Assembly: GCF_003967075.1 (NCBI RefSeq)
Contig: NZ_AP018664.1
Coordinates: 3,286,001 to 3,350,000 of the forward strand
Source: Sphingobium amiense
Lineage (GTDB): Bacteria > Pseudomonadota > Alphaproteobacteria > Sphingomonadales > Sphingomonadaceae
Length of the DNA stretch: 64,000 nucleotides
Direction: 5' to 3'
In this document: positions 1 through 64,000 of the stretch, in pieces
Numbering within the stretch: position 1 is the stretch's first letter
Layout: each line of letters opens with the position of its first letter
Notes under the pieces: model-generated
What the model saw: only the letters and a program-made list of their open reading frames with translations
What the model was told of the DNA's origin: nothing
The model's database searches: none
Position numbers and translations under genes: made by a program

Positions 1-764
1 CGATATTTGGCGCCCGCGATAAGCGACCCCATGTCGAGCGCCATCAGGGTGCGGTCCTTGAGCGTGTCGGGCACGTCGCCATTGGCGATGCGCAGCGCCA
101 GCCCTTCGGCGATGGCGGTCTTGCCGACGCCGGGATCGCCGATCAGGACGGGATTATTCTTGGTGCGGCGGGCGAGGATCTGGATGGTGCGGCGGATTTC
201 CTCGTCACGGCCGATGACCGGGTCGAGCTTGCCATCCTTCGCCGCCTGAGTCAGGTCGCGGGCGAATTTCCTGAGCGCATCGTAGCGGTCCTCCGCGCCC
301 GCCGTGTCGGCGGTGCGGCCACCGCGCAACTGGTTGATCGCGGCGTTGAGAGCGTCGGCCTTCACCCCGGCGGCGGCGAGCGCCTTGCCAGCGGCGGTCG
401 TGGTCGCGAGGGTGAGCGCCAGCAGCAGCCGCTCGACGGTGACGAAGCTGTCGCCCGCCTTCTGCGCCACCTGTTCGGCGGTATCGAGGACGCGCACCGC
501 ATCATTGTCGAGGCCGGGGGTCTGCTGCGCGCCGCTGCCGGAAACGGACGGGACTTTCGCCAGCGCGGCATCGGTATCGCGCAACGCGACCTGCGGCGAT
601 CCGCCCGCCGCGCTGATGAGGCCCGACGCCATACCCTGTTCGTCTTCCAGCAATGCTTTCAGCAGATGTTCCGGGCTGATCCGCTGGTGGCTCATCCGGA
701 TAGCCACGGTCTGCGCCGACTGGAGGAAGCCCTTGGCGCGGTCGGTGAATTTTTCGAGGTTCAT
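1..764 (-). CDS. clpB: ATP-dependent chaperone ClpB, N-terminal part (cut by window edge)
   Basis: Hsp100 disaggregase that works with DnaK to resolubilise protein aggregates in the cytosol. About 254 N-terminal residues are visible, beginning [18 protein letters not shown]. The Clp N-domain with its two repeats (about residues 1-145) is followed by the start of nucleotide-binding domain 1, with Walker [14 protein letters not shown] and the preceding [10 protein letters not shown] segment. The rest lies beyond position 1. ATG at 764 is the natural family start. Its upstream region carries a candidate heat-shock promoter, listed separately. Identification is secure because the N-domain plus AAA1 arrangement separates ClpB from ClpA/ClpC in this sequence context. 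Confidence 0.95.
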
Positions 765-795
765 CGCAGTCCCAATCAGATTTGGAATGCCGTGG

Positions 796-825
796 ATGTA
801 GTGTTGCCAAAAAACAACACAAGGG
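796..825 (-). promoter_or_regulatory. Candidate RpoH (sigma-32) promoter of clpB
   Basis: Read on the minus strand, CCCTTG (plus 820-825) is followed after 18 bases by CTACAT (plus 796-801), about 30 bases before the clpB ATG. This resembles the alphaproteobacterial heat-shock promoter (CCCTTGAA ... CCATNT), with imperfect agreement in the -10. A perfect 6-base inverted repeat, GTGTTG/CAACAC (801-806 and 815-820), sits between the two boxes. The heat-shock assignment is inferred from the clpB context. Confidence 0.4.
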
Positions 826-973
826 TCCGGGCAAGATAATGATCGCAGGGGCGGCGATCCGCAAGGCGGAGGAAACTTATCCTTGTTGCGCAGACGTCTG
901 GCCCCGCTATGCTGCGGCCATTCACGGCGCGTCCGTCGCCGTGCCGGTCCCCACGCTGATGCAAGAGGCCTTC

Positions 974-3841
974 ATGATCCTGTCCCCCCTGTCCCGCCGC
1001 CTCACCCTGACGGTCGGCCTGTCCGCGCTGGCCCTGACACCGGTGACGCAGGCGCTTGCACAAAGCGCCACAGCGTCGGCCGCGCCCGCTCCGCTCTCCA
1101 GCCTCGTGTCGAAGGTCGATATTCCCTATGAGGAATTTCACCTGTCCAACGGGCTGCGCGTCATCGTCCATACCGACCGCAAGGCGCCGATCGTCGCCGT
1201 GTCCGTCTGGTATCATGTCGGCTCCCGCTTCGAACCGGCGGGCAAGACCGGCTTTGCGCATCTGTTCGAACATCTGATGTTCTATGGCTCGGAAAATGCG
1301 GACGGTCCCTTTTTCGGGCGGCTGGAGGACATTGGCGCGACCGACTGGAACGGGACGACCTGGTTCGACCGCACCAATTATTTCGAGACCGTGCCGACCG
1401 GAGCACTCGACCGGGCGCTGTTCCTCGAATCCGACCGTATGGGGCATCTGCTGGGCGCAGTGACGCAGGTGAAGCTCGATACCCAGCGCGGCGTGGTGCA
1501 GAATGAAAAGCGCATGGGCGAGAATGAGCCTTACGGCCTCGTCGAATATGCGCAGCTTGCCGCGTTGCTGCCCGAGGGGCACCCCTATCGCCACTCGACC
1601 ATCGGGTCGATGGCGGATCTCAACGCCGCCAGCCTTGCCGATGTGCAGAGCTGGTTCAAGACGCATTACGGCCCCAACAACGCGGTGTTGGTGCTGGCGG
1701 GCGATATCGACGTCGCGACCGCTAAGGCGAAGGTCGGCAAATGGTTCGGCAACATCCCCGCCGGTCCCGCGCCCAGGGATGTCGATGCCGCCGTGCCGAC
1801 ACTGCCCAGGGATGCCGAAGTCACGATGCACGACAATGTCGCGGCGACGCGGCTTTATCGCAACTGGATCGTGCCGGGCGTCAATTCGGCCGACCTGCCG
1901 CAGCTCGACATCGCGATGGCGGTGTTCGGCGGTCTCGGCTCCTCGCGGCTCGACAATGTGCTGGTGCGCGACGAGAAGGTCGCCGTCGGCGTGAAGGCCA
2001 GCATCCAGCCGTTCGAGAAGCTCTCCATCGCCGAAATCACGGTGGACGTGAAGCCGGGGACGGACCCGGTGGCGGTCGGCAGGCGGCTGGACCAGTTGCT
2101 TGCCGATTATCTGGCGAAGGGGCCGGGCGCGGACGAAGTGCTGCGGGCGGCGACAAGTCAGGCTTCGGGGACGATTTCAGGGCTGGAGAAGGTCGGCGGC
2201 TTCTCCGGCAAGGCGGTGACGCTGGCCGAAGGGGCGGTCTATTCCGACGATCCGGCGAAATATAAGAAGGATCTCGCCATCTACGCCGCCGCGACGCCCG
2301 AAAGCGTCAGCGCGGCGGCGCGCAAATGGCTGGGCCGCCCGGTGCTGCGCCTGACCGTCGCTCCGGGGGAAAGAAGCGCTGCGGACAATGCGCTGGCGGG
2401 AAATGCGACGCACCATCCCGCCTATTTCCAGCAGCCCGGCAGCCCAGCTCCGGCGGCAGCGACACCCCCCGCACCGACCAAGATCGCCGAACCGGCGATC
2501 GAACCGGTCAAGGATCTGGACTTCCCCGATGTCGAGCGCGCTGCCCTCAAAAACGGGATCAAGGTCGTGTTCGCGCGGCGGACTGCGGTGCCGACGGTGC
2601 GCGTTTCCGTGGCGTTCGACGCAGGCAATGCGGCGGACGACAAGGCGAAGCTGGGCACGGCGGGCCTCACCACCGCGCTGCTCGATGAGGGCACGACGAC
2701 CCGCACCGGCAAGCAGATCGCCGAGGAGCAGGAACGGCTGGGCGCGACGATCAGCGCGGCGAATGGCATGGATCGCACCACGGTCGGCCTGTTCGCGCTC
2801 AAGCCCAATCTCGACGCGTCGCTGGGCCTGCTGGCGGACGTGATCCGCAACCCGGCGTTCAAGCCCGAGGAGGTCGAACGGCTGCGCGGGCAGGTGCTGA
2901 CCCGGATCGCGGCGGAAAAGACCGAGCCGATGGCGATCGCGCAGCGGATGCTGCCCCCGCTCCTCTATGGGCAGGCGCACCCCTATGGCATCCCCTTCAC
3001 CGGCTCCGGCACCGAAACCGGGGTGAAGGCGGTGACGCGGGCGGACCTGACCGCGTTCCACGATACATGGCTGCGGCCCGACAATGCGACGATCTTCGCA
3101 GCGGGCGATACGACGCTCGGCGAACTGATGCCGCTGCTCGAAAAGCGTTTCGGCGACTGGAAAGCGCCGGCGAAGGCGAAGGGCGTCAAGACGTTCCGCA
3201 TGGACCGGATGATGCGCCCGGCGCGGATCGTCCTTATCGACAAGCCGCAAAGCCCGCAGTCGATGATCCTCGCGGGTCTCCTGACCGACAGGAAGGGCAC
3301 CGACAATCCGGTGACGCTCCAGACAGCGAACGAGGTGCTGGGCGGCTCGACATCGTCGCGGCTCATCATGGACCTGCGCGAGACGAAGGGCTGGGCCTAT
3401 TATGCCGGAACCGCGCTGCCGGGCGTCAGGGACACGATCCCGCTGCTGGTCTACGCCCCGGTGCAGACCGACAAGACAGGCGAGTCCATCGTTGCCGCGC
3501 GCAACGACATCAGCGAGTTTCTGACCGCGAAGGGCACGACCGAGGCCGAGCGCAACCAGACGATCAACAGCCAGATCCTTTCCCTGCCCGGCAGTTTCGA
3601 GACGTCATCGGAGCTGCTGTCGGCGATGATGCGCAACGACCTGATCGGGCGGCCCGACGATTATTACGAGACGCTGCCCAAAACCTATCGCGCGATGACC
3701 GCCGCCGACCTCGACAGGGCGGCGCGCGAGGCGATCAACCCCGACCGGCTGATCTGGGTCGTGGTGGGCGACGCCAAGCTGGTGCGGCCGCAGCTTGACG
3801 CGGTGGGCCTGCCGGTGGAAACGGGCACATTGGCGGATTGA
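974..3841 (+). CDS. Two-domain M16 family zinc metallopeptidase, exported
   Basis: About 955 residues. An N-terminal signal peptide ends near residue 29 (TQALA|QSA), so the enzyme should act in the periplasm. The first M16 domain holds the inverted zinc motif HLFEH (residues 96-100), with a downstream metal-ligand glutamate in the VVQNEKRMGENEP segment. The second half (from about 520, ALKNGIKVVFARR) is a second M16 module without HxxEH, as in the non-catalytic half of PqqL/pitrilysin-type proteins. ATG 974 is preferred because AGAGG lies about 5 bases upstream; ATG 959 in the same frame is possible. The substrate is unknown, presumably peptides. It stands between clpB and a small hypothetical gene. 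Confidence 0.88.
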   Translation: MILSPLSRRLTLTVGLSALALTPVTQALAQSATASAAPAPLSSLVSKVDIPYEEFHLSNGLRVIVHTDRKAPIVAVSVWYHVGSRFEPAGKTGFAHLFEHLMFYGSENADGPFFGRLEDIGATDWNGTTWFDRTNYFETVPTGALDRALFLESDRMGHLLGAVTQVKLDTQRGVVQNEKRMGENEPYGLVEYAQLAALLPEGHPYRHSTIGSMADLNAASLADVQSWFKTHYGPNNAVLVLAGDIDVATAKAKVGKWFGNIPAGPAPRDVDAAVPTLPRDAEVTMHDNVAATRLYRNWIVPGVNSADLPQLDIAMAVFGGLGSSRLDNVLVRDEKVAVGVKASIQPFEKLSIAEITVDVKPGTDPVAVGRRLDQLLADYLAKGPGADEVLRAATSQASGTISGLEKVGGFSGKAVTLAEGAVYSDDPAKYKKDLAIYAAATPESVSAAARKWLGRPVLRLTVAPGERSAADNALAGNATHHPAYFQQPGSPAPAAATPPAPTKIAEPAIEPVKDLDFPDVERAALKNGIKVVFARRTAVPTVRVSVAFDAGNAADDKAKLGTAGLTTALLDEGTTTRTGKQIAEEQERLGATISAANGMDRTTVGLFALKPNLDASLGLLADVIRNPAFKPEEVERLRGQVLTRIAAEKTEPMAIAQRMLPPLLYGQAHPYGIPFTGSGTETGVKAVTRADLTAFHDTWLRPDNATIFAAGDTTLGELMPLLEKRFGDWKAPAKAKGVKTFRMDRMMRPARIVLIDKPQSPQSMILAGLLTDRKGTDNPVTLQTANEVLGGSTSSRLIMDLRETKGWAYYAGTALPGVRDTIPLLVYAPVQTDKTGESIVAARNDISEFLTAKGTTEAERNQTINSQILSLPGSFETSSELLSAMMRNDLIGRPDDYYETLPKTYRAMTAADLDRAAREAINPDRLIWVVVGDAKLVRPQLDAVGLPVETGTLAD

Positions 3842-3865
3842 CGCCCACGTAAAGGAGAATGAGAC

Positions 3866-4168
3866 ATGGCTGAAGTCGATGGCGCCTATGATTGCGTCGC
3901 GAAGACTCCGATGGGCGACCAGAAGGGCGTGTTCACGGTCATCAGCAGCGGGGATCGCTTCAACGGCACCTTTGCAGGCATGATGGGATCGCTCGACGTG
4001 ACCGATGGTCAGGTCACGGGCAACAGACTGACCTGGAAGATGGAAATGACCATGCCGATGCCGATGACGCTGGAATGCGAGGCGGAAGTGTCGGGGGACC
4101 AGATCAGCGGCACGATGCAGCTTGGCGCGTTCGGTGCGTCGGCGTTCAACGGCACCCGGCGGGCCTGA
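3866..4168 (+). CDS. Small hypothetical protein (100 aa), beta-rich
   Basis: No family recognised with certainty. The 100-residue protein starts 24 bases after the M16 peptidase and has a strong ribosome binding site (AAGGAG, about 9 bases before ATG). Its sequence alternates short hydrophobic strands with Gly/Asp turns (GVFTVISSGDRFNGTFAG, DVTDGQVTGNRLTWKMEM). That pattern suggests a small beta-sandwich or barrel rather than a membrane protein. It lacks a signal peptide and has a single Met-rich patch, MEMTMPMPM. The spacing and the terminator just after it suggest co-transcription with the peptidase gene. Confidence 0.7.
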   Translation: MAEVDGAYDCVAKTPMGDQKGVFTVISSGDRFNGTFAGMMGSLDVTDGQVTGNRLTWKMEMTMPMPMTLECEAEVSGDQISGTMQLGAFGASAFNGTRRA

Positions 4169-4190
4169 CCCTACCCTTGCGGCGTTCAAG

Positions 4191-4224
4191 GCGCTCCGGT
4201 TCGAAAGGCCGGGGCGCTTTTTTT
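4191..4224 (+). terminator. Rho-independent terminator after the M16 / small-protein unit
   Basis: GCGCTCCGG (4191-4199) pairs with CCGGGGCGC (about 4209-4217) with one G-U pair, followed by seven T. It lies 22 bases after the stop of the 100-residue gene, as expected for the end of that operon. Confidence 0.85.
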
Positions 4225-4257
4225 GAGACAGCGAAGTAGACAGCCAAACGCATATTG

Positions 4258-4291
4258 AACGATAATCGTTAGCTAGCTACCTAATGATTAT
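4258..4291. promoter_or_regulatory. Inverted-repeat operator overlapping the marR start codon
   Basis: Three nested palindromes lie just before and over the marR start. AACGATAATCGTT (4258-4270) has 6-base arms. TAGCTAGCTA (4270-4279) is perfect. ATAATCGTTAG (4262-4272) is repeated inverted as CTAATGATTAT (4281-4291) with one mismatch. MarR regulators bind such sites and often repress themselves, so autoregulation is the likely reading. Confidence 0.6.
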
Positions 4292-4742
4292 GGCTATCGA
4301 CGATCACCGCCGCCTGCTCGGCCACAAAATCACCGCCGTGGCGCGCCAATGGCGACGCTTGGCAGACGAGACACTCAGCGAACTGGGCATGTCCAACAGC
4401 GCGGGATGGTGCCTTGTCCATATCCGGGACGACGGTCCTGCGCGGCAGGCGAAGCTGGCCGAAGCGCTGGGCGTGGCGCAGCCTTCGCTCGTCCGCACGC
4501 TCGACCGGTTGCAGGGCGCAGGGCTGATCCACCGGGTTCAGCATCCGGAGGACAAAAGGTCCAACCTGATCGGCCTGACCGACGCGGGTGAGGCGCTGGT
4601 CGGGCGTATCGAGGAAAAGCTGGAAGCGTTGCGCGAGGCGATCCTGAGCGATGTTCCCGACGAGGCGGTCGAGCTGACCGCGGGCATGCTCGACCTGATC
4701 GGCGCGCGCATGATGGAACGCGAACGCAAGGGTCGGCCCTGA
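4284..4742 (+). CDS. MarR family transcriptional regulator
   Basis: Winged-helix DNA-binding regulator, 152 residues, the usual MarR length. The helix-turn-helix lies around QAKLAEALGVAQPSLVRTLDRL, followed by the wing GLIHRVQHPEDKRSNLIGLT with the family's D-(R/K)-R motif. Flanking helices (LLGHKITAVARQW; AVELTAGMLDLIGARM) would form the dimer interface. ATG 4284 and ATG 4290 are both possible starts, and the operator repeat covers both. Targets are unknown; no efflux or catabolic gene is adjacent, so it may be autoregulated and act elsewhere. It converges on the BamE-like gene. Confidence 0.88.
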   Translation: MIMAIDDHRRLLGHKITAVARQWRRLADETLSELGMSNSAGWCLVHIRDDGPARQAKLAEALGVAQPSLVRTLDRLQGAGLIHRVQHPEDKRSNLIGLTDAGEALVGRIEEKLEALREAILSDVPDEAVELTAGMLDLIGARMMERERKGRP

Positions 4743-4778
4743 ACCTCCTGCGAAACGCGCTCGGGGTTCCTGTTTGCC

Positions 4779-4822
4779 GCATTTTCCGAGCCAGCGGACG
4801 AGTCCGTCCGCTTCGAAAATGC
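4779..4822. repeat. REP-like compound stem-loop between convergent genes
   Basis: Outer arms GCATTTTC (4779-4786) and GAAAATGC (4815-4822) enclose a second perfect stem, AGCGGAC (4793-4799) / GTCCGCT (4806-4812). The element fills the space between marR (+) and the bamE-like gene (-) and can fold on either strand. Related 'AGAGCATTTTC...GAAAATGCTCT' palindromes are common dispersed intergenic repeats in alphaproteobacteria (general knowledge). A bidirectional terminator role is likely. Only one copy was seen in this window. Confidence 0.6.
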
Positions 4823-4823
4823 T

Positions 4824-5339
4824 CTAGCTGCCGTTCGGACCGCCGCCGGTGTTGCTGCCGCCGCCCGCGCCGCCCATGCCGCCCGCGCCGACCGCACCGA
4901 TATTGCCGAAGATTTCGTCGAACAGGCTGCGATGGCGGCCCAGCGTCGGCGTCTTGTCGCCCGACGGCGAGATGCGCGCGACCTGCTCCAGCCCCATCCG
5001 GTCCACCGCCGCGACATTGCCCGCCGGATCGAAGCGGACGCGCAGCACGGTCTGTTCCACCGGCTTGGGATTGGAGAAAGCGAGCGAGCGCATCGTGCGC
5101 GAGACATAATACCAGTCCTGCTCGCCGAACTGCGACACGAAGCTGGGACGGCCCAGCGTTCCTTCGACCGACGCGCGGTTGTCGATGCCCGGCTGCACCG
5201 AATCGACCAGCAGCTTGTCGACCTGATAACCCTGGTGCGTGCGGATGCGGGTGCAGGCGGATGTGCCGAGCAGCATCGCGCTGAGGCCGACGGCGATCAA
5301 GAGACGCCCGTGGCGGCTATGGCGGCTGAACTGCGGCAT
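4824..5339 (-). CDS. bamE: Outer membrane assembly lipoprotein, BamE/SmpA/OmlA family
   Basis: Lipoprotein of the BAM machinery that inserts beta-barrel proteins into the outer membrane. The start MPQFSRHSRHGRLL leads to the lipobox LLGTSAC, so Cys29 would be lipidated. The SmpA/OmlA domain follows (HQGYQVDKLLVDSVQPGIDNRASVEGTLGRPS ... WYYVSRTMRSLAF). A Gly-rich tail (GAGGMGGAGGGSNTGGG) is species-specific decoration. ATG 5339 has AGGAGA 7-8 bases upstream. It is transcribed divergently from the bc1 chaperone gene. In other alphaproteobacteria this pair is also adjacent (family knowledge, not checked here). Confidence 0.88.
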   Translation of the reverse strand: MPQFSRHSRHGRLLIAVGLSAMLLGTSACTRIRTHQGYQVDKLLVDSVQPGIDNRASVEGTLGRPSFVSQFGEQDWYYVSRTMRSLAFSNPKPVEQTVLRVRFDPAGNVAAVDRMGLEQVARISPSGDKTPTLGRHRSLFDEIFGNIGAVGAGGMGGAGGGSNTGGGPNGS

Positions 5340-5507
5340 GAATGTCTCCTGCGGGCGCGCCCGCCTGTCCTTTGCGAAACTTGCGATGTCGCCATTGCAT
5401 CGGGCGACGCAGCGATCAATATGGAATTGCGCGGCTGCCCACAAGGGGCGGCAGGCCGTCCCATGCGCCGCGCCACCTGTATGAACCCTGACGAAAAGTT
5501 GTCCGCC

Positions 5508-6032
5508 ATGCCGTCCGCCCCTTCTTTCCTCCAGCGCCTGATAGGTCGCGCCGATCCGCGCGGCGGGCTGCGTCCGCTTTATGAGGCCGTCGTGCGCGAG
5601 GGACGGCAGCCCCACTGGTATGTCGAAGGCGCGGTTCCCGACACGATGGACGGGCGGTTCGACATGATCGTCGCAGTCCTGTCGCTCGCGCTCATGCGGC
5701 TGGAACAGCAGGGCGCGGCGCAGGAATCGGTGTGGCTGACCGAACTGTTCGTCGACGACATGGACGGCCAGTTGCGGCAGGAAGGAATTGGCGACGTGGT
5801 CGTGGGCAAGCATATCGGGCGGATGATGAGCGCGCTGGGCGGACGCATCAGCGCCTATCGTTCCGCGCTGGAGGGCGGCGGGGATTTGCCCGACGCGTTG
5901 CGCCGCAACCTCTACCGCGGCGCGCCGGTGGCGCAGGATGCGCTCGACCATGTCGAAGGCGCGCTGCGTAGCCGCTGGACACGGCTCGGCTGCCTGACGC
6001 GCGACGCGATGCTGGCGGGAGACATAGGATGA
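5508..6032 (+). CDS. Ubiquinol-cytochrome c chaperone (CBP3/UQCC1 family)
   Basis: Assembly factor for the cytochrome bc1 complex, about 174 residues. The family core is clear: LRPLYEAVVREGRQPHWY, DTMDGRFDMIVAVLSLALMRL, ELFVDDMDGQLRQEGIGD and a VGKHIGRMMSALGGR segment. ATG 5508 gives the usual short N-terminus. An in-frame ATG at 5481 would add nine residues, and neither has a strong ribosome binding site. The stop overlaps the next gene's ATG by four bases (ATGA), so it is translationally coupled to yceD. The name is a family assignment; no other respiratory gene is adjacent. Confidence 0.87.
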   Translation: MPSAPSFLQRLIGRADPRGGLRPLYEAVVREGRQPHWYVEGAVPDTMDGRFDMIVAVLSLALMRLEQQGAAQESVWLTELFVDDMDGQLRQEGIGDVVVGKHIGRMMSALGGRISAYRSALEGGGDLPDALRRNLYRGAPVAQDALDHVEGALRSRWTRLGCLTRDAMLAGDIG

Positions 6033-6556
6033 CGGGCGCGCCCGAATTTTCCCGCATCGTGAAGGTGGATCAGGTCCGGCGGATGAGCGTCGAGACGCAT
6101 ATCGCGGCCGACGCGGCGGAGCGGGAAGCGCTGGCCCGGCGTTTCGGCCTGTCTTCGCTCGACCGTCTGGAAGCGGACTATGGCCTGACCGAGGAGACGG
6201 ACGCGATACTGGCGCGCGGGCGTATGCGGGCCGTCCTCGCCCAGCCCTGCGTGGCGACGGGAGAGCCGGTGCCCGAAACCATCTACACCGATTTCGCGCT
6301 GCGCTTCGTCGTGGAGACGGGTGACGACCTGCCCGAGGGCGAGGAACTGGAACTCGACGCGCAGGATGTCGACACGATCGGCTATGACGGTCAGGCCATC
6401 GACATGGGCGAGGCCATCGCCGAGACGATGGCGCTGGCGATGACGCCCTTTCCCCGCGCCCCGGACGCCGACTCCTATCTGAAAGACGCTGGCGTGCTGA
6501 GCGAGGAGCAGGCGAGTCCGTTCGCCGCGCTGCTGGCGCTGAAGGACAAGGGCTGA
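6029..6556 (+). CDS. YceD/DUF177 family protein
   Basis: 175 residues, DUF177 (YceD), a family usually linked to 23S rRNA/ribosome biogenesis and often sitting upstream of rpmF. The characteristic acidic C-terminal half is present (RFVVETGDDLPEGEELELDAQDVDTIGYDGQAIDMGEAIAE split by the conserved GYDG). The rRNA-binding-type CVATGEPV segment lies before it. Start ATG overlaps the chaperone gene's stop. Unlike the classical arrangement, rpmF does not follow here; a lipoprotein gene does. Function is by family only. Confidence 0.85.
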   Translation: MTGAPEFSRIVKVDQVRRMSVETHIAADAAEREALARRFGLSSLDRLEADYGLTEETDAILARGRMRAVLAQPCVATGEPVPETIYTDFALRFVVETGDDLPEGEELELDAQDVDTIGYDGQAIDMGEAIAETMALAMTPFPRAPDADSYLKDAGVLSEEQASPFAALLALKDKG

Positions 6557-6590
6557 CGGAACCCGACGCCGCGCGCTGCGTCCTTTGGGG

Positions 6591-7211
6591 ATGACGTGGC
6601 GGGCGATGACGATGATAATGGCGCTGGCGGCCTGCGATCGGGCGGCGCCCCCGGCGCGTGACGAACCGGGCGGCAATCCGGCCCCGGCGGCTGAAAATTC
6701 CGTCGTGGCCCCGGCCCTCCCGCGCCCGGATGCACCCGCACCGCTGATCGGCGAACGGATTGCGCGCGCCGAATGGGCGAAGGCGACGGACGGGGCCGGA
6801 TGCGCGCCGCTGGCCCTCGTCAGCGATGCGGGCGGCGGGGGCGCCGCGCGGCGGGCGGATTTCAGCGGCGGGTGGGGCGTGGCGTTCGACCGGCCGGGGC
6901 TGCGCAGCGCCTATGGCTTTGCAGGACCGGGCATCCTGCCTGGCGACGCAGCATCGGCGGAGATCCAGCGCGCGCGGCTGACCCGGCAATGGCCGCTTAT
7001 GAAGGACGTCCCGGCTCTGCCCCCGCCCAGCTTCGCCGGATACGGCCTGTCTGGCGCGGAGCCTTATCCGCCCGACAATCCCGAGGGCTACGGCCAGCAG
7101 TCGGTCGCCTATCTGCGGGTTGGCGGGCAGACCTGCACCTATAATGTGTGGAGCCGGGTCAGCCGGGCGCATCTGGAATCGCTGCTCGACAATCTGCGGC
7201 TGCTGCGCTGA
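6591..7211 (+). CDS. Putative lipoprotein, unknown function
   Basis: About 206 residues with a short hydrophobic leader and lipobox MALAAC, giving a lipidated Cys near residue 14. A Pro/Ala-rich linker follows (PPARDEPGGNPAPAAENSVVAPALPRP), then a globular domain of about 130 residues ending in a conserved-looking SRAHLESLLDNLRLLR. Two further cysteines (GAGCAPL, GQTCTYN) could form a disulfide. ATG 6591 is chosen; a TTG at 6585 and ATG 6606 are in frame. I do not recognise the globular domain. It is 34 bases after yceD and 44 before dinB, so it may belong to that transcript. Confidence 0.72.
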   Translation: MTWRAMTMIMALAACDRAAPPARDEPGGNPAPAAENSVVAPALPRPDAPAPLIGERIARAEWAKATDGAGCAPLALVSDAGGGGAARRADFSGGWGVAFDRPGLRSAYGFAGPGILPGDAASAEIQRARLTRQWPLMKDVPALPPPSFAGYGLSGAEPYPPDNPEGYGQQSVAYLRVGGQTCTYNVWSRVSRAHLESLLDNLRLLR

Positions 7212-7255
7212 CCGACGTTTCCCTTTCGTTCCCGGCTGTGGCATGAAGAAGCGCC

Positions 7256-8338
7256 ATGGAGTCGGCCCCGCGCAAGATCATCCATATCGACATGGACGCA
7301 TTCTACGCGTCGGTCGAGCAGCGCGACGACCCGGCGCTGCGCGGGCTGCCCATCGCGGTGGGCGGCGGCGGGCCGCGCGGGGTGGTGGCGACCTGTTCCT
7401 ACGAAGCGCGCAAATATGGCGTGCGGTCCGCCATGCCCGGCGGACGTGCGCGGCGGTTGTGCCCGCAGCTTCTGTTCGTGAAGCCGCGCTTCGACGTGTA
7501 TCGCGCGGTGTCGCATCAGGTGCGGGAGATTTTCAGCCGGTTCACCGACATCGTCCAGCCGCTTTCGCTCGACGAAGCCTATCTCGACGTGACGGTCAAC
7601 AAACCGGGCATCGCATCGGCGACGCAGGTCGCGCAGGAGATCAGGCGGATGATCCGCGAGGAAACCGGCCTCACCGCTTCGGCGGGCGTTTCCTACAACA
7701 AGCTGATCGCCAAGCTCGCATCGGACCAGAACAAGCCGGACGGCATCTGCGTGGTGCGTCCGCATGAAGGCGCGGCGTTCATCGCTGCGATGCCGGTGCG
7801 GCGCATCCATGGCGTCGGGCCGGTGACGGCGCAGCGGATGCAGGCGCTGGGTATAGAGACGGGCGCGGACTTGCGAGCGCGCGACATGGCGTTTCTCCAG
7901 GCGCATTTCGGTAGCGCGGCAGGCTATTATTATCGTGCCTCACGGGGTGAGGACGACCGCCCGGTGCGCGAGCGCGAGGGGCGCAAGTCGGTGAGCGTGG
8001 AGGATACTTTCTTCGACGACCTGACCGACGGGGCCGCTCTGGCGGCCGAACTGGACCGGATCGCCGTCAATCTGTGGGGCCGGATCGAGAAAGCGGAGGC
8101 ATGGGGCCGCACCGTGGTGCTCAAGATCAAGTTCGCCGATTTCCGCATCATCACCCGGTCGCGCAGCTTTCCAGCACCGGTGCGGTCGCCGGACCTGCTG
8201 GCGCAGACGGGGCAGGACCTTCTGCTGGCGCAACTGCCGCTGCGCATGGGTGCGCGGCTGCTGGGCCTCGGCGTTCACAATCTGGAGAGCGAGGACGCGC
8301 CCGAAGAAGCGGGCGCGCAGTTGGCCCTTTCGCTCTAG
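7256..8338 (+). CDS. dinB: DNA polymerase IV (Y-family translesion polymerase)
   Basis: Error-prone polymerase for bypass of DNA lesions, 360 residues. The palm catalytic motifs are intact: IIHIDMDAFYASVEQRDDP at the N-terminus (first Mg2+ Asp) and PLSLDEAYLDVT (second acidic pair). The fingers segment GVVATCSYEARKYGVRSAMP and the HhH region PVRRIHGVGPVTAQRMQALGI follow, then the little-finger domain. The C-terminus lacks an obvious QLSLF beta-clamp motif, although the end, AQLALSL, is a plausible degenerate version. The start has no clear Shine-Dalgarno, but GAAGAAGCGCC precedes it. No SOS box was recognised. Confidence 0.95.
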   Translation: MESAPRKIIHIDMDAFYASVEQRDDPALRGLPIAVGGGGPRGVVATCSYEARKYGVRSAMPGGRARRLCPQLLFVKPRFDVYRAVSHQVREIFSRFTDIVQPLSLDEAYLDVTVNKPGIASATQVAQEIRRMIREETGLTASAGVSYNKLIAKLASDQNKPDGICVVRPHEGAAFIAAMPVRRIHGVGPVTAQRMQALGIETGADLRARDMAFLQAHFGSAAGYYYRASRGEDDRPVREREGRKSVSVEDTFFDDLTDGAALAAELDRIAVNLWGRIEKAEAWGRTVVLKIKFADFRIITRSRSFPAPVRSPDLLAQTGQDLLLAQLPLRMGARLLGLGVHNLESEDAPEEAGAQLALSL

Positions 8339-8342
8339 GCGG

Positions 8343-9137
8343 TCAGAAAGGCAGCCAGTTCCGCTTTTCGGTGAACTTCATATAGCCCGCATTGACACCC
8401 AGCCGGTAACCGACGCCAAGACGGATGGGGATCAGCACTACGTCGCCCCAGCGCAGATAGCTGGCGGTAAAGCCCCCCACCAGATAGGCGGTGCCTTCCG
8501 CTGCGGGGAAACGGTGGTAGAGATCCTGCGTGTCGTAGAGATTGTAGACGAGCACGAAGGTGTTGGACGCGTTGCCGCCCACATCGAAGCCGATCGACGG
8601 CCCGGTCCAGTAGACCTCCCGCTTGCCCTCGATCTTGTGGGTCAGCGTGCCCGAGCCATAACGCAGCCCCACGACGAAGGCGCCCGATGCCTCCCGCCCG
8701 GCGATATAGGCGTTGGGGCGGCCCTGATCCTTCAGGATTTTCTCGATGATACCCGCCAGCCCTTCCGCACCCTTTCCGAATACGCCTTCGGCTGCGCCGA
8801 TCAGATCGTCCTGCTGGTAGGAATCGCCCGGCGCGATGGCGGCTGGCGGGGAATTCTGCGTGACCGGAGCGCCCGTAGCAGTGGTGGCGCTGCCCGAAGG
8901 TGCTGGCTGAGGCGCAGGAGCGGCAGGCTCGCGGCGGACGGTGGGATCGACGCCCGGATCAGTGGGCGCAGAACGTGCCGGGGGCGGCGGCGCGAGATCG
9001 GCGTCGATGGCGGTGTTGGGATCGACAGTGCGCACCTGCGCGCCCGCTAGCGGGCTGAAGGCAAGGCCCGCCAGCGCGCCTGCCCAGAGTGCCGCCCGCG
9101 CCATATGCGACCCCGCGCGCCCGGTGATGCCCATCAT
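8343..9137 (-). CDS. DUF1134 protein, EipA-like envelope integrity factor
   Basis: 264 residues with a signal peptide (ARAALWAGALAGLAFSPLAGA|QV) and a Pro-rich linker up to about residue 100. The C-terminal DUF1134 domain shows IEKILKDQGRPNAYIAGREASGAF, GLRYGSGTL, the WTGPSIGFDVGGNASNTFVLVYNL core and the ending GVNAGYMKFTEKRNWLPF. DUF1134 includes Brucella/Caulobacter EipA, a periplasmic protein needed for envelope integrity (family knowledge). Start ATG 9137 has GGGGAG upstream; the next codon is also ATG. It converges on dinB with four bases between stops, and the tRNA gene lies upstream in the opposite direction. Confidence 0.87.
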   Translation of the reverse strand: MMGITGRAGSHMARAALWAGALAGLAFSPLAGAQVRTVDPNTAIDADLAPPPPARSAPTDPGVDPTVRREPAAPAPQPAPSGSATTATGAPVTQNSPPAAIAPGDSYQQDDLIGAAEGVFGKGAEGLAGIIEKILKDQGRPNAYIAGREASGAFVVGLRYGSGTLTHKIEGKREVYWTGPSIGFDVGGNASNTFVLVYNLYDTQDLYHRFPAAEGTAYLVGGFTASYLRWGDVVLIPIRLGVGYRLGVNAGYMKFTEKRNWLPF

Positions 9138-9366
9138 TGTCGTTACTCCCCGCAAAGCCCGCTTCGTCATTCCTGCGCCGCAGAATAGCGGGAAGGAAGC
9201 TGAAACCGCAATGAACGAAAGCCGATCCGAGTCGCGATTGCGCCGGTCCGATGTTTTTGCCGTCGAGGCCGCCCATGAAAAATCGCATTGCAGGACCGTT
9301 GCCATGCCGCAAAGCCCCCGCTATAGCCGCGCCCTAGCCACTGTCCGCTTGCGGGCAAATCCGTGC

Positions 9367-9458
9367 GGAGACGTGGGTGAGTGGCTGAAACCAGCGGTTT
9401 GCTAAACCGTCGTAGCCTTAAGGGGCTACCGAGGGTTCGAATCCCTCCGTCTCCGCCA
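9367..9458 (+). tRNA. tRNA-Ser (GCU anticodon)
   Basis: 92 bases including an encoded CCA. The acceptor stem GGAGACG/CGTCTCC is perfect (9367-9373 with 9448-9454). The anticodon loop TTGCTAA places GCT at 9401-9403, reading AGC/AGU. A long class II variable arm (GTAGCCTTAAGGGGCTAC) is typical of tRNA-Ser, and the T arm contains GGTTCGAATCC. A short T-run follows at about 9461-9465 and may end the transcript. Confidence 0.97.
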
Positions 9459-9487
9459 CCTTTTTCCGTAGTCCTCTGATTTTCCGG

Positions 9488-10783
9488 TTACGCAGGTGGC
9501 GCGAACCGTTGCGACAGGCTGTGGTAGAGCCGGTCCTTGCACACCAGTTGCGCGGCGAAATCGGCGATCAGGGCGGTCGCGAGCAGAGGCAGGAGCAGGC
9601 CTCGGCTGGCGGTCGTTTCCGATATGATGATGACGGCGGTAAGCGGTGCGCGCACCACCCCGGTGAAATAGCCGATCATGCCCAGCAGAACGATCGCGCC
9701 GGGCGGATAGGAGGGGAAGATGCTGCGCAGCATGTCGCCAACGCCCGCTCCCACCGATAGCGATGGGGCGAAGATGCCGCCGGGCAGTCCCGAAACCGCC
9801 GTCGCCAGCGTGGCGGCGAACTTTGCGCCGCCAAACCAGAAGGGCACGTCCGATCCGGCGATCATCGCGTTCGCGGTCTGATAGCCCGTGCCCCATGTGA
9901 GGCCGGTGAAAACGCCCAGCAGCGCCACCACCAGCCCGCAACATCCGGCGAAACGCACGGGCCTCGCCCGCAGCCATGCAATAGGCGACCATGTCGCGCG
10001 TCCCGCAGCCAGCATCGCGCGCGAGAATGAGCCGCCCGCCAGACCGCCCAATATACCAGCGACAGGGGCTGCGACTATTGCCTCGCGTACCCCCAGGGTC
10101 TGATGCATCACGCCGAAATAGACATAGTCCCCCGCAACGCCGAGGCTGACCATGCCCGCGATCAGCACCGCCGCCATCACCAGCAGCGTCATACGCTGTT
10201 CATAAGCGGCGGCCAGTTCCTCGATGGCGAAGGCGACGCCGGCGAGAGGGGTATTGAACGCCGCCGCCACGCCCGCCGCACCGCCTGCAATATAGACGGA
10301 GGCGCGTAACGGGATACCCATCAGCCGGTGAGCATAGGCCATGATCGCTGCGGAGACCTGAACCGTTGGACCTTCCCGTCCGACCGAGGCGCCCAGCAAC
10401 AGAGCCGACAAGGTGAGCGCGAGCTTGACGATCACGGTCTTCGCCGACACGAGGCGATCAAGTCCTGAAACGGGATCGCGCGAAGCCGCCATCACCTGCG
10501 GAATACCTGACCCGGCTGCGGCAGGAGCGATCCTGCGCGTCAGCCATACAAGACCGGCAAAGCCGATCGGCGTCACGGCGAGGGGCGCCCACCACCAGCG
10601 GCGCGCGAAACGCAGAAACAGCTCCCCCGCCTCGTCCGCCAGCCGCGCGAACAGGAGAGCGACGAGGCCGACGAGAATCGCGCCGCCCAAAATCGCGATC
10701 CGCCGCCGCCACACCAGCGCCTGCGGACCGTGGCGGCGCAGCAGGACGCGAAAGCGGTCGAATTTGTGCGGAGAGGCTCGCAT
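9488..10783 (-). CDS. clcA: CLC family chloride/proton antiporter
   Basis: Inner-membrane protein of about 431 residues with the CLC signature triad: GSGIPQV (chloride-coordinating Ser), GREGPTVQ (gating Glu) and LPGGIFAPSLSVGAG. The proton-path glutamate is kept in PLAGVAFAIEEL, which points to an H+/Cl- exchanger rather than a channel. No C-terminal CBS domains are present, as in E. coli ClcA. Three ATGs occur in a row (10789, 10786, 10783); AGGAAGG abuts the first, so the third gives the best spacing. Its 3' end faces the tRNA-Ser gene. Confidence 0.92.
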   Translation of the reverse strand: MRASPHKFDRFRVLLRRHGPQALVWRRRIAILGGAILVGLVALLFARLADEAGELFLRFARRWWWAPLAVTPIGFAGLVWLTRRIAPAAAGSGIPQVMAASRDPVSGLDRLVSAKTVIVKLALTLSALLLGASVGREGPTVQVSAAIMAYAHRLMGIPLRASVYIAGGAAGVAAAFNTPLAGVAFAIEELAAAYEQRMTLLVMAAVLIAGMVSLGVAGDYVYFGVMHQTLGVREAIVAAPVAGILGGLAGGSFSRAMLAAGRATWSPIAWLRARPVRFAGCCGLVVALLGVFTGLTWGTGYQTANAMIAGSDVPFWFGGAKFAATLATAVSGLPGGIFAPSLSVGAGVGDMLRSIFPSYPPGAIVLLGMIGYFTGVVRAPLTAVIIISETTASRGLLLPLLATALIADFAAQLVCKDRLYHSLSQRFAPPA

Positions 10784-10986
10784 CATCATCCTTCCTGGGA
10801 TGCGCCGACTTCGCTCATCACGGGAGACGAGCAGATATCGCGCGCCCTTCCCCCTAACGCACCGGGACCGCAGATGAAACCTCGCCGCTGCAAGGCCGGG
10901 GGTTACAAAAGCGTCAATGGCAACCGATCCGCGCAGATGTTAGAGCGGTTCCCCAAGACATGAGAAAAGGCCGGTTCTGACCAGCG

Positions 10987-11538
10987 ATGATGCGATCTTC
11001 CTTCGGCACATTTCGTGGACTCGTACGGCTGGCGCTGTCCTACCCGCAGACCGCTTGGGGTCTGGCGGCCCTGTCCCCGGCCGAGCCGGAGGCGGTGCGG
11101 CGGCTCGTGTTCGTGTGTCAGGGGAATATCTGCCGCAGCGCCTTTGCCGACGCGGTGGCGCAGGCAGAGGGGATGGAAAGCGCGTCCTTCGGTCTGTCGA
11201 CGGACACGGGTCGCCCCGCGCACGGTCCTGCAATCGTCGCGGCCCGCACGCTGGGCTATGAGATGGAGGGTCATAGCGCGGTCGATCGCATGGATTTCGA
11301 ACCGTGCGAAGGCGATCTTCTGCTGGCGATGGAGGTGCGGCAGATGCACCGGCTGGCGGCGGACCCGCGCCTTGGCCACCTGCCGCGCCAGCTCCTGGGC
11401 CACTGGGCGCAGCCGCGACTGCCGCATCTGCACGATCCCTACGGTCTCGACGACCGCTACATGGCGACATGCCTCGCGCGGATCGAACGGGCGGTGAAGC
11501 GGCTTATCCGCGACTATCCCGGCGCACGGCTTTCCTGA
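10987..11538 (+). CDS. Low-molecular-weight protein-tyrosine phosphatase
   Basis: 183 residues. The LMW-PTP P-loop VFVCQGNICRSAFA (C-X5-R-S) lies near residue 45, and the general-acid Asp is in the late HDPYGLDDRY motif (family DP[YF]). An N-terminal extension of about 38 residues precedes the usual domain start. Such enzymes often pair with tyrosine kinases of exopolysaccharide export, but no kinase is visible here. Its last 35 bases overlap the 3' end of the ATP-grasp gene on the other strand. Start 10987 or 10990 (two ATGs, no good ribosome binding site). Confidence 0.88.
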   Translation: MMRSSFGTFRGLVRLALSYPQTAWGLAALSPAEPEAVRRLVFVCQGNICRSAFADAVAQAEGMESASFGLSTDTGRPAHGPAIVAARTLGYEMEGHSAVDRMDFEPCEGDLLLAMEVRQMHRLAADPRLGHLPRQLLGHWAQPRLPHLHDPYGLDDRYMATCLARIERAVKRLIRDYPGARLS

Positions 11539-12721
11539 CCATCTGCACGATGTCGCGCAGAAACGGCCGGGGATCAGACAGGGCGAAGACATAGTAGCGG
11601 CTGCGCGGATCGAGGAAGCCCAGCAGATAGGCGGCGAGATCGGCGAGCGGCGTCAGGCGGAAGAAGGGATCGCCGATGCGGTCGGGCGTCAGCAGCACGC
11701 GCGCCAGACGCTTTGTTTCGGGCACCATATAGCGGGCGCGGACGCCTTCGCGCGGAGAAGGCGCGGCATCCTTCTGACCGAGCACGGCGCGGCGATAGGC
11801 TTCCCACGCGAAATGCGCGCCGCTATGATGGGCGAGCGGCAGGCTTCCCCAGAAGCGGCCATTGACTTCCATCAGCCAGTAACGGCCGGTGTCCGGCTCA
11901 TGCCGATATTCGACCATCGCCGGACCGCTCCAGTCGAGCGCGCGCAGCAGTTTTTCGGACAGGTCCATCTGCGCGGTATGATCGCCTTTCGGCTCGTCAC
12001 GGCACAGCGTCGATACGCCGCCTTCGGGCGGCCATTCGTGCAGGCGGCGGTGCTGGAACCGCAGGGTGGCGTGCCCTTCGGCCATGAACAGCATCTGGCC
12101 CAGCCCGACACCGCCGCAATATTGCTGGATAAGCGGCCAGCGCCCGATCGGAGCATAGCGGTCGAGCAGCGCCAGCAGTTCGCGCGGCGTGTGGACATAG
12201 CCGGTCTTGACCCATTCCAGACCCGCACGCTCCAGATCGGCCATGACTTCGGGGGGGTTGGCCCATTTGGCGACGAGCGGATAGCGCATCGCCTCTGCGC
12301 GGGCGGCGAAATCTTCGCCAGCCTGCGGTTGCCAGGTCTGGGGAACGAGCAGGCCGATGCGCTGCGCGATGTCGAGCGTGCGGCGCTTGTCGATGACGCT
12401 GGCGAGCGGCTCGGCCCGGGGGACGAGGATGTGGCAATCGCCGATGCGGGGCGGCAGCGCGGACAGAGCGAGGAGATCGCCCTCGGAAATCGCCAGCACC
12501 GCCCGTGCGCCGGTGCGGGCGATGAGGTCGGGCAGCCAGTCCGCCGGATCGCCCTGCGGCCGCAGCGACCAGTCGCGGCAGTGTCGCGAGGCGAGCGCGA
12601 TCGAATCGGGCGAGCGCGCGACGCCATGGACCGGCACGCCATGCGCGCCCAGCTCGCGCACGACGGTGAGCGCGATGGCGTTTTCCATGCCGATTAGGAT
12701 TGCGACGGGATGCTGGCTCAC
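11504..12721 (-). CDS. ATP-grasp domain protein (carboxylate-amine ligase type)
   Basis: 405 residues. It begins with a Rossmann-like PVAILIGMENAIALTVVRELG segment and continues through a central ATP-grasp fold: KRRTLDIAQRIGLLVPQTW, YPLVAKWANP (ATP-binding Lys), LIQQYCGG, then the metal-binding YWLMEVNGRFWGSLPLA (E-x-N-x-R). This is the form annotated as ATP-grasp or carbamoyl-phosphate-synthase-like, found in surface-polymer and peptide-ligation settings. The substrate is unknown. Start ATG overlaps the stop of the upstream deacetylase gene by four bases, so the two are translationally coupled. Confidence 0.85.
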   Translation of the reverse strand: MSQHPVAILIGMENAIALTVVRELGAHGVPVHGVARSPDSIALASRHCRDWSLRPQGDPADWLPDLIARTGARAVLAISEGDLLALSALPPRIGDCHILVPRAEPLASVIDKRRTLDIAQRIGLLVPQTWQPQAGEDFAARAEAMRYPLVAKWANPPEVMADLERAGLEWVKTGYVHTPRELLALLDRYAPIGRWPLIQQYCGGVGLGQMLFMAEGHATLRFQHRRLHEWPPEGGVSTLCRDEPKGDHTAQMDLSEKLLRALDWSGPAMVEYRHEPDTGRYWLMEVNGRFWGSLPLAHHSGAHFAWEAYRRAVLGQKDAAPSPREGVRARYMVPETKRLARVLLTPDRIGDPFFRLTPLADLAAYLLGFLDPRSRYYVFALSDPRPFLRDIVQMVRKAVRRDSRG

Positions 12722-13698
12722 TCAGGCACCAGCCGGTGTTCGTAACGCCATGTCGCCCATGCCTGCTGCGCCTGCCGCATCGCGGTGCGGAGCGCGTTCG
12801 GCGCGGCGCGGGTGAGCGGGCGCGCAGGCAGGTTCGCCAGTTGCGGATCGAGATCGGCAAAGCCCGCGCCGGTAACGCCGGGAAGCGCAGATGCGCTGCG
12901 GCACAGGCTTTCGAACCGGTTCATCACCGCACGATTGGGCCGCCGCCGGTCGCGCGAGAGCATTTCGAAACTGTGCGTCACGACGACATAGGCGGGATGC
13001 CGCTCCGCTATTGCGTGGGCAAGGCCCGCGCGCATCTCTGCCGCCGACATCGCGCAGACCTGCGCCGGGCGAAAGCCGCCGGGACGGTCGGCGATGCCGG
13101 AGACAGGCAGTTCGACGACGCCCTGCAAAAGCTGCGGCGCGATCTGCGCGGGATCGGCGGCTATGGTGCATTCGCGACCGAGATAGGCGGGGTTGACGCT
13201 GCTGTCCCAAGTGACGCCGATATGCGCGAGCGCGCGCAGCGTGTCGTCGCTGGCGCCGAAATTGCCCGCGCGAAAGGCGCGGATCGGCGGCGCTCCCGCT
13301 TCCTCCAGCCACTGTTTCGCGAGGCCGAGCAGGGCGATCTGATCGGGCAGGCTGAAGTCGCCGATGTTGCGGCCCCGTCGCCCTTCGACCGGAGACTCCG
13401 CCGCCCATTCGAGCCATTCGGTGTGGATATGCATCTGGACCTCATGGCCGCGCGAGAGGATCGCATCGACAATGGGGTGCAGGAAGGCCCGACCATGCAC
13501 CAGCGCGGGCAGCGGATCGAGGAAGAAGACGCCCGTGAGGCCGTGCCGCTCCAGCACCGCCATCTGCCAGCCGATGCCCGTCTCCTGCCCGCCCGCCTCC
13601 GCCCGGATGGACCGGCGCAGATTGTCCTCAAGCGACATGCCGCGCCGCTGGAAGGCGGCGGACAATTCGGTGTCGACGGTGACGAGGAGCGCGGTCAT
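12718..13698 (-). CDS. NodB/polysaccharide-deacetylase-like protein (WalW type)
   Basis: 326 residues. The N-terminal TALLVTVDTELS carries the early Asp pair of the NodB fold, and HEVQMHIHTEWLEW provides the His-x-His of metal-dependent polysaccharide deacetylases. FRAGNFGASDDTL and TWDSSVNP match the (R)AGxxG and DSS motifs of the family. The name WalW comes from related annotations in LPS clusters. It is first of a two-gene operon with the ATP-grasp gene. The substrate is unproven; a cell-surface glycan is a reasonable inference. Confidence 0.8.
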   Translation of the reverse strand: MTALLVTVDTELSAAFQRRGMSLEDNLRRSIRAEAGGQETGIGWQMAVLERHGLTGVFFLDPLPALVHGRAFLHPIVDAILSRGHEVQMHIHTEWLEWAAESPVEGRRGRNIGDFSLPDQIALLGLAKQWLEEAGAPPIRAFRAGNFGASDDTLRALAHIGVTWDSSVNPAYLGRECTIAADPAQIAPQLLQGVVELPVSGIADRPGGFRPAQVCAMSAAEMRAGLAHAIAERHPAYVVVTHSFEMLSRDRRRPNRAVMNRFESLCRSASALPGVTGAGFADLDPQLANLPARPLTRAAPNALRTAMRQAQQAWATWRYEHRLVPE

Positions 13699-13783
13699 GG
13701 ACGATTCCGGGAGCGGACGGACGCCTGCTTTACTCCACGAGGGTTAAGGACGGGTAATATGTCCGGTCCATGTCCGCATCGCG

Positions 13784-14278
13784 TCAGTCCAGCAAGGCGA
13801 ACTCGCCATAGCTGCCCTGAAAGAAGAGCAGCGGGCGTTCGGCCCGGTCGACCTCCAGCGCGGCGACCCGGCCGATCGCGATATGATGGTCGCCCGCTTC
13901 GTGAACGGCATCGAGCGTGCAGTCGATCCACGCGACGACATTGTCGAGGATCGGCGATCCGTTGGCCGACGCGCGATGCGCGATGTCGCGGAACTTGTCC
14001 GGTCCCGGACTGGCGATCTGGCGGCAGAGCGATAGCTGGTCCGCCGCGAGGATGTTGACGCAGAAACGGCCCAGTTTTTCGATACGGGGCCATGTGGAGG
14101 AGCTTTTCGCCGGAAAGAAGGCGACCAGCGGCGGGTCGAGCGACACGGATGTGAAGGAACCGACGACCATGCCCAGCGGCGCGCCGCCTTCCTCCACCGC
14201 GGTGATGACGCATACGCCGGTGGGATAATGGCCGAGCACCCGCCGGAAGGTCGCACTGTCGAAACCCGCTTCGCTCAC
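13784..14278 (-). CDS. Flavin reductase (FMN-binding split-barrel) family protein
   Basis: 164 residues with the flavin_reduct domain: FRRVLGHYPTGVCVITAV at the N-terminus, GMVVGSFTSVSLDPPLVAFFPAKSSSTWPRI (flavin-binding S-F-x-S and SxTW), NILA and the HHIAIGRVAAL segment. Members reduce FMN/FAD with NAD(P)H, usually for a partner monooxygenase. No monooxygenase is nearby. The start is GTG at 14278; no in-frame ATG is better placed. It sits between the deacetylase and maeB, all on the minus strand. Confidence 0.88.
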   Translation of the reverse strand: MSEAGFDSATFRRVLGHYPTGVCVITAVEEGGAPLGMVVGSFTSVSLDPPLVAFFPAKSSSTWPRIEKLGRFCVNILAADQLSLCRQIASPGPDKFRDIAHRASANGSPILDNVVAWIDCTLDAVHEAGDHHIAIGRVAALEVDRAERPLLFFQGSYGEFALLD

Positions 14279-14317
14279 ATGTCACTCCGCACGCTCAATT
14301 ATCGGCGCCCGACGCTT

Positions 14318-16579
14318 CTATAGCGCGATACCGCCTGCCGCCAGCACCGCGAGCGTCAGAAGTTCCGATGCGTTCGACGCCATGGTGGCGATCTGCACCG
14401 ATTTCTCCATCCCCACCAGCAGCGGCCCGATGAGCGAAGTCCCGCCCAGTTCACGAAGCAGCTTGGCCGATATGTTGGCCGATTGCAGCCCCGGCATGAC
14501 GAGGACGTTGGCGGGACCGGACAGGCGGCTGAACGGATAGCTCTTCATGACGGCGGGGTTGAGCGCCGCGTCGGGCGTCATTTCGCCTTCATATTCGAAA
14601 TCGACGTTGCGGCTGTCGAGGATCTTCACCGCATCGCGGACATTGTCGAGGAAGCTGCCGGGCGGATTGCCGAAATTGGAGTAGGACAGGAAGGCGACGC
14701 GCGGGTCGTGGCCCATGCGCCGGGCAACGGCGACCGTTCCTTCTGCGATGTCGGCCAGTTCGGCGGCGGTCGGACGTTCGTTGACGGTCGTATCGGCAAG
14801 GAACACCGTCTTTTCCTTCGCCACCATCACGTGAATGCCGAAAGGAGTGCGGCCGGCCGCCGGGTCCATCACCCGCTTCACCTCGCGCAGGGTCTGGGCA
14901 TAGGGGCGCGTCATGCCCGTCAGCATCGCGTCGGCGACCCCCATCTTCACCAGCAGCGTGCCGAAGATGTTGCGATCCCGGTTCACCATCCGCTCGCAGT
15001 CGCGACGCAGATAGCCGCGCCGCTGGAGCCGGGCATAGAGCAGGTCGACCATGTCGGGGACGAGCGGCGAATTGACGCTGTTGTGCAGCTCGAAGCTCTC
15101 GGGATCGCGCACGCCGAGCGCGCGCAGCCTGTCCATCACCTCGCCGCGTCCGACCAGCACGGGGATGCCATAGCCCAGCTCCCGGAACTGGATGGCGGCG
15201 CGCAGCACCACTTCCTCCTCCGCTTCGGCGAAGACGACGCGCTTGGGATGCGCCTTGGCGATCTCATAGGCGCTGGTCAGCACCGAAGTGGTGGGGTTGA
15301 GCCGCGCTTTCAAAGACTGGCGATAAGCCGCCATGTCCTCGATCGGGCGTTGCGCGACACCCGATTCCATCGCCGCCTGCGCGACGGCGGCGGGGACGAC
15401 TTCCATCAGGCGCGGGTCGAAGGGCGCGGGGATGATATAGTCCGGACCGAAGCTGTGCGCGCGGCCATAGGCTTTGGCCACTTCCTCCGGCACCGATTCA
15501 CGCGCGAGTTCGGCGATGGCCTTGGCCGCCGCGAGCTTCATCGCCTCGTTGATGCCAGTCGCCCGCACGTCGAGCGCGCCGCGGAAAATGAAGGGGAAGC
15601 CCAGGACGTTGTTGACCTGATTGGGGAAGTCCGACCGGCCCGTCGCGACGATTGCGTCGGGGCGTGCGGCCTTGGCGACCGGGGGCAGGATTTCCGGGTC
15701 CGGATTGGCCATGGCGAAGATGATCGGCCGATCGGCCATGGACTTCACCATCTCCGGCGTCATCGCGCCCGCGACCGAAAGGCCGAGGAACACGTCCGCG
15801 CCCTTCACCGCCTCGGCGAGCGAGCGCGCGTCGGTGTTTACCGCATGGGCGGACTTCCACTGGTTCATGCCCTCGGTGCGGCCCTGATAGATGACGCCCT
15901 TGCTGTCGCACATGATGACATTGTCGTGGCGCACGCCCAGCGCCTTGATGAGTTCGGTGCAACTGATCGACGCTGCACCCGCGCCGTTCACCACGACCTT
16001 CATGTCCTTCATGTCGCGGCCCGTCAGCAGCGCAGCGTTGAGGACACCTGCCGCCGCGATGATCGCGGTGCCATGCTGGTCGTCATGAAAGACCGGAATG
16101 TTCATCCGTTCCTTGAGCGTCGTTTCGATAACGAAGCATTCGGGCGCCTTGATGTCCTCAAGGTTGATGCCGCCAAAACTCGGCTCCATCAGTTCGACCG
16201 CGTCGATGAAGCGGTCGACATCCTCGGTCTTGAGTTCGATGTCGATGGAATCCACGTCGGCGAAGCGCTTGAACAGCACCGCCTTGCCCTCCATCACCGG
16301 CTTGGACGCGAGTGCGCCCAAATTGCCGAGGCCCAGGATCGCCGTGCCGTTGGAAATGACCGCGACCAGATTGCCCTTGGCCGTGTAATCATAGGCGGTA
16401 GCCGGGTCCGCCGCGATGGCGCGCACGGGAACGGCGACGCCGGGCGAGTAAGCGAGGCTGAGGTCGCGCTGCGTCGCCATCGGCTTCGACGCGATGATCT
16501 CGATCTTGCCGGGGCGACCTGTCGAGTGGAAGAACAGCGCCTCGCGCTCGGAAAATTCCACGCTGGACGTGTCGGTCAT
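14318..16579 (-). CDS. maeB: NADP-dependent malic enzyme with phosphotransacetylase-like C-terminus
   Basis: 753 residues. It oxidatively decarboxylates malate to pyruvate. The N-terminal malic domain shows [26 protein letters not shown] [29 protein letters not shown] and the NAD-binding [22 protein letters not shown] and [16 protein letters not shown] complete it (to about residue 410). From about 430 a PTA_PTB domain follows ([15 protein letters not shown] ... LFLADTTVN region), typical of MaeB and thought to sense acetyl-CoA. ATG 16579 is the family start. It is divergent from mutS with 143 bases between the starts. Confidence 0.95.
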
Positions 16580-16722
16580 GCTGCACCCCTGTGTCGGAAC
16601 GATGGGGCTGGCCCTAGCGGCAAGATCATCCTGTGGGCAAGTGCGAGAAGCGCAAATTTCGCGGGCCATGCGGCCCCGAGGCTCTGGCCTCGCCCGCCGC
16701 TTCGCGGTATCGGCCTTCTCCC

Positions 16723-19371
16723 ATGGCGTCCCCGTCCGAAAGCAGCACACAGCCCACCCCGATGATGGCGCAATATCTGGCGCTGAAGGCGGAGGCACGG
16801 GACTGCCTGCTTTTCTACCGGATGGGCGATTTCTTCGAACTGTTCTTCGACGACGCCAGGATGGCGGCCGCCACGCTCGACATCGCGCTGACGAGCCGGG
16901 GCGAGCATGAGGGGCAACCGATCCCGATGTGCGGCGTTCCGGCGCACAGCGCGGAAAGCTATCTCGCGCGGCTCATCAGGAGCGGCCACCGCGTCGCCAT
17001 TGCCGAACAGACCGAAACGCCCGCGCAGGCCAAGGCGCGCGGCGGCAAGGCGCTCGTGGCGCGGGCCATCGTGCGCTATGTGACGGCGGGCACGCTGACC
17101 GAGGAGACGCTGCTCGACAGCCGGAGCGACAATCTGCTCGTGGCGCTGGCGCAGGTGGGGGGTGACGGATCGGGCGAGGTCGGAATAGCTGCGGCGGACA
17201 TTTCGACCGGCCGGTTCGAAACCATGTGCTGCCCAATCAGCGACCTAGCCGCCGAACTGGCGCGGCTGCGCCCCAGCGAAACGGTGGTGGCGGAAGGATC
17301 GACATTCGATCTGCCCGACTGCCATCCGTTCGACCGCGCCGCCTTTTCGAGCGCAAGGGCCGAGGAGGCACTCAGACGGCTGTTCGGGGTGACGACGCTC
17401 GACGGGTTCGGCCAGTTCGGGCGGGCGGAGCTGGCGGCGATGGGCGGCCTCGTCGCCTATCTCGACCATGCGGGCAAGGGCACGCTCCCCTTCCTCGCGC
17501 CGCCGCTGCGCAAGGCGAACGGCGCGCATGTCGCCATCGACGCCGCCACGCGCGAGAGTCTGGAAATCGTCGCCACGACCGGGGGAACGCGCGCCGGGAG
17601 CCTGCTGCATGCCATCGACCGCACGGTGACGGGCGCGGGCGCGCGACTGCTGGCGCAGGATCTGTCCGCGCCGCTGCTCGACCTGCCGCTTATCGAGGCG
17701 CGGCTGGGCCTCGTGCAGATGGTCCACGACGAGCCGGGGCTGCGCGATCAACTGCGCGGCGCGCTGCGGTCGCTGCCCGACATCGGGCGGGCGCTGGGGC
17801 GCGTGGCGGTGGGACGCGGCAGCCCGCGCGACCTGGGGCAATTGCGCGACGGGCTTGGCGAAGCGCGGCTGCTGCGCGAGCGGCTGGGGCGGCTGCCCGA
17901 TATGCCGCCGCTGCTGGCGCAGTTGCTCCCGGCGCTCGACGGGCATGGGGCGCTGGTCGATGCGCTCACCCGCGCGCTGGTGCCCGCGCCGCCCACCGAG
18001 ACCGGCAATGGCGGCTATATCGCCGATGGTTTCGATCCCGCGCTGGACGAACTGCGGCGCATGGCGGGCGATGGACGGAGAGCCATTGCGGCGCTGGAAG
18101 CGAAATATCGCGAGCAAACGGGGATTTCCTCGCTCAAGATCCGGCATAATGGCGTGCTCGGCTACCATGTCGAGGTGCCCGCCCGTGCCGCCGATGCGCT
18201 GATGGCGGCGGACAGCGGCTTCACCCATCGCCAGACGCTGGCGGGGGTGGTGCGGTTCAACTCCATCGACCTGCATGAGGAAGCCGGGCGCGTCGCGCAG
18301 GCCGGCGCGCATGCGCTGGTCGCCGAAGCCGCACATCTGGAGACTCTCATCGAAGCGGTGCTCGACCGCAAGAGCGACATCGCCCGCGCCGCCGACGCGC
18401 TGGCGCGGCTCGACGTGGCGGCAGCGCTGGCGGAACGGGCGGCGGAAGGCGGCTGGACGCGGCCCCATTTCGTCGCTGCGGACGGGGCGGGCCAGTGCCT
18501 CGACATCGTGGGCGGGCGGCATCCCGTGGTGGAGGATGCGCTGCGGCGGGAGGGCCAACCCTTCGTCGCCAACGACTGCCGCCTGTCGGAAAGCGACCGT
18601 CTGTGGCTCGTCACCGGACCCAATATGGGCGGCAAATCGACATTCCTGCGGCAGAACGCCCTGATCGTCATTCTCGCGCAGGCGGGCGGCTATGTGCCCG
18701 CCGGATCGGCGACGCTGACGCTGGTCGACCGGCTGTTCAGCCGTGTGGGCGCGTCGGACAATCTGGCGAAGGGCCGCTCCACCTTCATGGTCGAGATGGT
18801 GGAGACCGCCGCGATCCTCGCACAGGCAACGGAGCGCAGCTTCGTCATTCTGGACGAGGTGGGTCGCGGCACATCGACCTATGACGGCCTCGCGCTCGCA
18901 TGGGCAGTGGTGGAGGCGGTGCACGAGGTCAATCGCTGCCGATGCCTGTTCGCCACCCATTATCACGAGCTGACCCGGCTGGCCGAGACTTTGCCCTCGC
19001 TCTCGCTCCACCATGTCCGCGCGCGCGAGTGGAAGGGCGACCTTGTGCTGCTGCATGAACTGGCGGAGGGTCCGGCGGACCGCAGCTATGGCCTTGCCGT
19101 CGCGCGGCTGGCGGGCTTGCCGCCTGCGGTGCTCAGGCGCGCAAAGGACGTGCTGGCGCGGCTGGAAGCGGGCAAGGCGAAGACCGGCGGTATCGCGGCG
19201 GGACTGGACGACCTGCCCCTCTTTGCCGCCGCCGCCGCGCAGGAGGAGGAAAAGGCCGACCCCCTGCTGGCCGCCATCGACGCGATCGACGCCGATGCGC
19301 TTTCGCCTCGCGAGGCGCTCGATCACATCTATCGGCTGAAACAACTGGTCGCGCAGCGGCAGCATGACTAG
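16723..19371 (+). CDS. mutS: DNA mismatch repair protein MutS
   Basis: 882 residues; recognises base mismatches and recruits MutL. The mismatch-reading Phe-X-Glu region is in YRMGDFFELFFDDA (about residue 40). The connector, core and clamp domains follow, then the ABC-type ATPase: Walker A GPNMGGKSTFLRQ (about 640), signature/Walker B VILDEVGRGTSTYDG and switch His in CLFATHYHELTRL. The C-terminal HTH/dimer region ends LDHIYRLKQL. ATG 16723 gives MASPSESSTQPTPMMAQYL; upstream in-frame codons back to 16633 are non-family sequence. glnD starts ten bases after the stop, so the two form an operon. Confidence 0.97.
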   Translation: MASPSESSTQPTPMMAQYLALKAEARDCLLFYRMGDFFELFFDDARMAAATLDIALTSRGEHEGQPIPMCGVPAHSAESYLARLIRSGHRVAIAEQTETPAQAKARGGKALVARAIVRYVTAGTLTEETLLDSRSDNLLVALAQVGGDGSGEVGIAAADISTGRFETMCCPISDLAAELARLRPSETVVAEGSTFDLPDCHPFDRAAFSSARAEEALRRLFGVTTLDGFGQFGRAELAAMGGLVAYLDHAGKGTLPFLAPPLRKANGAHVAIDAATRESLEIVATTGGTRAGSLLHAIDRTVTGAGARLLAQDLSAPLLDLPLIEARLGLVQMVHDEPGLRDQLRGALRSLPDIGRALGRVAVGRGSPRDLGQLRDGLGEARLLRERLGRLPDMPPLLAQLLPALDGHGALVDALTRALVPAPPTETGNGGYIADGFDPALDELRRMAGDGRRAIAALEAKYREQTGISSLKIRHNGVLGYHVEVPARAADALMAADSGFTHRQTLAGVVRFNSIDLHEEAGRVAQAGAHALVAEAAHLETLIEAVLDRKSDIARAADALARLDVAAALAERAAEGGWTRPHFVAADGAGQCLDIVGGRHPVVEDALRREGQPFVANDCRLSESDRLWLVTGPNMGGKSTFLRQNALIVILAQAGGYVPAGSATLTLVDRLFSRVGASDNLAKGRSTFMVEMVETAAILAQATERSFVILDEVGRGTSTYDGLALAWAVVEAVHEVNRCRCLFATHYHELTRLAETLPSLSLHHVRAREWKGDLVLLHELAEGPADRSYGLAVARLAGLPPAVLRRAKDVLARLEAGKAKTGGIAAGLDDLPLFAAAAAQEEEKADPLLAAIDAIDADALSPREALDHIYRLKQLVAQRQHD

Positions 19372-19380
19372 ATAAGGTCC

Positions 19381-22143
19381 ATGGTCATGCAGTTTCCCGC
19401 CCTCGGCGCGCGTCGCGCCATCATCGACCGGCGGGCCATTTCCGACAGGATCAACGCCCTCGCGCAGGACCATGAGGGCGACGCCATGCGATTGCGCGGC
19501 CTGATCGTCCGCGAACTCAAGGCCGCGCTGGAGGAAGGGCGGGCGGAAATCGCGCGGCGGCTGGACGCCAGGCCGACGCGCGGGCGCGAGAGCGTGAGCG
19601 CCTTCGCCTTCCTGATCGACCAGATCCTGCGCCTGCTCTACGACGCGACGACCCATCACCTCTATCCTGCGGGCAACCGCAGCACGGGCGAGCGCATCGT
19701 GCTGATCGCGGTGGGCGGCTATGGCCGGGGCGAAATGGCGCCGCACAGCGATGTCGACATCGGCTTCATCACCCCGTGGAAGCCCACCGGATGGACCGAG
19801 CAGGTGATCGAATCCATGCTCTATTCGCTCTGGGATCTGGGTCTGAAGGTCGGGCATAGCAGCCGCTCGGTCGATGAAACGATGCGGATGGCCAAGAGCG
19901 ACCTTACCGTGCGCACCGCTCTCCTCGAAGCGCGCTATGTCTGGGGCGACAGGGCGCTCTACGAGGAAACGTCGGCCCGTTTCGACGCGGAAGTCATGCA
20001 GGGCAATGCCCGCGCCTTCGTCACCGAAAAGCTGGAGGAACGCGACGAGCGGCACAAGCGCATGGGCGACAGCCGCTATGTCGTCGAGCCGAACGTCAAG
20101 GAAGGCAAGGGCGGCCTGCGCGATCTGCACACGCTGTTCTGGATCGGCAAATATGTGAACCGCGTCCGGTCCGTCGCCGAACTGGTGGATGTGGGGCTGC
20201 TGACGCAGAGCGAACTAGGCCAGTTCCAGAAGGCGGAAGATTTCCTCTGGGCGGTGCGGTGTCATCTGCACACCATCACGGGCCGGGCCGAGGACCGGCT
20301 GACCTTCGACCTTCAGCTCGAAATCGCGACCCGGATGCGCTTCACCGCGCGTGCGGGGCGATCCGGGGTCGAGCGGTTCATGCGCTATTATTTCCTGAAC
20401 GCGAAGACGGTGGGCGACCTAACCGCCGTGTTCCTCGCGCATCTCGACGACCAGATGGGTCCGAAGGGACGGCGTTACATTCCCGCCATCTTCCGCCGGC
20501 CCAAGAAGCTCGACGGGTTCGTGCTGGAGCGGGGGCGGCTGGCGCTACCGAGCGAGGATTTCTTTCAGACCGATCCGGTGCGCCTGCTGGAGATTTTCGC
20601 GGTGGCCGACCGCCACGGCCTCCAGATCCACCCCAGCGCGATGCGCGCGGCGAGCCGGGACGCCGGTCTCATCACCGCAAAGGTGCGCCGCGACCCGCGC
20701 GCCAACGCCGCTTTCATGGACGTGCTTACGTCGCCCCGCGACCCCGAGACGGTGCTGCGCTGGATGAACGAATCGACCGTCTTCGGCCGCTTCGTGCCCG
20801 ATTTCCGCCGCGTCGTCGCGCAGATGCAGTTCGACATGTATCATCATTATACGGTCGATGAGCACACCATCCGCGCAGTGGGCCTGCTGGCGCGGATCGA
20901 GAAGGGCGACCTCGACACCGATCACCCGCTCGCGACCGAACTCATGGGCAAGATCTTGTCGCGGCGCGTGCTCTATGTCGCGGTGCTGCTGCATGACATC
21001 GCGAAAGGGCGGGGCGGCGACCATAGCGTGCTGGGCGCGGAAGTGGCCGAACATCTCTGCCCGCGTCTGGGCCTGACGCCCGCTGAGACCGAGACGGTCG
21101 CGTGGCTGGTGCGCTATCACCTGCTGATGTCGGCGACCGCATTCAAGCGGGATCTGGCCGATTACAAGACGATCCTCGATTTCGTCGACGTGGTGCAGAG
21201 CCCCGAGCGGCTGCGTCTGCTGCTGTGCCTGACGGTCGTGGACATCCGGGCGGTGGGACCGGGCGTGTGGAATAGCTGGAAGCGGCAGTTGCTGGGCGAC
21301 CTTTTCGAATCGGCGGAGGAAGTGCTGCGCCTCGGCCACAAGCAGAAGGGCCGGGGCGAGCGTGTCATCGCCAAGCAGGAGGGGCTGCGCGCGGCGCTGG
21401 GCATGAACGAGGCGGACTTCGCCGCGTTCAGCGCGCGGCTGCCCGAATCCTACTGGATCGCCGAGCCGGAAGACATTCTGATCCACAATGCGCAGCATAT
21501 TCTGGCGTCGGGCGATGCGCCGCTCTCGATCGCGGCGCATTATTATCCGCAGCGCGGCGCGACGCTCGTCACTGTCTATGCCGCCGACCATCCGGGCCTG
21601 TTCTACCGCATCGCAGGCGCCATCCATCTGGCGGGCGGGAACATCATCGACGCGCGCATCCACACCACGCGCGATGGCGTCGCCATCGACAATTTCCTGG
21701 TGCAGGACCCGTTCGGTGGCGCGTTTCACAGCCCCGAACAGCTCAACCGCATCCGCAACGCGATTGAGGATTCGCTGTCGAACCGCCACCGCCTCATCAC
21801 CAAATTGTCGGCGCGGCCCTTGCCCCGCACCCGCGCCGAAGCCTTCCGCATCGAACCCAATGTGTTGATCGACAACAAGGCGTCGAACCGGTTCACGGTG
21901 GTGGAAGTGAACGCGCGCGACCGCCCGGCGCTGCTCTTCAGCCTCGCCAACGCGCTGTTCCAGTCGAAGGTCACGGTGCACAGCGCGCATGTCGCCACCT
22001 ATGGCGAGCGCGCGGTCGACACCTTCTATGTCACCGACCTCATCGGCGGAAAGATCGAGAGCAAGGCGCGGCTGCAGACGCTGGAACGGCGCCTGCTGGA
22101 AGCGGCGGGCGGCGAAGTCGGGCAGGCGCTGGAGATGGCCTAG
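19381..22143 (+). CDS. glnD: Bifunctional PII uridylyltransferase / uridylyl-removing enzyme
   Basis: 920 residues; the nitrogen sensor that uridylylates and deuridylylates PII. The nucleotidyltransferase motif GGYGRGEMAPHSDVDIGF lies near residue 115, followed by the PII-UT domain (EPNVKEGKGGLRDLHTLFW). The HD hydrolase domain (YHHYTVDEHTIRA ... LLHDIAKGRGGDHS) and two C-terminal ACT domains (TVYAADHPGLFYRIAGAI; EVNARDRPALLFSLANAL) bind glutamine. Start ATG 19381 or 19387. It follows mutS closely and overlaps the convergent ykuD-type gene by four bases. Confidence 0.97.
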   Translation: MVMQFPALGARRAIIDRRAISDRINALAQDHEGDAMRLRGLIVRELKAALEEGRAEIARRLDARPTRGRESVSAFAFLIDQILRLLYDATTHHLYPAGNRSTGERIVLIAVGGYGRGEMAPHSDVDIGFITPWKPTGWTEQVIESMLYSLWDLGLKVGHSSRSVDETMRMAKSDLTVRTALLEARYVWGDRALYEETSARFDAEVMQGNARAFVTEKLEERDERHKRMGDSRYVVEPNVKEGKGGLRDLHTLFWIGKYVNRVRSVAELVDVGLLTQSELGQFQKAEDFLWAVRCHLHTITGRAEDRLTFDLQLEIATRMRFTARAGRSGVERFMRYYFLNAKTVGDLTAVFLAHLDDQMGPKGRRYIPAIFRRPKKLDGFVLERGRLALPSEDFFQTDPVRLLEIFAVADRHGLQIHPSAMRAASRDAGLITAKVRRDPRANAAFMDVLTSPRDPETVLRWMNESTVFGRFVPDFRRVVAQMQFDMYHHYTVDEHTIRAVGLLARIEKGDLDTDHPLATELMGKILSRRVLYVAVLLHDIAKGRGGDHSVLGAEVAEHLCPRLGLTPAETETVAWLVRYHLLMSATAFKRDLADYKTILDFVDVVQSPERLRLLLCLTVVDIRAVGPGVWNSWKRQLLGDLFESAEEVLRLGHKQKGRGERVIAKQEGLRAALGMNEADFAAFSARLPESYWIAEPEDILIHNAQHILASGDAPLSIAAHYYPQRGATLVTVYAADHPGLFYRIAGAIHLAGGNIIDARIHTTRDGVAIDNFLVQDPFGGAFHSPEQLNRIRNAIEDSLSNRHRLITKLSARPLPRTRAEAFRIEPNVLIDNKASNRFTVVEVNARDRPALLFSLANALFQSKVTVHSAHVATYGERAVDTFYVTDLIGGKIESKARLQTLERRLLEAAGGEVGQALEMA

Positions 22144-22643
22144 GCCATAATCTCCATCGCATCGCCGGGCCGCAGCATCGGCAGCAAGCGCAGCATGTCT
22201 TCCCGCTCAACGGCGACGCAGCCTGCGGTGGGCCGGCCTTCGGACAGGTGGAAGAAGATGGCGCTGCCCCTGCCGGGCCGGGGCGGTGCGTCGTTGTGGC
22301 CGAGGACGACGATCACGTCATAGGCGGCGTCGGCGCGGATCAGGCTTTCGGCGGAGAAGGCGCGGGGCAGGCGGACAGGGCGGTTATAGGCGGGATCGGC
22401 GGGATCGTCAGACCAGCCGTCCCCGACCCGCACCCAGCGCCATGGCAGGCGGATTTCGCGTGGCGCGACTTTGCCGGGACACAGCAGCACGGCACGGATC
22501 GGCCAGCGCCCGAGCGGTGTGCAGCCGTCGCCTTCCCGCTTCGCGTCGGCAGCGCACGACCCGCCCCGGCCGATGGCGCAGGGCATTACGAGATCGCCGA
22601 AGGTCAGGCGGCCCGCTGCGCTTTCCACCTGAACGATGGTCAT
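22140..22643 (-). CDS. L,D-transpeptidase (YkuD) family protein
   Basis: 167 residues. The catalytic YkuD motif is [20 protein letters not shown]: a histidine, then the nucleophile Cys after the (S/T)xGC element (here TAGC, with Ala in place of the usual Gly/His). Earlier elements match the family: [27 protein letters not shown]. No signal peptide is seen, which is common in this short subfamily. It may cross-link or trim peptidoglycan, or act on another substrate. It is the last gene of the xth-ribA-ykuD operon; its ATG overlaps the ribA stop by four bases. Confidence 0.85.
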
Positions 22644-23701
22644 AGCTGGTGGCCGGTGCGGTCGCGCTTGGTGGCGAGATAGCGTTCATTGTGCGGATTG
22701 GCGGGCAGGATGATCGGCAGCCGCTCCGCTACGCGGATGCCCGCCGCTTCCAGCCCCGCGACCTTGTTCGGATTGTTGGTGAGCAGCCGCACTTCGCGCA
22801 CGCCCAGAAGGTCGAGCATCCGCGCTGCGACCGAAAAATCGCGCGCGTCGATGGCGAAGCCCAGCCGGACATTGGCGTCGACGGTGTCGAACCCCTGATC
22901 CTGAAGCGCGTAGGCGCGCAGCTTGTTGACGAGGCCGATGCCGCGCCCTTCCTGCCGCAGATAGAGGAGGATGCCCCAGCGCGCGTCGGCGATCTGGTGC
23001 AGCGCCTGATGCAGTTGCGGCCCGCAGTCGCATTTGAGGCTGCCCAGCACGTCGCCGGTCAGGCATTCGCTGTGGATGCGGATGACGGGCGGCGTGGCAT
23101 CGCGCCTGCCGACCACCAGCGCGACATGCTCGCGCGGTTCGTCGGGGCTGCGGAAGGCGACGATCTCCGCGCTTTCGCTGGCGTCGACCGGCAGCCGCGC
23201 GCGGGTGGCGACGGCGAGGTGGACGGCATCGTCATAGGCCGCGACATCCTGTGCGCTCGCCTCCGCCTCGACCGGGCCGTCTTCGGCGGTGACGAAGAAG
23301 GCGGGGAGGATTCCCGCCAGCCTGGCGAGGCGCAGCGCCGCCCTGGCGGCGTCCGGCGCGGCGAGCGGCAGCGCGCGGAACGGTCCCTTGAGCGGGGAGG
23401 CGAGGTCAAGCACCGGGTCGGAGATGGCGGTCGCGACATCGGCGTCGATCCAGGGCGCCCGCTCGACCAGCACGGGAAGGTCGGGATCGGCGGCGGCGAG
23501 CTGGTTGGCGAGCTTGAGCGTTTCGGCGCGCGCCGCCGAAATCAGGATGTCGGCGCACCCGGTGGGGTCGAACCCGGCCAGCGTCACCGCGTCCGCGCCC
23601 TCCACCGCCATCAGCCGCAGGGCGCCGTCATCCGCGGCCAGCCGGATCGGCCAGCCGCGGCGCAGCGCGTCGATGGCGCGGGCGGCGGCGCGACCGCTCA
23701 T
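22640..23701 (-). CDS. ribA: GTP cyclohydrolase II with degenerate N-terminal domain
   Basis: 353 residues; opens GTP in the first step of riboflavin synthesis. The C-terminal half has the zinc cysteines in [43 protein letters not shown] and the [17 protein letters not shown] segment, all diagnostic for RibA. The N-terminal 150 residues look like a decayed DHBP-synthase (RibB) domain without its acidic catalytic motif, so the protein should be monofunctional. ATG 23701 overlaps the xth stop by one base. Many alphaproteobacteria carry this form. Confidence 0.9.
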
Positions 23702-24498
23702 CAGAAGACGAAATCGGTGATGATGGGGATATGGTCCGACGGCTTCACCCAACTGCGCGCGGGTTCGACGACGCGGTGGCTGACCGCCCTGTCCGCCACG
23801 TCGCGCGTCATCCACATATGATCGAGCCGCCGCCCCCGGTCGGACGCGGCCCAGTCCTTCGCGCGATAGCTCCACCAGGTGTAGAGCCGCGCGGGCGCGG
23901 GGTGGAAGTGACGGCCGATGTCCACCCAGTCGTTCGAGGCCTGAAGCCGGCCGAGGATTTCGCATTCGACCGGCGTGTGGCTGACCACGTCGATCAACTG
24001 CCTGTGGCTCCACACGTCGCATTCGAGCGGGGCGATGTTGAAATCGCCGGTCAAAATCGTCGGCTTGTTGTCGAGCGCGGCCGACCACTGGATCATGCGT
24101 TCGAGGAAATCGAGCTTCTGCCCGAATTTCGGATTGACGGTGCGGTCGGGCACATCGCCGCCTGCGGGCACATAGACATTCTCGATCCGCACGCCGTTAT
24201 CGAGCCGCACGCCGACATGGCGCGCCTCGCCATTGGCCTGCCAGTCGAACCGGTCGTCCTCGTGGATCGGCACCTTGCTCAGGATCGCGACGCCATGATG
24301 CATCCGCTGGCCGTTCAGCACCTGATGCACATAGCCCATGCGGCGGAACATCGCGGCCGGGAAAATGTCGTTCACGACCTTCGTTTCCTGAAGGCACAAT
24401 ATGTCCGGCGCTTCGTCGCGCAGCAACTGTTCGACAATGTCGATGCGCGCCCGGACGCTGTTGATGTTCCAGGAGCAGATGGAGAGCGTGTCGGCCAT
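23701..24498 (-). CDS. xth: Exodeoxyribonuclease III / AP endonuclease
   Basis: 265 residues; removes abasic sites and 3' blocks in base excision repair. The exonuclease-endonuclease-phosphatase motifs are all present: [20 protein letters not shown] (metal Glu), [19 protein letters not shown] (catalytic Asp/Asn), RRLDHMWMT and [12 protein letters not shown] at the C-terminus. ATG 24498 gives [14 protein letters not shown]. It heads the xth-ribA-ykuD operon with one- and four-base overlaps. Confidence 0.95.
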
Positions 24499-24561
24499 GC
24501 CAAGCCAACTAGGGTTGCGCGCTTCGTTGCGCAAGCGGTCGCAGGGGAAGGGGACAAAGTA

Positions 24562-24595
24562 AGACCCCCGCTCCGGGGGCATGGAACGGGGGTCT
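24562..24595 (-). terminator. Strong 13-bp hairpin between lolA and xth
   Basis: On the minus strand AGACCCCCGTTCC and GGAGCGGGGGTCT form a 13-base-pair stem (one G-U) with loop ATGCCCCC, followed by TTACTTTG. It lies 164 bases downstream of the lolA stop. It is probably the terminator of the lolA transcript, or the 3' hairpin of a small RNA, because the sequence just upstream is rich in C-runs. The U-tract is weak. Confidence 0.5.
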
Positions 24596-24758
24596 CGATC
24601 GCGCCCTTGAAGCGCTTTGCGACGGGAGGGGGAAACCGGGTAACAGGGGGGAAATCCCGGTGGTCTCTCGCGTCGTGGAGATCTGAATAGCGCCACTCGT
24701 ATGAGCGCTGGATGAACGAAAACCGCCCTTTTTCCGTTCGTCTTTCCGGAGGCTCCGT

Positions 24759-25394
24759 CTATCCGGCCGAACGGCCGCGCGGGCGGGGGTCGGTCCAGCG
24801 GAACGCAGAATCGGCGACGGGCACGCCGTAGCGCTGGCCGGTGAGGCGGACGGCGGTGCGATTATTCTGCGAATCGAGCGCCACCCAGCCGTAGAGCTGA
24901 AGACCCGCGGGGCTGGCCGCGTCGCGCCGGAAGATCATCGTGATCGTGCCGAATTCCGGGCGGCGCGGATCGCGTGCCTGAACGCTCAGGATCGCAGGAT
25001 CGTCGGTCGGGACGACCTTGCCGAATTTCGACAGATCCTTCGACGGGTCGATCAGCGCGGCGAGCGGCGAATTGCCGATGGGCCAGCGCTGCACCTGCCG
25101 CACTTCATAGTCGATGACGGTCAGCGCCTTGCCATCGCCCACGATCAGGAGCGGAACGCCCTTCTGATACTGGAAACGGATCTTGCCCGGCTGCTTCAGC
25201 GTCAGCTGGCCGGTCAGCGTCTGGCCGTTGCGGTCGGTCTGGCTGAAATCGGCCGTCATGGTGGTGACGGCGCGGATATAGGATTGCACCTTCGCGAGAT
25301 CGGATTGGGTCTGCTGCTGCGCGATGGCGGCACCTGCCAGCGTCAGGGCGGGCGCGCCAAGCGCGAGCAGGAGGGGCGCGGTCATGCGCTTCAT
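24759..25394 (-). CDS. lolA: Outer membrane lipoprotein carrier protein LolA
   Basis: 211 residues; periplasmic chaperone carrying lipoproteins from LolCDE to the outer membrane. A signal peptide (MKRMTAPLLLALGAPALTLAGAAIA|QQ) precedes the LolA fold: YIRAVTTMTADFSQTDRNGQTLTGQL, KPGKIRFQY-like KQPGKIRFQYQKGVPLLIVGDG, and the DDPAIL/GTITMIFRRD strands. ATG 25394 is preferred because GGAG lies nine bases before it; an in-frame ATG at 25409 has none. The stop is followed by 260 bases without a gene before xth, containing C-rich sequence and a strong hairpin. Confidence 0.92.
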   Translation of the reverse strand: MKRMTAPLLLALGAPALTLAGAAIAQQQTQSDLAKVQSYIRAVTTMTADFSQTDRNGQTLTGQLTLKQPGKIRFQYQKGVPLLIVGDGKALTVIDYEVRQVQRWPIGNSPLAALIDPSKDLSKFGKVVPTDDPAILSVQARDPRRPEFGTITMIFRRDAASPAGLQLYGWVALDSQNNRTAVRLTGQRYGVPVADSAFRWTDPRPRGRSAG

Positions 25395-25504
25395 CGGGAT
25401 CGACTCCATGTTGTTCAGAAAGCGGGTTCTATGTCGTGGCGATTGAACCCGTTGTGAACCCGGTCGTTCCGTTGCGACAACATTCCTTCGGCGACCCGAG
25501 CGAC

Positions 25505-25532
25505 AAAAAAAGGCCGGTCACGAGGACCGGCC
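25505..25532 (-). terminator. Rho-independent terminator of ftsK / small RNA B
   Basis: Minus-strand stem GGCCGGTC/GACCGGCC (plus 512-519 and 525-532 of the 25,000s), perfect 8 base pairs with a 5-base loop, followed by seven T (plus A-run 25505-25511). It ends leftward transcription coming from ftsK and the candidate RNA. Confidence 0.88.
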
Positions 25533-25637
25533 GGAAAGTTTTTAGGAGAGGATGCCTGAAAGGCCCGTTCCTTATGCGCGGGCATCGGCCATGCCGCAAA
25601 TGCGAAGAACGTCGTTCCGGTTGCGCAATGTGCAATC
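25505..25637 (-). ncRNA. Candidate small RNA B, downstream of ftsK
   Basis: The minus strand between ftsK and lolA is homologous, base for base and without gaps over 98 positions (25540-25637), to 32345-32442 (73 identities). Read 5' to 3', it has a variable stem (GGCAT/ATGCC), a small conserved stem GCCT-TTC-AGGC, an unpaired anti-Shine-Dalgarno stretch ATCCTCTCCTAAAA, then a terminator hairpin with seven T. The homology starts six bases after the ftsK stop, so it may have its own promoter inside ftsK or be cut from the ftsK mRNA. The 5' end is unknown. Confidence 0.6.
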
Positions 25638-25643
25638 GCCCCG

Positions 25644-27968
25644 TCAGAGCGGGTTGCCATTCTCGTCGCGCAGAACTTCGCGGCGGCCGACATGGTTGGG
25701 GGGGCCGACCAGCCCTTCCTCCTCCATCTTTTCGATGAGGCGCGCGGCGCTGTTATAGCCGACGCGGAGCTGGCGCTGCAGCCAGCTCGTCGACGCCTTC
25801 TGGTTCTCGAACACGAGCTGGCAGGCCTTGCGGAACAGTTGCGCGTCGGGGCTGTCGTCGCCCAGATCGACGCCATCGAGCGCGAAGCTGCCTTCCTCCG
25901 GCTCTTCGGTGACGGCGGAGATATAGTCGGGCTGGCCCTGCGCGCGCCAGTGATCGGCGACCACGCGCACCTCGTCATCGGACACGAAGGGGCCATGGAC
26001 GCGCATCAGCCCCTTGCCCCCGTGCATGTAGAGCATGTCGCCCTTGCCCAGCAGTTGCTCCGCGCCCTGTTCGCCGAGGATCGTGCGGCTGTCGATCTTC
26101 GACGTGACGAAGAAGCTGATGCGGGTCGGCAGGTTAGCCTTGATGACGCCGGTGATGACGTCGACCGACGGGCGCTGCGTCGCGAGGATCAGGTGAATGC
26201 CCGCGGCGCGCGCTTTCTGCGCGAGGCGCTGGATCAGGAACTCGACTTCCTTGCCCGCCGTCATCATGAGGTCGGCCAGTTCGTCCACCACCACGACGAT
26301 CTGCGGCAGCGGCTGGAAATCGAGCTGCTCCTCCTCGTAGATCGGCTTGCCGGTTTCGCCGTCATAGCCGGTCTGGACGCGGCGGCCCAGGGGCTTGCCC
26401 TTCGCCTTCGCGGCGCGGACCTTTTCGTTATAATTGGCGAGGTTGCGGACGGAAATGGACGCCATCATGCGATAGCGGTCCTCCATCTGCTCCACCGCCC
26501 ATTTGAGCGCGCGAATCGCCTTGGCCGGCTCCGTCACCACGGGCGAGAGCAGATGCGGGATGTCGTCATAGGTCGACAGTTCCAGCATCTTGGGGTCGAT
26601 CATGATGAGCCGTAGCTGATCGGGCGTCATGCGGTAGAGCAGCGACAGGATCATGGCGTTGAGGCCCACCGACTTGCCCGATCCGGTCGTGCCCGCGATC
26701 AGCAGGTGGGGCATGGGCGCCAGATCGGCGATGATCGGTTCGCCCGAGATATTCTTGCCGAGGATGATCGGCAGCGTCGCTTCCTGCGCGAACTGTTCGG
26801 AGGTGATGAGTTCGCGGAAGGACACACCCTCCCGGTGCGCGTTGGGCAGTTCGATGCCGATGACGGTGCGGCCGGGAATGGTCGCGACGCGCGCCGACAG
26901 CGCCGACATGTTGCGCGCGATGTCGTCGGCCAGCGCGATGACGCGGCTTGCCTTGATGCCGGGCGCGGGTTCCAGTTCATACATGGTGACGACCGGGCCG
27001 GGGCGCACTTCGGTGATGTTGCCCTTCACATGAAAGTCGTCGAGCACCGATTCGAGCAGGCGAGCGTTCCGTTCCAGCGCGGCCTTGTCGATCTTGCCGC
27101 CCTGATTGGCGGGAATCGGATTGAGGAGGTCGGGCGAGGGCAGCGAGCTGTGGCCGAACAGATCGTCCTGGCTGACGGGCGCCATGGCGCGCTGCGCCGG
27201 GGCGGGCTTGGGCGACTGGATCGTGATCGGCGGCTTGGGTTCGTTCATCACCTGCCTGCGCGGGGGGATGACGCGCTCCGCCGGTTCGTCATCCTCGTCG
27301 AACAGATCGTCGCGCGGCGGGGAGCCTGCCAGCGCAAGGGCCGGACGCGGCAGGCCGAGGCGCGGGAGGCTGGGTCGGCGCAGGGCGATGATCGGCTTTT
27401 CGAGCGCAAGGCTGCGATACCAGACGAAGAAACCGGCGATCAGAGCGGCGATGACGAGCGCGCCCCTGATCCACGGCGCGGCGGCAGGCGCCTGCGCGGT
27501 CAGGCTGGCGATCCCCTTGGCGGTGACGAGACCGATGACGCCGCCCCAGCCCGCGGGCAGGCCGACCAGCGGCTCGGTCTGGAACAGAGCCAGCGCAATA
27601 CCGATAAGCGCGATGCCGATTAAGCTCTTGCCGAACTGCCCCTTCCAACCGCTCATGTCCTGATCGCCCCACAGCCGCCGCGCGGTGATCGCCATCAGCG
27701 GGAGGATCAGCGCCACGGGCACGCCCAGCAGCCAGAGCAGGAAATCGGCGGCCCACGCGCCGGGCTGCGCCATGATGTTGGCGACATGATCGCCCGCCAC
27801 GGTGTTCATCGACGGATCGCTGGGCGCATAGCTGAGCAGCGCGAGCGCGACGAACAGGGTCGCGGCGATCAGCGCCAGCGCGCCGATCAGCGCGCCGCTG
27901 CGAATGAGGCTGCGCTTGAGCATCTCGCGCCATTCCGGCTGTCTCTTGACGGTGCGGCCGACGGCCAT
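25644..27968 (-). CDS. ftsK: DNA translocase FtsK
   Basis: 774 residues; couples chromosome dimer resolution and terminus segregation to division. Four transmembrane segments fill roughly residues 15-190 (LIGALALIAATLFVALALL and following). A fairly short linker with DEDDEPAERVIPPRRQ leads to the motor: Walker A IAGTTGSGKSVGLN, LIMIDPKMLELS and VVVDELADLMM, then ATQRPSVDVITG. The C-terminal winged-helix gamma domain (KASTSWLQRQLRVGYNSAARLIEKMEEEG) would read KOPS-type sequences. ATG 27968 is chosen over 28004 because it starts with the family's short cytosolic leader. Small RNA B follows directly. Confidence 0.94.
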   Translation of the reverse strand: MAVGRTVKRQPEWREMLKRSLIRSGALIGALALIAATLFVALALLSYAPSDPSMNTVAGDHVANIMAQPGAWAADFLLWLLGVPVALILPLMAITARRLWGDQDMSGWKGQFGKSLIGIALIGIALALFQTEPLVGLPAGWGGVIGLVTAKGIASLTAQAPAAAPWIRGALVIAALIAGFFVWYRSLALEKPIIALRRPSLPRLGLPRPALALAGSPPRDDLFDEDDEPAERVIPPRRQVMNEPKPPITIQSPKPAPAQRAMAPVSQDDLFGHSSLPSPDLLNPIPANQGGKIDKAALERNARLLESVLDDFHVKGNITEVRPGPVVTMYELEPAPGIKASRVIALADDIARNMSALSARVATIPGRTVIGIELPNAHREGVSFRELITSEQFAQEATLPIILGKNISGEPIIADLAPMPHLLIAGTTGSGKSVGLNAMILSLLYRMTPDQLRLIMIDPKMLELSTYDDIPHLLSPVVTEPAKAIRALKWAVEQMEDRYRMMASISVRNLANYNEKVRAAKAKGKPLGRRVQTGYDGETGKPIYEEEQLDFQPLPQIVVVVDELADLMMTAGKEVEFLIQRLAQKARAAGIHLILATQRPSVDVITGVIKANLPTRISFFVTSKIDSRTILGEQGAEQLLGKGDMLYMHGGKGLMRVHGPFVSDDEVRVVADHWRAQGQPDYISAVTEEPEEGSFALDGVDLGDDSPDAQLFRKACQLVFENQKASTSWLQRQLRVGYNSAARLIEKMEEEGLVGPPNHVGRREVLRDENGNPL

Positions 27969-28125
27969 AACTGCCCCATGTCCCCTAAATGTTCTGTCCG
28001 GCACAATGCGCCGAGGCGGGAGTCGCCGTCAAGTGCGGGTGCGGGCGGTTCGTCGCGGCATCCGTAACAATGCGTATCGCGGCACCATGGGCCGGGCGGT
28101 AGACCCGCGTCAAAGGAGCCGACCG

Positions 28126-28224
28126 ATGATCGCCACTGTCTACCCCGTCCTCGTCCTTGCCGCGCTGGCTTTCTTTGCGGCAACGCTGATCGCCCTCAGC
28201 GTCGAGGATTGGCAGAAGAGCTAA
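28126..28224 (+). CDS. 32-residue single-pass membrane protein
   Basis: A very short gene with a textbook ribosome binding site (AAAGGAG, seven bases before ATG). The product MIATVYPVLVLAALAFFAAT continues to ...EDWQKS and is one transmembrane helix with a charged C-terminal tail. No family recognised; such proteins often modulate membrane complexes. It is divergent from ftsK (158 bases between starts) and its 3' end overlaps the GNAT gene by 29 bases on the other strand. Coding potential is supported by the ribosome binding site and hydrophobic pattern only. Confidence 0.6.
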   Translation: MIATVYPVLVLAALAFFAATLIALSVEDWQKS

Positions 28225-28693
28225 GAGCGACCAGCGCTTCGCCGTCCAGCCGCTGCACCGTCCATTCGTCCATGGCGCGCCCGCCGATAGCGCGGTAAAA
28301 GGCGATGGCGGGCGCGTTCCAGTCGAGCACCGACCATTCGAGCCGGGCGCAGTCGCGCTCGATCGCAAGGGTCGCGAGGCGCGCCAGCAGCGCTCGCCCC
28401 GCGCCGAGACCGCGCGCTTCCGGGCGGACGAACAGATCCTCCAGATAAATGCCCGGCCGCCCTTCGAAGGTCGAGAAATTGTGGAAGAAGAGCGCGAAGC
28501 CCACCGCCGCGCCTTCATGATCCGCGATCAGCACCTCCGCCATGGGACGCGGGCCGAACAGGTGGCGGGCCAGCATATCGCGATCCGCCTTCGCTTCATG
28601 GGCAAGCCGTTCATAGTCCGCAAGCGCGCGGATGAAGGCGATGATCGTGTCGAGATCATCGGGTCGCGCATCGCGGATCGTGACGCCGCTCAT
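28196..28693 (-). CDS. GNAT family N-acetyltransferase (spermidine/diamine acetyltransferase-like)
   Basis: 165 residues. The GNAT core is intact: IRDARPDDLDTIIAFIRALADYER, LFFHNFSTFEGRPGIYLEDLFV (strand 4) and the acetyl-CoA loop RPEARGLGAGRALLARLA. The segment EWSVLDWNAPAIAFYRAIGG matches the diamine (SSAT-type) branch, suggesting a polyamine or small-amine substrate, but specificity cannot be read from sequence. ATG 28693 overlaps the stop of the EamA gene by four bases, so both are co-translated. Confidence 0.87.
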   Translation of the reverse strand: MSGVTIRDARPDDLDTIIAFIRALADYERLAHEAKADRDMLARHLFGPRPMAEVLIADHEGAAVGFALFFHNFSTFEGRPGIYLEDLFVRPEARGLGAGRALLARLATLAIERDCARLEWSVLDWNAPAIAFYRAIGGRAMDEWTVQRLDGEALVALSSSANPRR

Positions 28694-29586
28694 GCCGCCC
28701 CCGCCTCCACATGGGCGAGATCCGCCGGTTTCGAACGCGCGGCGATCAGGCAACCGGCGACGATCAGCAGCGCGCCCGCCAGCGTCGTCCAGGTGAGCCG
28801 CTCGCCAAACACCAGCCAGCCCATGATCGCGGCCCAGAGAAAAGCGCTATATTCCACCGGAATGAGCCGCTGCGCCTCCGCCCGCGCATAGGCCCAGGCC
28901 AGCGAGGCGAGCGAGGTGAAGGCGAGCGCGGCGGCCAGAACGACAAGAGGAACGGATTTCAACGGCGGCGGCGCAAGCAACAGCGCCGCGCCCGGCGCGA
29001 ACGCGCCAAGCATCACCAGATGCTGAAAGAAGGCGACTTCGATGGGGGACGCGACCTGCGCCTGCCGCCGCTGGATGATGAGGTTCCACGCGAAGAGCAC
29101 AGCCGACGCCAGCACCGCCAGCGCGCCGAGCAGAGCGTCCGGTTCGTAACGGCCCTGCAGGCGGCCCGACAGGATGACTCCGACCCCGAGCAGGCCGAGC
29201 AGCGACGCGCCGATCGCCTGCCGGCCAACCTTCTCCCCCAGCAACAGCGCGGCGAGGTAGAGCGCGATCAGCGGCGCGATGAAGGACAGGGCGATGGCTT
29301 CGGCCAGCGGCAGGCGCATGATCGCCCAGAAGAAGAGCAGCGCCATTGCCGCCACCACGACACCGCGCAGCAGGTGAATGCGCAGCACCGCCGCGACTGG
29401 CCAGCGCTGGCGCGCCAGCAGCATCAGCACAGCGCCCATGACCGTGCCCGCGACCGCCCGCCAGAACAGCGCATTATACAGGCCGATGGAGAGGCTGAGA
29501 CCCTTCATCGCCGCATCCATCACGGAAAACAGCGCAACGCCGATACAGCATACGGCAAAGGGAATGGCGAAACCGCGCGAGGACAT
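28690..29586 (-). CDS. EamA/DMT family transporter
   Basis: 298 residues with about ten predicted transmembrane helices in two EamA repeats (first about 10-140 with MRLPLAEAIALSFIAPLIALYLAALLLGE; second about 150-280 with RLIPVEYSAFLWAAIMGWLVFGERL). This drug/metabolite transporter family exports metabolites, amino acids or solutes; the substrate is unknown. The stop overlaps the start of the GNAT acetyltransferase gene (ATGA), an arrangement that could suggest handling of the same amine compound, though this is inference. Confidence 0.87.
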   Translation of the reverse strand: MSSRGFAIPFAVCCIGVALFSVMDAAMKGLSLSIGLYNALFWRAVAGTVMGAVLMLLARQRWPVAAVLRIHLLRGVVVAAMALLFFWAIMRLPLAEAIALSFIAPLIALYLAALLLGEKVGRQAIGASLLGLLGVGVILSGRLQGRYEPDALLGALAVLASAVLFAWNLIIQRRQAQVASPIEVAFFQHLVMLGAFAPGAALLLAPPPLKSVPLVVLAAALAFTSLASLAWAYARAEAQRLIPVEYSAFLWAAIMGWLVFGERLTWTTLAGALLIVAGCLIAARSKPADLAHVEAGAA

Positions 29587-29602
29587 GGTGGAGGACGCGG
29601 CC

Positions 29603-30760
29603 TTATTCCGCCGCCACCTTGCCCGCGTCGGTGGTTTCGGCTTCGAGCTTCGCGGCTTCGATCTCCGCCGCCTTCGCTTCGACGAGCGCGACGATATGGT
29701 CGATCATGCCTTCGTTCTGCACGGTGTGATCGGTGAGGCCCGAAAGATAGACCATATGCTTGCCCGCGCCGCCGCCGGTGAGACCGATGTCGGTTTCGCG
29801 CGCTTCGCCGGGACCGTTGACCACACAGCCGAGGACGGAGAGCGACAGGGGCGTGTGGATATGCTGGAGCCGCTCTTCCAGCGCCTGCACGGTGCGGATC
29901 ACGTCAAAGCCCTGCCGCGCGCAGGACGGGCAGGATATGACCTTGACGCCGCGGGTGCGGATTCCGAGCGATTTGAGGATTTCATAGCCGACGCGCACTT
30001 CCTCCTCCGGTTCGGCGGAGAGGGAGACGCGGATCGTGTCGCCGATGCCGGCCCAGAGCAGGTTGCCGATGCCGATGGCGCTCTTGACCGTGCCGCCGAT
30101 AAGGCCGCCCGCTTCGGTGATGCCAAGGTGCAGCGGGCAATCGACGGCTTCGGCGAGCTGCATATAGGCGGCGACCGCGAGGAACACGTCGCTGGCCTTC
30201 ACCGCAACCTTATATTCGTGGAAATCCTGATCCTGGAGCAGCCTGATATGATCGAGCGCGGATTCGACCAGCGCTTCGGGGCAAGGCTCGCCATATTTTT
30301 CGAGCAGGTCTTTTTCGAGGCTCCCGGCGTTGACGCCGATGCGGATCGAACAGCCATTGGCCTTGGCGGCGTCCACCACTTCCTTGACCCGCGCCTCGGA
30401 ACCGATGTTGCCGGGGTTGATACGCAGGCAGGCCGCGCCTGCGTCGGCGGCTTCGAGCGCGCGCTTGTAGTGGAAATGGATGTCGGCGACGATGGGGACG
30501 CGGGCGGCGCGGACGATCTGTTTCAGGGCGGCGGTCGATTCCTCGTCGGGGCAGGAGACGCGGATGATGTCCACGCCCGCTTCCTCGCAGCGGCGGATCT
30601 GGTCGATGGTCGCGCGGACGTCATGCGTCAGCGTGTTGGTCATGGTCTGGACCGTGACCGGCGCGCCGCCGCCCACCGGCACATTGCCGACCATGATCTG
30701 ACGGCTCTGGCGGCGGGCAATGTCGCGCCAGGGGCGAAGGCCGGGATTATGATCGGACAT
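29603..30760 (-). CDS. ispG: 4-hydroxy-3-methylbut-2-en-1-yl diphosphate synthase (IspG/GcpE)
   Basis: 385 residues; penultimate enzyme of the MEP isoprenoid pathway. The N-terminal TIM barrel includes [20 protein letters not shown] and [11 protein letters not shown]. The C-terminal 4Fe-4S site has the cysteines of [12 protein letters not shown] and the [12 protein letters not shown] motif. A C-terminal Glu/Ala-rich tail is extra. ATG 30760 yields [22 protein letters not shown]. It is upstream of eamA (16 bases) and 52 bases from fadL, all on the minus strand. Confidence 0.96.
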
Positions 30761-30812
30761 GGAAAAGGGGCTCCGTAAGCTACGAAGCCCCTATAGAGAT
30801 TCCCGCCGCCGA

Positions 30813-32114
30813 TTAGAAGCGCAGCGTCACCGATGCCGCGACCTGATCCGCGTTGCCGCTGGTCTGTGCCAGCGTCGTCGCCGTGACGGTGGCGGGCGCG
30901 GGATAATAGCTGTCGGGGCGGATGATGTTCGCCTTTTCCACGAAGGTATGCGCGTAGCTGAGGTTGAGCGCAGCGGCGGGCGAGATGTTGAAGGTCGCCC
31001 CGCCGGTCAGCCACACGCGGTCGCCATCGGGCACGCGGGTCGTCAGATGCTGCGGATTGGTGGGCGTGCGGTCGAACATCGTTCCCGCGCGCAGCGTCAG
31101 CGCGGGGCTGACATCATATTCGGCACCGGCGCTGAACGAATAGCTGTCGCGATAGTCCAGTTCCTTGTTGGTGGTGCCAGTCGCCGATGTGACCGCGATA
31201 CCCCTGAACTTCGACCAGTTATACCATTTGCCCGTCAGCATCGCGCGCAGGCCGGGCGTCAGCCGGTGCATCATCGACACGGTGACGATGTCGGGCAGGT
31301 TGAGCGGCGCGGTGGCGGCGAAGCTGCCATTGCCCGCCGCGATCGGGCCGAGCAGCCCGGAAACGGTCTGCGTCCCTTCCAGATGCTGATTGATGCCCTT
31401 GCGGAAATGGACGCCGAAATTGGTGTCGCCGGTGGTGTAGAACACGCCTGCGTTCCAGCCGACCGACCAGTCATGCCCCTTGAGGCTGGCGAAACCGTCG
31501 GCGGGCGCCAGCGGCGAAAGCTGCGGCAGGGCGTTGGTGAGCGTCGCCTTCACATATTGCACGTCGACGCCGCCGCCCACGGACAGGCCATCGGTCAGCT
31601 TATAAGCGAAGGACGGCTGGATATTATAGGTTTTGAGGTCGGTGTAGAGCGAGTCGTAGCGGCCGAAGAAACCGTCATCATATTCAAGCTTCAGGCCGAA
31701 GGGCGCGTTGACGCCGAGGCCCAGCCACAGCCGGTCGCTGACCTGCGCGCTGGCGTAGAAGCTGGGGACCGGAATGACGCTGTCGAAGGGGTTGCCGCCG
31801 TCATTGCCCGTGATCGGAGCGCGCACGGGCAGGCCGGGGATCGACCGGTAGCTGCCGCGATTGGTCTGATGCGCCGACGCCATCAGGGCGGACGCGCCCG
31901 CCGAAAGCTGGATACCCTGAAGCTGCGTCATCGCGGCGGGGTTGAAATAGATGGTGGAGGGGTCATCGCCCGCCGCGGCGCCGCCGGACAGGGCGCGCCC
32001 GGTTTCGATGGGCGACTGTTCCTGAAGGTAGAAGCCGCCGGCGAGGGCGCTTCCCGGCGCGGCGAGCGCGAGCGTGGCGAGCAGGCTGGGGACGAAACGG
32101 TGGCGAAGGGACAT
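30813..32114 (-). CDS. FadL/OmpP1/TodX family outer membrane channel
   Basis: 433 residues. A signal peptide (MSLRHRFVPSLLATLALAAPGSALA|GGFYLQEQS) is followed by the FadL hatch-like N-terminus: GRALSGGAAAGDDPSTIYFNPAAMTQL, the family's NPAgm element. Alternating beta-strands continue to a C-terminal SVTLRF with terminal Phe, the BAM signal. FadL channels import long-chain fatty acids or hydrophobic compounds; the substrate is not predictable. AGAGGA precedes ATG 32114 by about six bases and could pair in part with small RNA A/B. The next upstream element is candidate small RNA A. Confidence 0.9.
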   Translation of the reverse strand: MSLRHRFVPSLLATLALAAPGSALAGGFYLQEQSPIETGRALSGGAAAGDDPSTIYFNPAAMTQLQGIQLSAGASALMASAHQTNRGSYRSIPGLPVRAPITGNDGGNPFDSVIPVPSFYASAQVSDRLWLGLGVNAPFGLKLEYDDGFFGRYDSLYTDLKTYNIQPSFAYKLTDGLSVGGGVDVQYVKATLTNALPQLSPLAPADGFASLKGHDWSVGWNAGVFYTTGDTNFGVHFRKGINQHLEGTQTVSGLLGPIAAGNGSFAATAPLNLPDIVTVSMMHRLTPGLRAMLTGKWYNWSKFRGIAVTSATGTTNKELDYRDSYSFSAGAEYDVSPALTLRAGTMFDRTPTNPQHLTTRVPDGDRVWLTGGATFNISPAAALNLSYAHTFVEKANIIRPDSYYPAPATVTATTLAQTSGNADQVAASVTLRF

Positions 32115-32311
32115 GGCAGATCCTCTGCTGAAGGCGACTCTTATCGTGCGGTCCGGTGGCGCGTCGAAAGGGCGCGACCCGGTTCTATGGCCCGCCGCTT
32201 AGCAAAAATAAGGTTAATTTCCAGTGCCCGTGCCGGGCGGACATGCCGCTTTTCCGGAGCGCCGTGACAGTTACGCTACGGCTGCGCCGTGGAGGATCGC
32301 GGAAAAAAGGC

Positions 32312-32337
32312 AAAAAAAAGCCGCCTCGGAAGGCGGC
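32312..32337 (-). terminator. Rho-independent terminator of small RNA A
   Basis: Minus-strand stem GCCGCCT/AGGCGGC (plus 32320-32326 and 32331-32337) with a tetraloop, followed by eight T (plus A-run 32312-32319). It also terminates leftward readthrough from pgm and isolates fadL. Confidence 0.88.
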
Positions 32338-32442
32338 CTTGAAGTTTTAGGAGAGGATGCCTGAAAGGCCCGTTCCTTTTGCGGTGCAGCGTGCTTCGCC
32401 GCAAATGCGAAAAGTGCGGGCACGGTTGCGTTTGTTGCAATC
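32312..32442 (-). ncRNA. Candidate small RNA A, between pgm and fadL
   Basis: The otherwise empty 392 bases between fadL and pgm hold a second copy of the element downstream of ftsK. A block of 34 bases (32345-32378) is identical to 25540-25573; further blocks GCCGCAAATGCGAA, GGTTGCG and TGCAATC lie at identical spacing. Read on the minus strand it folds into TTTGCGG/CCGCAAA, then GCCT-TTC-AGGC, then unpaired ATCCTCTCCTAAAA, then a terminator. The middle stem differs in sequence between copies but is placed the same. The 5' end and promoter are not identified; the remaining sequence up to pgm (32443-32506) shows nothing clear. Confidence 0.62.
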
Positions 32443-32506
32443 ACTTTACAATTTACCGGTTTCCGTAAGGGAAAGTTGCGGCGAAAGACTTTTCGACCTG
32501 CCTCTT

Positions 32507-33883
32507 TCAGTGCCTGTCGGGCAGCGAAAGGCCCACGGCGGACAGGTGCGAATCGAGTTCCGCCAGCAGACGAATCAGGGCGGCGGTATCATCGCCCTCC
32601 GCGCGCACGACCAGTGCGCCCTGCGTATTGGACGCGCGCAGCAGCCACCAGCCATCGGCGGTGCGGACGCGCACGCCGTCCAGCTCCACCATGTCCGCGC
32701 CCGCGCTTCGCAACCGGCTGGCGACGCGTTCCACGATGCCGAATTTCTCCTCGTCGGGGACGGGAATGTGCAGTTCCGGAGTGATCGCGCCGGTCGGCAT
32801 CGCGTCGGCCAGAGCCGCGACCGGGCATCGCGCAGCGGACAGGAGCCGGATCAGGCGGACGGCGGCATAGAGTGCGTCGTCATAGCCCGGATGATCGTCG
32901 GCGAAAAAGAGATGCCCGGTCGTTTCGCCGCCCAGCGCCGCGCCAATCTGCTTCATTCTGGACTTGATATGGCTGTGCCCCGCCTTCCACATGTCGGGCC
33001 GCCCGCCCAGCGTGGCGATGCGGTCGAACACCGCCTGGCTGGTCTTCACATCGGCCACGATCGCCGCGCCGGGGTGCTTTTGCAGCATATCGGCGGCGAA
33101 GATGCCGAGCAGCCGGTCGCCCGCAATGGCGCGGCCCTGATGGTCGATCACGCCGATGCGGTCGCCATCGCCGTCGAAGGCCACTCCGAAATCGAGCCGC
33201 TTTGAGAGGACCAGCGCGCGCAGATCGGCAAGGTTGGCGTCCACGGCAGGATCGGGATGATGATGCGGGAAGTGACCGTCGACACGGGTGAAGAGCAGAT
33301 GATGCTCACCGGGCAGGCGCTGCGCCAGTTGCTCGACCGCCGGACCGGCGGCGCCGCTGCCCGTGTCCCAGCCGATGCGAAGCGGACGGCCATCGAAACC
33401 CTGCATCAGCCGGTCGACATAGGTTTCGAGCATGTCGACGCCGGTTGCGCGACCCGACCCGCTTTCCCAGTCGCCCTGCGCCGCCATTTGCCCGAGCCGC
33501 TGGATGTCCGCGCCGAAGAAGGGCGCATGGGCGTGCACCAGCTTGAAGCCATTCTGGTCGGCGGGATTATGGCTGCCGGTTATCTGTATGCCGCCGTCCA
33601 CATCGCCCGTCATTTCGGCATGATATAGCATCGGCGTCGGGCCGAGGCCGATGCGGAGCACGTCGATGCCGGTCTGCGTCAGCCCTTCGACCAGCGCGCT
33701 TTCCAGCATGGGCGAACTCAGCCGTCCGTCATAGCCCACTGCCACCCGGCGTCCGCCTGCGCGCGCGATGACGGTGCCGAAGCTGCGGCCGAGCGCCCAT
33801 GCGTCGGCCTCGTGCAGCGTCTTCCCCACGGTGCCGCGCACATCATATTCGCGGAGCAGGGTGGGATGGAAACTATGGCTCAC
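32507..33883 (-). CDS. Phosphomannomutase/phosphoglucomutase
   Basis: 458 residues of the alpha-D-phosphohexomutase family, interconverting 6- and 1-phosphates of mannose or glucose for exopolysaccharide and LPS precursors. The four signature loops are present: active-site Ser QITGSHNPADQNGFK, metal-binding FDGDGDRIGV, sugar-binding GGETTGHLFF and phosphate-binding LLRASNTQGAL. The N-terminus is LLREYDVRGTVG. The start is GTG 33883, which overlaps the J-domain gene's stop by four bases (GTGA). It is the last gene of the mipZ - J-domain - pgm unit. Confidence 0.92.
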   Translation of the reverse strand: MSHSFHPTLLREYDVRGTVGKTLHEADAWALGRSFGTVIARAGGRRVAVGYDGRLSSPMLESALVEGLTQTGIDVLRIGLGPTPMLYHAEMTGDVDGGIQITGSHNPADQNGFKLVHAHAPFFGADIQRLGQMAAQGDWESGSGRATGVDMLETYVDRLMQGFDGRPLRIGWDTGSGAAGPAVEQLAQRLPGEHHLLFTRVDGHFPHHHPDPAVDANLADLRALVLSKRLDFGVAFDGDGDRIGVIDHQGRAIAGDRLLGIFAADMLQKHPGAAIVADVKTSQAVFDRIATLGGRPDMWKAGHSHIKSRMKQIGAALGGETTGHLFFADDHPGYDDALYAAVRLIRLLSAARCPVAALADAMPTGAITPELHIPVPDEEKFGIVERVASRLRSAGADMVELDGVRVRTADGWWLLRASNTQGALVVRAEGDDTAALIRLLAELDSHLSAVGLSLPDRH

Positions 33884-34293
33884 GGTTCCGCGCGGTCGGC
33901 GAGCAAGATGTCGCGCGCGGCGTTGATCTGCGCAGCGAGCGCTTCGGTGCCGCCCTTGTCGGGATGGACCGACGCGATGAGGCGGCGGTGCGCGGCGCGG
34001 ATGGCGGCGGCGCTCGCGTCGGGCGCGACACCCAGCAGCGCGCGCGCCTGCGCCACGGTGTCGGCGCGGGGCGGGGCGGCAGGTGCGATGCGGCGCCTGC
34101 CCTGCCTGGCGAAGAAGAGCGCAGCGCCGAGCAGCAGCGGCGCGCCGATCACCGGCTTGCCCTTCGCCGCCATCACCGCGCCGACCAGCGCCGCCCCCAG
34201 CACCATGCCATCCTTTGCGCTCATGCGTTGGAGCTTCCCCGTCCAGATCAGCCAGACCGCAAGGCCCGCGAGCAGCAGCGCCAGCAGGCCCAT
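33880..34293 (-). CDS. Membrane-anchored J-domain (DnaJ-like) protein
   Basis: 137 residues. Two N-terminal transmembrane helices (LLALLLAGLAVWLIWTG; MVLGAALVGAVMAAKG... LLLGAALFFA) are followed by a cytosolic J-domain (about 78-135): QARALLGVAPDASAAAIRAAHRRLIASVHPDKGG with the essential HPD intact. It resembles small Tim14/DjlC-like membrane J-proteins that recruit DnaK. Its ATG shares one base with the mipZ stop (TGATG), and its stop overlaps the GTG of pgm, implying coupled translation across the three genes. Confidence 0.87.
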   Translation of the reverse strand: MGLLALLLAGLAVWLIWTGKLQRMSAKDGMVLGAALVGAVMAAKGKPVIGAPLLLGAALFFARQGRRRIAPAAPPRADTVAQARALLGVAPDASAAAIRAAHRRLIASVHPDKGGTEALAAQINAARDILLADRAEP

Positions 34294-35099
34294 CAGGCCG
34301 CGCCGAGCAGGTCCATTGAGGACGCGCCCTCGCGCGTCGGCAGCGCAAGGCCCGACACCATCTCGCGCAGTTCCTGCCGCGCGGCGATGTGGCTGACGCC
34401 AAGGTCGCCCAGATGCCCCTTGTCGAGCAGGGTCAGGCCCGAGGGAAAAAGCTCGCGGAAGATGACGCGTTCCGACAGCCCCGGAATAACGCGGAAGCCG
34501 ACGCGGCGGGACAGTTCCATGAGCGCGTCGCCCACGCGTTTCTTGTTGCGGGCGTCATGATGCTGGACGCGGTTGCGCAGCACGACCCAGTCGATCGAGA
34601 CGCCGTCCGCCTTGGCGCGGGTCTTGCGCGCTTCGAAGATGAGTTCGGAATAGAAGGAGAGGCGGCGGACCTTGAAGGTTTCGGCGTCCACCTGCCCGAT
34701 GAGGTCGAAGTCGACGAAGCTGTCGTTCATCGGCGTGACCAGCGTGTTGGCGCGCGCGGCCATATGGCGCGCGAAGGCGTCGTCGCGGCCGGGCGTATCG
34801 ACGATCAGAAAGTCCCTGTTATCGCCGACCGCCGCCGATTCCGCCTCCAGCGCGTCGATGCTGTCGCCCTTCAGCACTGCAAAGTCGGGCGCGGGCAGGT
34901 CGATACCGCGCCGCCGCGCGGTTTCGGCGCGATTCTCCATATAGCGGGTAACGGTGCGCTGGCGCGGATCGAGGTCGATCATGCCGACGCGGTGCCCGAG
35001 CGCGGTCAGCGCGATGGCGGTGTGGACCGCCGTGGTCGACTTGCCGGTGCCGCCCTTTTCATTGGCGAAGACGATGAGGTGCGGCTGCGCGTTGGCCAT
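34293..35099 (-). CDS. mipZ: Division-plane positioning ATPase MipZ
   Basis: 268 residues. ParA-type ATPase that forms a polar gradient through ParB and inhibits FtsZ, so the ring forms at midcell. The deviant Walker A ANEKGGTGKSTTAVH is followed by IDLDPRQRTVTRYMENR, FLIVDTPGRDD, LVTPMNDSFVDFDLIGQVD and VVLRNRVQHHDARNKKRV. These last two segments are specific to MipZ against ordinary ParA. ATG 35099. It is divergent from panC. It heads an operon with the J-domain gene and pgm, and lies about 2.6 kb from the predicted origin. Confidence 0.93.
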   Translation of the reverse strand: MANAQPHLIVFANEKGGTGKSTTAVHTAIALTALGHRVGMIDLDPRQRTVTRYMENRAETARRRGIDLPAPDFAVLKGDSIDALEAESAAVGDNRDFLIVDTPGRDDAFARHMAARANTLVTPMNDSFVDFDLIGQVDAETFKVRRLSFYSELIFEARKTRAKADGVSIDWVVLRNRVQHHDARNKKRVGDALMELSRRVGFRVIPGLSERVIFRELFPSGLTLLDKGHLGDLGVSHIAARQELREMVSGLALPTREGASSMDLLGAA

Positions 35100-35207
35100 T
35101 GGTCGCCTGATGATCCCTGTTATCGCAATCTGTGTTGACGGTCCTGCCCGCCCATGCCTTAGCAGGACAGCCCCTTGACCCCTGCCCTTATCGGAGCCGT
35201 TCTCCCC

Positions 35208-36053
35208 GTGCAAACGCTGCGTGATGTCCCCGCCCTCCGCTCCGCCGTGGAGGCTCTCAAAAGCGACGGAAAACCGCTGGTTCTGGTGCCGACCATGGGC
35301 GCGCTTCATGACGGACACATGGCGCTGGTCGAGGAAGGGCGGCGGCACGGGCGGCATGTCGTCGTGTCGATCTTCGTCAATCCCAAACAGTTCGGGCCGA
35401 ACGAGGATCTGGACGCCTATCCCCGGCGCGAGGCGAAGGACGCGCAGATGCTGACCGCCGCAGGAGTCGACATCCTGTGGGCGCCGCCGGTGGAGGTCAT
35501 GTATCCGCAGGGCTTTGCCACCAATATCGGCGTTTCAGGGGTGAGCGAGGGGCTGGACGGGGCGGCGCGTCCGGGGCATTTCGACGGGGTGGCGACGGTC
35601 GTCACCAAGCTGTTCAACCAGGTGCGGCCCGATGTCGCGATCTTTGGGCAGAAGGATTATCAGCAGCTTGCGGTGATCCGGCGGATGGTGGCGGACCTCG
35701 ATATGGGGATCGAGATTGTCGGCCTGCCGACGCAGCGGGCCGAGGACGGCCTCGCTCTCTCATCCCGTAACGCGTATCTCAGCGAAGACGAACGCAAGGC
35801 GGCTCTCGCGCTGCCGAGGGCGCTGGGCGAGGCCAAGCGGCAGATCGAGAAGGGCGATCCGGTGGACGGCGCGCTGGCGAAAGCGGTGGCGACGCTGGCG
35901 GCGCATGGATTCGATCCCATAGACTATGTGACGCTGTGCGACGCCACGACGCTGGAGCCGATGCATGTCGCGGATCGCCCCGGCCGGCTGCTGGGCGCGG
36001 CCAAGCTGGGCACGACGCGGCTCATCGACAATATCGCGGTCGATCCCGCTTAG
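35208..36053 (+). CDS. panC: Pantothenate synthetase
   Basis: 281 residues; condenses pantoate and beta-alanine with ATP, giving pantothenate for CoA. The PanC motifs are present: VPTMGALHDGHMALVEEG (HIGH-like), VSIFVNPKQFGPNEDLDAYPR, YPQGFAT, FGQKDYQQL and LALSSRNAYLS. The start is taken as GTG 35208 (VQTLRDVPALRSAV), the family N-terminus; a TTG at 35175 would add eleven residues. It is divergent from mipZ, with about 108 bases between starts. After the stop (36054-36157) I see a TTGACA at 36078 but no matching -10. Confidence 0.94.
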   Translation: MQTLRDVPALRSAVEALKSDGKPLVLVPTMGALHDGHMALVEEGRRHGRHVVVSIFVNPKQFGPNEDLDAYPRREAKDAQMLTAAGVDILWAPPVEVMYPQGFATNIGVSGVSEGLDGAARPGHFDGVATVVTKLFNQVRPDVAIFGQKDYQQLAVIRRMVADLDMGIEIVGLPTQRAEDGLALSSRNAYLSEDERKAALALPRALGEAKRQIEKGDPVDGALAKAVATLAAHGFDPIDYVTLCDATTLEPMHVADRPGRLLGAAKLGTTRLIDNIAVDPA

Positions 36054-36157
36054 CTTCGCATATTTCCCGCAAGTTTTGACATAAAGTTGCGCGGGCGCGA
36101 TCCTATCGCAAAGCTGTGCCACCCTTTTACCAGCACGGGTGCGGCTAGGACAGGCGG

Positions 36158-36598
36158 TCAGAAGGGCTTGACGATCACCGCGATGACGATGACGGCCGCG
36201 GCGATGCCCGGCACTTCGTTCAGCATCCGGAGCTGGCGGTCGGTGAGCGGCCGTTCGCCCCGCGCCAGCTTCTTCGCATAGCCCGCGATCCAGCCATGAT
36301 AGGCCGACAGGCCCAGCACAAAGAGCAGCTTCAGGTGGAACCAGCCGAAGTGCCATGCGCCGATCTCCACCATCAGCATGAGGCCGAAGAGCCAGACGAG
36401 GACCAGCGAGGGATTGAGGATGATCCTGAGCAGGCGGGTTTCCCGCTCGATCCACTTTCGGTCCTCGGGCGAACCCGGCGCGGTTTCCTGATGGTAGACG
36501 AAGAAGCGCGGCATCATGAACAGCCCTGCCATCAGGAAGATGACGAAGATCACATGGGCCGCTTTGACCCAGAGATAGGCAGCGCCGAGATAGGCCAT
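36158..36598 (-). CDS. hemJ: Protoporphyrinogen oxidase HemJ
   Basis: 146 residues, integral membrane protein with four helices. The conserved heme-binding His region is WVKAAHVIFVIFLMAGLFMMPRFFVYH, and the second conserved segment is HLKLLFVLGLSAYHGWIAGYAKKLA. HemJ replaces HemG/HemY in many alphaproteobacteria and oxidises protoporphyrinogen IX. The neighbouring hemE (stop 14 bases upstream) supports this choice over a generic CopD-domain annotation. ATG 36598. Confidence 0.9.
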   Translation of the reverse strand: MAYLGAAYLWVKAAHVIFVIFLMAGLFMMPRFFVYHQETAPGSPEDRKWIERETRLLRIILNPSLVLVWLFGLMLMVEIGAWHFGWFHLKLLFVLGLSAYHGWIAGYAKKLARGERPLTDRQLRMLNEVPGIAAAVIVIAVIVKPF

Positions 36599-36611
36599 GC
36601 GTCAGGACTCC

Positions 36612-37649
36612 TTATCGCCGCACATAGCTAAGCAATGCCTCGACATGCGCAATGGGCGTGTCGGGCAATATGCCGTGGCCAAGGTTCAGGATGTGCGGGC
36701 GGCCCGCGAAGGCGGCGCGGATAGTGTCGACCGCCCGCTCCACCGCCGCCCCGCCCGCGATTAGGGCAAGCGGATCGAGATTGCCCTGCACCGGCATGCC
36801 GGAGGGCAGCGCTTCGTTCGCCCAGCGCGGGTCGATGGTTTCATCGACACCCACCGCATCCACGCCGGTAGCCCGCGCATAATCGGCGAGCTTCGCGCCC
36901 GCGCCCTTGGGGAAGCCGATGACCGGGATGGAAGGATGGGTCGCTTTCAGCTTCTCCACGATGCGGCGATTGGGTTCGATCACCCAGCGTTCGAACTGGG
37001 CGGGGGCGAGGCTGCCCGCCCAGCTATCGAAGAGCTGCACCGCCTCCACCCCCGCGTCGATCTGGCCGGAGAGATAGGTGACGGTGGCGTCGACGATGGC
37101 GTCGATCAGCGCGGCGAAGCGGTCCGTCTGCTGATAGGCCATGCGCCGCGCCGCGCCATGATCCCTGCTGCCCTGCCCGGCGACCATATAGGTGGCGACG
37201 GTCCACGGACTGCCCGCAAAGCCGAGGAAAGTGACGGAAGGGTCGAGCGCGGCCTTCACCCGGCGCACGGTTTCATAGACCGCCTCGAAGCGGGAGAAGT
37301 CAGGGGTCAGCGCCGACAGCTCCGTTTCGGCGAGGATCGGCGCGAGGCGCGGGCCTTCGCCTGCCTCGAACCACAGATCCTGTCCCATGGCGTAAGGGAC
37401 GATCAATATGTCGGAAAAGAGGATCGCGCCGTCGAAGCCGAAGCGGCGCAGCGGCTGGAGCGTGACTTCGGCGGCCGCTTCGCTGTCATAGACGAGTTCC
37501 AGGAAGCCGCCCTTCTGCGCCCGCAGCGCGCGATATTCGGGCAGATAGCGTCCCGCCTGCCGCATCAGCCACATCGGCGGGACGACGGGAATCTCTCCGC
37601 GCAGGACGCCGAGCAGCGGCTTTTCGATCGGGCCGGACGGAGCGTCCAT
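36612..37649 (-). CDS. hemE: Uroporphyrinogen decarboxylase
   Basis: 345 residues; decarboxylates uroporphyrinogen III to coproporphyrinogen III. Signature segments: PPMWLMRQAGRYLPEYRALR (the WxMRQAGR motif with conserved Arg), DGAILFSDILIVPYAMGQ, GFAGSPWTVATYMV and LFDSWAG. The C-terminal HILNLGHGILPDTP is diagnostic. ATG 37649 lies at the edge of the predicted origin. It is co-directional with hemJ. Confidence 0.97.
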   Translation of the reverse strand: MDAPSGPIEKPLLGVLRGEIPVVPPMWLMRQAGRYLPEYRALRAQKGGFLELVYDSEAAAEVTLQPLRRFGFDGAILFSDILIVPYAMGQDLWFEAGEGPRLAPILAETELSALTPDFSRFEAVYETVRRVKAALDPSVTFLGFAGSPWTVATYMVAGQGSRDHGAARRMAYQQTDRFAALIDAIVDATVTYLSGQIDAGVEAVQLFDSWAGSLAPAQFERWVIEPNRRIVEKLKATHPSIPVIGFPKGAGAKLADYARATGVDAVGVDETIDPRWANEALPSGMPVQGNLDPLALIAGGAAVERAVDTIRAAFAGRPHILNLGHGILPDTPIAHVEALLSYVRR

Positions 37650-37943
37650 ATGCTCTCACTCTCTCTTCATTATTTAGATTCAAAGGATGATGGAGATAGA
37701 TGCTCCGTTGGCAGCGGGGTTTATGCGCAGCGCCCGATTTTGCCAACAGCTTGACTCCCGCAGGGCGCGCTTTGCCGTCCGAGTCATGAGAGTTACCCCC
37801 GTTATCCACAGCATGTGGATGGAAAAGTGGGTCTGTTGGGGGTCTGTGGATAAGAATCCCGGCTCCGGGGACAGGGCGATGGGGCAAAGCTGTCCACAAT
37901 TTCATCCCTTGCTTTATCCACAGCCCCCTCACAGAGATGTCCC
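37650..37943. other. oriC: Probable chromosomal replication origin (oriC)
   Basis: The 294 bases between hemE and ppsR carry three perfect DnaA boxes: TTATCCACA at 37802-37810 and 37914-37922 (plus) and its complement TGTGGATAA at 37845-37853 (minus). Two 7/9 matches lie at 37814-37822 (minus) and 37890-37898. Three GANTC (CcrM methylation) sites lie at 37677, 37753 and 37781. An AT-richer patch (CATTATTTAGATTCAAAGG) is next to hemE. The Caulobacter origin occupies the same hemE/RP001 interval (family knowledge). No CtrA-type TTAA-N7-TTAA was seen. Confidence 0.85.
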
Positions 37944-38768
37944 ATGGCGCGCATCCACCTGCACCTCCTCTCCGACTCCACCGGCGAGACGCTGGAGAAT
38001 ATCGCCAAGGCGGCGATCGGCCTGTTCGAAAATGTCGAGGCGATCCGCCATTTCTGGCCGATGGTCCGGTCCGAAGTCCATCTCGACCGGATCATGGAGG
38101 AAATCGCCGCCAATCCCGGTCTCGTCCTCTTCACCCTCACCAACCATCTGCTGCGCAAGCGGCTGGAGGCGCGGTGCCGGACGCTGGGCCTGCCGCATGT
38201 CGCCGCGCTCGACAGCGTGGCGGACGCGCTGTCCAACATATTGGGGCAGGAAACGCGCACGCGGCCGGGGCGCAAACATATTCTCGACGAAGCCTATTTC
38301 GCGCGGATCGAGGCGATCCAGTTCACCATCGCCCATGACGACGGCGTGGGGCACGAAAATTGGGAGGAGGCCGACATCGTGCTGGCGGGCGTGTCGCGCG
38401 CGTCGAAGACGCCGACCTCCATCTACCTCGCCAATCGCGGTTACAAGACGGCGAATATTCCGCTGGTGCCCGAATCCCCGCCGCCGCGCTGCCTCTACAA
38501 TCTGCGGCATCCGATGGTCGTGGGCCTGACCGTCAGCCCCGAACGGCTGATCCAGATCCGGCGCAACCGGCTGCTGTCGCTCAATCAGGCGCCCGAGACC
38601 GCCTATGTCGATATCGACAAGGTACAGGCGGAACTGGCCTTTGCCCGGCGGATGTTCGCCGACAATGGCTGGCCGGTGATCGACATGACGCGCCGCTCTA
38701 TCGAGGAGGCTGCCGCCGCGATCATCAACCTGTTCAACGACCGCGAACTGGCGGAGGCGGAAGGATGA
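37944..38768 (+). CDS. ppsR: PEP synthase / PPDK regulatory protein (DUF299, RP001 family)
   Basis: 274 residues; bifunctional Ser/Thr kinase and pyrophosphorylase that switches PEP synthetase or pyruvate phosphate dikinase off and on. The DUF299 P-loop GVSRASKTPTSIYLANRG lies near residue 150. HLHLLSDSTGETLENIAKAA marks the N-terminus and IRRNRLLSL the C-terminal part. The gene sits just right of the origin. It overlaps maf by four bases (ATGA). Which of PpsA or PpdK it controls is not decided here. Confidence 0.93.
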   Translation: MARIHLHLLSDSTGETLENIAKAAIGLFENVEAIRHFWPMVRSEVHLDRIMEEIAANPGLVLFTLTNHLLRKRLEARCRTLGLPHVAALDSVADALSNILGQETRTRPGRKHILDEAYFARIEAIQFTIAHDDGVGHENWEEADIVLAGVSRASKTPTSIYLANRGYKTANIPLVPESPPPRCLYNLRHPMVVGLTVSPERLIQIRRNRLLSLNQAPETAYVDIDKVQAELAFARRMFADNGWPVIDMTRRSIEEAAAAIINLFNDRELAEAEG

Positions 38769-39358
38769 TCGTGCTCGCTTCGCAGAGCGCGAGCCGCCGG
38801 GCGATGCTGACCGCCGCTCAGGTGCCGTTCGAGGCGCTGTCGCCGGGCGTGGACGAGGAAGCGGCGAAAGAAGCGCTGCGCGGCGATGGCATCGACGCGC
38901 GGGCGCTCGCCGATGCGCTGGCCGAACTGAAGGCGCTCAGGGTGTCGCGGCGGGTGCCGGGCGCGCTGGTGCTGGGATGCGACCAGACGCTCTCGCTCGA
39001 CGACGGGAGCATGATCGACAAGGCGGTGGACCGCGAGGACGCGCGCCGCATCCTGAAACTTCTTTCCGGGCGGGTGCATCACCTGCACAGCGCGGCGGTA
39101 ATGGCTCTGAACGGCGAAGCGATCTGGCGTCATGTCGAGCGGGTGCGGATGACGGTGCGGCCGCTGTCGGACGCCTTCATCGACGCCTATCTCGATGCGG
39201 ACTGGGACCAGTTGCGCTGGTGCGTGGGCTGTTACCGGATCGAGGGACCGGGGGCGCAGCTTTTCAGCAGGGTCGAGGGCAGCCAGTTCGCGATTCAGGG
39301 GTTGCCGCTGCTCGCTTTGCTTGACTTTCTGCGTGTGCGCGGCGTTCTGGCGGCATGA
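38765..39358 (+). CDS. maf: Maf-like nucleotide pyrophosphatase
   Basis: 197 residues. The Maf family begins IVLASQSASRRAML (conserved S-x-SxRR). It has GCDQTLSLDDGSMIDKAVDREDARRIL, and KLLSGRVHHLHSAAVMAL matches the L(S)GKxHxxxTA region. SQFAIQGLPL matches the C-terminal GxY/FxIqG-P/L. Members hydrolyse dTTP/UTP or modified nucleotides to limit their incorporation. Both ends overlap neighbours by four bases (ATGA with ppsR and aroE), so the four genes ppsR-maf-aroE-coaE form one coupled operon. Confidence 0.9.
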   Translation: MIVLASQSASRRAMLTAAQVPFEALSPGVDEEAAKEALRGDGIDARALADALAELKALRVSRRVPGALVLGCDQTLSLDDGSMIDKAVDREDARRILKLLSGRVHHLHSAAVMALNGEAIWRHVERVRMTVRPLSDAFIDAYLDADWDQLRWCVGCYRIEGPGAQLFSRVEGSQFAIQGLPLLALLDFLRVRGVLAA

Positions 39359-40182
39359 GCGACGCCCTTCCCTATGCTGAAGTCATCGGCGATCCGATTG
39401 CGCACAGCAAATCGCCGCTGATCCACAATTTCTGGCTCGACGCCCTCAACATCGAGGCGGAATATCGCAAGACCCATGTACGGGCGGAGGAACTGGGCAG
39501 CTATTTCCTGCGGCGGCGGGCCGATCCCGACTGGCTGGGGTGCAACATCACGATTCCGCACAAGATCGCTGTGATGGACTATGTCGACGATCCGGGCGGG
39601 GTTCGCGAGCGGATCGGGGCGGTCAACACTATCGCGAGCGAAACGGGCGGGCCGCTGATCGGCACCAATACCGATGCGGGCGGCTTCCTCCAGCCACTGC
39701 TGCGCGACAAGTGGAAGGGCGAGAGCGCGGTGCTGGTCGGTGCGGGGGGCGCGGCACGGGCGATCCTTTTTGCGCTGACGACTCTGGGCGTGTCCGACAT
39801 TACGATCATGGCGCGCGATGCGGGGAAAGGGCAGGCGCTGCTCGACCGGGCCGGGGTGAAGGGCCGGGTGATCGGCATGGCCGACGCGCTGCCGCCCGTC
39901 GATCTGCTGGTCAATTCCACCTCGCTCGGCATGGTGGGGCAGCCGGTGCTGGAGCTGGACCTGTCGCCTCTGCCCGCCAGCGCGACGGTCTACGACATCG
40001 TCTATGCGCCGCTGGAGACAGGGCTGCTGAAGGCGGCGCGGGCGCGTGACCTGAAGACGCTCGATGGCCTGGAAATGCTGATCGGTCAGGCGGCGCTCGC
40101 GTTCGACATCTTCTTCGACGCGCAGGCGCCGCGCGAGCTGGACGCGGAGCTGCGCGCGCTGCTGCTTTCGGGCGGGGAATGA
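39355..40182 (+). CDS. aroE: Shikimate dehydrogenase
   Basis: 275 residues; NADPH-dependent reduction of 3-dehydroshikimate. The substrate loop AEVIGDPIAHSKSPLIHNFWL, catalytic Lys in CNITIPHKIAVMDYVD, catalytic Asp in TNTDAGGFLQ, and nucleotide site VLVGAGGAARAILFAL are all present. LVNSTSLGM and the C-terminal GLEMLIGQAALAF complete the family pattern. ATG overlaps maf; the stop overlaps coaE by four bases. Confidence 0.96.
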   Translation: MSDALPYAEVIGDPIAHSKSPLIHNFWLDALNIEAEYRKTHVRAEELGSYFLRRRADPDWLGCNITIPHKIAVMDYVDDPGGVRERIGAVNTIASETGGPLIGTNTDAGGFLQPLLRDKWKGESAVLVGAGGAARAILFALTTLGVSDITIMARDAGKGQALLDRAGVKGRVIGMADALPPVDLLVNSTSLGMVGQPVLELDLSPLPASATVYDIVYAPLETGLLKAARARDLKTLDGLEMLIGQAALAFDIFFDAQAPRELDAELRALLLSGGE

Positions 40183-40772
40183 AGGTCTACGGCCTCACCG
40201 GCTCGATCGGGATGGGGAAGTCGGCGGTCGCCGCCATGTTCCGCCGCCTCGCCGTGCCGCTGTTCGACGCCGACGCCGAAGTGCATCGCCTGCAGGGACC
40301 GGGCGGCGCGCTGCTGACTGCGATCGAGGCGCGCTTTCCCGGCACGACCGGTCCCATGGGCGTCGACCGCGCGAAGCTGGGCGCGGCGGTGTTCGGCCAT
40401 GCGGGCGAGCGGCGCGCGCTCGAAGCCATCGTCCACCCGGCGGTGCGGGAATCGCGGGAAAAGTTCCTGCGCCGCAACCGCTCCCGCCCCTTCGTCATCC
40501 TCGACATACCGCTCTTGTTCGAAACCCATGGGCATAAATGGCTCGACGGCATCATCGTCGTGACCGCTCCGGCGTGGAAGCAGCGCAAGCGCGTGCTGGC
40601 GCGGCCCGGCATGACTCCCGGCAAATTCCGGCAGATCAGGCGGCTCCAGACCCCCGACGCGGAAAAGCGCCGCCGCGCCGACCATATCATCCATACCGGC
40701 ACCACCTTCGCCGCGACGCAGGCACAGGTTCGCCGTCTCGTCGCTTGCCTTGGGGCCAAGACAGGCCGATAA
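40179..40772 (+). CDS. coaE: Dephospho-CoA kinase
   Basis: 197 residues; last step of CoA synthesis. The P-loop GLTGSIGMGKSAVAAMF is at the N-terminus, followed by PLFDADAEVHRLQGPGG (substrate Asp) and the ALEAIVHPAVR segment. Lid-region residues are in FVILDIPLLFET. The usual QRxRxxxR lid motif is reduced to KQRKRVLARPGMT, as in many alphaproteobacteria. Together with panC, on the other side of the origin, it covers part of the CoA pathway. The ATG overlaps aroE. Confidence 0.94.
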   Translation: MKVYGLTGSIGMGKSAVAAMFRRLAVPLFDADAEVHRLQGPGGALLTAIEARFPGTTGPMGVDRAKLGAAVFGHAGERRALEAIVHPAVRESREKFLRRNRSRPFVILDIPLLFETHGHKWLDGIIVVTAPAWKQRKRVLARPGMTPGKFRQIRRLQTPDAEKRRRADHIIHTGTTFAATQAQVRRLVACLGAKTGR

Positions 40773-40803
40773 GGGTCAGCCATAGACTCGATGCGAAGAG
40801 GCG

Positions 40804-41496
40804 ATGCGCGAGGTTATTTTCGACACCGAAACGACGGGCTTCGATCCTGCTTCCGGCGACCGGATGGTCGAGATCGGCTGCATCGAACTGGTGAACCGGG
40901 TGCCCACCGGGCGCACATTCCACGCTTATTATCATCCCGAGCGCGACATGCCCGCCGCCGCTTTTGCCGTGCACGGTCTGTCGGCCGACTTCCTCGCCAA
41001 ACATCCGGTGTTCGCCAGAGGCGCGCTGGAGCTGCTCGACTTTCTGGAGGACAGCCCGCTGGTCGCGCATAATGCGCGGTTCGACTTCGGCTTCCTCAAC
41101 CATGAACTGCGCCTGTGCGGCCATCCCGAAGTTTCGATGGACCGGATGATCGACACCGTCGCCATCGCCCGGCAACTGCATCCGGGCGCCAAGCACAGCC
41201 TCGACGCGCTCTGCTCGCGCTATGGCATCGACCGCAGCCACCGCGTCAAACATGGCGCGCTGCTCGACGCCGAACTGCTCGCGCAACTTTACATCGAACT
41301 GACCGGCGGCCGTCAGATCGGCCTTGGTCTTGCACAGGAGGAAGGCATTGAGATCGTCAGGGTGGAACTGACGGCGGACGCCGTGGTTCGCCCTGTGCGT
41401 CCCGCGCGGGTCTTTACGGCCAGCGCGGCGGAGCTGGAGCGGCATGCAGCGTTCGTCGCGACGCTGAAAGAGCCGCTCTGGTTGCAGGAGGCATAG
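40804..41496 (+). CDS. dnaQ: DNA polymerase III epsilon subunit (proofreading exonuclease)
   Basis: 230 residues; 3'-5' exonuclease of the replicase. ExoI motif FDTETTGFDPASGDRMVEIG (D-x-E), ExoII HNARFDFGFLN and ExoIII RVKHGALLDAELLAQLYIEL (H-x4-D) are intact. LGL and QLHPGAKHSLDALCSRYGID match DnaQ. The C-terminal linker/clamp-binding region is short. It is 31 bases after coaE and co-directional, so near the origin with replication-direction transcription. ATG 40804. Confidence 0.95.
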   Translation: MREVIFDTETTGFDPASGDRMVEIGCIELVNRVPTGRTFHAYYHPERDMPAAAFAVHGLSADFLAKHPVFARGALELLDFLEDSPLVAHNARFDFGFLNHELRLCGHPEVSMDRMIDTVAIARQLHPGAKHSLDALCSRYGIDRSHRVKHGALLDAELLAQLYIELTGGRQIGLGLAQEEGIEIVRVELTADAVVRPVRPARVFTASAAELERHAAFVATLKEPLWLQEA

Positions 41497-41577
41497 ACCC
41501 TTATCGAAGTGGCCTATGCCTCCCGGAAGGAACCGGGCCGCCGTTCTGGCGGGCCGGCAAGAACAAGGAGAAGGCAT

Positions 41578-42171
41578 ATGGATATTCGTGTTTCCGGACA
41601 TCAGGTCGAAACGGGCGACGCGCTCAAGAGCCACGTCACCGATCGTTTGCAGGCCGTGGCCGAGAAATATTTTTCCCGCGCGCTTTCCGCCCAGGTCACG
41701 TTCCGCACCGCGCCGCACGGCGCTTTCCATTGCGACATCGTCTGCCATGTGATGACCGGGCTGATCCTCAAAGGCGCGGGCGAAGCGCAGGATGCGCATC
41801 CCGCCTTCGACCAGGCCGCCGACCGGATCGAAAAGCAGTTGCGCCGCTATATGCGCCGCCTCAAGGACCGCAGCGCGCAGGCCGCCGCCGCCGAGGCGCA
41901 GCGGGAGAACGGCTATAGCGTCGATGAGATAGACGGCGCGGGCTACACCATCTTCGCGGGCGGCAGCGAGGAGGAGGAAGCGCAGGACGCGCCCCTGATC
42001 GTCGCGGAAACGCGCGTCGACATCCCCGAAGCCAGCGTGTCGGACGCGGTGATGATGCTGGACCTGCGCAACACCAACGCGCTCCTGTTCCTGAATGCGG
42101 GCACGTCCGCCTATAATATGGTCTATCGCCGCCACGACGGCACGATTGGCTGGGTGGAACCCCGCGCCTGA
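41578..42171 (+). CDS. hpf: Long-form ribosome hibernation promoting factor
   Basis: 197 residues; binds the 30S decoding centre and drives 100S dimer formation in stationary phase. The N-terminal S30AE domain (MDIRVSGHQVETGDALKSHVTDRLQAVAEKYF, split) covers about 1-100. The C-terminal dimerisation domain (ASVSDAVMMLDLRNTNALLFLNAGTSAYNMVYRRHDGTIGWVEPR) makes it the long form. AAGGAGAAGG precedes ATG 41578. It follows dnaQ and precedes ptsN; rpoN, the usual upstream neighbour, is absent from this window. Confidence 0.94.
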   Translation: MDIRVSGHQVETGDALKSHVTDRLQAVAEKYFSRALSAQVTFRTAPHGAFHCDIVCHVMTGLILKGAGEAQDAHPAFDQAADRIEKQLRRYMRRLKDRSAQAAAAEAQRENGYSVDEIDGAGYTIFAGGSEEEEAQDAPLIVAETRVDIPEASVSDAVMMLDLRNTNALLFLNAGTSAYNMVYRRHDGTIGWVEPRA

Positions 42172-42183
42172 TCTTCCCAGACC

Positions 42184-42204
42184 GGAGGGGCGATGCGCCC
42201 CTCC
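42184..42204 (+). terminator. Perfect 9-bp hairpin after hpf
   Basis: GGAGGGGCG (42184-42192) and CGCCCCTCC (42196-42204) form a perfect stem with a 3-base loop, 13 bases after the hpf stop. It is followed by C rather than T, so it may slow or protect the 3' end more than act as a strong intrinsic terminator. Confidence 0.45.
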
Positions 42205-42221
42205 CCCGCCCGGCCCCGCTG

Positions 42222-42250
42222 TTGACCTGAACCCGCAGGCGGCTTATGGG
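42222..42250 (+). promoter_or_regulatory. Candidate sigma-70-type promoter of ptsN
   Basis: TTGACC at 42222-42227, 17-base spacer, TATGGG at 42245-42250, about 73 bases before the ptsN ATG. The -35 is good, the -10 weak. It follows the hpf hairpin, as expected if ptsN has its own transcript. Confidence 0.35.
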
Positions 42251-42322
42251 GCCGGGCTTTCACAACCCGAGAACAAGCGCGCCCCTTTTTTGTCAGCGCG
42301 GCTCGGCGGTTTCGGATTGCTC

Positions 42323-42790
42323 ATGGTTGATTTCAACGACATCGTTTCACCCGAAGCGCTGGCTACGGGCGTTGCCGCCAATGGGAAGAAGGCGCTTTTC
42401 CAGAAGATCGCGTCGCTTGCGGCCTGCGCCTACGGCCTTGAGGCCGACGAGGTGGGCGACGCCCTGTTCGAGCGGGAGCGGCTGGGATCGACCGGTTTCG
42501 GCGGCGGAGTCGCCATTCCCCATGCCAAGATCGCGGGCCTCGACCGGATGTGCGGCGTGGTCGTGCTGCTCGATCCGGCGGTGCCGTTCGATGCGGTGGA
42601 CGATGCGCCGGTCGATGTCGTCTTCGCGCTCCTGTCGCCCGTCGACAGCGGGGCCGAGCATCTGAAGACTCTGGCGCGGGTGTCGCGCTATCTGCGCGAC
42701 GAGGCGGTGGTGACGCGGCTGCGCGGCGCGAAATCGACGGGCGCGCTGCATGCGCTGCTTTCGGGCGCGGGCGCGCGTGACGCCGCCTGA
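42323..42790 (+). CDS. ptsN: PTS IIA-like nitrogen regulatory protein PtsN
   Basis: 155 residues; EIIA-Ntr, phosphorylated by the nitrogen PTS and regulating carbon/nitrogen balance and potassium functions. The phospho-accepting His is in GSTGFGGGVAIPHAKIAGLD. The family start is VDFNDIVSPEALATGVAANGKKALFQKIA. LDPAVPFDAVDDAPVDVVFALLSP matches the core. ATG 42323 gives the family length. The next gene starts inside its last 14 bases. Other PTS-Ntr genes are not in the window. Confidence 0.93.
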   Translation: MVDFNDIVSPEALATGVAANGKKALFQKIASLAACAYGLEADEVGDALFERERLGSTGFGGGVAIPHAKIAGLDRMCGVVVLLDPAVPFDAVDDAPVDVVFALLSPVDSGAEHLKTLARVSRYLRDEAVVTRLRGAKSTGALHALLSGAGARDAA

Positions 42791-43238
42791 AGGCCTGTCG
42801 GGCGAGGAAGCGCATTTCCGCGCGCTCGAACAGCTTTACCGGTCCGCGCCGATCAATCGCCTGTTCCGGTCGGAGCTGACGATCCCGCAGGCTGGGCGGT
42901 CGGTCATCGACTTCGATGTGGATGAGACCCAGTTCCACGCGGCGGGCGCGGTGCACGGCACCGTCTATTTCAAGATGCTGGACGATGCGGCCTTCTATGC
43001 CGCCAACAGTCTGGTCAGCGACCGTTTCCTTCTGACCACCGCGTTCAACCTGCTGTTCACGCGCCCTATCGGGCCGGGCCGAATCCGCGCCGAGGGCCGA
43101 TGGATCAGCGGCAAGCGCCGCGTCTATGTCGCCGAGGCGAGTCTGATCGATTCGGACGGGGAAGAAGTCGGGCGCGGCACCGGCACTTTCATGCGGTCGC
43201 AATTCGCGCTGTCGTCGCTGCCGGGCTATGGCGGCTGA
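42777..43238 (+). CDS. PaaI/hotdog-fold thioesterase-like protein
   Basis: 153 residues. The hotdog fold is suggested by GAVHGTVYFKMLDDAAFYAANSL (catalytic-type VHGG helix, here AVHGT), then the beta-strand LTTAFNLLFTRPIGPGRIRAEG and the RRVYVAEASLIDSDGEEVGRGTGTFM sheet. This is the PaaI-like acyl-CoA thioesterase pattern; the substrate is unknown. The start is GTG 42777 inside ptsN; an upstream ATG at 42750 would overlap more. It overlaps the next gene by 11 bases, so translation is coupled in ptsN-thioesterase-DUF1491. Confidence 0.85.
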   Translation: MTPPEGLSGEEAHFRALEQLYRSAPINRLFRSELTIPQAGRSVIDFDVDETQFHAAGAVHGTVYFKMLDDAAFYAANSLVSDRFLLTTAFNLLFTRPIGPGRIRAEGRWISGKRRVYVAEASLIDSDGEEVGRGTGTFMRSQFALSSLPGYGG

Positions 43239-43569
43239 GGCGCGGCTGACCAGCGCGATGCTGGTCGGCGCGCTGCGGCGGCGCGTGGGGGAGCAGGGCG
43301 GCTTTGCCACCGTGGTGGCGAAGGGGGATGAGTTAAGCGGCGTCATCCTCATCCAGGCACTTGAAAAGGGGCGCTATTGCGGGCTGTTCGAGCGGGTCGC
43401 GCGGGTCGACGGCGGCTATGAACTGATGCGCTGCGGACCGGGCGGGGATGAGGCGGCGGAGGCCGTCGATCAATATCTGGGGCGTCGGCGGCGGTCGGAC
43501 CCCGACCTGTGGATCGTCGAACTCGATATCCCGGATGCAGAACGGTTCGCCGCTGAAACGATCTGCTGA
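43228..43569 (+). CDS. DUF1491 family protein
   Basis: 113 residues with the DUF1491 core: LTSAMLVGALRRRVGEQGGFATVVAKGDELSGVILI, then RYCGLFERVAR, DGGYELMRCGP and the closing DPDLWIVELDIPDAERFAAETI. The domain is alphaproteobacterial and has no known function. It overlaps the thioesterase gene by 11 bases. The 179 bases after it (to 43748) hold no gene; a TTGACT at 43573 is the only promoter-like element seen. Confidence 0.85.
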   Translation: MAAEARLTSAMLVGALRRRVGEQGGFATVVAKGDELSGVILIQALEKGRYCGLFERVARVDGGYELMRCGPGGDEAAEAVDQYLGRRRRSDPDLWIVELDIPDAERFAAETIC

Positions 43570-43748
43570 TCGTTGACTCCCCGTCACGGTTCGTCCAGAG
43601 CGCCCGCCACGCCAACGCGCAGGTTGTCGCATTCGCCCAACGGGGGGCGGGCGCGGTAAACACGCAGACGGGAGGCGGCCTGACGTCGAACGGGAATATG
43701 GGTTAAGAATCGACGCCCCGGCCAAGAACCGCCTTATTTTGAGTAAAG

Positions 43749-44396
43749 ATGAGTTTCCGCCTGAAAGCCGCGATCACCGCGGCGTTTGCCCTGTCCGCCA
43801 TCGCTGCGGTCACGGCGTCCGACATGTCGATCGCAGGGGAAGCGATCCCGTCGGCCATTTCCCTTTCTACAGCGCTTCCGCAGGCGCCCGCAGCCGGATC
43901 GTCCGCTGTCGTCTTTGCCGCGCCGCGTGAAATCGCGCAGCCGCTTGGCAATGTAAACAATTCCACCCCTTCCGAAGTTCCCGCACGCAGCCTCGCTGCT
44001 CTGGTCGATGCGCAAGGCGCGCCCGAGGAGTTGGACGGCGACATGAAGTGCCTGGCCGGAGCGGTCTATTTCGAATCGAAGGGCGAAAGCCTCGAAGGCC
44101 AGTTGGCCGTTGCGCGCGTCATCATCAATCGCGCCCGGTCGGGCCGCTTCGCCAGCAGCCTGTGCGGCGTCGTCTATCAGCCCAGCCAGTTCAGCTTCGT
44201 GCGCGGCGGCGGGATGCCCCCGATCCGCACCGAGAGCCGTGACTGGCGCGAGGCCGTCGCCATCGCCCAGATCGCCGCAGAGGACGAATGGGACAGCCAG
44301 GCCGAAGGCGCGCTGTTCTTCCACGCGCGCCGCGTGTCGCCGGGCTGGGGCAAGACCCGGCTCGCGTCGATCGACAATCATATCTTTTACCGCTGA
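43749..44396 (+). CDS. SleB-like cell wall hydrolase (Hydrolase_2)
   Basis: 215 residues. A signal peptide (FRLKAAITAAFALSAIAAVTASDM) is followed by a disordered Ser/Ala/Pro linker to about residue 90. The Hydrolase_2/SleB domain contains MKCLAGAVYFESKGESLEGQLAVARVIINRARSGRFASS, the catalytic Glu in YFESKGE and VVYQPSQFSFVR. Conserved WGKTRLASIDNHIFYR closes it. It should cleave peptidoglycan. In bacteria without spores these enzymes take part in wall turnover. It is followed directly by a strong terminator. Confidence 0.9.
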   Translation: MSFRLKAAITAAFALSAIAAVTASDMSIAGEAIPSAISLSTALPQAPAAGSSAVVFAAPREIAQPLGNVNNSTPSEVPARSLAALVDAQGAPEELDGDMKCLAGAVYFESKGESLEGQLAVARVIINRARSGRFASSLCGVVYQPSQFSFVRGGGMPPIRTESRDWREAVAIAQIAAEDEWDSQAEGALFFHARRVSPGWGKTRLASIDNHIFYR

Positions 44397-44440
44397 CCCG
44401 CTGCGCCCCGCCGCGCAACCTTTCGGCCCTGAAATGCGAC

Positions 44441-44473
44441 AGGCCGGTTCGGAGCGATCCGAATCGGCCTTTT
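44441..44473 (+). terminator. Rho-independent terminator after the SleB-like gene
   Basis: GGCCGGTTCGGA (44442-44453) pairs with TCCGAATCGGCC (44458-44469) over 12 base pairs with one G-U and a GCGA tetraloop, followed by four T. Confidence 0.88.
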
Positions 44474-44505
44474 CATTTGTTCCCATCCTGTTCTAATGAT
44501 CGGGG

Positions 44506-45000
44506 ATGGACAGCGCCCTCCCCGATAGCTGCTCGCCGCTGACGGATGGCACCGCGCTCGCCGTGGCGCGGGGCACGCTGCGGCTTTTCTTCCGGCACGA
44601 CATGAGCGGGATACTGGAAGTGCCGCTGCCCAACGGGCGGCGCGCCGACATCATGGCGATCGACGGGGCGGGGCGGCTGACCATCGTCGAGATCAAGTGC
44701 AGCCGCGCGGACCTGTTGGGCGACATGAAGTGGCCCGACTATTTCGACTATTGCGACCGTTTCTTCTGGGCGGTGCCGGCGGGGTTCGACATCGCCCTGT
44801 TCGACAGCGAGGCGCTATGGCCGGGGCGCACCGGCCTGATCGTCGCGGATCAATATGACGCCGAACTGGTCCGCCCCGCCCCGGTCGAACCGCTGGCGGC
44901 GGCGCGGCGCAAGGCGGAAACGCTGCGCTTCGCGCGGCGCGCGGCCCGGCGGCTGACCGCGATCGGCGATCCCGATCATGCCGCGGAGCTGGGCTGGTAG
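44506..45000 (+). CDS. mmcB: MmcB family DNA repair protein
   Basis: 164 residues. MmcB is an alphaproteobacterial nuclease-like protein implicated in DNA damage (mitomycin C) tolerance. The core LPNGRRADIMAIDGAGRLTIVEIKCSRADLLGDMKWPDYFDYCDRFFWAVP is the family signature. It has a PD-(D/E)xK pattern: Asp in RADI, then VEIKCS. This suggests a restriction-type nuclease fold. The start has no strong ribosome binding site (GATCGGGG). It is an isolated gene after a terminator, converging on the ankyrin gene with 16 bases between. Confidence 0.88.
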   Translation: MDSALPDSCSPLTDGTALAVARGTLRLFFRHDMSGILEVPLPNGRRADIMAIDGAGRLTIVEIKCSRADLLGDMKWPDYFDYCDRFFWAVPAGFDIALFDSEALWPGRTGLIVADQYDAELVRPAPVEPLAAARRKAETLRFARRAARRLTAIGDPDHAAELGW

Positions 45001-45016
45001 AGCGCGCCGACCGCCC

Positions 45017-45628
45017 TTAAAAGACCGGACCCTGCACCGGGCCGCTGGGCTTTTTGCTGGCCTTCGCCGCGTCGAGCGCTTCGACGAGGCCGGGGGTGCG
45101 ATTGTCGCGCTGCGCATAGTCGCGCGCGGACATGCCCGCGATGGTGTCGCGCTTGGCCGGGTTCGCGCCCTGCGCCACCAGCAGGCGGACGAGGCCGAGA
45201 TCACGCAACTGCACCGCCCGGATCAGCGGGGTTTCGCCGCTGTCATTCGCCTTGTCGACCTGCGCGTTGAAGGTCAGGAGCGTGCGCACCCCTTCCTCGA
45301 ACCGGCCCTGCACCGCATCCATCAGCGGCGTGTTGCCGCCATTGTCGGTCAGGTTGGGATTGGCCCCCTTCGCCAGCAGGAAGGCAAGCCAGGTCGCGTC
45401 GCGCCGGGCGACGACGATGTGCAGCGCATTTTCGCCGCTGTTGACGTCACGGCTGTTGACCACGGTGGAGCCGGGCTTCTGGAGCAGGTCGGTGGCTTTC
45501 TGCCCGTCCTTGTCCTTCACGGCCTTGAGGAAATTATAGGCGTCGGAAAATTGCGCCTGCGCCGGGGCGGGCGCCAGCAGCGCCAGGGCGATCGACCCCA
45601 AGAAAGCGGAAAGGATGCGGTTCTTCAT
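45017..45628 (-). CDS. Exported ankyrin-repeat protein
   Basis: 203 residues. A signal peptide (MKNRILSAFLGSIALALLAPAPAQA|QF) precedes about four to five ankyrin repeats: GENALHIVVARRDATWLAFLLAKGANPN, GNTPLMDAVQGRFEEGVRTLLTFNAQVD, GETPLIRAVQLRDLGLVRLLVAQGANP and GMSARDYAQ. Probably a periplasmic protein-binding scaffold; the partner is unknown. ATG 45628. It is divergent from sco with 55 bases between starts. Confidence 0.88.
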   Translation of the reverse strand: MKNRILSAFLGSIALALLAPAPAQAQFSDAYNFLKAVKDKDGQKATDLLQKPGSTVVNSRDVNSGENALHIVVARRDATWLAFLLAKGANPNLTDNGGNTPLMDAVQGRFEEGVRTLLTFNAQVDKANDSGETPLIRAVQLRDLGLVRLLVAQGANPAKRDTIAGMSARDYAQRDNRTPGLVEALDAAKASKKPSGPVQGPVF

Positions 45629-45683
45629 GATGCGTCCCACTGGATTGCAAATGCCCACCTAGCAGGGCATGGCTGGCCTTGCC

Positions 45684-46319
45684 ATGAACAAACACGTCAC
45701 CGCCGCGCTGATGCCCGCCCTCGCCCTGCTTGCCGCCTGCAATATGGGAGGCGCGGGCAACGCATCAAGCGACAGCGCGCCGGGCGAACTGGTCGGCGCG
45801 AAGATCGGCGCGCCCTTCACCCTCACTAATCAGGACGGGAAGCCGACCCGCTGGAACGATTTCACCGGCCAGTGGCGCATCGTCTATTTCGGCTACACCT
45901 ATTGCCCGGACATCTGCCCGGTCGACCTGCAACGCATCATGCAGGGCTTTGCGCGGTTCGAGAAGGAAAAGCCCAAGCTCGCCGCCAAGGTGCAGCCGAT
46001 GCTGATCTCCGTCGATCCCGAGCGGGATACGCCCGCCGTGCTCAAAAATTATGTCGCCGCCTTCCACCCGCGCCTCATCGGCCTTACCGGCACGAAGGAC
46101 GAGATCGCGAAGGTCGCGAAGGATTTCGTCGTCGTCTATTCGCCCGAACGGCAGAAGGGCGCGAGCGACTATCTGGTCAGCCACAGCCGCACCCCCTATC
46201 TGTTCGATCCCCAAGGCAAGCCGGTGGCGCTGGTGCCCGTGGACGATCCGGCGACGGCGGACGTGGACGAAGGCGCGCCGGAGAAGGTTCAGGCGTTTCT
46301 CGACACATGGATCAAGTGA
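45684..46319 (+). CDS. sco: SCO1/SenC family copper chaperone lipoprotein
   Basis: 211 residues. The leader ends in a lipobox LLAAC (Cys near 20), so it is a membrane-tethered periplasmic protein. The thioredoxin-like domain has the copper-binding Cys pair in YFGYTYCPDICPVDL and the distal His in LVSHSRTPYLFD, the three ligands needed for delivering copper to cytochrome oxidase Cu-A. ISVDPERDTP is typical. ATG 45684 is preferred over 45669 by the normal leader length. It overlaps ycgN by 13 bases. Confidence 0.92.
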   Translation: MNKHVTAALMPALALLAACNMGGAGNASSDSAPGELVGAKIGAPFTLTNQDGKPTRWNDFTGQWRIVYFGYTYCPDICPVDLQRIMQGFARFEKEKPKLAAKVQPMLISVDPERDTPAVLKNYVAAFHPRLIGLTGTKDEIAKVAKDFVVVYSPERQKGASDYLVSHSRTPYLFDPQGKPVALVPVDDPATADVDEGAPEKVQAFLDTWIK

Positions 46320-46744
46320 CGCCCTTCTGGGAAAAACCCCTCGACCAGCTCGACCGCGCGCAATGGGAAGCGCTGTGCGACGGGTGCGGCAAATGCTGCC
46401 TGCACAAGGCCGAGGACGAGGATACGGGGCGCATCTATCCGACCAATGTCGCCTGCCGCCTGCTCGACCGGCAATCGGGGCAATGCTGCAACTATAAGGA
46501 CCGGCGCAAATTCGTGCCCGACTGCGTGCGGCTGACCCCGGCCAAGGTGAGGCAGATCGGCTGGCTGCCCCGGACATGCGCCTATCGGCTGCGCGGCGAG
46601 GGATTGCCGTTGCCGGAGTGGCATTACCTGATCTGCGGCGACCGCGAAGCGGTGCATCGCGCGGGCGAATCGGTGCGCGGCTGGACGGTCGCGGAAGCCG
46701 ATGCGGGCGACTGGGAGAATCATCTTGTCGACCGCGAGCTTTGA
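46307..46744 (+). CDS. YcgN family cysteine-cluster protein (UPF0260)
   Basis: 145 residues. Cysteine-rich metal-binding pattern: CDGCGKCCLHK, CRLLDRQSGQCCNY, then FVPDCVRLTP and LPRTCAYRL. This is the YkgJ/YcgN signature, probably binding zinc or an iron-sulfur cluster. WHYLICGD is the usual C-terminal part. Biological role is unknown. It overlaps sco by 13 bases and its 3' end overlaps the next gene by 20, suggesting one operon sco-ycgN-ygjP. Confidence 0.88.
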   Translation: MDQVTPFWEKPLDQLDRAQWEALCDGCGKCCLHKAEDEDTGRIYPTNVACRLLDRQSGQCCNYKDRRKFVPDCVRLTPAKVRQIGWLPRTCAYRLRGEGLPLPEWHYLICGDREAVHRAGESVRGWTVAEADAGDWENHLVDREL

Positions 46745-47441
46745 GAGCGGCGCGACCATCCTGATCGACGGCGCGGCGATGCCGGTGCGCGTGCGGCGCT
46801 CGGCACGGGCGCGCTTCTATCGTCTGACCATCGACAGCGCGCGGGGCGAACTGCGCCTGTCGATGCCGACGCGGGCGAACCTCAGGAAAGCGCTGCTCTG
46901 GGCGCAGGACCATGAAGGCTGGGTGCGCGCGCAGATGGCGCGGCAGCCCGCAGCGATGCGGCTGATCGACGGGGCGACATTCCCGCTCGAGGGGCGGGAG
47001 GTGCGCATCTGCTGGATCGCAGGGGCGACCCGGACGATCCGGCTGGAGGGCGACCGGCTGATGCTCGGCGGCGCGGCGGAGTCGGTGGGCGCGCGGGTGA
47101 TGCGATGGCTGCGGGCGCGGGCGAAGGCGGTGCTGGAGGCGGAAACGCGGGCGATGGCGCGCGAATATGGCCTCACTGTCGCATCGGTGGGTGTGGGCGA
47201 TCCGCGCAGCCGCTGGGGCAGTTGCACTTCGTCGGGCGCGATCCGCTATAGCTGGCGGCTGATCCTCGCCCCGCCCGACGTGCGCCGCGCGACGGTGGCG
47301 CACGAACTGGCGCATCTGCTCCATATGGACCACAGCCCGGCCTTCCACGCTGCCCACGCCCGCATATTGGGCGGCGATCCCCGCCCCGCCCGCGCCTGGC
47401 TGCGTGCGCAGGGCGCGGGGCTGCACCGCTACAGCGAGTGA
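46725..47441 (+). CDS. YgjP/SprT-type putative zinc metallopeptidase (DUF45)
   Basis: 238 residues. The DUF45 domain has VGDPRSRWGSCTSSGAIRYSWRLILAPPDVRRATVAHELAHLLHMDHSPAF with the zinc-binding HELAH and a downstream His in HMDHS. An N-terminal beta-domain binds substrate or DNA in relatives. The start is taken as TTG 46725, with GGGAGA six bases upstream; ATG 46779 would give a shorter product without the first strand. It overlaps ycgN. Confidence 0.85.
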   Translation: MSTASFESGATILIDGAAMPVRVRRSARARFYRLTIDSARGELRLSMPTRANLRKALLWAQDHEGWVRAQMARQPAAMRLIDGATFPLEGREVRICWIAGATRTIRLEGDRLMLGGAAESVGARVMRWLRARAKAVLEAETRAMAREYGLTVASVGVGDPRSRWGSCTSSGAIRYSWRLILAPPDVRRATVAHELAHLLHMDHSPAFHAAHARILGGDPRPARAWLRAQGAGLHRYSE

Positions 47442-47446
47442 GACAG

Positions 47447-47707
47447 GTGGCGCGGCGCAAACGCTATCTCACGGCGACGATGCCCGATGGCTATGTGAAG
47501 CGGATCGGCCCGACCGCCGACGCGCTCACCCATTACTGGCGCATCGTCGCCGTGCTGGAAAACGGGAAGACCGAAGTCTTCTGGGGCCACAGCCGCTCGC
47601 TGGCGGAAGCGAAGAAGCTGCAGGGACCGGCGGCGGACGGGGCGCGGATGCGGGGCTGGAAAAGCTATGCGTTCGAGATCGCCGAACTGGTGGAGAGCGA
47701 CAGCTAG
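47447..47707 (+). CDS. Small hypothetical protein (86-89 aa)
   Basis: Basic N-terminus (ARRKRYLTATMPDGYVKRIGPT) and a short mixed alpha/beta body with ITHYWRIVAVLENGKTEVFWGHSRSLAEAKKL. No family recognised. GTG at 47447 has a purine-rich GAGTGAGA four bases before it; GTG 47438 in frame is possible. It follows the ygjP gene with almost no gap and overlaps trhO by four bases on the opposite strand. A nucleic-acid-binding role is conceivable from the charge, but not supported further. Confidence 0.7.
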   Translation: MARRKRYLTATMPDGYVKRIGPTADALTHYWRIVAVLENGKTEVFWGHSRSLAEAKKLQGPAADGARMRGWKSYAFEIAELVESDS

Positions 47708-48522
47708 GCCCGATGCGGCCATGCGCCGTCGCCGGGGCAGTCATGGACGGCGTCGCGCGGGTGCGGCAGGCCGCACGCGCGGCAGGTGACGTGATCGCCG
47801 GGGACGAGGCCGTGGCCGACGCTCACCCGCTCGTCGAAAACATAGCATTGGCCCTGCCAGCGGCTCTCGCTTTCGGGCATTTCCTCCAGATAGCGCAATA
47901 TGCCGCCGTTCAGATGATAGACCTCGTCGAAGCCGCGCGCTTTCACCAGAGCGGTCGATTTTTCGCAACGTATGCCGCCGGTGCAGAACATCGCGATCTT
48001 CGGCGTGCGTCCCTGCGCGCGCAGATCCCCGGCGAAGGCGTCGAACCATGACGGAAAGTCGCGGAAGGAGCGGGTTTCGGGGTCGATTGCGCCCTCGAAC
48101 GTGCCGCAAGCGACCTCATAGGCGTTGCGCGTGTCGATGACGACCGTGTCGGGATCGGCGATCAGCGCGTTCCAGTCGACGGGATCGAGGTGAATGCCCG
48201 CCTGCGTCGCGGGATCGAGGTCGCCTGCGCCCAGCGTCACGATTTCCGCCTTCACCTTCACCTTCATGCGGGCGAAGGGCGCATCGTCGCTGTGGCTATA
48301 TTTGACGTCGAGGTCGGCGCAGCCGGGGAGCGCGCGGATATGATCGACCAGCGCGGTAATCGCGTCGCTGTCGCCCGCGACGGTGCCGTTGATCCCCTCC
48401 CCCGCGACGATCAGCGTGCCGCAGGTGCCGAGCGCGGCTGTCCGCTCGCGCAGGCCGGCGGCGATGGCCTGCGGATCGGGGAAGCGGGCGAAGCGGTAGA
48501 GGGCGGCGATGGTGAAGGACAT
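47704..48522 (-). CDS. trhO: tRNA uridine(34) hydroxylase TrhO (rhodanese domain)
   Basis: 272 residues; oxygen-dependent 5-hydroxylation of U34 in tRNAs. An N-terminal acylphosphatase-like domain (AALYRFARFPDP ... VAGEGINGTVAGDSDAI) precedes the rhodanese domain: VVIDTRNAYEVACGTFEGAIDP and catalytic Cys in MFCTGGIRCEKSTALV. A C-terminal zinc-like Cys cluster follows (VTCRACGLP, HDCPG). ATG 48522. Its 3' end overlaps the small hypothetical gene by four bases. Confidence 0.94.
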   Translation of the reverse strand: MSFTIAALYRFARFPDPQAIAAGLRERTAALGTCGTLIVAGEGINGTVAGDSDAITALVDHIRALPGCADLDVKYSHSDDAPFARMKVKVKAEIVTLGAGDLDPATQAGIHLDPVDWNALIADPDTVVIDTRNAYEVACGTFEGAIDPETRSFRDFPSWFDAFAGDLRAQGRTPKIAMFCTGGIRCEKSTALVKARGFDEVYHLNGGILRYLEEMPESESRWQGQCYVFDERVSVGHGLVPGDHVTCRACGLPHPRDAVHDCPGDGAWPHRA

Positions 48523-48587
48523 GAGGCGCGCTATAGGGGCAGCTGCGCCCTCTTGAAAGGCGGGACGGACGGGCGCATAGGCGGGGC

Positions 48588-49247
48588 ATGGTTCCCCTTT
48601 CGTTCGCCGGTCAGGAGTTTCTCGCGCTGCCCGAGGCTGCGCTTTACTGGCCCGCGCAGAAGGCGCTGCTGGTCGCCGATCTCCATTTCGAGAAGGCGAG
48701 CTGGTTCGCGCGCTTCGGCCAGTTCCTGCCGCCGCATGACAGCGCGGCGACGCTGGACCTGATCGAGATGCTGGTGGCGCGGACGGGCGCGCGCCGGGTC
48801 TGGTCGCTGGGGGACAGTTTCCACGATGCCGATGGCGCAGCGCGGCTCGACAGGCGCTCGCGCGACCGGCTGGGGGCGCTGACGGCGGGTCTGGACTGGG
48901 TGTGGATCACCGGCAACCATGATGCGGGCGTGGCGGCGATGCCCGGCGGGCGGCGCGTCGCGGAAGCGGAGGTGGCGGGCATCCGGCTGCGGCACGAAGC
49001 CGACCCGGCCGATCCCGCACCGGAAATTTCGGGTCATTTTCATCCGAAACTGCGCCTGTCGCTGCGCGGGCGGCATGTGTCGCGGCGCTGCTTCGTAGGG
49101 TCGGCGACGAAGCTCATCCTGCCCGCGCTCGGCGCTCTGACCGGGGGGCTGGACGCGGGCCATGGCGAGATTCGCCGGGCGGTGGGGCCGGGTGCGGCTG
49201 CGTTGGTGCCGGTCGCCGACCGGCTGCTGCGCTTTCCGTTGGCGTAA
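48588..49247 (+). CDS. pdeM: Ligase-associated DNA-damage-response endonuclease PdeM
   Basis: 219 residues; metallophosphatase-fold nuclease. The metal motifs are VADLHFEKASW (DxH), SLGDSFHD (GD), ITGNHD (GNHD) and ISGHFHPK (GHxH). In most genomes the gene sits with an ATP-dependent ligase, a ligase-associated helicase and an exonuclease. None of those is within this window, so here it is an orphan copy. The family name rests on the size and motif set. ATG 48588 lacks a good ribosome binding site. Confidence 0.87.
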   Translation: MVPLSFAGQEFLALPEAALYWPAQKALLVADLHFEKASWFARFGQFLPPHDSAATLDLIEMLVARTGARRVWSLGDSFHDADGAARLDRRSRDRLGALTAGLDWVWITGNHDAGVAAMPGGRRVAEAEVAGIRLRHEADPADPAPEISGHFHPKLRLSLRGRHVSRRCFVGSATKLILPALGALTGGLDAGHGEIRRAVGPGAAALVPVADRLLRFPLA

Positions 49248-49349
49248 ACTTCCCTTACGTAAAGCGGCGAAACGCTGTTGCCGCTGTGCAACGGGTGGCG
49301 CAGATTATGTGCCGCACTTGCGGAAAAAGCGCAGAAATGCGCCAATCTC

Positions 49350-49378
49350 TTGCACTTAGTTTGTTGTATCAGCATAAT
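49350..49378 (+). promoter_or_regulatory. Sigma-70-type promoter of the TonB-dependent receptor
   Basis: TTGCAC (49350-49355), 17-base spacer, CATAAT (49373-49378). It implies a 5' leader of about 48 bases before ATG 49433. A TTACGTAA palindrome (49255-49262) lies farther upstream, just after pdeM. Confidence 0.6.
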
Positions 49379-49432
49379 CCTTCCTCAACCTTGACGTGGC
49401 AGAAAGCCATGCGGGCAGGAGAGGATGCAAAG

Positions 49433-52267
49433 ATGATGACCGACAAGAGTCTCTGGTTGACGACCGTGGCGGCTGTGGCGCTGGGTGCGGGCGCGCCCGC
49501 GATGGCGCAGGATGCCGCGCCTCAGTCCGCGCCGCAGCAGGCCGCCGACGACAATGGCGACGCGCAGATCATCGTCACCGCCACCCGCCGCGCCAGCCCC
49601 TTGTCCGATGTGCCGATCGCGGTGTCGGCGGTCAGCGCGCAGGCGATGCAGAACAGCGGCGCGAGCGACATCCGCACGCTGAACCAGCTTGCCCCCTCGC
49701 TGCTCGTGTCCTCGACCGGATCGGAAGCCAATGCGTCGGCGCGTATCCGCGGCATCGGCACGGTGGGCGACAATCCGGGCCTCGAAAGTTCGGTCGCGGT
49801 GTTCATCGACGGCGTCTATCGCTCGCGCACGGGCGCGGGCCTCAACGAACTGGGCGAGATCGAGCGGGTCGAGGTGCTGCGTGGGCCGCAGGGCACCCTG
49901 TTCGGCCGCAACGCGTCGGCGGGCCTCATCAACATCATCAGCAAGGCGCCGGAAAAGACCTTCAGCGCGCGCGGCGAAGTGACCTACGGCAATTATGATT
50001 ACTGGCGCGTCGCCGGACGCGTGACCGGCCCGATCAGCGACAGCATCGCGCTGGCGCTCGACGGGGTGTGGAGCAAGCGCGACGGCTTCTACAAGCTGCT
50101 CGACAATGCGGGCAACAAGGTCGGCGACACCAACGACCGCGACCGCTACTTCCTGCGCGGGCAGGCGCTGATCGAACCGAACGACGCGCTCTCCATCCGC
50201 CTGATCGGCGATTACACCAATCGCGACGAAAGCTGCTGCGGCGCGGCCTATATCGAAACGCGCGAGCGGCGGCCCGTCGCGGGCGGCGGATACAGCACCG
50301 CGCCGTTCAACCGCATCTCGGCCATATTGGCGGGTCAGGGCGGCGTGTTCCCCGACGATCCCTATGACCGCGAACTCACCATTACGCCCGGCCGCGACTA
50401 TGTCAGCAAGCTCAAGGACTGGGGGCTGTCGGGCGAGGTCAATTATGATTTCGGCGGAGCGAAGCTGACCAGCATCACCGCCTATCGCGACTATCATTCG
50501 CGCGACTATGGCGATTATGACTATAACCGCGCCGACCTGCTCTACCGCGATCCCAACACGCAGCGCCGGTTCAAGACCTTCACGCAGGAACTGCGCCTGC
50601 AGGGCAGCGCGTTCGGCGATGCGCTCGACTGGCTGGTGGGCGGCTATTATGCCGACGAGAAGCTGACGTTGCAGGACAATATCCGTTTCGGCGCGGACTA
50701 TGGCCGGTTCGCGGCGTGCCGCCTGATGGCGGGGGCGAGCGTCAACAGCAACCTCACCGCGCAGCAGCTTGCCGCCTGCGGCAGCGGTCTTGCGACGCAG
50801 GCGCTGATTACCGGCACGCAGGCGCAGCTCAATGCGGGTCTCGCGCCCGCGATCCGCGCCAGCCTGATCGCGCAGGGCGTTCCGGCGCCTCAGGCAACCG
50901 CCATCGCCAATGGCCAGGCGGCGGCGATCTCCACCGGTCTCGGCAACGGGCTGCGGGCGCTGGCGGCGATCCCCGCCGGGACGGGCGACACCGGGTCGCT
51001 CTATTATCAGCGGAGCAAGAACTGGGCGCTCTTCACGCACAATATCGTGCATATCACCCGGCAGCTCGATCTGACGCTGGGCCTGCGCTACACGCATGAG
51101 AGCAAGCGATTTTCCGCCGATCTCAACAACAACAATGCGACCTGCGCGGCGCTTCAGCCCGCCCTTGCCCCCATCGCCACCAACCCGGCGCTGGGCAGCG
51201 CGGCGACGCTGGCGGGCGGTATCCTGACGCTGGGCTGCCTCGGCAACGGATCGACCAGCCTCAATGCGCTCGACCTCAACGACCGCATCAGCGACGGCGA
51301 GTTCAGCGGTACGGCGGTGCTGTCGTGGAAACCCATTGAGGACCTGCTGCTCTATGGCAGCTATTCGAAGGGCTATAAGGCGGGGGGCTATAATCTCGAC
51401 CGCTTCCAGCTCGGATCGACCGGCCTCAACGCCATTCCGGCGGTCTTTTCGCCGCGCACCAATGCCGATGCGGCCAGCCTGCGCTTCGCGGCGGAAAAGG
51501 TCGATGCGTTTGAAATCGGCCTGAAATACGCCCAGCCCAAATGGAGCGCGAACATCGCGGCGTTCCGGCAGGAGTTCAAGAATTTCCAGCTCAACACCTT
51601 CAACGGCACCAGCTTCGTCGTGCAGAATATCAACGGGTGCGACAGCGCGCTGTCGGCAACGCGGACCTGCGCGAAGGACGATGTGTCGCCGGGCCTCATC
51701 AGCCAGGGCGTCGAGCTGGAGCTGACCGCCAGCCCCGCGCGCAATTTCCGCGTATCGGGCGGCCTGACCTATGCGCGGGCCAAGTTCGCCAATCGCCTCG
51801 TCGGCAGCAGCGACGGGCGCGTCCCGCTCGACCCGGCGCTGTTCCTGCTGCCCGGCTCGATCAACTCGAACGCGCCGCAGGTGGTGACGACGGCGAGCGC
51901 CTCATGGACGCCTTCGCTGGGGTCGAGCGGCCTGTCCGCCCTCTTCTACGTCGACGGGCGCATGACGAGCGACTTCAACACCGGGTCCGACCTGTTCCCC
52001 GAAAAGCGGCAGGACGGCTTTGCGGTGGTGAATGCGCGCGTCGGCATCCGCGGCCCGGACCAGCGCTGGGCGGTCGAGTTCTGGGGACAGAATGTCTTCA
52101 ACGAGAAATATACGCAGGTCGCCTTCTCCAGCCCGCTCCAGTCGAGCAGCCCGGCGACATCGACGACCGGCCAGTTCGCGCTGGGCGCGCCGATGGCGAA
52201 CCAGTTGATCTCCGCCTACTTCGCCGAGCCGCGCACCTACGGCATCACGCTGCGGGCCGGTTTCTAG
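49433..52267 (+). CDS. TonB-dependent outer membrane receptor
   Basis: 944 residues; energised import across the outer membrane, substrate unknown. A signal peptide (WLTTVAAVALGAGAPAMA|QD) is followed by a TonB-box-like QIIVTATR, a plug domain (ALGAT-type VRIRGIGTVGDNPG ... EVLRGPQGTLFGRNASAGLINI) and a barrel ending in ITLRAGF with terminal Phe. An Ala/Gln-rich insertion with two cysteines (about residues 425-515) forms a long loop. AGGAGAGG lies eight bases before ATG 49433; a second ATG follows at once. That ribosome binding site is perfectly complementary to candidate small RNAs A and B over 12 bases. Confidence 0.93.
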   Translation: MMTDKSLWLTTVAAVALGAGAPAMAQDAAPQSAPQQAADDNGDAQIIVTATRRASPLSDVPIAVSAVSAQAMQNSGASDIRTLNQLAPSLLVSSTGSEANASARIRGIGTVGDNPGLESSVAVFIDGVYRSRTGAGLNELGEIERVEVLRGPQGTLFGRNASAGLINIISKAPEKTFSARGEVTYGNYDYWRVAGRVTGPISDSIALALDGVWSKRDGFYKLLDNAGNKVGDTNDRDRYFLRGQALIEPNDALSIRLIGDYTNRDESCCGAAYIETRERRPVAGGGYSTAPFNRISAILAGQGGVFPDDPYDRELTITPGRDYVSKLKDWGLSGEVNYDFGGAKLTSITAYRDYHSRDYGDYDYNRADLLYRDPNTQRRFKTFTQELRLQGSAFGDALDWLVGGYYADEKLTLQDNIRFGADYGRFAACRLMAGASVNSNLTAQQLAACGSGLATQALITGTQAQLNAGLAPAIRASLIAQGVPAPQATAIANGQAAAISTGLGNGLRALAAIPAGTGDTGSLYYQRSKNWALFTHNIVHITRQLDLTLGLRYTHESKRFSADLNNNNATCAALQPALAPIATNPALGSAATLAGGILTLGCLGNGSTSLNALDLNDRISDGEFSGTAVLSWKPIEDLLLYGSYSKGYKAGGYNLDRFQLGSTGLNAIPAVFSPRTNADAASLRFAAEKVDAFEIGLKYAQPKWSANIAAFRQEFKNFQLNTFNGTSFVVQNINGCDSALSATRTCAKDDVSPGLISQGVELELTASPARNFRVSGGLTYARAKFANRLVGSSDGRVPLDPALFLLPGSINSNAPQVVTTASASWTPSLGSSGLSALFYVDGRMTSDFNTGSDLFPEKRQDGFAVVNARVGIRGPDQRWAVEFWGQNVFNEKYTQVAFSSPLQSSSPATSTTGQFALGAPMANQLISAYFAEPRTYGITLRAGF

Positions 52268-52995
52268 GCGAGGGAGTTGCGGGCCATCCCCCGCCCGCTC
52301 CCCGGCACCGGGCGAGCGGGCGGGGGGCGGTCGCCGAACAGGGCGCTCCCGACGCGAATGTCGGTCGCGCCCAGCATGACCGCGGTTTCATAGTCCGACG
52401 ACATGCCCATCGACAGGCGCGGGAGGCCTTCTTCCCGCGCCATTTTTGCGAGCAGCGCGAAGAAGGGCGCTGGCTCCACATCGGCGGGCGGCACGCACAT
52501 GAGGCCGAGGAGCGGGATGTCCGCATCGCGCGCCGCCGCGATCAGCGCGGGGGTTTCCGCGATGGGGCATCCGCCCTTCTGCTCCTCCGCGCCGATATTG
52601 ACCTGAATGAAGCAGGGGATGCGCCGGTCGGCCCTGTCCATGGCTTTGGCGAGCGCGGTCAGGAGCGAGGGGCGGTCGAGGCTGTGGATCGCGTCGAAGA
52701 GGGTGACGGCGTCGGCGGCCTTGTTCGACTGAAGCTGGCCGACGAGGTGCAGTTCGATGCCGGGCTGTTCCTCGCGCAGGGCGGGCCATTTGTCCTGCGC
52801 TTCCTGCACGCGGTTTTCGCCGAAGACGTGCTGGCCCGCGGCGATCAGCGGGCGGATGGCGGGGGCGGCGTGGGTCTTCGATATGGCGATCAGGCGGATG
52901 TCGTCGCCCTGCCGCTGCGTCAGGCGGGCGGCGCGGTCCACGCCTTCGCGCACGGCGGCGAGGCGGTCGGCGGCGATATGGGTGTCGGTCGTCAT
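52264..52995 (-). CDS. YggS/PROSC family PLP homeostasis protein
   Basis: 243 residues. Pyridoxal-phosphate-binding barrel protein. The PLP lysine is in RLIAISKTHAAPAIRPLI, followed by GQHVFGENRVQEAQDKW, IELHLVGQLQSNKAA and the phosphate-binding SMGMSSDYETAVMLGATDIRVGSALFG. It keeps cellular B6 vitamers balanced. ATG 52995. Its stop overlaps the receptor gene's stop by four bases (convergent). It is divergent from the ThiE-like gene, 23 bases apart. Confidence 0.94.
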   Translation of the reverse strand: MTTDTHIAADRLAAVREGVDRAARLTQRQGDDIRLIAISKTHAAPAIRPLIAAGQHVFGENRVQEAQDKWPALREEQPGIELHLVGQLQSNKAADAVTLFDAIHSLDRPSLLTALAKAMDRADRRIPCFIQVNIGAEEQKGGCPIAETPALIAAARDADIPLLGLMCVPPADVEPAPFFALLAKMAREEGLPRLSMGMSSDYETAVMLGATDIRVGSALFGDRPPPARPVPGSGRGMARNSLA

Positions 52996-53018
52996 GCGGG
53001 CTGCTATAGGCGAGGGCC

Positions 53019-53645
53019 ATGGACGCCCGCCACCGCAAAAATCCGCCGCGCCTCTGGCTGATGACCGACGAGCGGGTCGATGCGGCGGCGCTGATCGCGG
53101 CGGCGGAGCGGCTGCCCAGGGGAGGCGCGGGGATCGTGTTCCGCCATTATCGCACGGCGGCGGCGGAGCGGCGCGCGCTGTTCCAGGCGCTGCGCCGGGT
53201 GGCGCGGCGGCGGCGGCTGGTGCTGATGCTGGGCGGCACGGCGCAGGCGGCGGCGGCATGGCGGGCGGACGGGGCGCATGGACGCGATGCGAGACGCGCC
53301 GCCCGGCCGATGCTGCGCAGCCGTCCGGTGCATGATGCGACGGAGGCGCTGGCTGCGCGCGGCGCGGATGTGGTTTTCGTTTCCCCGCTTTTCCCCACGC
53401 GCTCGCATCCGGGGGCGCATGCTTTGGGGCGGGCGCGTTTCGCGGCGCTGGCCCGGCAGTCAGCGCCGCCGGTGATTGCGCTGGGCGGGGTCAGGCCTTG
53501 CCACCGCCGCCTGCTGCGCGGCATCGGCGCTGACGGCTGGGCGGCGATTGACGGGCTGACGCTTCAGGACCAGTCGACGCGCGGCCAGCCCCGCTCGGCC
53601 GCCAGCTTCGCCAGCGGCCGGTGCGGGTTGGCGGCGAAGGGCTGA
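53019..53645 (+). CDS. Thiamine phosphate synthase-like protein (degenerate TenI/ThiE)
   Basis: 208 residues. The TMP-TENI barrel is recognisable: RLWLMTDERV, GGAGIVFRHY, ADVVFVSPLFPTRSHPGA and PPVIALGGV, ending GADGWAAIDGL, where relatives normally stop. The ThiE diphosphate and Mg2+ residues are not all obvious, so it may be a TenI-like paralogue rather than a working ThiE. About 26 further residues run into the 3' end of the HAD gene on the other strand (82-base overlap), an unusual extension. ATG 53019. Confidence 0.75.
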   Translation: MDARHRKNPPRLWLMTDERVDAAALIAAAERLPRGGAGIVFRHYRTAAAERRALFQALRRVARRRRLVLMLGGTAQAAAAWRADGAHGRDARRAARPMLRSRPVHDATEALAARGADVVFVSPLFPTRSHPGAHALGRARFAALARQSAPPVIALGGVRPCHRRLLRGIGADGWAAIDGLTLQDQSTRGQPRSAASFASGRCGLAAKG

Positions 53646-54241
53646 TCGGCATATTCCAGCATCGGCGCGTCCGACACATGATCGGAATAGGCGCGGATGT
53701 GGGCATGGGCGCGGTCGATGGCCTCCGCCGTCATCCACCCCTTTATCATCCGCAGCTTGCCGGTGTCATAGCAGTTCTCGCCCGCGATCTTCGCCCGCAC
53801 ATAGCGCAGATCCTGACTGAGATGATCGGTTGCGATCACTGCGTCGAAACCCAGCCGCCGCGCGATGGGTTCGACATAGAGGCGGTAGGAAGCGGTGGCG
53901 AGCACCAGCCGGCAGCCGTCCGCCCGATCGTGCGCGATCTGCGCCAGCGCGCCCTGCCGCACGTTGGTGGCCATCACCTTGTCGGCATAGCTTTCGACAT
54001 GGGGCATCAGCTTCGCGCGCTCGACGTTGAAGCCGATCATCAGCGCCTGATTGAGTTCCTTCAGCCGCTGGCGCGTCACAAGTTTCAGCACATAGGCCAG
54101 CATCAGCAGGATGACGCCGGGAAACAGCGCCAGACGCCACGGCGCCATGCGTCGCGCGACGTGGATCAGGAACCCGGTGTAGGTGCCCGTCACCGTCACC
54201 GTGCGGTCCATGTCGTAGATCGCCAGCCTGTGCACCATCAT
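53564..54241 (-). CDS. HAD-IB family phosphatase
   Basis: 225 residues. The HAD catalytic motif I is LAIYDMDRTVTVTGTYTGF (D-x-D), motif II VLATASYRLYV, and motif III/IV GMM-like KLRMIKGW and AYSDHVSDAPMLEYAD. The insertion with a hydrophobic segment (LALFPGVILLMLAYVLKL) matches SerB/PSP-like HAD-IB members, some of which act on lipid or phosphoserine substrates. The substrate is unknown. Start 54241 or 54238 (two ATGs). It is divergent from mlaE, 98 bases apart. Confidence 0.87.
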   Translation of the reverse strand: MMVHRLAIYDMDRTVTVTGTYTGFLIHVARRMAPWRLALFPGVILLMLAYVLKLVTRQRLKELNQALMIGFNVERAKLMPHVESYADKVMATNVRQGALAQIAHDRADGCRLVLATASYRLYVEPIARRLGFDAVIATDHLSQDLRYVRAKIAGENCYDTGKLRMIKGWMTAEAIDRAHAHIRAYSDHVSDAPMLEYADQPFAANPHRPLAKLAAERGWPRVDWS

Positions 54242-54339
54242 GCCGTTTCCGAAACTTTTCCGCTTACCCTTCGTTCTGGCTTGCGGATGGGCCGTTTCGG
54301 CTTGCCGCGCAACCGATAATGGACCACTAATCCCATCGC

Positions 54340-55449
54340 ATGAACAAGGCCGCCGATCTTGCCGAGGAAGTGCGCGAAGGCGGCAGCGTGCTGCGCCTGT
54401 CCGGGTCGCTGGCGATCGCCTGTCTGCATGACCTTCCCGACCGTCTCGACGCGGTGTCGGGGCCGGTGGCGGCGATTGATCTGGCGGACGTCACGCACAT
54501 GGACACCATCGGCGCGTGGACGGTGCATCGCGCCGCGACGCGCCTCAGCGCGGAGATCACAGGCGCGAGCGGGGACGCGGGGCGGCTGATCGACGCGGTG
54601 GGCGCGCTGGACGAGCCGGTCGCGATCCGCCCGGATCATGTTCCCGCGCTGCGCCGCGTCGTCGGCCAGATCGGCGAGGCGGTGATCAATTCATTCGCCA
54701 CGCTGCTGGGGCTGATCGGTTTCTTCGGCGGCACGCTGGTGGCGACGTGGAACGTCATCCGCCATCCCCGCCGCTTCCGCATCAACGCCGTGGTCCAGCG
54801 GTTCGAGGTGGTGGGCGTTTCCGCGCTCGGCATCATCGGCCTCATGAGCTTCCTCATCGGCATCGTCATCGCCCAGCAGGGTTCGGTTCAGCTCCGCCAG
54901 TTCGGCATGGAGATGCTGACGATCAACCTCGTCGGGCGGCTGACGTTTCGGGAACTCGGCGTTCTGATGACCGCGATCATGGTCGCGGGCCGGTCCGGCT
55001 CCGCCTTCGCCGCGCAGCTCGGCACGATGAAGCTGACCGAGGAGGTGGACGCGATGCGGACCATCGGCGTGTCGCCGATGGAGGCGCTGGTCCTGCCCCG
55101 CACGCTCGCGGTGGTCATCATGATGCCGCTGCTGGGCTTTTACGCATCGGTCATGGCCGTCATCGGCGGCGGGTTTCTGTGCGCGGTGGCGCTGGAAATT
55201 CCGCCCATCACCTTCGTCCAGCGGCTGCGGGAAGTCGTGCCGATCACGGACCTGTGGGTCGGCCTGATCAAGGCGCCGGTGTTCGGCATCATCATCGCGC
55301 TCGCCGGCTGTTTTCAGGGCTTGCAGGTCGAGGCCAACGCCGAGGAAGTCGGCCTGCGCACCACGGCGGCGGTGGTTCAGGCGATCTTCCTCGTCATCGT
55401 CATCGACGCTTTCTTCGCGGTGTTCTTCACCTGGGTCGGGTGGGTATGA
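54340..55449 (+). CDS. mlaE: MlaE-type ABC permease with N-terminal STAS domain
   Basis: 369 residues. The first roughly 90 residues form a STAS domain (VLRLSGSLAIACLHDLPDRLD ... IDLADVTHMDTIGAWTVHRA), normally a separate protein (MlaB) in E. coli. The MlaE permease follows (about 115-365): GIIGLMSFLIGIVIAQQGSVQLRQFG, LTFRELGVLMTAIMVAGRSGSAFAAQLGTMKLTEEVDAMRTIG. Part of the complex that moves phospholipids between the membranes to keep outer-membrane asymmetry. Stop overlaps mlaF (ATGA). Confidence 0.93.
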   Translation: MNKAADLAEEVREGGSVLRLSGSLAIACLHDLPDRLDAVSGPVAAIDLADVTHMDTIGAWTVHRAATRLSAEITGASGDAGRLIDAVGALDEPVAIRPDHVPALRRVVGQIGEAVINSFATLLGLIGFFGGTLVATWNVIRHPRRFRINAVVQRFEVVGVSALGIIGLMSFLIGIVIAQQGSVQLRQFGMEMLTINLVGRLTFRELGVLMTAIMVAGRSGSAFAAQLGTMKLTEEVDAMRTIGVSPMEALVLPRTLAVVIMMPLLGFYASVMAVIGGGFLCAVALEIPPITFVQRLREVVPITDLWVGLIKAPVFGIIIALAGCFQGLQVEANAEEVGLRTTAAVVQAIFLVIVIDAFFAVFFTWVGWV

Positions 55450-56321
55450 TGAGCGAGGAGGAGCTGCGCGAGATCGAGGAAACCCGCGTCGAGCAGGCGA
55501 TCGAGGGCGAGGACATCGCGATCAAGGTGCGCGGCCTCAAAAACAGCTTCGGCGACCAGACCGTGCACGAACATCTCGACCTCGACGTGCGCAAGGGCGA
55601 GATATTGGGCGTGGTGGGGGGATCGGGCACCGGCAAATCGGTGCTGATGCGGTCGATCATCGGGCTTCAGACGCCCGACGAAGGCGACATCCATGTGTTC
55701 GGCGAATCCATGATCGGGCGGCTGGACGATGAGGCGCTGGCCGTGCGCAAGCGCTGGGGCGTGCTGTTTCAGGGCGGCGCGCTTTTTTCGACGCTGACGG
55801 TGGCCGAGAATGTCGAGGTGCCGATCCGCGAATATTATCCCAATATCGGGCCGCAACTGCGCGACGAGATCGCCGCCTACAAGATCCGCATGACGGGCCT
55901 GCCGACCGAAGCCGGTCCCAAATATCCCGCCGAACTTTCGGGCGGCATGAAGAAGCGCGCAGGCCTCGCCCGCGCGCTGGCGCTGGACCCCGACCTTCTT
56001 TTTCTCGACGAGCCGACGGCGGGCCTCGACCCCATCGGCGCGGCGGCGTTCGACGATCAGACGCGCAAGCTGCAACAGACGCTTGGCCTCACCGTTTTCC
56101 TCATCACGCACGATCTGGATACGCTCTATTCGATCTGCGACCGCGTGGCGGTGCTGGCCGACAGGAAGGTGATCGCGGTCGGGACCATTCAGGAACTGCT
56201 GGCGACGGACCATCCGTGGATTCAGGAATATTTCAACGGCCCGCGCGGCCGGGCCGCGACGGCCGCAGTCGAACGCGAGAAGAACAGGGCCGCCGACGGC
56301 GCGCCGGACGGAAGGCGATAG
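55446..56321 (+). CDS. mlaF: MlaF-type ABC transporter ATP-binding protein
   Basis: 291 residues. Walker A GVVGGSGTGKSVLMRSIIG, Q-loop GVLFQGGALFS, ABC signature AELSGGMKKRAGLARALAL, Walker B LLFLDEPTAGLDPIG and switch His VFLITHDLDTL are present. An N-terminal extension of about 25 acidic residues and a charged C-terminal tail (RAATAAVEREKNRAAD) are extra. ATG 55446 or 55449. It powers MlaE and overlaps it by four bases. The next gene, mlaD, begins four bases after the stop. Confidence 0.94.
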   Translation: MMSEEELREIEETRVEQAIEGEDIAIKVRGLKNSFGDQTVHEHLDLDVRKGEILGVVGGSGTGKSVLMRSIIGLQTPDEGDIHVFGESMIGRLDDEALAVRKRWGVLFQGGALFSTLTVAENVEVPIREYYPNIGPQLRDEIAAYKIRMTGLPTEAGPKYPAELSGGMKKRAGLARALALDPDLLFLDEPTAGLDPIGAAAFDDQTRKLQQTLGLTVFLITHDLDTLYSICDRVAVLADRKVIAVGTIQELLATDHPWIQEYFNGPRGRAATAAVEREKNRAADGAPDGRR

Positions 56322-56324
56322 GAT

Positions 56325-57287
56325 ATGGAAACCCGCTCCAACCATGTGCTGGTGGGCACCGTCACGCTGCTGCTGATCGCGGCGATCATGGCCGCCGCCT
56401 TCTGGTTCTCGCGCCTGTCGCAGGGGGACAGCACCGAATATGACATCTTCTTCAAACAGTCGGTGAATGGCCTCGCGAAAGGATCGTCGGTCAACTATTC
56501 GGGCGTGCCTTCCGGGCAGGTCGAGAAGATCGAACTGTGGAAACGCGATCCGAGCTTCGTGAAGGTGCGCATTTCCGTGAAGGAAGGCACGCCCGTGCTT
56601 CAGGGCACGACCGCCACCATTTCGGGCGTGGGCTTTACCGGCGTCAGCGAGATCGTGCTGGACGGCGCGGTCAAGGGCGCGCCGCCGATCATCTGTCCGG
56701 TCGAGAATGTCCTCGCGGCCTGCCCTGACGGCGTGCCGGTGATCCCGACCAAGCCGGGTGCGCTGGGCGAACTGCTCAACAATGCGCCGCAACTGCTGGA
56801 GCGGCTGTCGACGCTGACCGAGCGGCTGACCGAACTGCTCAATGACAAGAACCAGCAGTCGATTGCGGGCATCCTCGCCAATGTCGAACGGGTGTCGGGC
56901 GCGCTGGCCGACCGCAGCCCCGAAATCGCCGCGACGCTGGCCGAAGCGCGCATCGCCGTGCAGCGCACCGGCGTCGCCGTCGAACAGATCGGCAAGCTCG
57001 CCGACACCACCAACACCATGCTGAACGAGGAAGGCCGTCCGCTGATGGGCGACCTGCGCAAGAGCGTGCAGGCGGCGACGCGCAGCATCGACACGCTCGA
57101 CAAGACCATCGCCGAAGCGCAGCCGGGCGTGCGCGCGTTCAGCACGCAGACCATGCCGGAGGTCAACCAGTTGGTCCGCGATCTGCGCGAAATGTCGCGG
57201 TCCTTCCGCGGCGTCGCCGAAAAGCTGGATCAGCAGGGCGCGGGTTCGCTGGTCGGATCGCCCAAGCTGCCGGATTACAAGCCATGA
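56325..57287 (+). CDS. mlaD: MlaD family periplasmic lipid-binding protein (MCE domain)
   Basis: 320 residues. A single N-terminal helix (HVLVGTVTLLLIAAIMAAAFWFS) anchors it; the MCE domain begins STEYDIFFKQSVNGLAKGSSVNYSGVPSGQVEKI and forms the hexameric lipid channel. A long alpha-helical C-terminal region (about 150-320) follows. ATG 56325 has AGGAT just upstream. It sits third in the operon; the next gene starts about 18 bases after its stop. Confidence 0.92.
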   Translation: METRSNHVLVGTVTLLLIAAIMAAAFWFSRLSQGDSTEYDIFFKQSVNGLAKGSSVNYSGVPSGQVEKIELWKRDPSFVKVRISVKEGTPVLQGTTATISGVGFTGVSEIVLDGAVKGAPPIICPVENVLAACPDGVPVIPTKPGALGELLNNAPQLLERLSTLTERLTELLNDKNQQSIAGILANVERVSGALADRSPEIAATLAEARIAVQRTGVAVEQIGKLADTTNTMLNEEGRPLMGDLRKSVQAATRSIDTLDKTIAEAQPGVRAFSTQTMPEVNQLVRDLREMSRSFRGVAEKLDQQGAGSLVGSPKLPDYKP

Positions 57288-57304
57288 CGAGAGAGAGGCG
57301 GACG

Positions 57305-57910
57305 ATGTTCCCCATGAAACAAGCGAGCGCGCTGGGCGCTCTGGCTGCTGCCCTGCTAGTGTCGGGATGCGTGTCCATCGGGCCGAAGCCGCCGCAGCGC
57401 CTGCTGACGCTCGACGCCGCTCGGAAGGTTCCGGCGGGGGCGGCGCAGGACGGAACGGGCCGCACGCTGATCGTGGCCGATCCTGAAGCGCCGCGCGCGC
57501 TGGATACGGTGCGGGTGCCGGTGCAGCTCAGCCCCACCTCCGTCGCCTATGTGATGAAGGTGCAATGGTCGGATACGCCGCGCCACCTGTTCCGCCGCCT
57601 GGTCGCCGAAACGATTTCCGCGAGCACCAGCCGCGTCGTGCTGGACAGCGGGCAGTTTTCGGACGAGGCGGGAGAGCGGCTCACCGGGGAACTGGTCGCC
57701 TTTTCCATAGATCAGGCGAGCAACAGCGCGGTCGTCACCTATGACGCGGCGCTGACCAACCCCGGCGGCAAGGTGCTGGCGCGGCAGCGCTTCACCGCGA
57801 GCGCGCCCGTGGGCGGAAAGATCGACGCCGCGACGGTGGGCGCGCCGCTCAACGCCGCCGCCAACAGCGTCGCCGCCGAAGTGGCGGCGTGGGTTGCCGC
57901 GCGGAACTGA
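57305..57910 (+). CDS. ABC-type transport auxiliary lipoprotein (PqiC/DUF330 type)
   Basis: 201 residues. The lipobox LLVSGC gives a lipidated Cys near residue 22 (counting from MFPMKQ). The DUF330 body has LDTVRVPVQLSPTSVAYVMKVQWSDTPRHLFRRLVAETISAS, typical of MlaC/PqiC-like partners of MCE transporters. ATG 57305 has GAGAGAGG upstream; ATG 57284 overlaps the mlaD stop by four bases and is the alternative. It completes the mlaEFD-lipoprotein operon and converges on pepN seven bases away. Confidence 0.87.
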   Translation: MFPMKQASALGALAAALLVSGCVSIGPKPPQRLLTLDAARKVPAGAAQDGTGRTLIVADPEAPRALDTVRVPVQLSPTSVAYVMKVQWSDTPRHLFRRLVAETISASTSRVVLDSGQFSDEAGERLTGELVAFSIDQASNSAVVTYDAALTNPGGKVLARQRFTASAPVGGKIDAATVGAPLNAAANSVAAEVAAWVAARN

Positions 57911-57916
57911 CGGGGT

Positions 57917-60517
57917 TCAGTCGAGGCTCTTGCCCGCCTGTTCCATCACGTCCTTCGAAAGGCCGGGCGTCGCCAGGATGCGCTGCAACTGTTCGCGCAT
58001 CATCGCCGCCCGCGCGCCGTCGAAGCGCCGCCAGCGACCCAGCGGCGGCACCAGACGGGCGGCGGTCTGGGGATTGATCCGGTCAAGCGCGACGATGCAG
58101 TCCGCCACCAGCGCATAGCCTCTGCCCGATGCCTGATGGAAACCCCACTGGTTCGCCGCGAAAGCGCCAATCAGCGCGCGGACGCGGTTGGGGTTGGCGA
58201 GCGTGAAGTCCTTGTGACGGCCAAGCTCGGCGACCTGATCGACGATGGCGGGATGGAGCGCGAACGCCTGCGTCTGGAACCATTTGTCGAGCGTCAGCGG
58301 GTCGGATGCATAACGGTTATAGAAGATGTCGAGCGCGGCTTCGCGTTCCTCGCTGCCGCCATTGGCAAGCGTGGCGAGCGCTGCCTGCCGCTCAGTCATA
58401 TTGTCAGCCTCGCTGAACTGGGCGAAGGCGATGGCGGGACCGTCCGCAGCGCCTGACGCCACCAGATAATGCAGCGCGGCGTTGCGCAGCTTGCGCGCGC
58501 CCTTGGCGGCCGGGGAGAGGGAGAAGCTGGCGGCTCCGGTGCGCGCATGGATGTCGCGCCACAGAGGCTCCAGCGCCGCGCCGATCCGTTGCTGAAGCGC
58601 GTCGCGGGCGGCATGAATCGCGTCGGGATCGACCCGCTCCATCTGGTCGCCGAGATAGGCTTCGCTCGGCAGGCGCACGGCTTCCGCCACGAACGCCGCG
58701 TCGAGCGCCGGATTGGTGATTGCGCCGCGGACGGCTTCGATCACGGCATCCTCGCCGACAGGGCTGCCCGCGATTCGGCCGATGAGGACGTTGACCATGA
58801 GCTGCTGCATCGCCTCATAACGGGCGAAGGGGTCGTCGTCATGCGCGGCGAGGAAGGCGAGATCGGGCTGGCTGAGGTTGGTTTCGACGATCACCGGCGC
58901 GGAAAAGCCGCGATTGATCGACAGGATCGGGCCGTGGGCGACATTTTCGAACAGGAAGCTCTGCCGCGCTTCGGTCAGCATCAGCACTTCGTCCCTGCCA
59001 TGCGCGCCCGTCGCGGAATCGAACAGGGCTGTGCGCAGCGGGATCGCCATCGGCTTCTTGTCCGGCTGGCCGGGCGTGGGCGGAATCTGCTGCTCCAGCG
59101 TCAGCGTGGCGGTGGCTGTGGCCGGATCATGCGACAACAGCGCCTTGACGCGCGGTGTGCCGGCCTGTTCATACCAGAGGCGGAACTGCCGCAGGTCGAG
59201 ATCGGCCCCCTCCTCCATCGCGACGACGAAATCCTCGCAGGTTGCCGCTTCCCCGTCATGCCGGTCGAAATAGAGGTCGGTCCCTGCGCGGAACCGCTCC
59301 GGCCCCGCCATCAGGGCCATCATTCGAATCAGCTCCGCGCCCTTGTTATAGATGGTGGCGGTGTAGAAGTTGCTGATTTCCATATAGGATTCGGGTCGCA
59401 CGGGGTGAGCGAGCGGGCCGTTATCCTCCTGGAACTGACCGGCGCGCAGGATGCGGACATCCTCGATCCGCTTGACCGCATGGCTGCCCATGTCGGCGGA
59501 GAAATTCTGATCGCGAAAGACGGTGAAGCCTTCCTTGAGGCTGAGCTGAAACCAGTCGCGGCAGGTGACGCGGTTGCCCGACCAGTTGTGGAAATATTCG
59601 TGTGCCACCACCCCTTCGACGCCATCGTAATCGAGGTCAGTCGCGGTTTCCGGGTCGGCCAGAATGTAGCGCGAATTGAAGATGTTGAGGCCTTTATTCT
59701 CCATCGCGCCGAAGTTGAAATCGTCGACCGCAACAATGTTGAAAACATCGAGATCATATTCGCGGCCATAGACGCGTTCGTCCCACGCCATGCTGTTTTT
59801 GAGCGCCTGCATCGCGTGCGCCGTGCGCGGAATATCGGCTTCCTTGACCCAGATGCCGAGCCTGACCTGCCGCCCGCTCATCGTTACGAACCGGTCGGCA
59901 TTGCAGGCGAGGTCGCCCGCCACCAGCGCGAAAAGATAGCAGGGCTTGGGATAGGGATCGGTCCATACGGCATAATGGCGGCCATCGCCCAGATCGCCGC
60001 TTTCGACCGGGTCCCCGTTGGCGAGCAGGATGGGGTAGGCCGACTTGTCCGCGACCATCCGCACGCGATAACGGGACAGCACGTCGGGGCGATCGGGGAA
60101 GAAGGTGATGCGACGGAAGCCTTCCGCTTCGCATTGGGTGCAGAGCAGGCCGCCGCTGGCATAAAGGCCCATCAGCTTGCTGTTGTCCTGCGGCGCGATT
60201 TCGACCAGCGTTTCGACTTCATGCCGGTCGCCGCACAGGGGCAGCACCAGCGTGCCGTCCTCCAGATGCCACTGATCCTGTTTCAGCACCTTGCCATCGA
60301 CGCGGATCGCCACCGGAACCAGCCCGTCTCCATCCAGCCGCAGCGGCCCGTCATGCGCGCCGTTGCGCTCGACGGTCAGGGTCGCGCGAACCTGCGTCCG
60401 GGCAGGGTCGAGGGCGAAGTCGAGTTCGATGTCCGGCACCAGCCATGCGGGCGGCCGATAGTCGGAACGGCGGATGACAGCGGGGGAGGCGGTTTGGGGA
60501 GCGATGATGTCGGCCAT
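57917..60517 (-). CDS. pepN: Aminopeptidase N (M1 family)
   Basis: 866 residues; cytosolic zinc aminopeptidase for peptide turnover. The substrate-binding FGAMENKGLNIFNSRYIL and the zinc motif VVAHEYFHNWSGNRVTCRDWFQLSLKEGFTVFRDQ (HExxH-x18-E) are intact. The start MADIIAPQTASPA is at 60517; an upstream in-frame ATG at 60544 gives non-family sequence. The long C-terminal alpha-helical domain ends EQLQRILATPGLSKDVMEQAGKSLD. It faces the mla operon and is 69 bases from parB on the same strand. Confidence 0.95.
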   Translation of the reverse strand: MADIIAPQTASPAVIRRSDYRPPAWLVPDIELDFALDPARTQVRATLTVERNGAHDGPLRLDGDGLVPVAIRVDGKVLKQDQWHLEDGTLVLPLCGDRHEVETLVEIAPQDNSKLMGLYASGGLLCTQCEAEGFRRITFFPDRPDVLSRYRVRMVADKSAYPILLANGDPVESGDLGDGRHYAVWTDPYPKPCYLFALVAGDLACNADRFVTMSGRQVRLGIWVKEADIPRTAHAMQALKNSMAWDERVYGREYDLDVFNIVAVDDFNFGAMENKGLNIFNSRYILADPETATDLDYDGVEGVVAHEYFHNWSGNRVTCRDWFQLSLKEGFTVFRDQNFSADMGSHAVKRIEDVRILRAGQFQEDNGPLAHPVRPESYMEISNFYTATIYNKGAELIRMMALMAGPERFRAGTDLYFDRHDGEAATCEDFVVAMEEGADLDLRQFRLWYEQAGTPRVKALLSHDPATATATLTLEQQIPPTPGQPDKKPMAIPLRTALFDSATGAHGRDEVLMLTEARQSFLFENVAHGPILSINRGFSAPVIVETNLSQPDLAFLAAHDDDPFARYEAMQQLMVNVLIGRIAGSPVGEDAVIEAVRGAITNPALDAAFVAEAVRLPSEAYLGDQMERVDPDAIHAARDALQQRIGAALEPLWRDIHARTGAASFSLSPAAKGARKLRNAALHYLVASGAADGPAIAFAQFSEADNMTERQAALATLANGGSEEREAALDIFYNRYASDPLTLDKWFQTQAFALHPAIVDQVAELGRHKDFTLANPNRVRALIGAFAANQWGFHQASGRGYALVADCIVALDRINPQTAARLVPPLGRWRRFDGARAAMMREQLQRILATPGLSKDVMEQAGKSLD

Positions 60518-60586
60518 GCCGCAACCTAGGTGGCGGGTCGCCAAAACGCCAGAGCATCCGACGCAAAAGCTCCGCTTGCCTCGCCC

Positions 60587-61516
60587 CTAGATACGTTCGC
60601 CCGACAGGCGCTGGCACAGCATGTCGAGCTGGTCCAGATTGGAGTAGCGGAGCGACAATGCGCCGCCCCCGCCGCCTTCATGCACGATGTCGACGCGCAG
60701 GCCCAATATGTCGGCCAGATGCTGTTCGAGCGCGGCGATGTCCGGATCTTTCGCGGTTCCCGTTGCGCTTTTCGTGGTGCGCGGGGTCGAGGCATCGGAG
60801 CCGGTCTTGACGCGGCGAACCAGTTGCTCTGTATCGCGGACGGACAGCCCCTTGGTTTCGACCTGCTGCGCAAGGCGCTCGCAATCGGGCGCGCCGATCA
60901 ATGCGCGGGCATGGCCCATGCTGATCCGGCTGTGCATGACCTGCGTCTGCACCGCCTGCGGCAGTTCGAGAAGGCGCATCAGGTTGGCGACATGGCTGCG
61001 CGACTTGCCGACGATCCGGCCCAGCGCTTCCTGACTGTGATGAAATTCGGCGATGAGCTTGCGATAGGCCTCGGCTTCCTCGATGGGATTGAGGTCTTCG
61101 CGCTGGATATTTTCGATGAGCGCGATTTCGAGCGTTTCCTGCTCATCGAAGTCGCGGACGATTGCCGGGATGCGGTGCAACTGCGCGCGCTGCGCTGCGC
61201 GCCAGCGCCGCTCACCGGCGATGATCTGGAACCCCCCGCCATGGGGCCGGACGATGATCGGCTGAATGACGCCGCGCTTGGCGATGCTGTCAGCCAGTTC
61301 CTGCAGGGCGGCATCATCGAAATGGCGGCGAGGCTGCTCGGGGTGCGGATGGATCAAAGCGACTTCGATGCTCTGGACGGTTTTCCCGTTCGCCTGAGCA
61401 GGATTGGCGGCAACCGGCTCGTCCCGCGTCGCGTCGCCCAGTAGCGCGGACAGTCCTCTGCCCAGCCCCTGCGGACGTTTGGCGCTCTTGGGCTTTTCGG
61501 TCGTTTCGTCGCTCAA
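60587..61516 (-). CDS. parB: Chromosome partitioning protein ParB
   Basis: 309 residues; CTP-dependent clamp that loads at parS and spreads. The N-terminal ParB/Srx domain includes IHPHPEQPRRHFDDAALQELADSI and the CTP-binding GERRWRAAQRAQLHRIP and ENIQREDLNPIEEAEAYRKL. The helix-turn-helix is in GRIVGKSRSHVANLMRLLELP. The C-terminal dimerisation domain ends LDMLCQRLSGERI. The start is TTG 61516, overlapping the parA stop by three bases. An N-terminal GLGRGLSALL box is the ParA-contacting motif. Confidence 0.95.
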   Translation of the reverse strand: MSDETTEKPKSAKRPQGLGRGLSALLGDATRDEPVAANPAQANGKTVQSIEVALIHPHPEQPRRHFDDAALQELADSIAKRGVIQPIIVRPHGGGFQIIAGERRWRAAQRAQLHRIPAIVRDFDEQETLEIALIENIQREDLNPIEEAEAYRKLIAEFHHSQEALGRIVGKSRSHVANLMRLLELPQAVQTQVMHSRISMGHARALIGAPDCERLAQQVETKGLSVRDTEQLVRRVKTGSDASTPRTTKSATGTAKDPDIAALEQHLADILGLRVDIVHEGGGGGALSLRYSNLDQLDMLCQRLSGERI

Positions 61517-62295
61517 GCGGCAACCTCCTGCTGGGGCAGCCGGGCGATGAGTTCGCGCGCGAGCCGCATATAGGCTTCCGATCCCGAGCAGCGGAAGTCG
61601 TAGATCAGTGCCGGGACGCCATGGCTGGGCGCTTCGGACAGGCGAACGTTTCGCGGGATCACGGTCGAGAAGACGAGATCGCCCAGACATGCGCGCACAT
61701 CGTCGGCGACCTGATCGGTCAGACGGTTGCGCCGGTCATACATGGTGAGCGCCACCCCCATGATCGACAGGGTCGGATTGAAACGCCCGCGAATCCGGTC
61801 GACCGTAAGGAGCAGTTGCGACAGTCCCTCCAGCGCGAAAAATTCACATTGCAGCGGCACCAGCAGCGACTGGGCCGCGACCATCGCATTGATCGTGAGC
61901 AGGCCGAGCGAAGGCGGGCAGTCGATCAGGCAGATGTCCCACCGGCCGGGCTGCGCCTCCGCAAGGACGCGCTCCAGACGGTGCGTGCGCTCCTCATATT
62001 CGATGAGTTCGATCTCGGCGCCGGAGAGATCCTGTGTTGCGGGGACGATGTCGAGCTTGGGCACGCGGGTGGAGACGATGCTGTCTTCCAGCGCGCAATT
62101 GCCGACGAGCAGATCGTAACTGGACTGCGTCCGCTGCGACTGGTCGATGCCAAGGCCGGTGGACGCATTGCCCTGCGGGTCGAGATCGACCAGGAGGACG
62201 CGCAATCCCGTGGCGGCCAGCCCGGTGGCGAGGTTGATCGCCGTGGTCGTCTTGCCCACGCCGCCTTTCTGATTGGCGATGGCGATGCGGATCAT
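61513..62295 (-). CDS. parA: Chromosome partitioning ATPase ParA
   Basis: 260 residues. Deviant Walker A ANQKGGVGKTTTAINLATGLA, A' LLVDLDPQGNASTGLGI and Walker B CLIDCPPSLGLLTINAMVAA are intact. VALTMYDRRNRLTDQVADDVRACLGD and TVIPRNVRLSEAPSHGVPALIYD are ParA-specific. ATG 62295 overlaps the rsmG stop by four bases. With ParB and parS it segregates the origin. The operon mnmG-rsmG-parA-parB runs leftward, toward the predicted origin about 24 kb away. Confidence 0.96.
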   Translation of the reverse strand: MIRIAIANQKGGVGKTTTAINLATGLAATGLRVLLVDLDPQGNASTGLGIDQSQRTQSSYDLLVGNCALEDSIVSTRVPKLDIVPATQDLSGAEIELIEYEERTHRLERVLAEAQPGRWDICLIDCPPSLGLLTINAMVAAQSLLVPLQCEFFALEGLSQLLLTVDRIRGRFNPTLSIMGVALTMYDRRNRLTDQVADDVRACLGDLVFSTVIPRNVRLSEAPSHGVPALIYDFRCSGSEAYMRLARELIARLPQQEVAA

Positions 62296-62936
62296 GAACG
62301 ACCTTTCTTCCTGCCTTGAGGGACGACGCCCCGCGCAACGATGATCGAGCTTTCCGGATCGGTGACGCTCGGTTCCACGTGGAACACACCTTGCCACGCC
62401 GGGCGCGCCGCCTCCAGTTCATTTTGCGCATTTCGGCCCTTTGGCAGAACCCAGACCGTTTTTGCATTAGAAAGATGGAGCGCGGACGCCCATAACTGCG
62501 GCAGCGGCGCATAGGCGCGGGCGCTGACGATGGCTGCGTTGCATGGCGGTGCATTTTCGACGCGGCCGCCGAATATTTTCGCATGCCCAAGGCCCACGTC
62601 GTCGATCACATGCTGGAGGAAGTCTATACGCTTGCGCCGGCTTTCGATCATCAGGATGGGGCGGTTAGACAGGCAGGCCACCACGATGCCGGGAAGCCCT
62701 GCGCCGGAGCCGAGATCGATCCAGGCGCCATCGCCGTCGTTGCGCGCGTGTGTCAAAAGCTGGGCCGAATCGACGATGTGGCGCGCCCAGAGATGCGGCA
62801 CGGTGGAAGCGGAAATGAGGTTCTGCTCCGCCATGCCTTTCAGAAGCAGGTCGACATAGCGTTCCAGCTTTGCCGCTGTTTCACGTGAAACATCAAAGTT
62901 GCTATCGAGCCATGCCCTCGCTTCGTCTTCGGTCAC
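62292..62936 (-). CDS. rsmG: 16S rRNA (guanine-527-N7)-methyltransferase RsmG
   Basis: 214 residues (formerly GidB). The SAM-binding domain has [18 protein letters not shown], followed by [17 protein letters not shown] and the [12 protein letters not shown] catalytic region; VLPKG is near the end. The start is GTG 62936, overlapping the mnmG stop by four bases. Two parS sites lie inside the gene: one near its 5' end, encoding DVSRETA, and one near its 3' end. That constrains the protein sequence there. Confidence 0.94.
62371..62386. promoter_or_regulatory. Variant parS site (ParB-binding), inside rsmG
   Basis: The 14-base palindrome GTTCCACGTGGAAC (62372-62385) matches the Caulobacter-type parS consensus TGTTYCACGTGRAACA except for the first base (G here). 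It lies near the 3' end of rsmG. Confidence 0.82.
62877..62892. promoter_or_regulatory. Canonical parS site (ParB-binding), inside rsmG
   Basis: TGTTTCACGTGAAACA is the perfect 16-base parS palindrome, 44 bases into the rsmG coding region and about 500 bases from the variant parS. Confidence 0.95.
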
Positions 62937-64000
62937 GCCGCCTGCCGCCTGACATGGACAAGGATCGCCGCCAGCGCGGCGGGGGTGACACCACGCACCC
63001 GCCCGGCCGCGGCAAGGCTGTCCGGACGCGCGGCGTCGAGGCGTTCGATCATTTCGGTCGACAGGCCGCCGACGGACGCGAAATCGAAATCGGGGGAAAT
63101 GATGACGCGCTCGTTCCGCCGAAGCTCGGCAATCTCCGCTTCCTGCCTTTCGAGATAGGGCGCGTAATGGGCGTCCTCCAATATTTCGGCGCGAAGGCCG
63201 GGCGAAGCAGCACGCAGGGCGGGGCTGGCGTGCATGAGCAGTTCGGGAGTTACTTCCGGAAACCGCGCCCACTCAAAAAGAGATCGCCGCGCGCCGTCCT
63301 GTCGCACGGCCGCGCCCGCGCGCGCCATTTCGGTGGCCGTCGCCATCCTCGCCAGATCGGCCTCCACCCGCCCGCGCTCTGCCTGCCGCCGCTCGATCCG
63401 CGACTGCCGCTCCGGTCCGATCAGGCGATGATCCAGCCCGATGTCGGCGAGCCGTGTTTCCGCATTGTCGGCTCTCAGGCGGAGCCGATACTCCGCGCGC
63501 GCTGTAAGCATCCGATAGGGTTCCGGCACGCCCTGCAGCACGAGATCGTCGATCATGACGCCGATGTAGGAGCTGGCCCGGTCAAGGATGAGCGGCTCTT
63601 CGCCCGCAACAGATGCGGCAGCGTTGGCCCCCGCGATCAGGCCTTGCGCTGCCGCTTCTTCATAGCCGGTCGTGCCGTTGATCTGTCCTGCGCAGAACAG
63701 TCCGGAAATGGCGCGCGATTCAAGCGTAGCGGTCAGCGCACGAGGATCGACATGGTCATATTCGACCGCATAGCCCGGAACGACGATGGCCGCCCGTTCA
63801 AGGCCAGCCATCGACCGCACCATCGCGGTCTGCACATCGGCGGGAAGCGACGTGCTGATGCCGTTGGGATAGACGAGGGGGTCGTCCAGCCCCTCCGGTT
63901 CGAGAAATATCTGATGGCCGTCGCGGTCGCCGAAGCGCAGCACCTTGTCCTCGATGGACGGGCAGTAGCGCGGCCCCCGCCCCTCAATGGCGCCGCTGAA
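62933..64000 (-). CDS. mnmG: tRNA uridine-5-carboxymethylaminomethyl modification enzyme MnmG, C-terminal part
   Basis: About 355 C-terminal residues (formerly GidA); the N-terminus is beyond position 64000. The visible part starts [20 protein letters not shown]. It contains the FAD-linked [61 protein letters not shown] and the C-terminal helical domain with tRNA contacts ending [19 protein letters not shown]. With MnmE it modifies U34 of several tRNAs. It is the first visible gene of the mnmG-rsmG-parA-parB operon; the stop overlaps rsmG. Confidence 0.96.

What the first reader, a model, noticed from the sequence alone, without database searches (positions are those of the whole stretch)
25505..25637. 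Structured RNA downstream of ftsK, homologous to a second copy 6.8 kb away
Seen directly: 25540-25637 aligns to 32345-32442 without gaps over 98 bases with 73 identities (hand count), including a 34-base identical block. Both copies run on the minus strand into a perfect GC hairpin followed by seven or eight T. Between a small conserved stem (GCCT/AGGC) and the terminator lies the unpaired ATCCTCTCCTAAAA, which can pair with Shine-Dalgarno sequences. The middle stem changes sequence but stays in place, which hints at structure rather than protein. This design resembles alphaproteobacterial small RNAs with exposed CCUCC-type motifs. I do not know a named family for it.
Basis: partly seen in the sequence, partly recalled or inferred. 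Interest (0 to 1): 0.85.

Follow-up and report, generated by a model that had tools for sequence, protein, structure and literature searches.

The report
Sibling anti-Shine-Dalgarno sRNAs in sphingomonads
The two copies are small regulatory RNA genes of a known family (Rfam suhB/mmgR), but in sphingomonads they form a branch with an altered target-binding sequence and a shared control region that a LysR-type regulator probably reads.

Summary
Observation confirmed: 73 of 98 identities, 34-base identical block. The family is not unnamed: both copies pass the Rfam RF00519 (suhB/mmgR) gathering score. The genome has five such siblings plus two weaker canonical copies.

By the predicted start, 71 of the 98 homologous bases are promoter, not RNA. 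The predicted RNA is 60-62 nt: GCCU/AGGC hairpin, mostly open AUCCUCUCCUAAAA, covarying terminator.

New here: the core differs from canonical UUUCCUCCCU; this type looks family-specific. The five siblings share a module, TGCA-N5-TGCA near -61 plus TTYGCANTTG at -35, found in 144 of 182 loci. In 14 of 14 genomes one sibling lies divergent to a LysR gene. Of 40 single-copy genomes four lack that LysR, and the palindrome pattern is missing from exactly these four. A PhaR-type site adjoins -10 in 85 of 182.

Best reading: LysR-activated, partly PhaR-repressed sibling sRNAs that occlude Shine-Dalgarno sequences. Transcription, regulator binding and targets are inferred.

The parts
25505..25566 (-). 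copy 1: predicted 62-nt sRNA (start inferred at GGGCC), between ftsK and lolA
   Evidence: RF00519 47.0 bits over 25497-25571; fold; alignment A2 row 1
25554..25564 (-). copy 1 5' hairpin GCCU-UUC-AGGC
   Evidence: fold; GCCT-N3..5-AGGC in 38 of 40 single-copy-genome loci
25540..25553 (-). copy 1 core AUCCUCUCCUAAAA (anti-Shine-Dalgarno)
   Evidence: mean unpaired probability of CCUCUCCUAA 0.93 over 182 loci; GGCATCCTCTCC in 37 of 40 single-copy-genome loci
25505..25532 (-). copy 1 terminator hairpin and seven T
   Evidence: 7 of 9 terminator pairs with changes on both sides across 60 sequences
25597..25606 (-). copy 1 element TTCGCATTTG, overlapping the predicted -35
   Evidence: whole-module pattern found exactly 5 times in the genome, 0 in reversed control
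25620..25636 (-). copy 1 palindrome ATTGCA-N5-CGCAAC (T-N11-A; LysR-type operator, predicted centre about -61)
32312..32371 (-). copy 2: predicted 60-nt sRNA, between pgm and a fadL-like gene
   Evidence: RF00519 45.3 bits over 32305-32376; fold
32345..32358 (-). copy 2 core AUCCUCUCCUAAAA
32380..32388 (-). copy 2 PhaR/AniA-type site TGCACCGCA (YGCRNYGCR), next to the predicted -10; absent from copy 1
   Evidence: own loci with the site: copy 2 and the LysR-linked sibling; consensus from PMC12542648
32402..32411 (-). copy 2 element TTCGCATTTG, overlapping the predicted -35
32425..32441 (-). copy 2 palindrome ATTGCA-N5-CGCAAC
25644..28004 (-). ftsK (neighbour of copy 1)
   Evidence: Pfam FtsK_SpoIIIE, FtsK_alpha, FtsK_gamma, FtsK_4TM
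24759..25409 (-). lolA (neighbour of copy 1)
   Evidence: Pfam LolA
30813..32114 (-). FadL/TodX-type outer-membrane transport gene (neighbour of copy 2)
   Evidence: Pfam Toluene_X
32507..34060 (-). phosphoglucomutase/phosphomannomutase gene (neighbour of copy 2; stretch given to Pfam, start codon not settled)
   Evidence: Pfam PGM_PMM_I-IV

Best explanation
Both copies are genes for ~61-nt trans-acting sRNAs of the suhB/mmgR (RF00519) kind, in a Sphingomonadaceae branch whose core is CAUCCUCUCC instead of UUUCCUCCCU. Shown by sequence: the RNA anatomy, four to six siblings read in each of 14 genomes of the genus, a promoter module common to the siblings, linkage of one sibling to a divergent LysR gene, and joint absence of that LysR gene and the palindrome. 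Inferred: a GcvA-like LysR regulator binds TGCA-N5-TGCA at about -61 and the -35-proximal TTYGCANTTG, and switches the sibling set on. PhaR/AniA, released from DNA when polyhydroxybutyrate granules form, represses those siblings that carry YGCRNYGCR next to -10. The RNA, probably with Hfq, pairs its CU-rich core with Shine-Dalgarno regions (of the type AGGAGAG) and lowers translation of carbon-metabolism and other genes.
For: RF00519 above gathering for both copies and for 5 loci of the genome. Terminator covariation: whole structure 97.9% of cells paired, covariation score 0.331 against a shuffled mean of 0.165, 0 of 500 shuffles as high; 6 of 500 reach the number of pairs changed on both sides. 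Core unpaired, mean 0.93 over 182 loci. Module: palindrome in 171 of 182 unique loci, TTYGCANTTG in 151 of 182, both in 144 of 182 at near-fixed spacing, against 7, 2 and 1 of 1200 random windows. Whole module exactly 5 times in the genome, all siblings, 0 in the reversed control; with a relaxed element two further loci of this genome that are not these RNAs. Divergent LysR beside one of the 4-6 siblings read in each of 14 of 14 genomes and beside 61 of 177 usable loci; Pfam HTH_1 + LysR_substrate. Of 40 single-copy genomes, 36 have a LysR orthologue (10 adjacent, 26 elsewhere) and 4 have none at E 1e-60; the palindrome is in place in 35 of the 36 and 0 of the 4 (Fisher p 5.5e-5). PhaR-type site starting exactly 21 nt before CTTTCAGG in 85 of 182; 87 of 182 within 15-24 nt, against a shuffle mean of 0.5 and maximum of 3. 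S. meliloti PhaR binds such a site at mmgR (PMC12542648, passages). S. granuli SuhB as reviewed: 61 nt, Hfq-dependent negative effect on ThnR translation, positive effect of PHB granules on suhB transcription (PMC6563040, passages).
Against: No transcript, no protein-DNA binding and no target was tested. 30 of the 40 single-copy genomes have no LysR next to the sRNA, and 20 of the 26 LysR genes found elsewhere have no palindrome within 250 nt upstream, so there is no sign of autoregulation there. Three of the four LysR-less genomes are one genus, so there are perhaps two independent losses. G052 has the LysR but no palindrome in place. The TTYGCANTTG element survives in two of the four LysR-less genomes, so it may serve the promoter rather than LysR. 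Copy 1 has no PhaR-type site, and none of its 13-member orthologue group does. The phaR gene of this very genome is interrupted. GGAGAGGATG, complementary to the core, was not at clear gene starts: of 30 sites inspected (38 found) one could be, before a JAB-domain gene.
Confidence: 0.75

Rival explanations
1. Same sRNAs, but the palindrome is read by another regulator; the LysR gene is a conserved neighbour that lies there for other reasons. The siblings may then be co-regulated by that other factor, or controlled mainly by growth rate.
For: LysR is adjacent in only 10 of 40 single-copy genomes. A perfect palindrome of this type also lies upstream of a pyruvate dehydrogenase gene of this genome without the -35 element (no module match in L050).
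Against: Divergent linkage in 14 of 14 genomes of the genus and down to Zymomonas mobilis at 54% identity. The LysR orthologue and the palindrome are missing from the same 4 genomes. A T-N11-A dyad near -61 with a second element at -35 is the usual LysR layout (recalled, not tested).
Confidence: 0.2
2. Siblings with unrelated control, as reported for Caulobacter SisA-D, whose upstream sequences share no motif; the shared block here is only leftover homology from duplication.
For: Siblings differ in the -35/-10 spacer and in carrying the PhaR-type site. SisA-D carry unrelated promoters (PMC12559287, passages).
Against: The module is kept at fixed spacing in single-copy genomes across the family (palindrome pattern 36 of 40, in place 35; element 38 of 40) while the sequence between its parts differs, so it is probably under selection and older than the duplications.
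Confidence: 0.05
3. The elements are only the 3' ends and terminators of ftsK and pgm mRNAs, with no separate promoter and no trans function.
For: Both lie downstream of, and on the same strand as, ftsK and pgm and end in terminators.
Against: Own promoter module; the same RNA at other loci with unrelated flanks; hairpin and core kept in single-copy genomes (38 and 37 of 40); [quoted passage not shown] granuli (PMC6563040, passages).
Confidence: 0.03

Closest known systems
Rfam RF00519 suhB / alphaR8 family: MmgR (Sinorhizobium meliloti), SisA-D (Caulobacter crescentus)
   Same: 5' hairpin, single-stranded CU-rich core, Rho-independent terminator; several siblings per genome (as SisA-D); PhaR-type site near the promoter in a subset (as mmgR).
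   Different: Core AUCCUCUCC, not UUUCCUCCCU; shared LysR-type operator upstream, whereas SisA-D have no common upstream motif (PMC12559287, passages); looks family-specific. This genome keeps two canonical copies besides, without the module.
SuhB sRNA of Sphingopyxis granuli TFA
   Same: Sphingomonad, 61 nt (60-62 predicted here), Hfq-dependent, positive effect of PHB granules on its transcription (review PMC6563040, passages; the primary paper, doi 10.1111/1462-2920.14360, I saw only as a reference).
   Different: Its sequence could not be compared here; no LysR regulator of suhB or operator is mentioned in the passages read.
GcvA-GcvB (Escherichia coli and relatives) and LsrB/VtlR-AbcR1 (rhizobia, Brucella, Agrobacterium)
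   Same: A LysR-type regulator next to an sRNA that acts on ribosome-binding sites; LsrB needed for AbcR1 (PMC8844928, abstract and passages). For GcvA-GcvB recalled, plus a search listing.
   Different: The RNA is of another family, and the regulator would serve several unlinked siblings. The LysR is GcvA-like but below the GcvA cut-off (195.5 against 288 bits).
CcsR1-4 / cuckoo RNAs (Rhodobacter sphaeroides)
   Same: Several homologous sRNAs per genome in an alphaproteobacterium (PMC10253847, passages); the CCUCCUCCC loop motif is recalled.
   Different: Processed from one RpoHI/RpoHII-driven transcript with the DUF1127 protein CcaF1; here separate genes each with its own module. The cuckoo-RNA paper itself is not held.

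Membership tests
Rfam RF00519 (suhB) | Covariance-model score at or above the gathering score of 41 bits | tested here: met
   47.0 and 45.3 bits; 5 loci in the genome
alphaR8 RNAs as described in PMC12559287 | 10-nt single-stranded core 5'-UUUCCUCCCU-3' | tested here: not met
   Core is AUCCUCUCCU in both copies. Of 75 same-genus RF00519 hits read, 71 have the exact 20-base CTTTCAGGCATCCTCTCCTA, 1 a variant of it and 3 the canonical CCUCCCU. Hence filed under Rfam suhB as a divergent branch, not as a strict alphaR8 member.
alphaR8 RNAs | 5' hairpin and Rho-independent terminator flanking a single-stranded core | tested here: met
alphaR8 RNAs | One copy next to an N-formylglutamate amidohydrolase gene | tested here: inconclusive
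   Not at the window copies; the sibling at C1:1114038 lies about 2 kb from an FGase gene (PF05013, 217 bits), with an acyltransferase gene between
suhB/mmgR sRNAs | Hfq-dependent trans action on mRNAs | not testable with these tools
   No expression or binding data; inferred from PMC6563040 and PMC12559287.
LysR-type regulator | HTH_1 and LysR substrate-binding domains | tested here: met
   PF00126 61.5 bits, PF03466 106.1 bits
GcvA (NCBIfam NF008352) | Score over the curated cut-off of 288 bits | tested here: not met
   195.5 bits for the own protein, 146.5 for the Zymomonas one
PhaR/AniA operator | YGCRNYGCR core of the published consensus | tested here: met
   Present at copy 2 (TGCACCGCA) and the LysR-linked sibling; not at copy 1 or the other two siblings. 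Only the core, not the AT-rich arms of the full consensus, was tested.
PhaR/AniA operator | Binding by PhaR | not testable with these tools
   Needs gel shifts; shown for S. meliloti mmgR (PMC12542648, passages)

The most novel reading that the evidence does not exclude
In Sphingomonadaceae one GcvA-like LysR regulator runs a dispersed family of sibling sRNAs through a common operator that each copy carries, and PhaR adds a polyhydroxybutyrate signal to a subset: an alphaproteobacterial counterpart of GcvA-GcvB with one regulator and, in Sphingobium, four to six RNA siblings, some relatives of which ride on conjugative plasmids.
Probability: 0.6. Interest if true: 0.65.

Novelty: new variant of a known kind. 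Interest (0 to 1): 0.55.

Why it matters
[quoted passage not shown] Here the siblings share one operator yet differ in a second, PhaR-type site, which gives a directly testable case of common activation with sibling-specific repression. It also offers a mechanism for the positive effect of PHB granules on SuhB transcription described for S. granuli, and a candidate control layer for catabolic pathways of sphingomonads, including plasmid-borne copies.

Tried and rejected
1. Palindrome as a PhaR site: rejected for spacing (TGCA-N5-TGCA against published TGCA-N1-TGCA); the PhaR-type site was found separately, next to -10. 2. Contiguous pairing through a start codon (GGAGAGGATG): 38 sites in the genome, 5 in the reversed control; 30 of 38 inspected: 4 are siblings, 6 are copies of one repeated element, and one (L285) lies at a possible start of a JAB-domain gene; the others looked like no gene start by eye. 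3. Looser target pattern TAGGAGAG-N3..9-ATG: 9 matches at 8 places, 0 in the reversed control; six precede long open frames that look like genes, among them an enoyl-CoA hydratase/3-hydroxyacyl-CoA dehydrogenase (FadB-like), an amidohydrolase, a conjugative coupling protein and a CBS-domain protein, two without a Pfam hit over its cut-off. Leads only: the reversed control is a weak one and no other Shine-Dalgarno variant was counted. 4. LysR leader as a conserved pairing site for the sRNA: GGAGAGGATG on its sense strand in some Sphingobium loci only; not pursued. 5. A LacI-type operator in the spacer of one sibling group: 2 of 14 by pattern; not supported. 6. 7. First pair count used a structure shifted by one column (where it scored no better than shuffles); repeated correctly. 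8. Phage records: no match. 9. Autoregulation of unlinked LysR genes: no clear sign (6 of 26 with a palindrome within 250 nt, 31 of 1040 random windows; positions not consistent). 10. PhaR-type sites in LysR leaders: 43 of 61 against a shuffle mean of 1.7, but random 250-nt windows of these loci have one in 284 of 1040, so this enrichment is less sharp than the -21 peak; one control window at 130-139 nt held 16 of 182, fitting those leader sites. 11. Invariance of the core and small stem in alignment A2 is no evidence, since its sequences were chosen by that 20-mer; searches give the unselected counts (the first slice missed two loci; one search is right).

Full report
WHAT WAS CLAIMED AND WHAT IS THERE. 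The two stretches align without gaps with 73 of 98 identities and a 34-base identical run; the next best place in the window gives 47 of 98. Both copies are matched by Rfam RF00519 (suhB, 'Makes More Granules Regulator RNA') above the gathering score of 41 bits: 47.0 bits at 25497-25571 and 45.3 bits at 32305-32376, minus strand. So the elements have a named family.

COPIES. The genome (G000, 4.77 Mb, 7 contigs) has five loci over the RF00519 cut-off, all with GCCTTTCAGGCATCCTCTCCTAAAA, and two weaker ones (39.3 and 27.6 bits) with the canonical CCTCCCT core. Of 41 genomes searched (own included) 40 have a match and 39 one over the cut-off; the list of places was cut. I read 86 hits: 7 own, 68 of those listed for 13 same-genus genomes, 11 of other families. 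Of the 75 same-genus hits 71 carry the exact 20-base core, 4-6 per genome. These 71 fall into nine groups by flanking DNA. The window copies belong to groups present in 13 of 14 (copy 1, ftsK-lolA) and 14 of 14 (copy 2, pgm-fadL) genomes. In the 11 loci that I fetched as pairs because two hits lay close together, the order lolA, sRNA, ftsK, ispG, fadL, sRNA, pgm is kept in 11 of 11. So the 6.8-kb pair is old synteny, not a recent duplication.

THE RNA. From the predicted start at GGGCC the RNAs are 62 and 60 nt and fold into a GCCU-UUC-AGGC hairpin, a stretch AUCCUCUCCUAAAA that is open but for the first CC, and a terminator. S. granuli SuhB is 61 nt (PMC6563040, passages); the start here is inferred from this and from promoter spacing, not measured. 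Over 182 unique loci the stretch CCUCUCCUAA is unpaired with mean probability 0.93. In 60 aligned sequences (own five and every third of the rest, from 168 usable) the terminator has changes on both sides in 7 of 9 pairs; the whole structure has 97.9% of cells paired and no shuffle of 500 reaches its covariation score. The hairpin and core are invariant there by selection, since all 182 loci were picked by that 20-mer. In 40 loci found by covariance model instead, GCCT-N3..5-AGGC is in 38 and GGCATCCTCTCC in 37. Most RNAs read from other families of the order have GCCC/GGGC where these have GCCU/AGGC, one compensatory change.

A FAMILY-SPECIFIC BRANCH. A covariance model of this type hits 55 of 57 listed same-family genomes (29 genomes without a match were not listed), 53 of the 55 above 40 bits and up to 86; 14 genomes of other families are hit with at most 38.7 bits. 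The 20-base core was found in at least 120 stretches of named genomes (the scan stopped at its limit). Records with a genus name are Sphingobium, Sphingomonas, Zymomonas, Blastomonas, Novosphingopyxis, Rhizorhabdus, Hephaestia, Sphingosinithalassobacter and Novosphingobium; the rest are labelled Sphingomonadaceae, Sphingomonadales or less precisely. The core differs from UUUCCUCCCU, described as common to all alphaR8 RNAs (PMC12559287, passages).

THE SHARED MODULE. Of the 98-base block 71 bases lie upstream of the predicted RNA. In 182 unique loci chosen by the RNA core alone, TGCR-N5-YGCA is found 50-80 nt before CTTTCAGG in 171 and TTYGCANTTG 25-50 nt before it in 151; both in 144. Nearly all lie at 71-73 and 44 nt. 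Random windows give 7, 2 and 1 of 1200. In the whole genome the combined pattern occurs five times, at the five siblings, and never in the reversed control. With TTYGCR for TTYGCA it also occurs at two loci of this genome that are not these RNAs. In 40 of the 42 family genomes with a single model match (the two weakest, G114 and G124, left out), 36 match the palindrome pattern (35 in place) and 38 the second element, so the module probably predates the copy expansion. If the RNA starts at GGGCC, the palindrome is centred near -61 and the second element overlaps -35, the layout of LysR-type activators (recalled).

THE LYSR GENE. The sibling at C1:3057755 is divergent from a LysR gene (Pfam HTH_1 and LysR_substrate), GcvA-like but below the GcvA cut-off. 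In 14 of 14 genomes exactly one of the siblings read is so placed; of 177 usable loci 61 are, with the LysR start 93-243 nt from the core, down to Zymomonas mobilis at 54% identity. In the 40 single-match genomes LysR is adjacent in 10. Of the other 30, 26 carry one match elsewhere (50-58% identity) and 4 carry none at E 1e-60; none of 10 genomes of other families carries one. The four without it (G113, G117, G123, G136) have no palindrome, while 35 of the 36 with it have one in place (Fisher p 5.5e-5, uncorrected for descent; three of the four are one genus). G052 is the exception: LysR present, palindrome not in place. All four LysR-less loci keep a PhaR-type site, and two keep the -35 element.

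PHAR. S. meliloti PhaR (AniA) binds sites of the type YGCRNYGCR, among them one at mmgR (PMC12542648, passages). Such a core starts exactly 21 nt before CTTTCAGG, next to the predicted -10, in 85 of 182 loci; 87 of 182 within 15-24 nt against a shuffle mean of 0.5 and maximum of 3. By group: 8 of 14 copy-2 orthologues, 12 of 14 LysR-linked, 7 of 14 in a third group, 2 of 8 in a fourth, 0 of 13 copy-1 orthologues and 0 of 8 in the rest. It is near -10 in 15 of the 40 single-match loci and in none of 11 canonical loci of other families. In S. [quoted passage not shown] Binding is not shown here.

MECHANISM AND LIMITS. Best reading: a LysR-activated, partly PhaR-repressed set of Hfq-type sRNAs that pair their CU-rich core with Shine-Dalgarno regions. 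Shown: anatomy, copies, module, linkage, joint absence. Inferred: transcription, who binds, what is targeted. In print: the sRNA family, one sphingomonad member with a target, and PhaR at mmgR. My ten paper searches showed, in their titles, abstracts and the passages I opened, no paper that ties a LysR regulator to these sphingomonad RNAs; subscription papers are mostly missing, and the cuckoo-RNA paper is not held. In Caulobacter the siblings' upstream regions share no motif (PMC12559287), so the shared operator is the distinctive point.

Noticed in passing
G000:C1:1486002-1488684 (L046, L047): The phaR gene of this genome is split within its PHB_acc_N domain by about 2.5 kb of inserted DNA with inverted ends (TGTTGATTTCC...GGAAATCAACA) and a repeated CGGGGAG: apparently an insertion sequence, so PhaR may be non-functional in this strain.
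   Followed up: partly
L072:1501-1610 (G000:C1:1461684), L078:1501-1610 (G000:C1:4008900); relatives L292, L295, L291: The same palindrome plus TTTGCG(A/T)TTG at the same spacing precedes two non-sRNA loci: a 93-aa open frame without Pfam hit beside an EVE-domain gene, and a tiny open frame beside a DUF72 gene. Possible further members of the LysR regulon.
   Followed up: partly
G000:C1:1738375-1738395 (L050): A perfect CGGTTGCATATATTGCAACCG palindrome upstream of a dehydrogenase E1 gene (pyruvate dehydrogenase E1 alpha by my reading; Pfam E1_dh), without the -35 element of the module.
   Followed up: no
Plasmid records, e.g. NC_008308.1 (pCAR3), CP000700.1 (pSWIT01), NZ_CP016453.1: 66 plasmid records, all with sphingomonad-type genus names in the tally, match copy 1 with its upstream region (E up to 0.01; only 2 cover at least 80% of the query), 30 of them predicted conjugative. 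Three regions were opened; that gene table lists no RNA genes, so the lack of annotation says nothing.
   Followed up: partly
L048:2260-2330 (upstream of a phasin gene): Two PhaR-type sites upstream of the phasin gene of this genome, read by eye, as reported for S. meliloti phaP genes.
   Followed up: no
G000:C1:118504, 722955, 1023155, 1487884, 2777944, 2851123: Six sites with GGAGAGGATG in identical context among the 30 read: copies of one repeated element; the one at 1487884 lies in the insertion that splits phaR.
   Followed up: no
G000:C1:1678969-1679048 (L044): Canonical-type suhB RNA (39.3 bits) directly upstream of a tRNA gene, followed by a gene that looks like an integrase.
   Followed up: no
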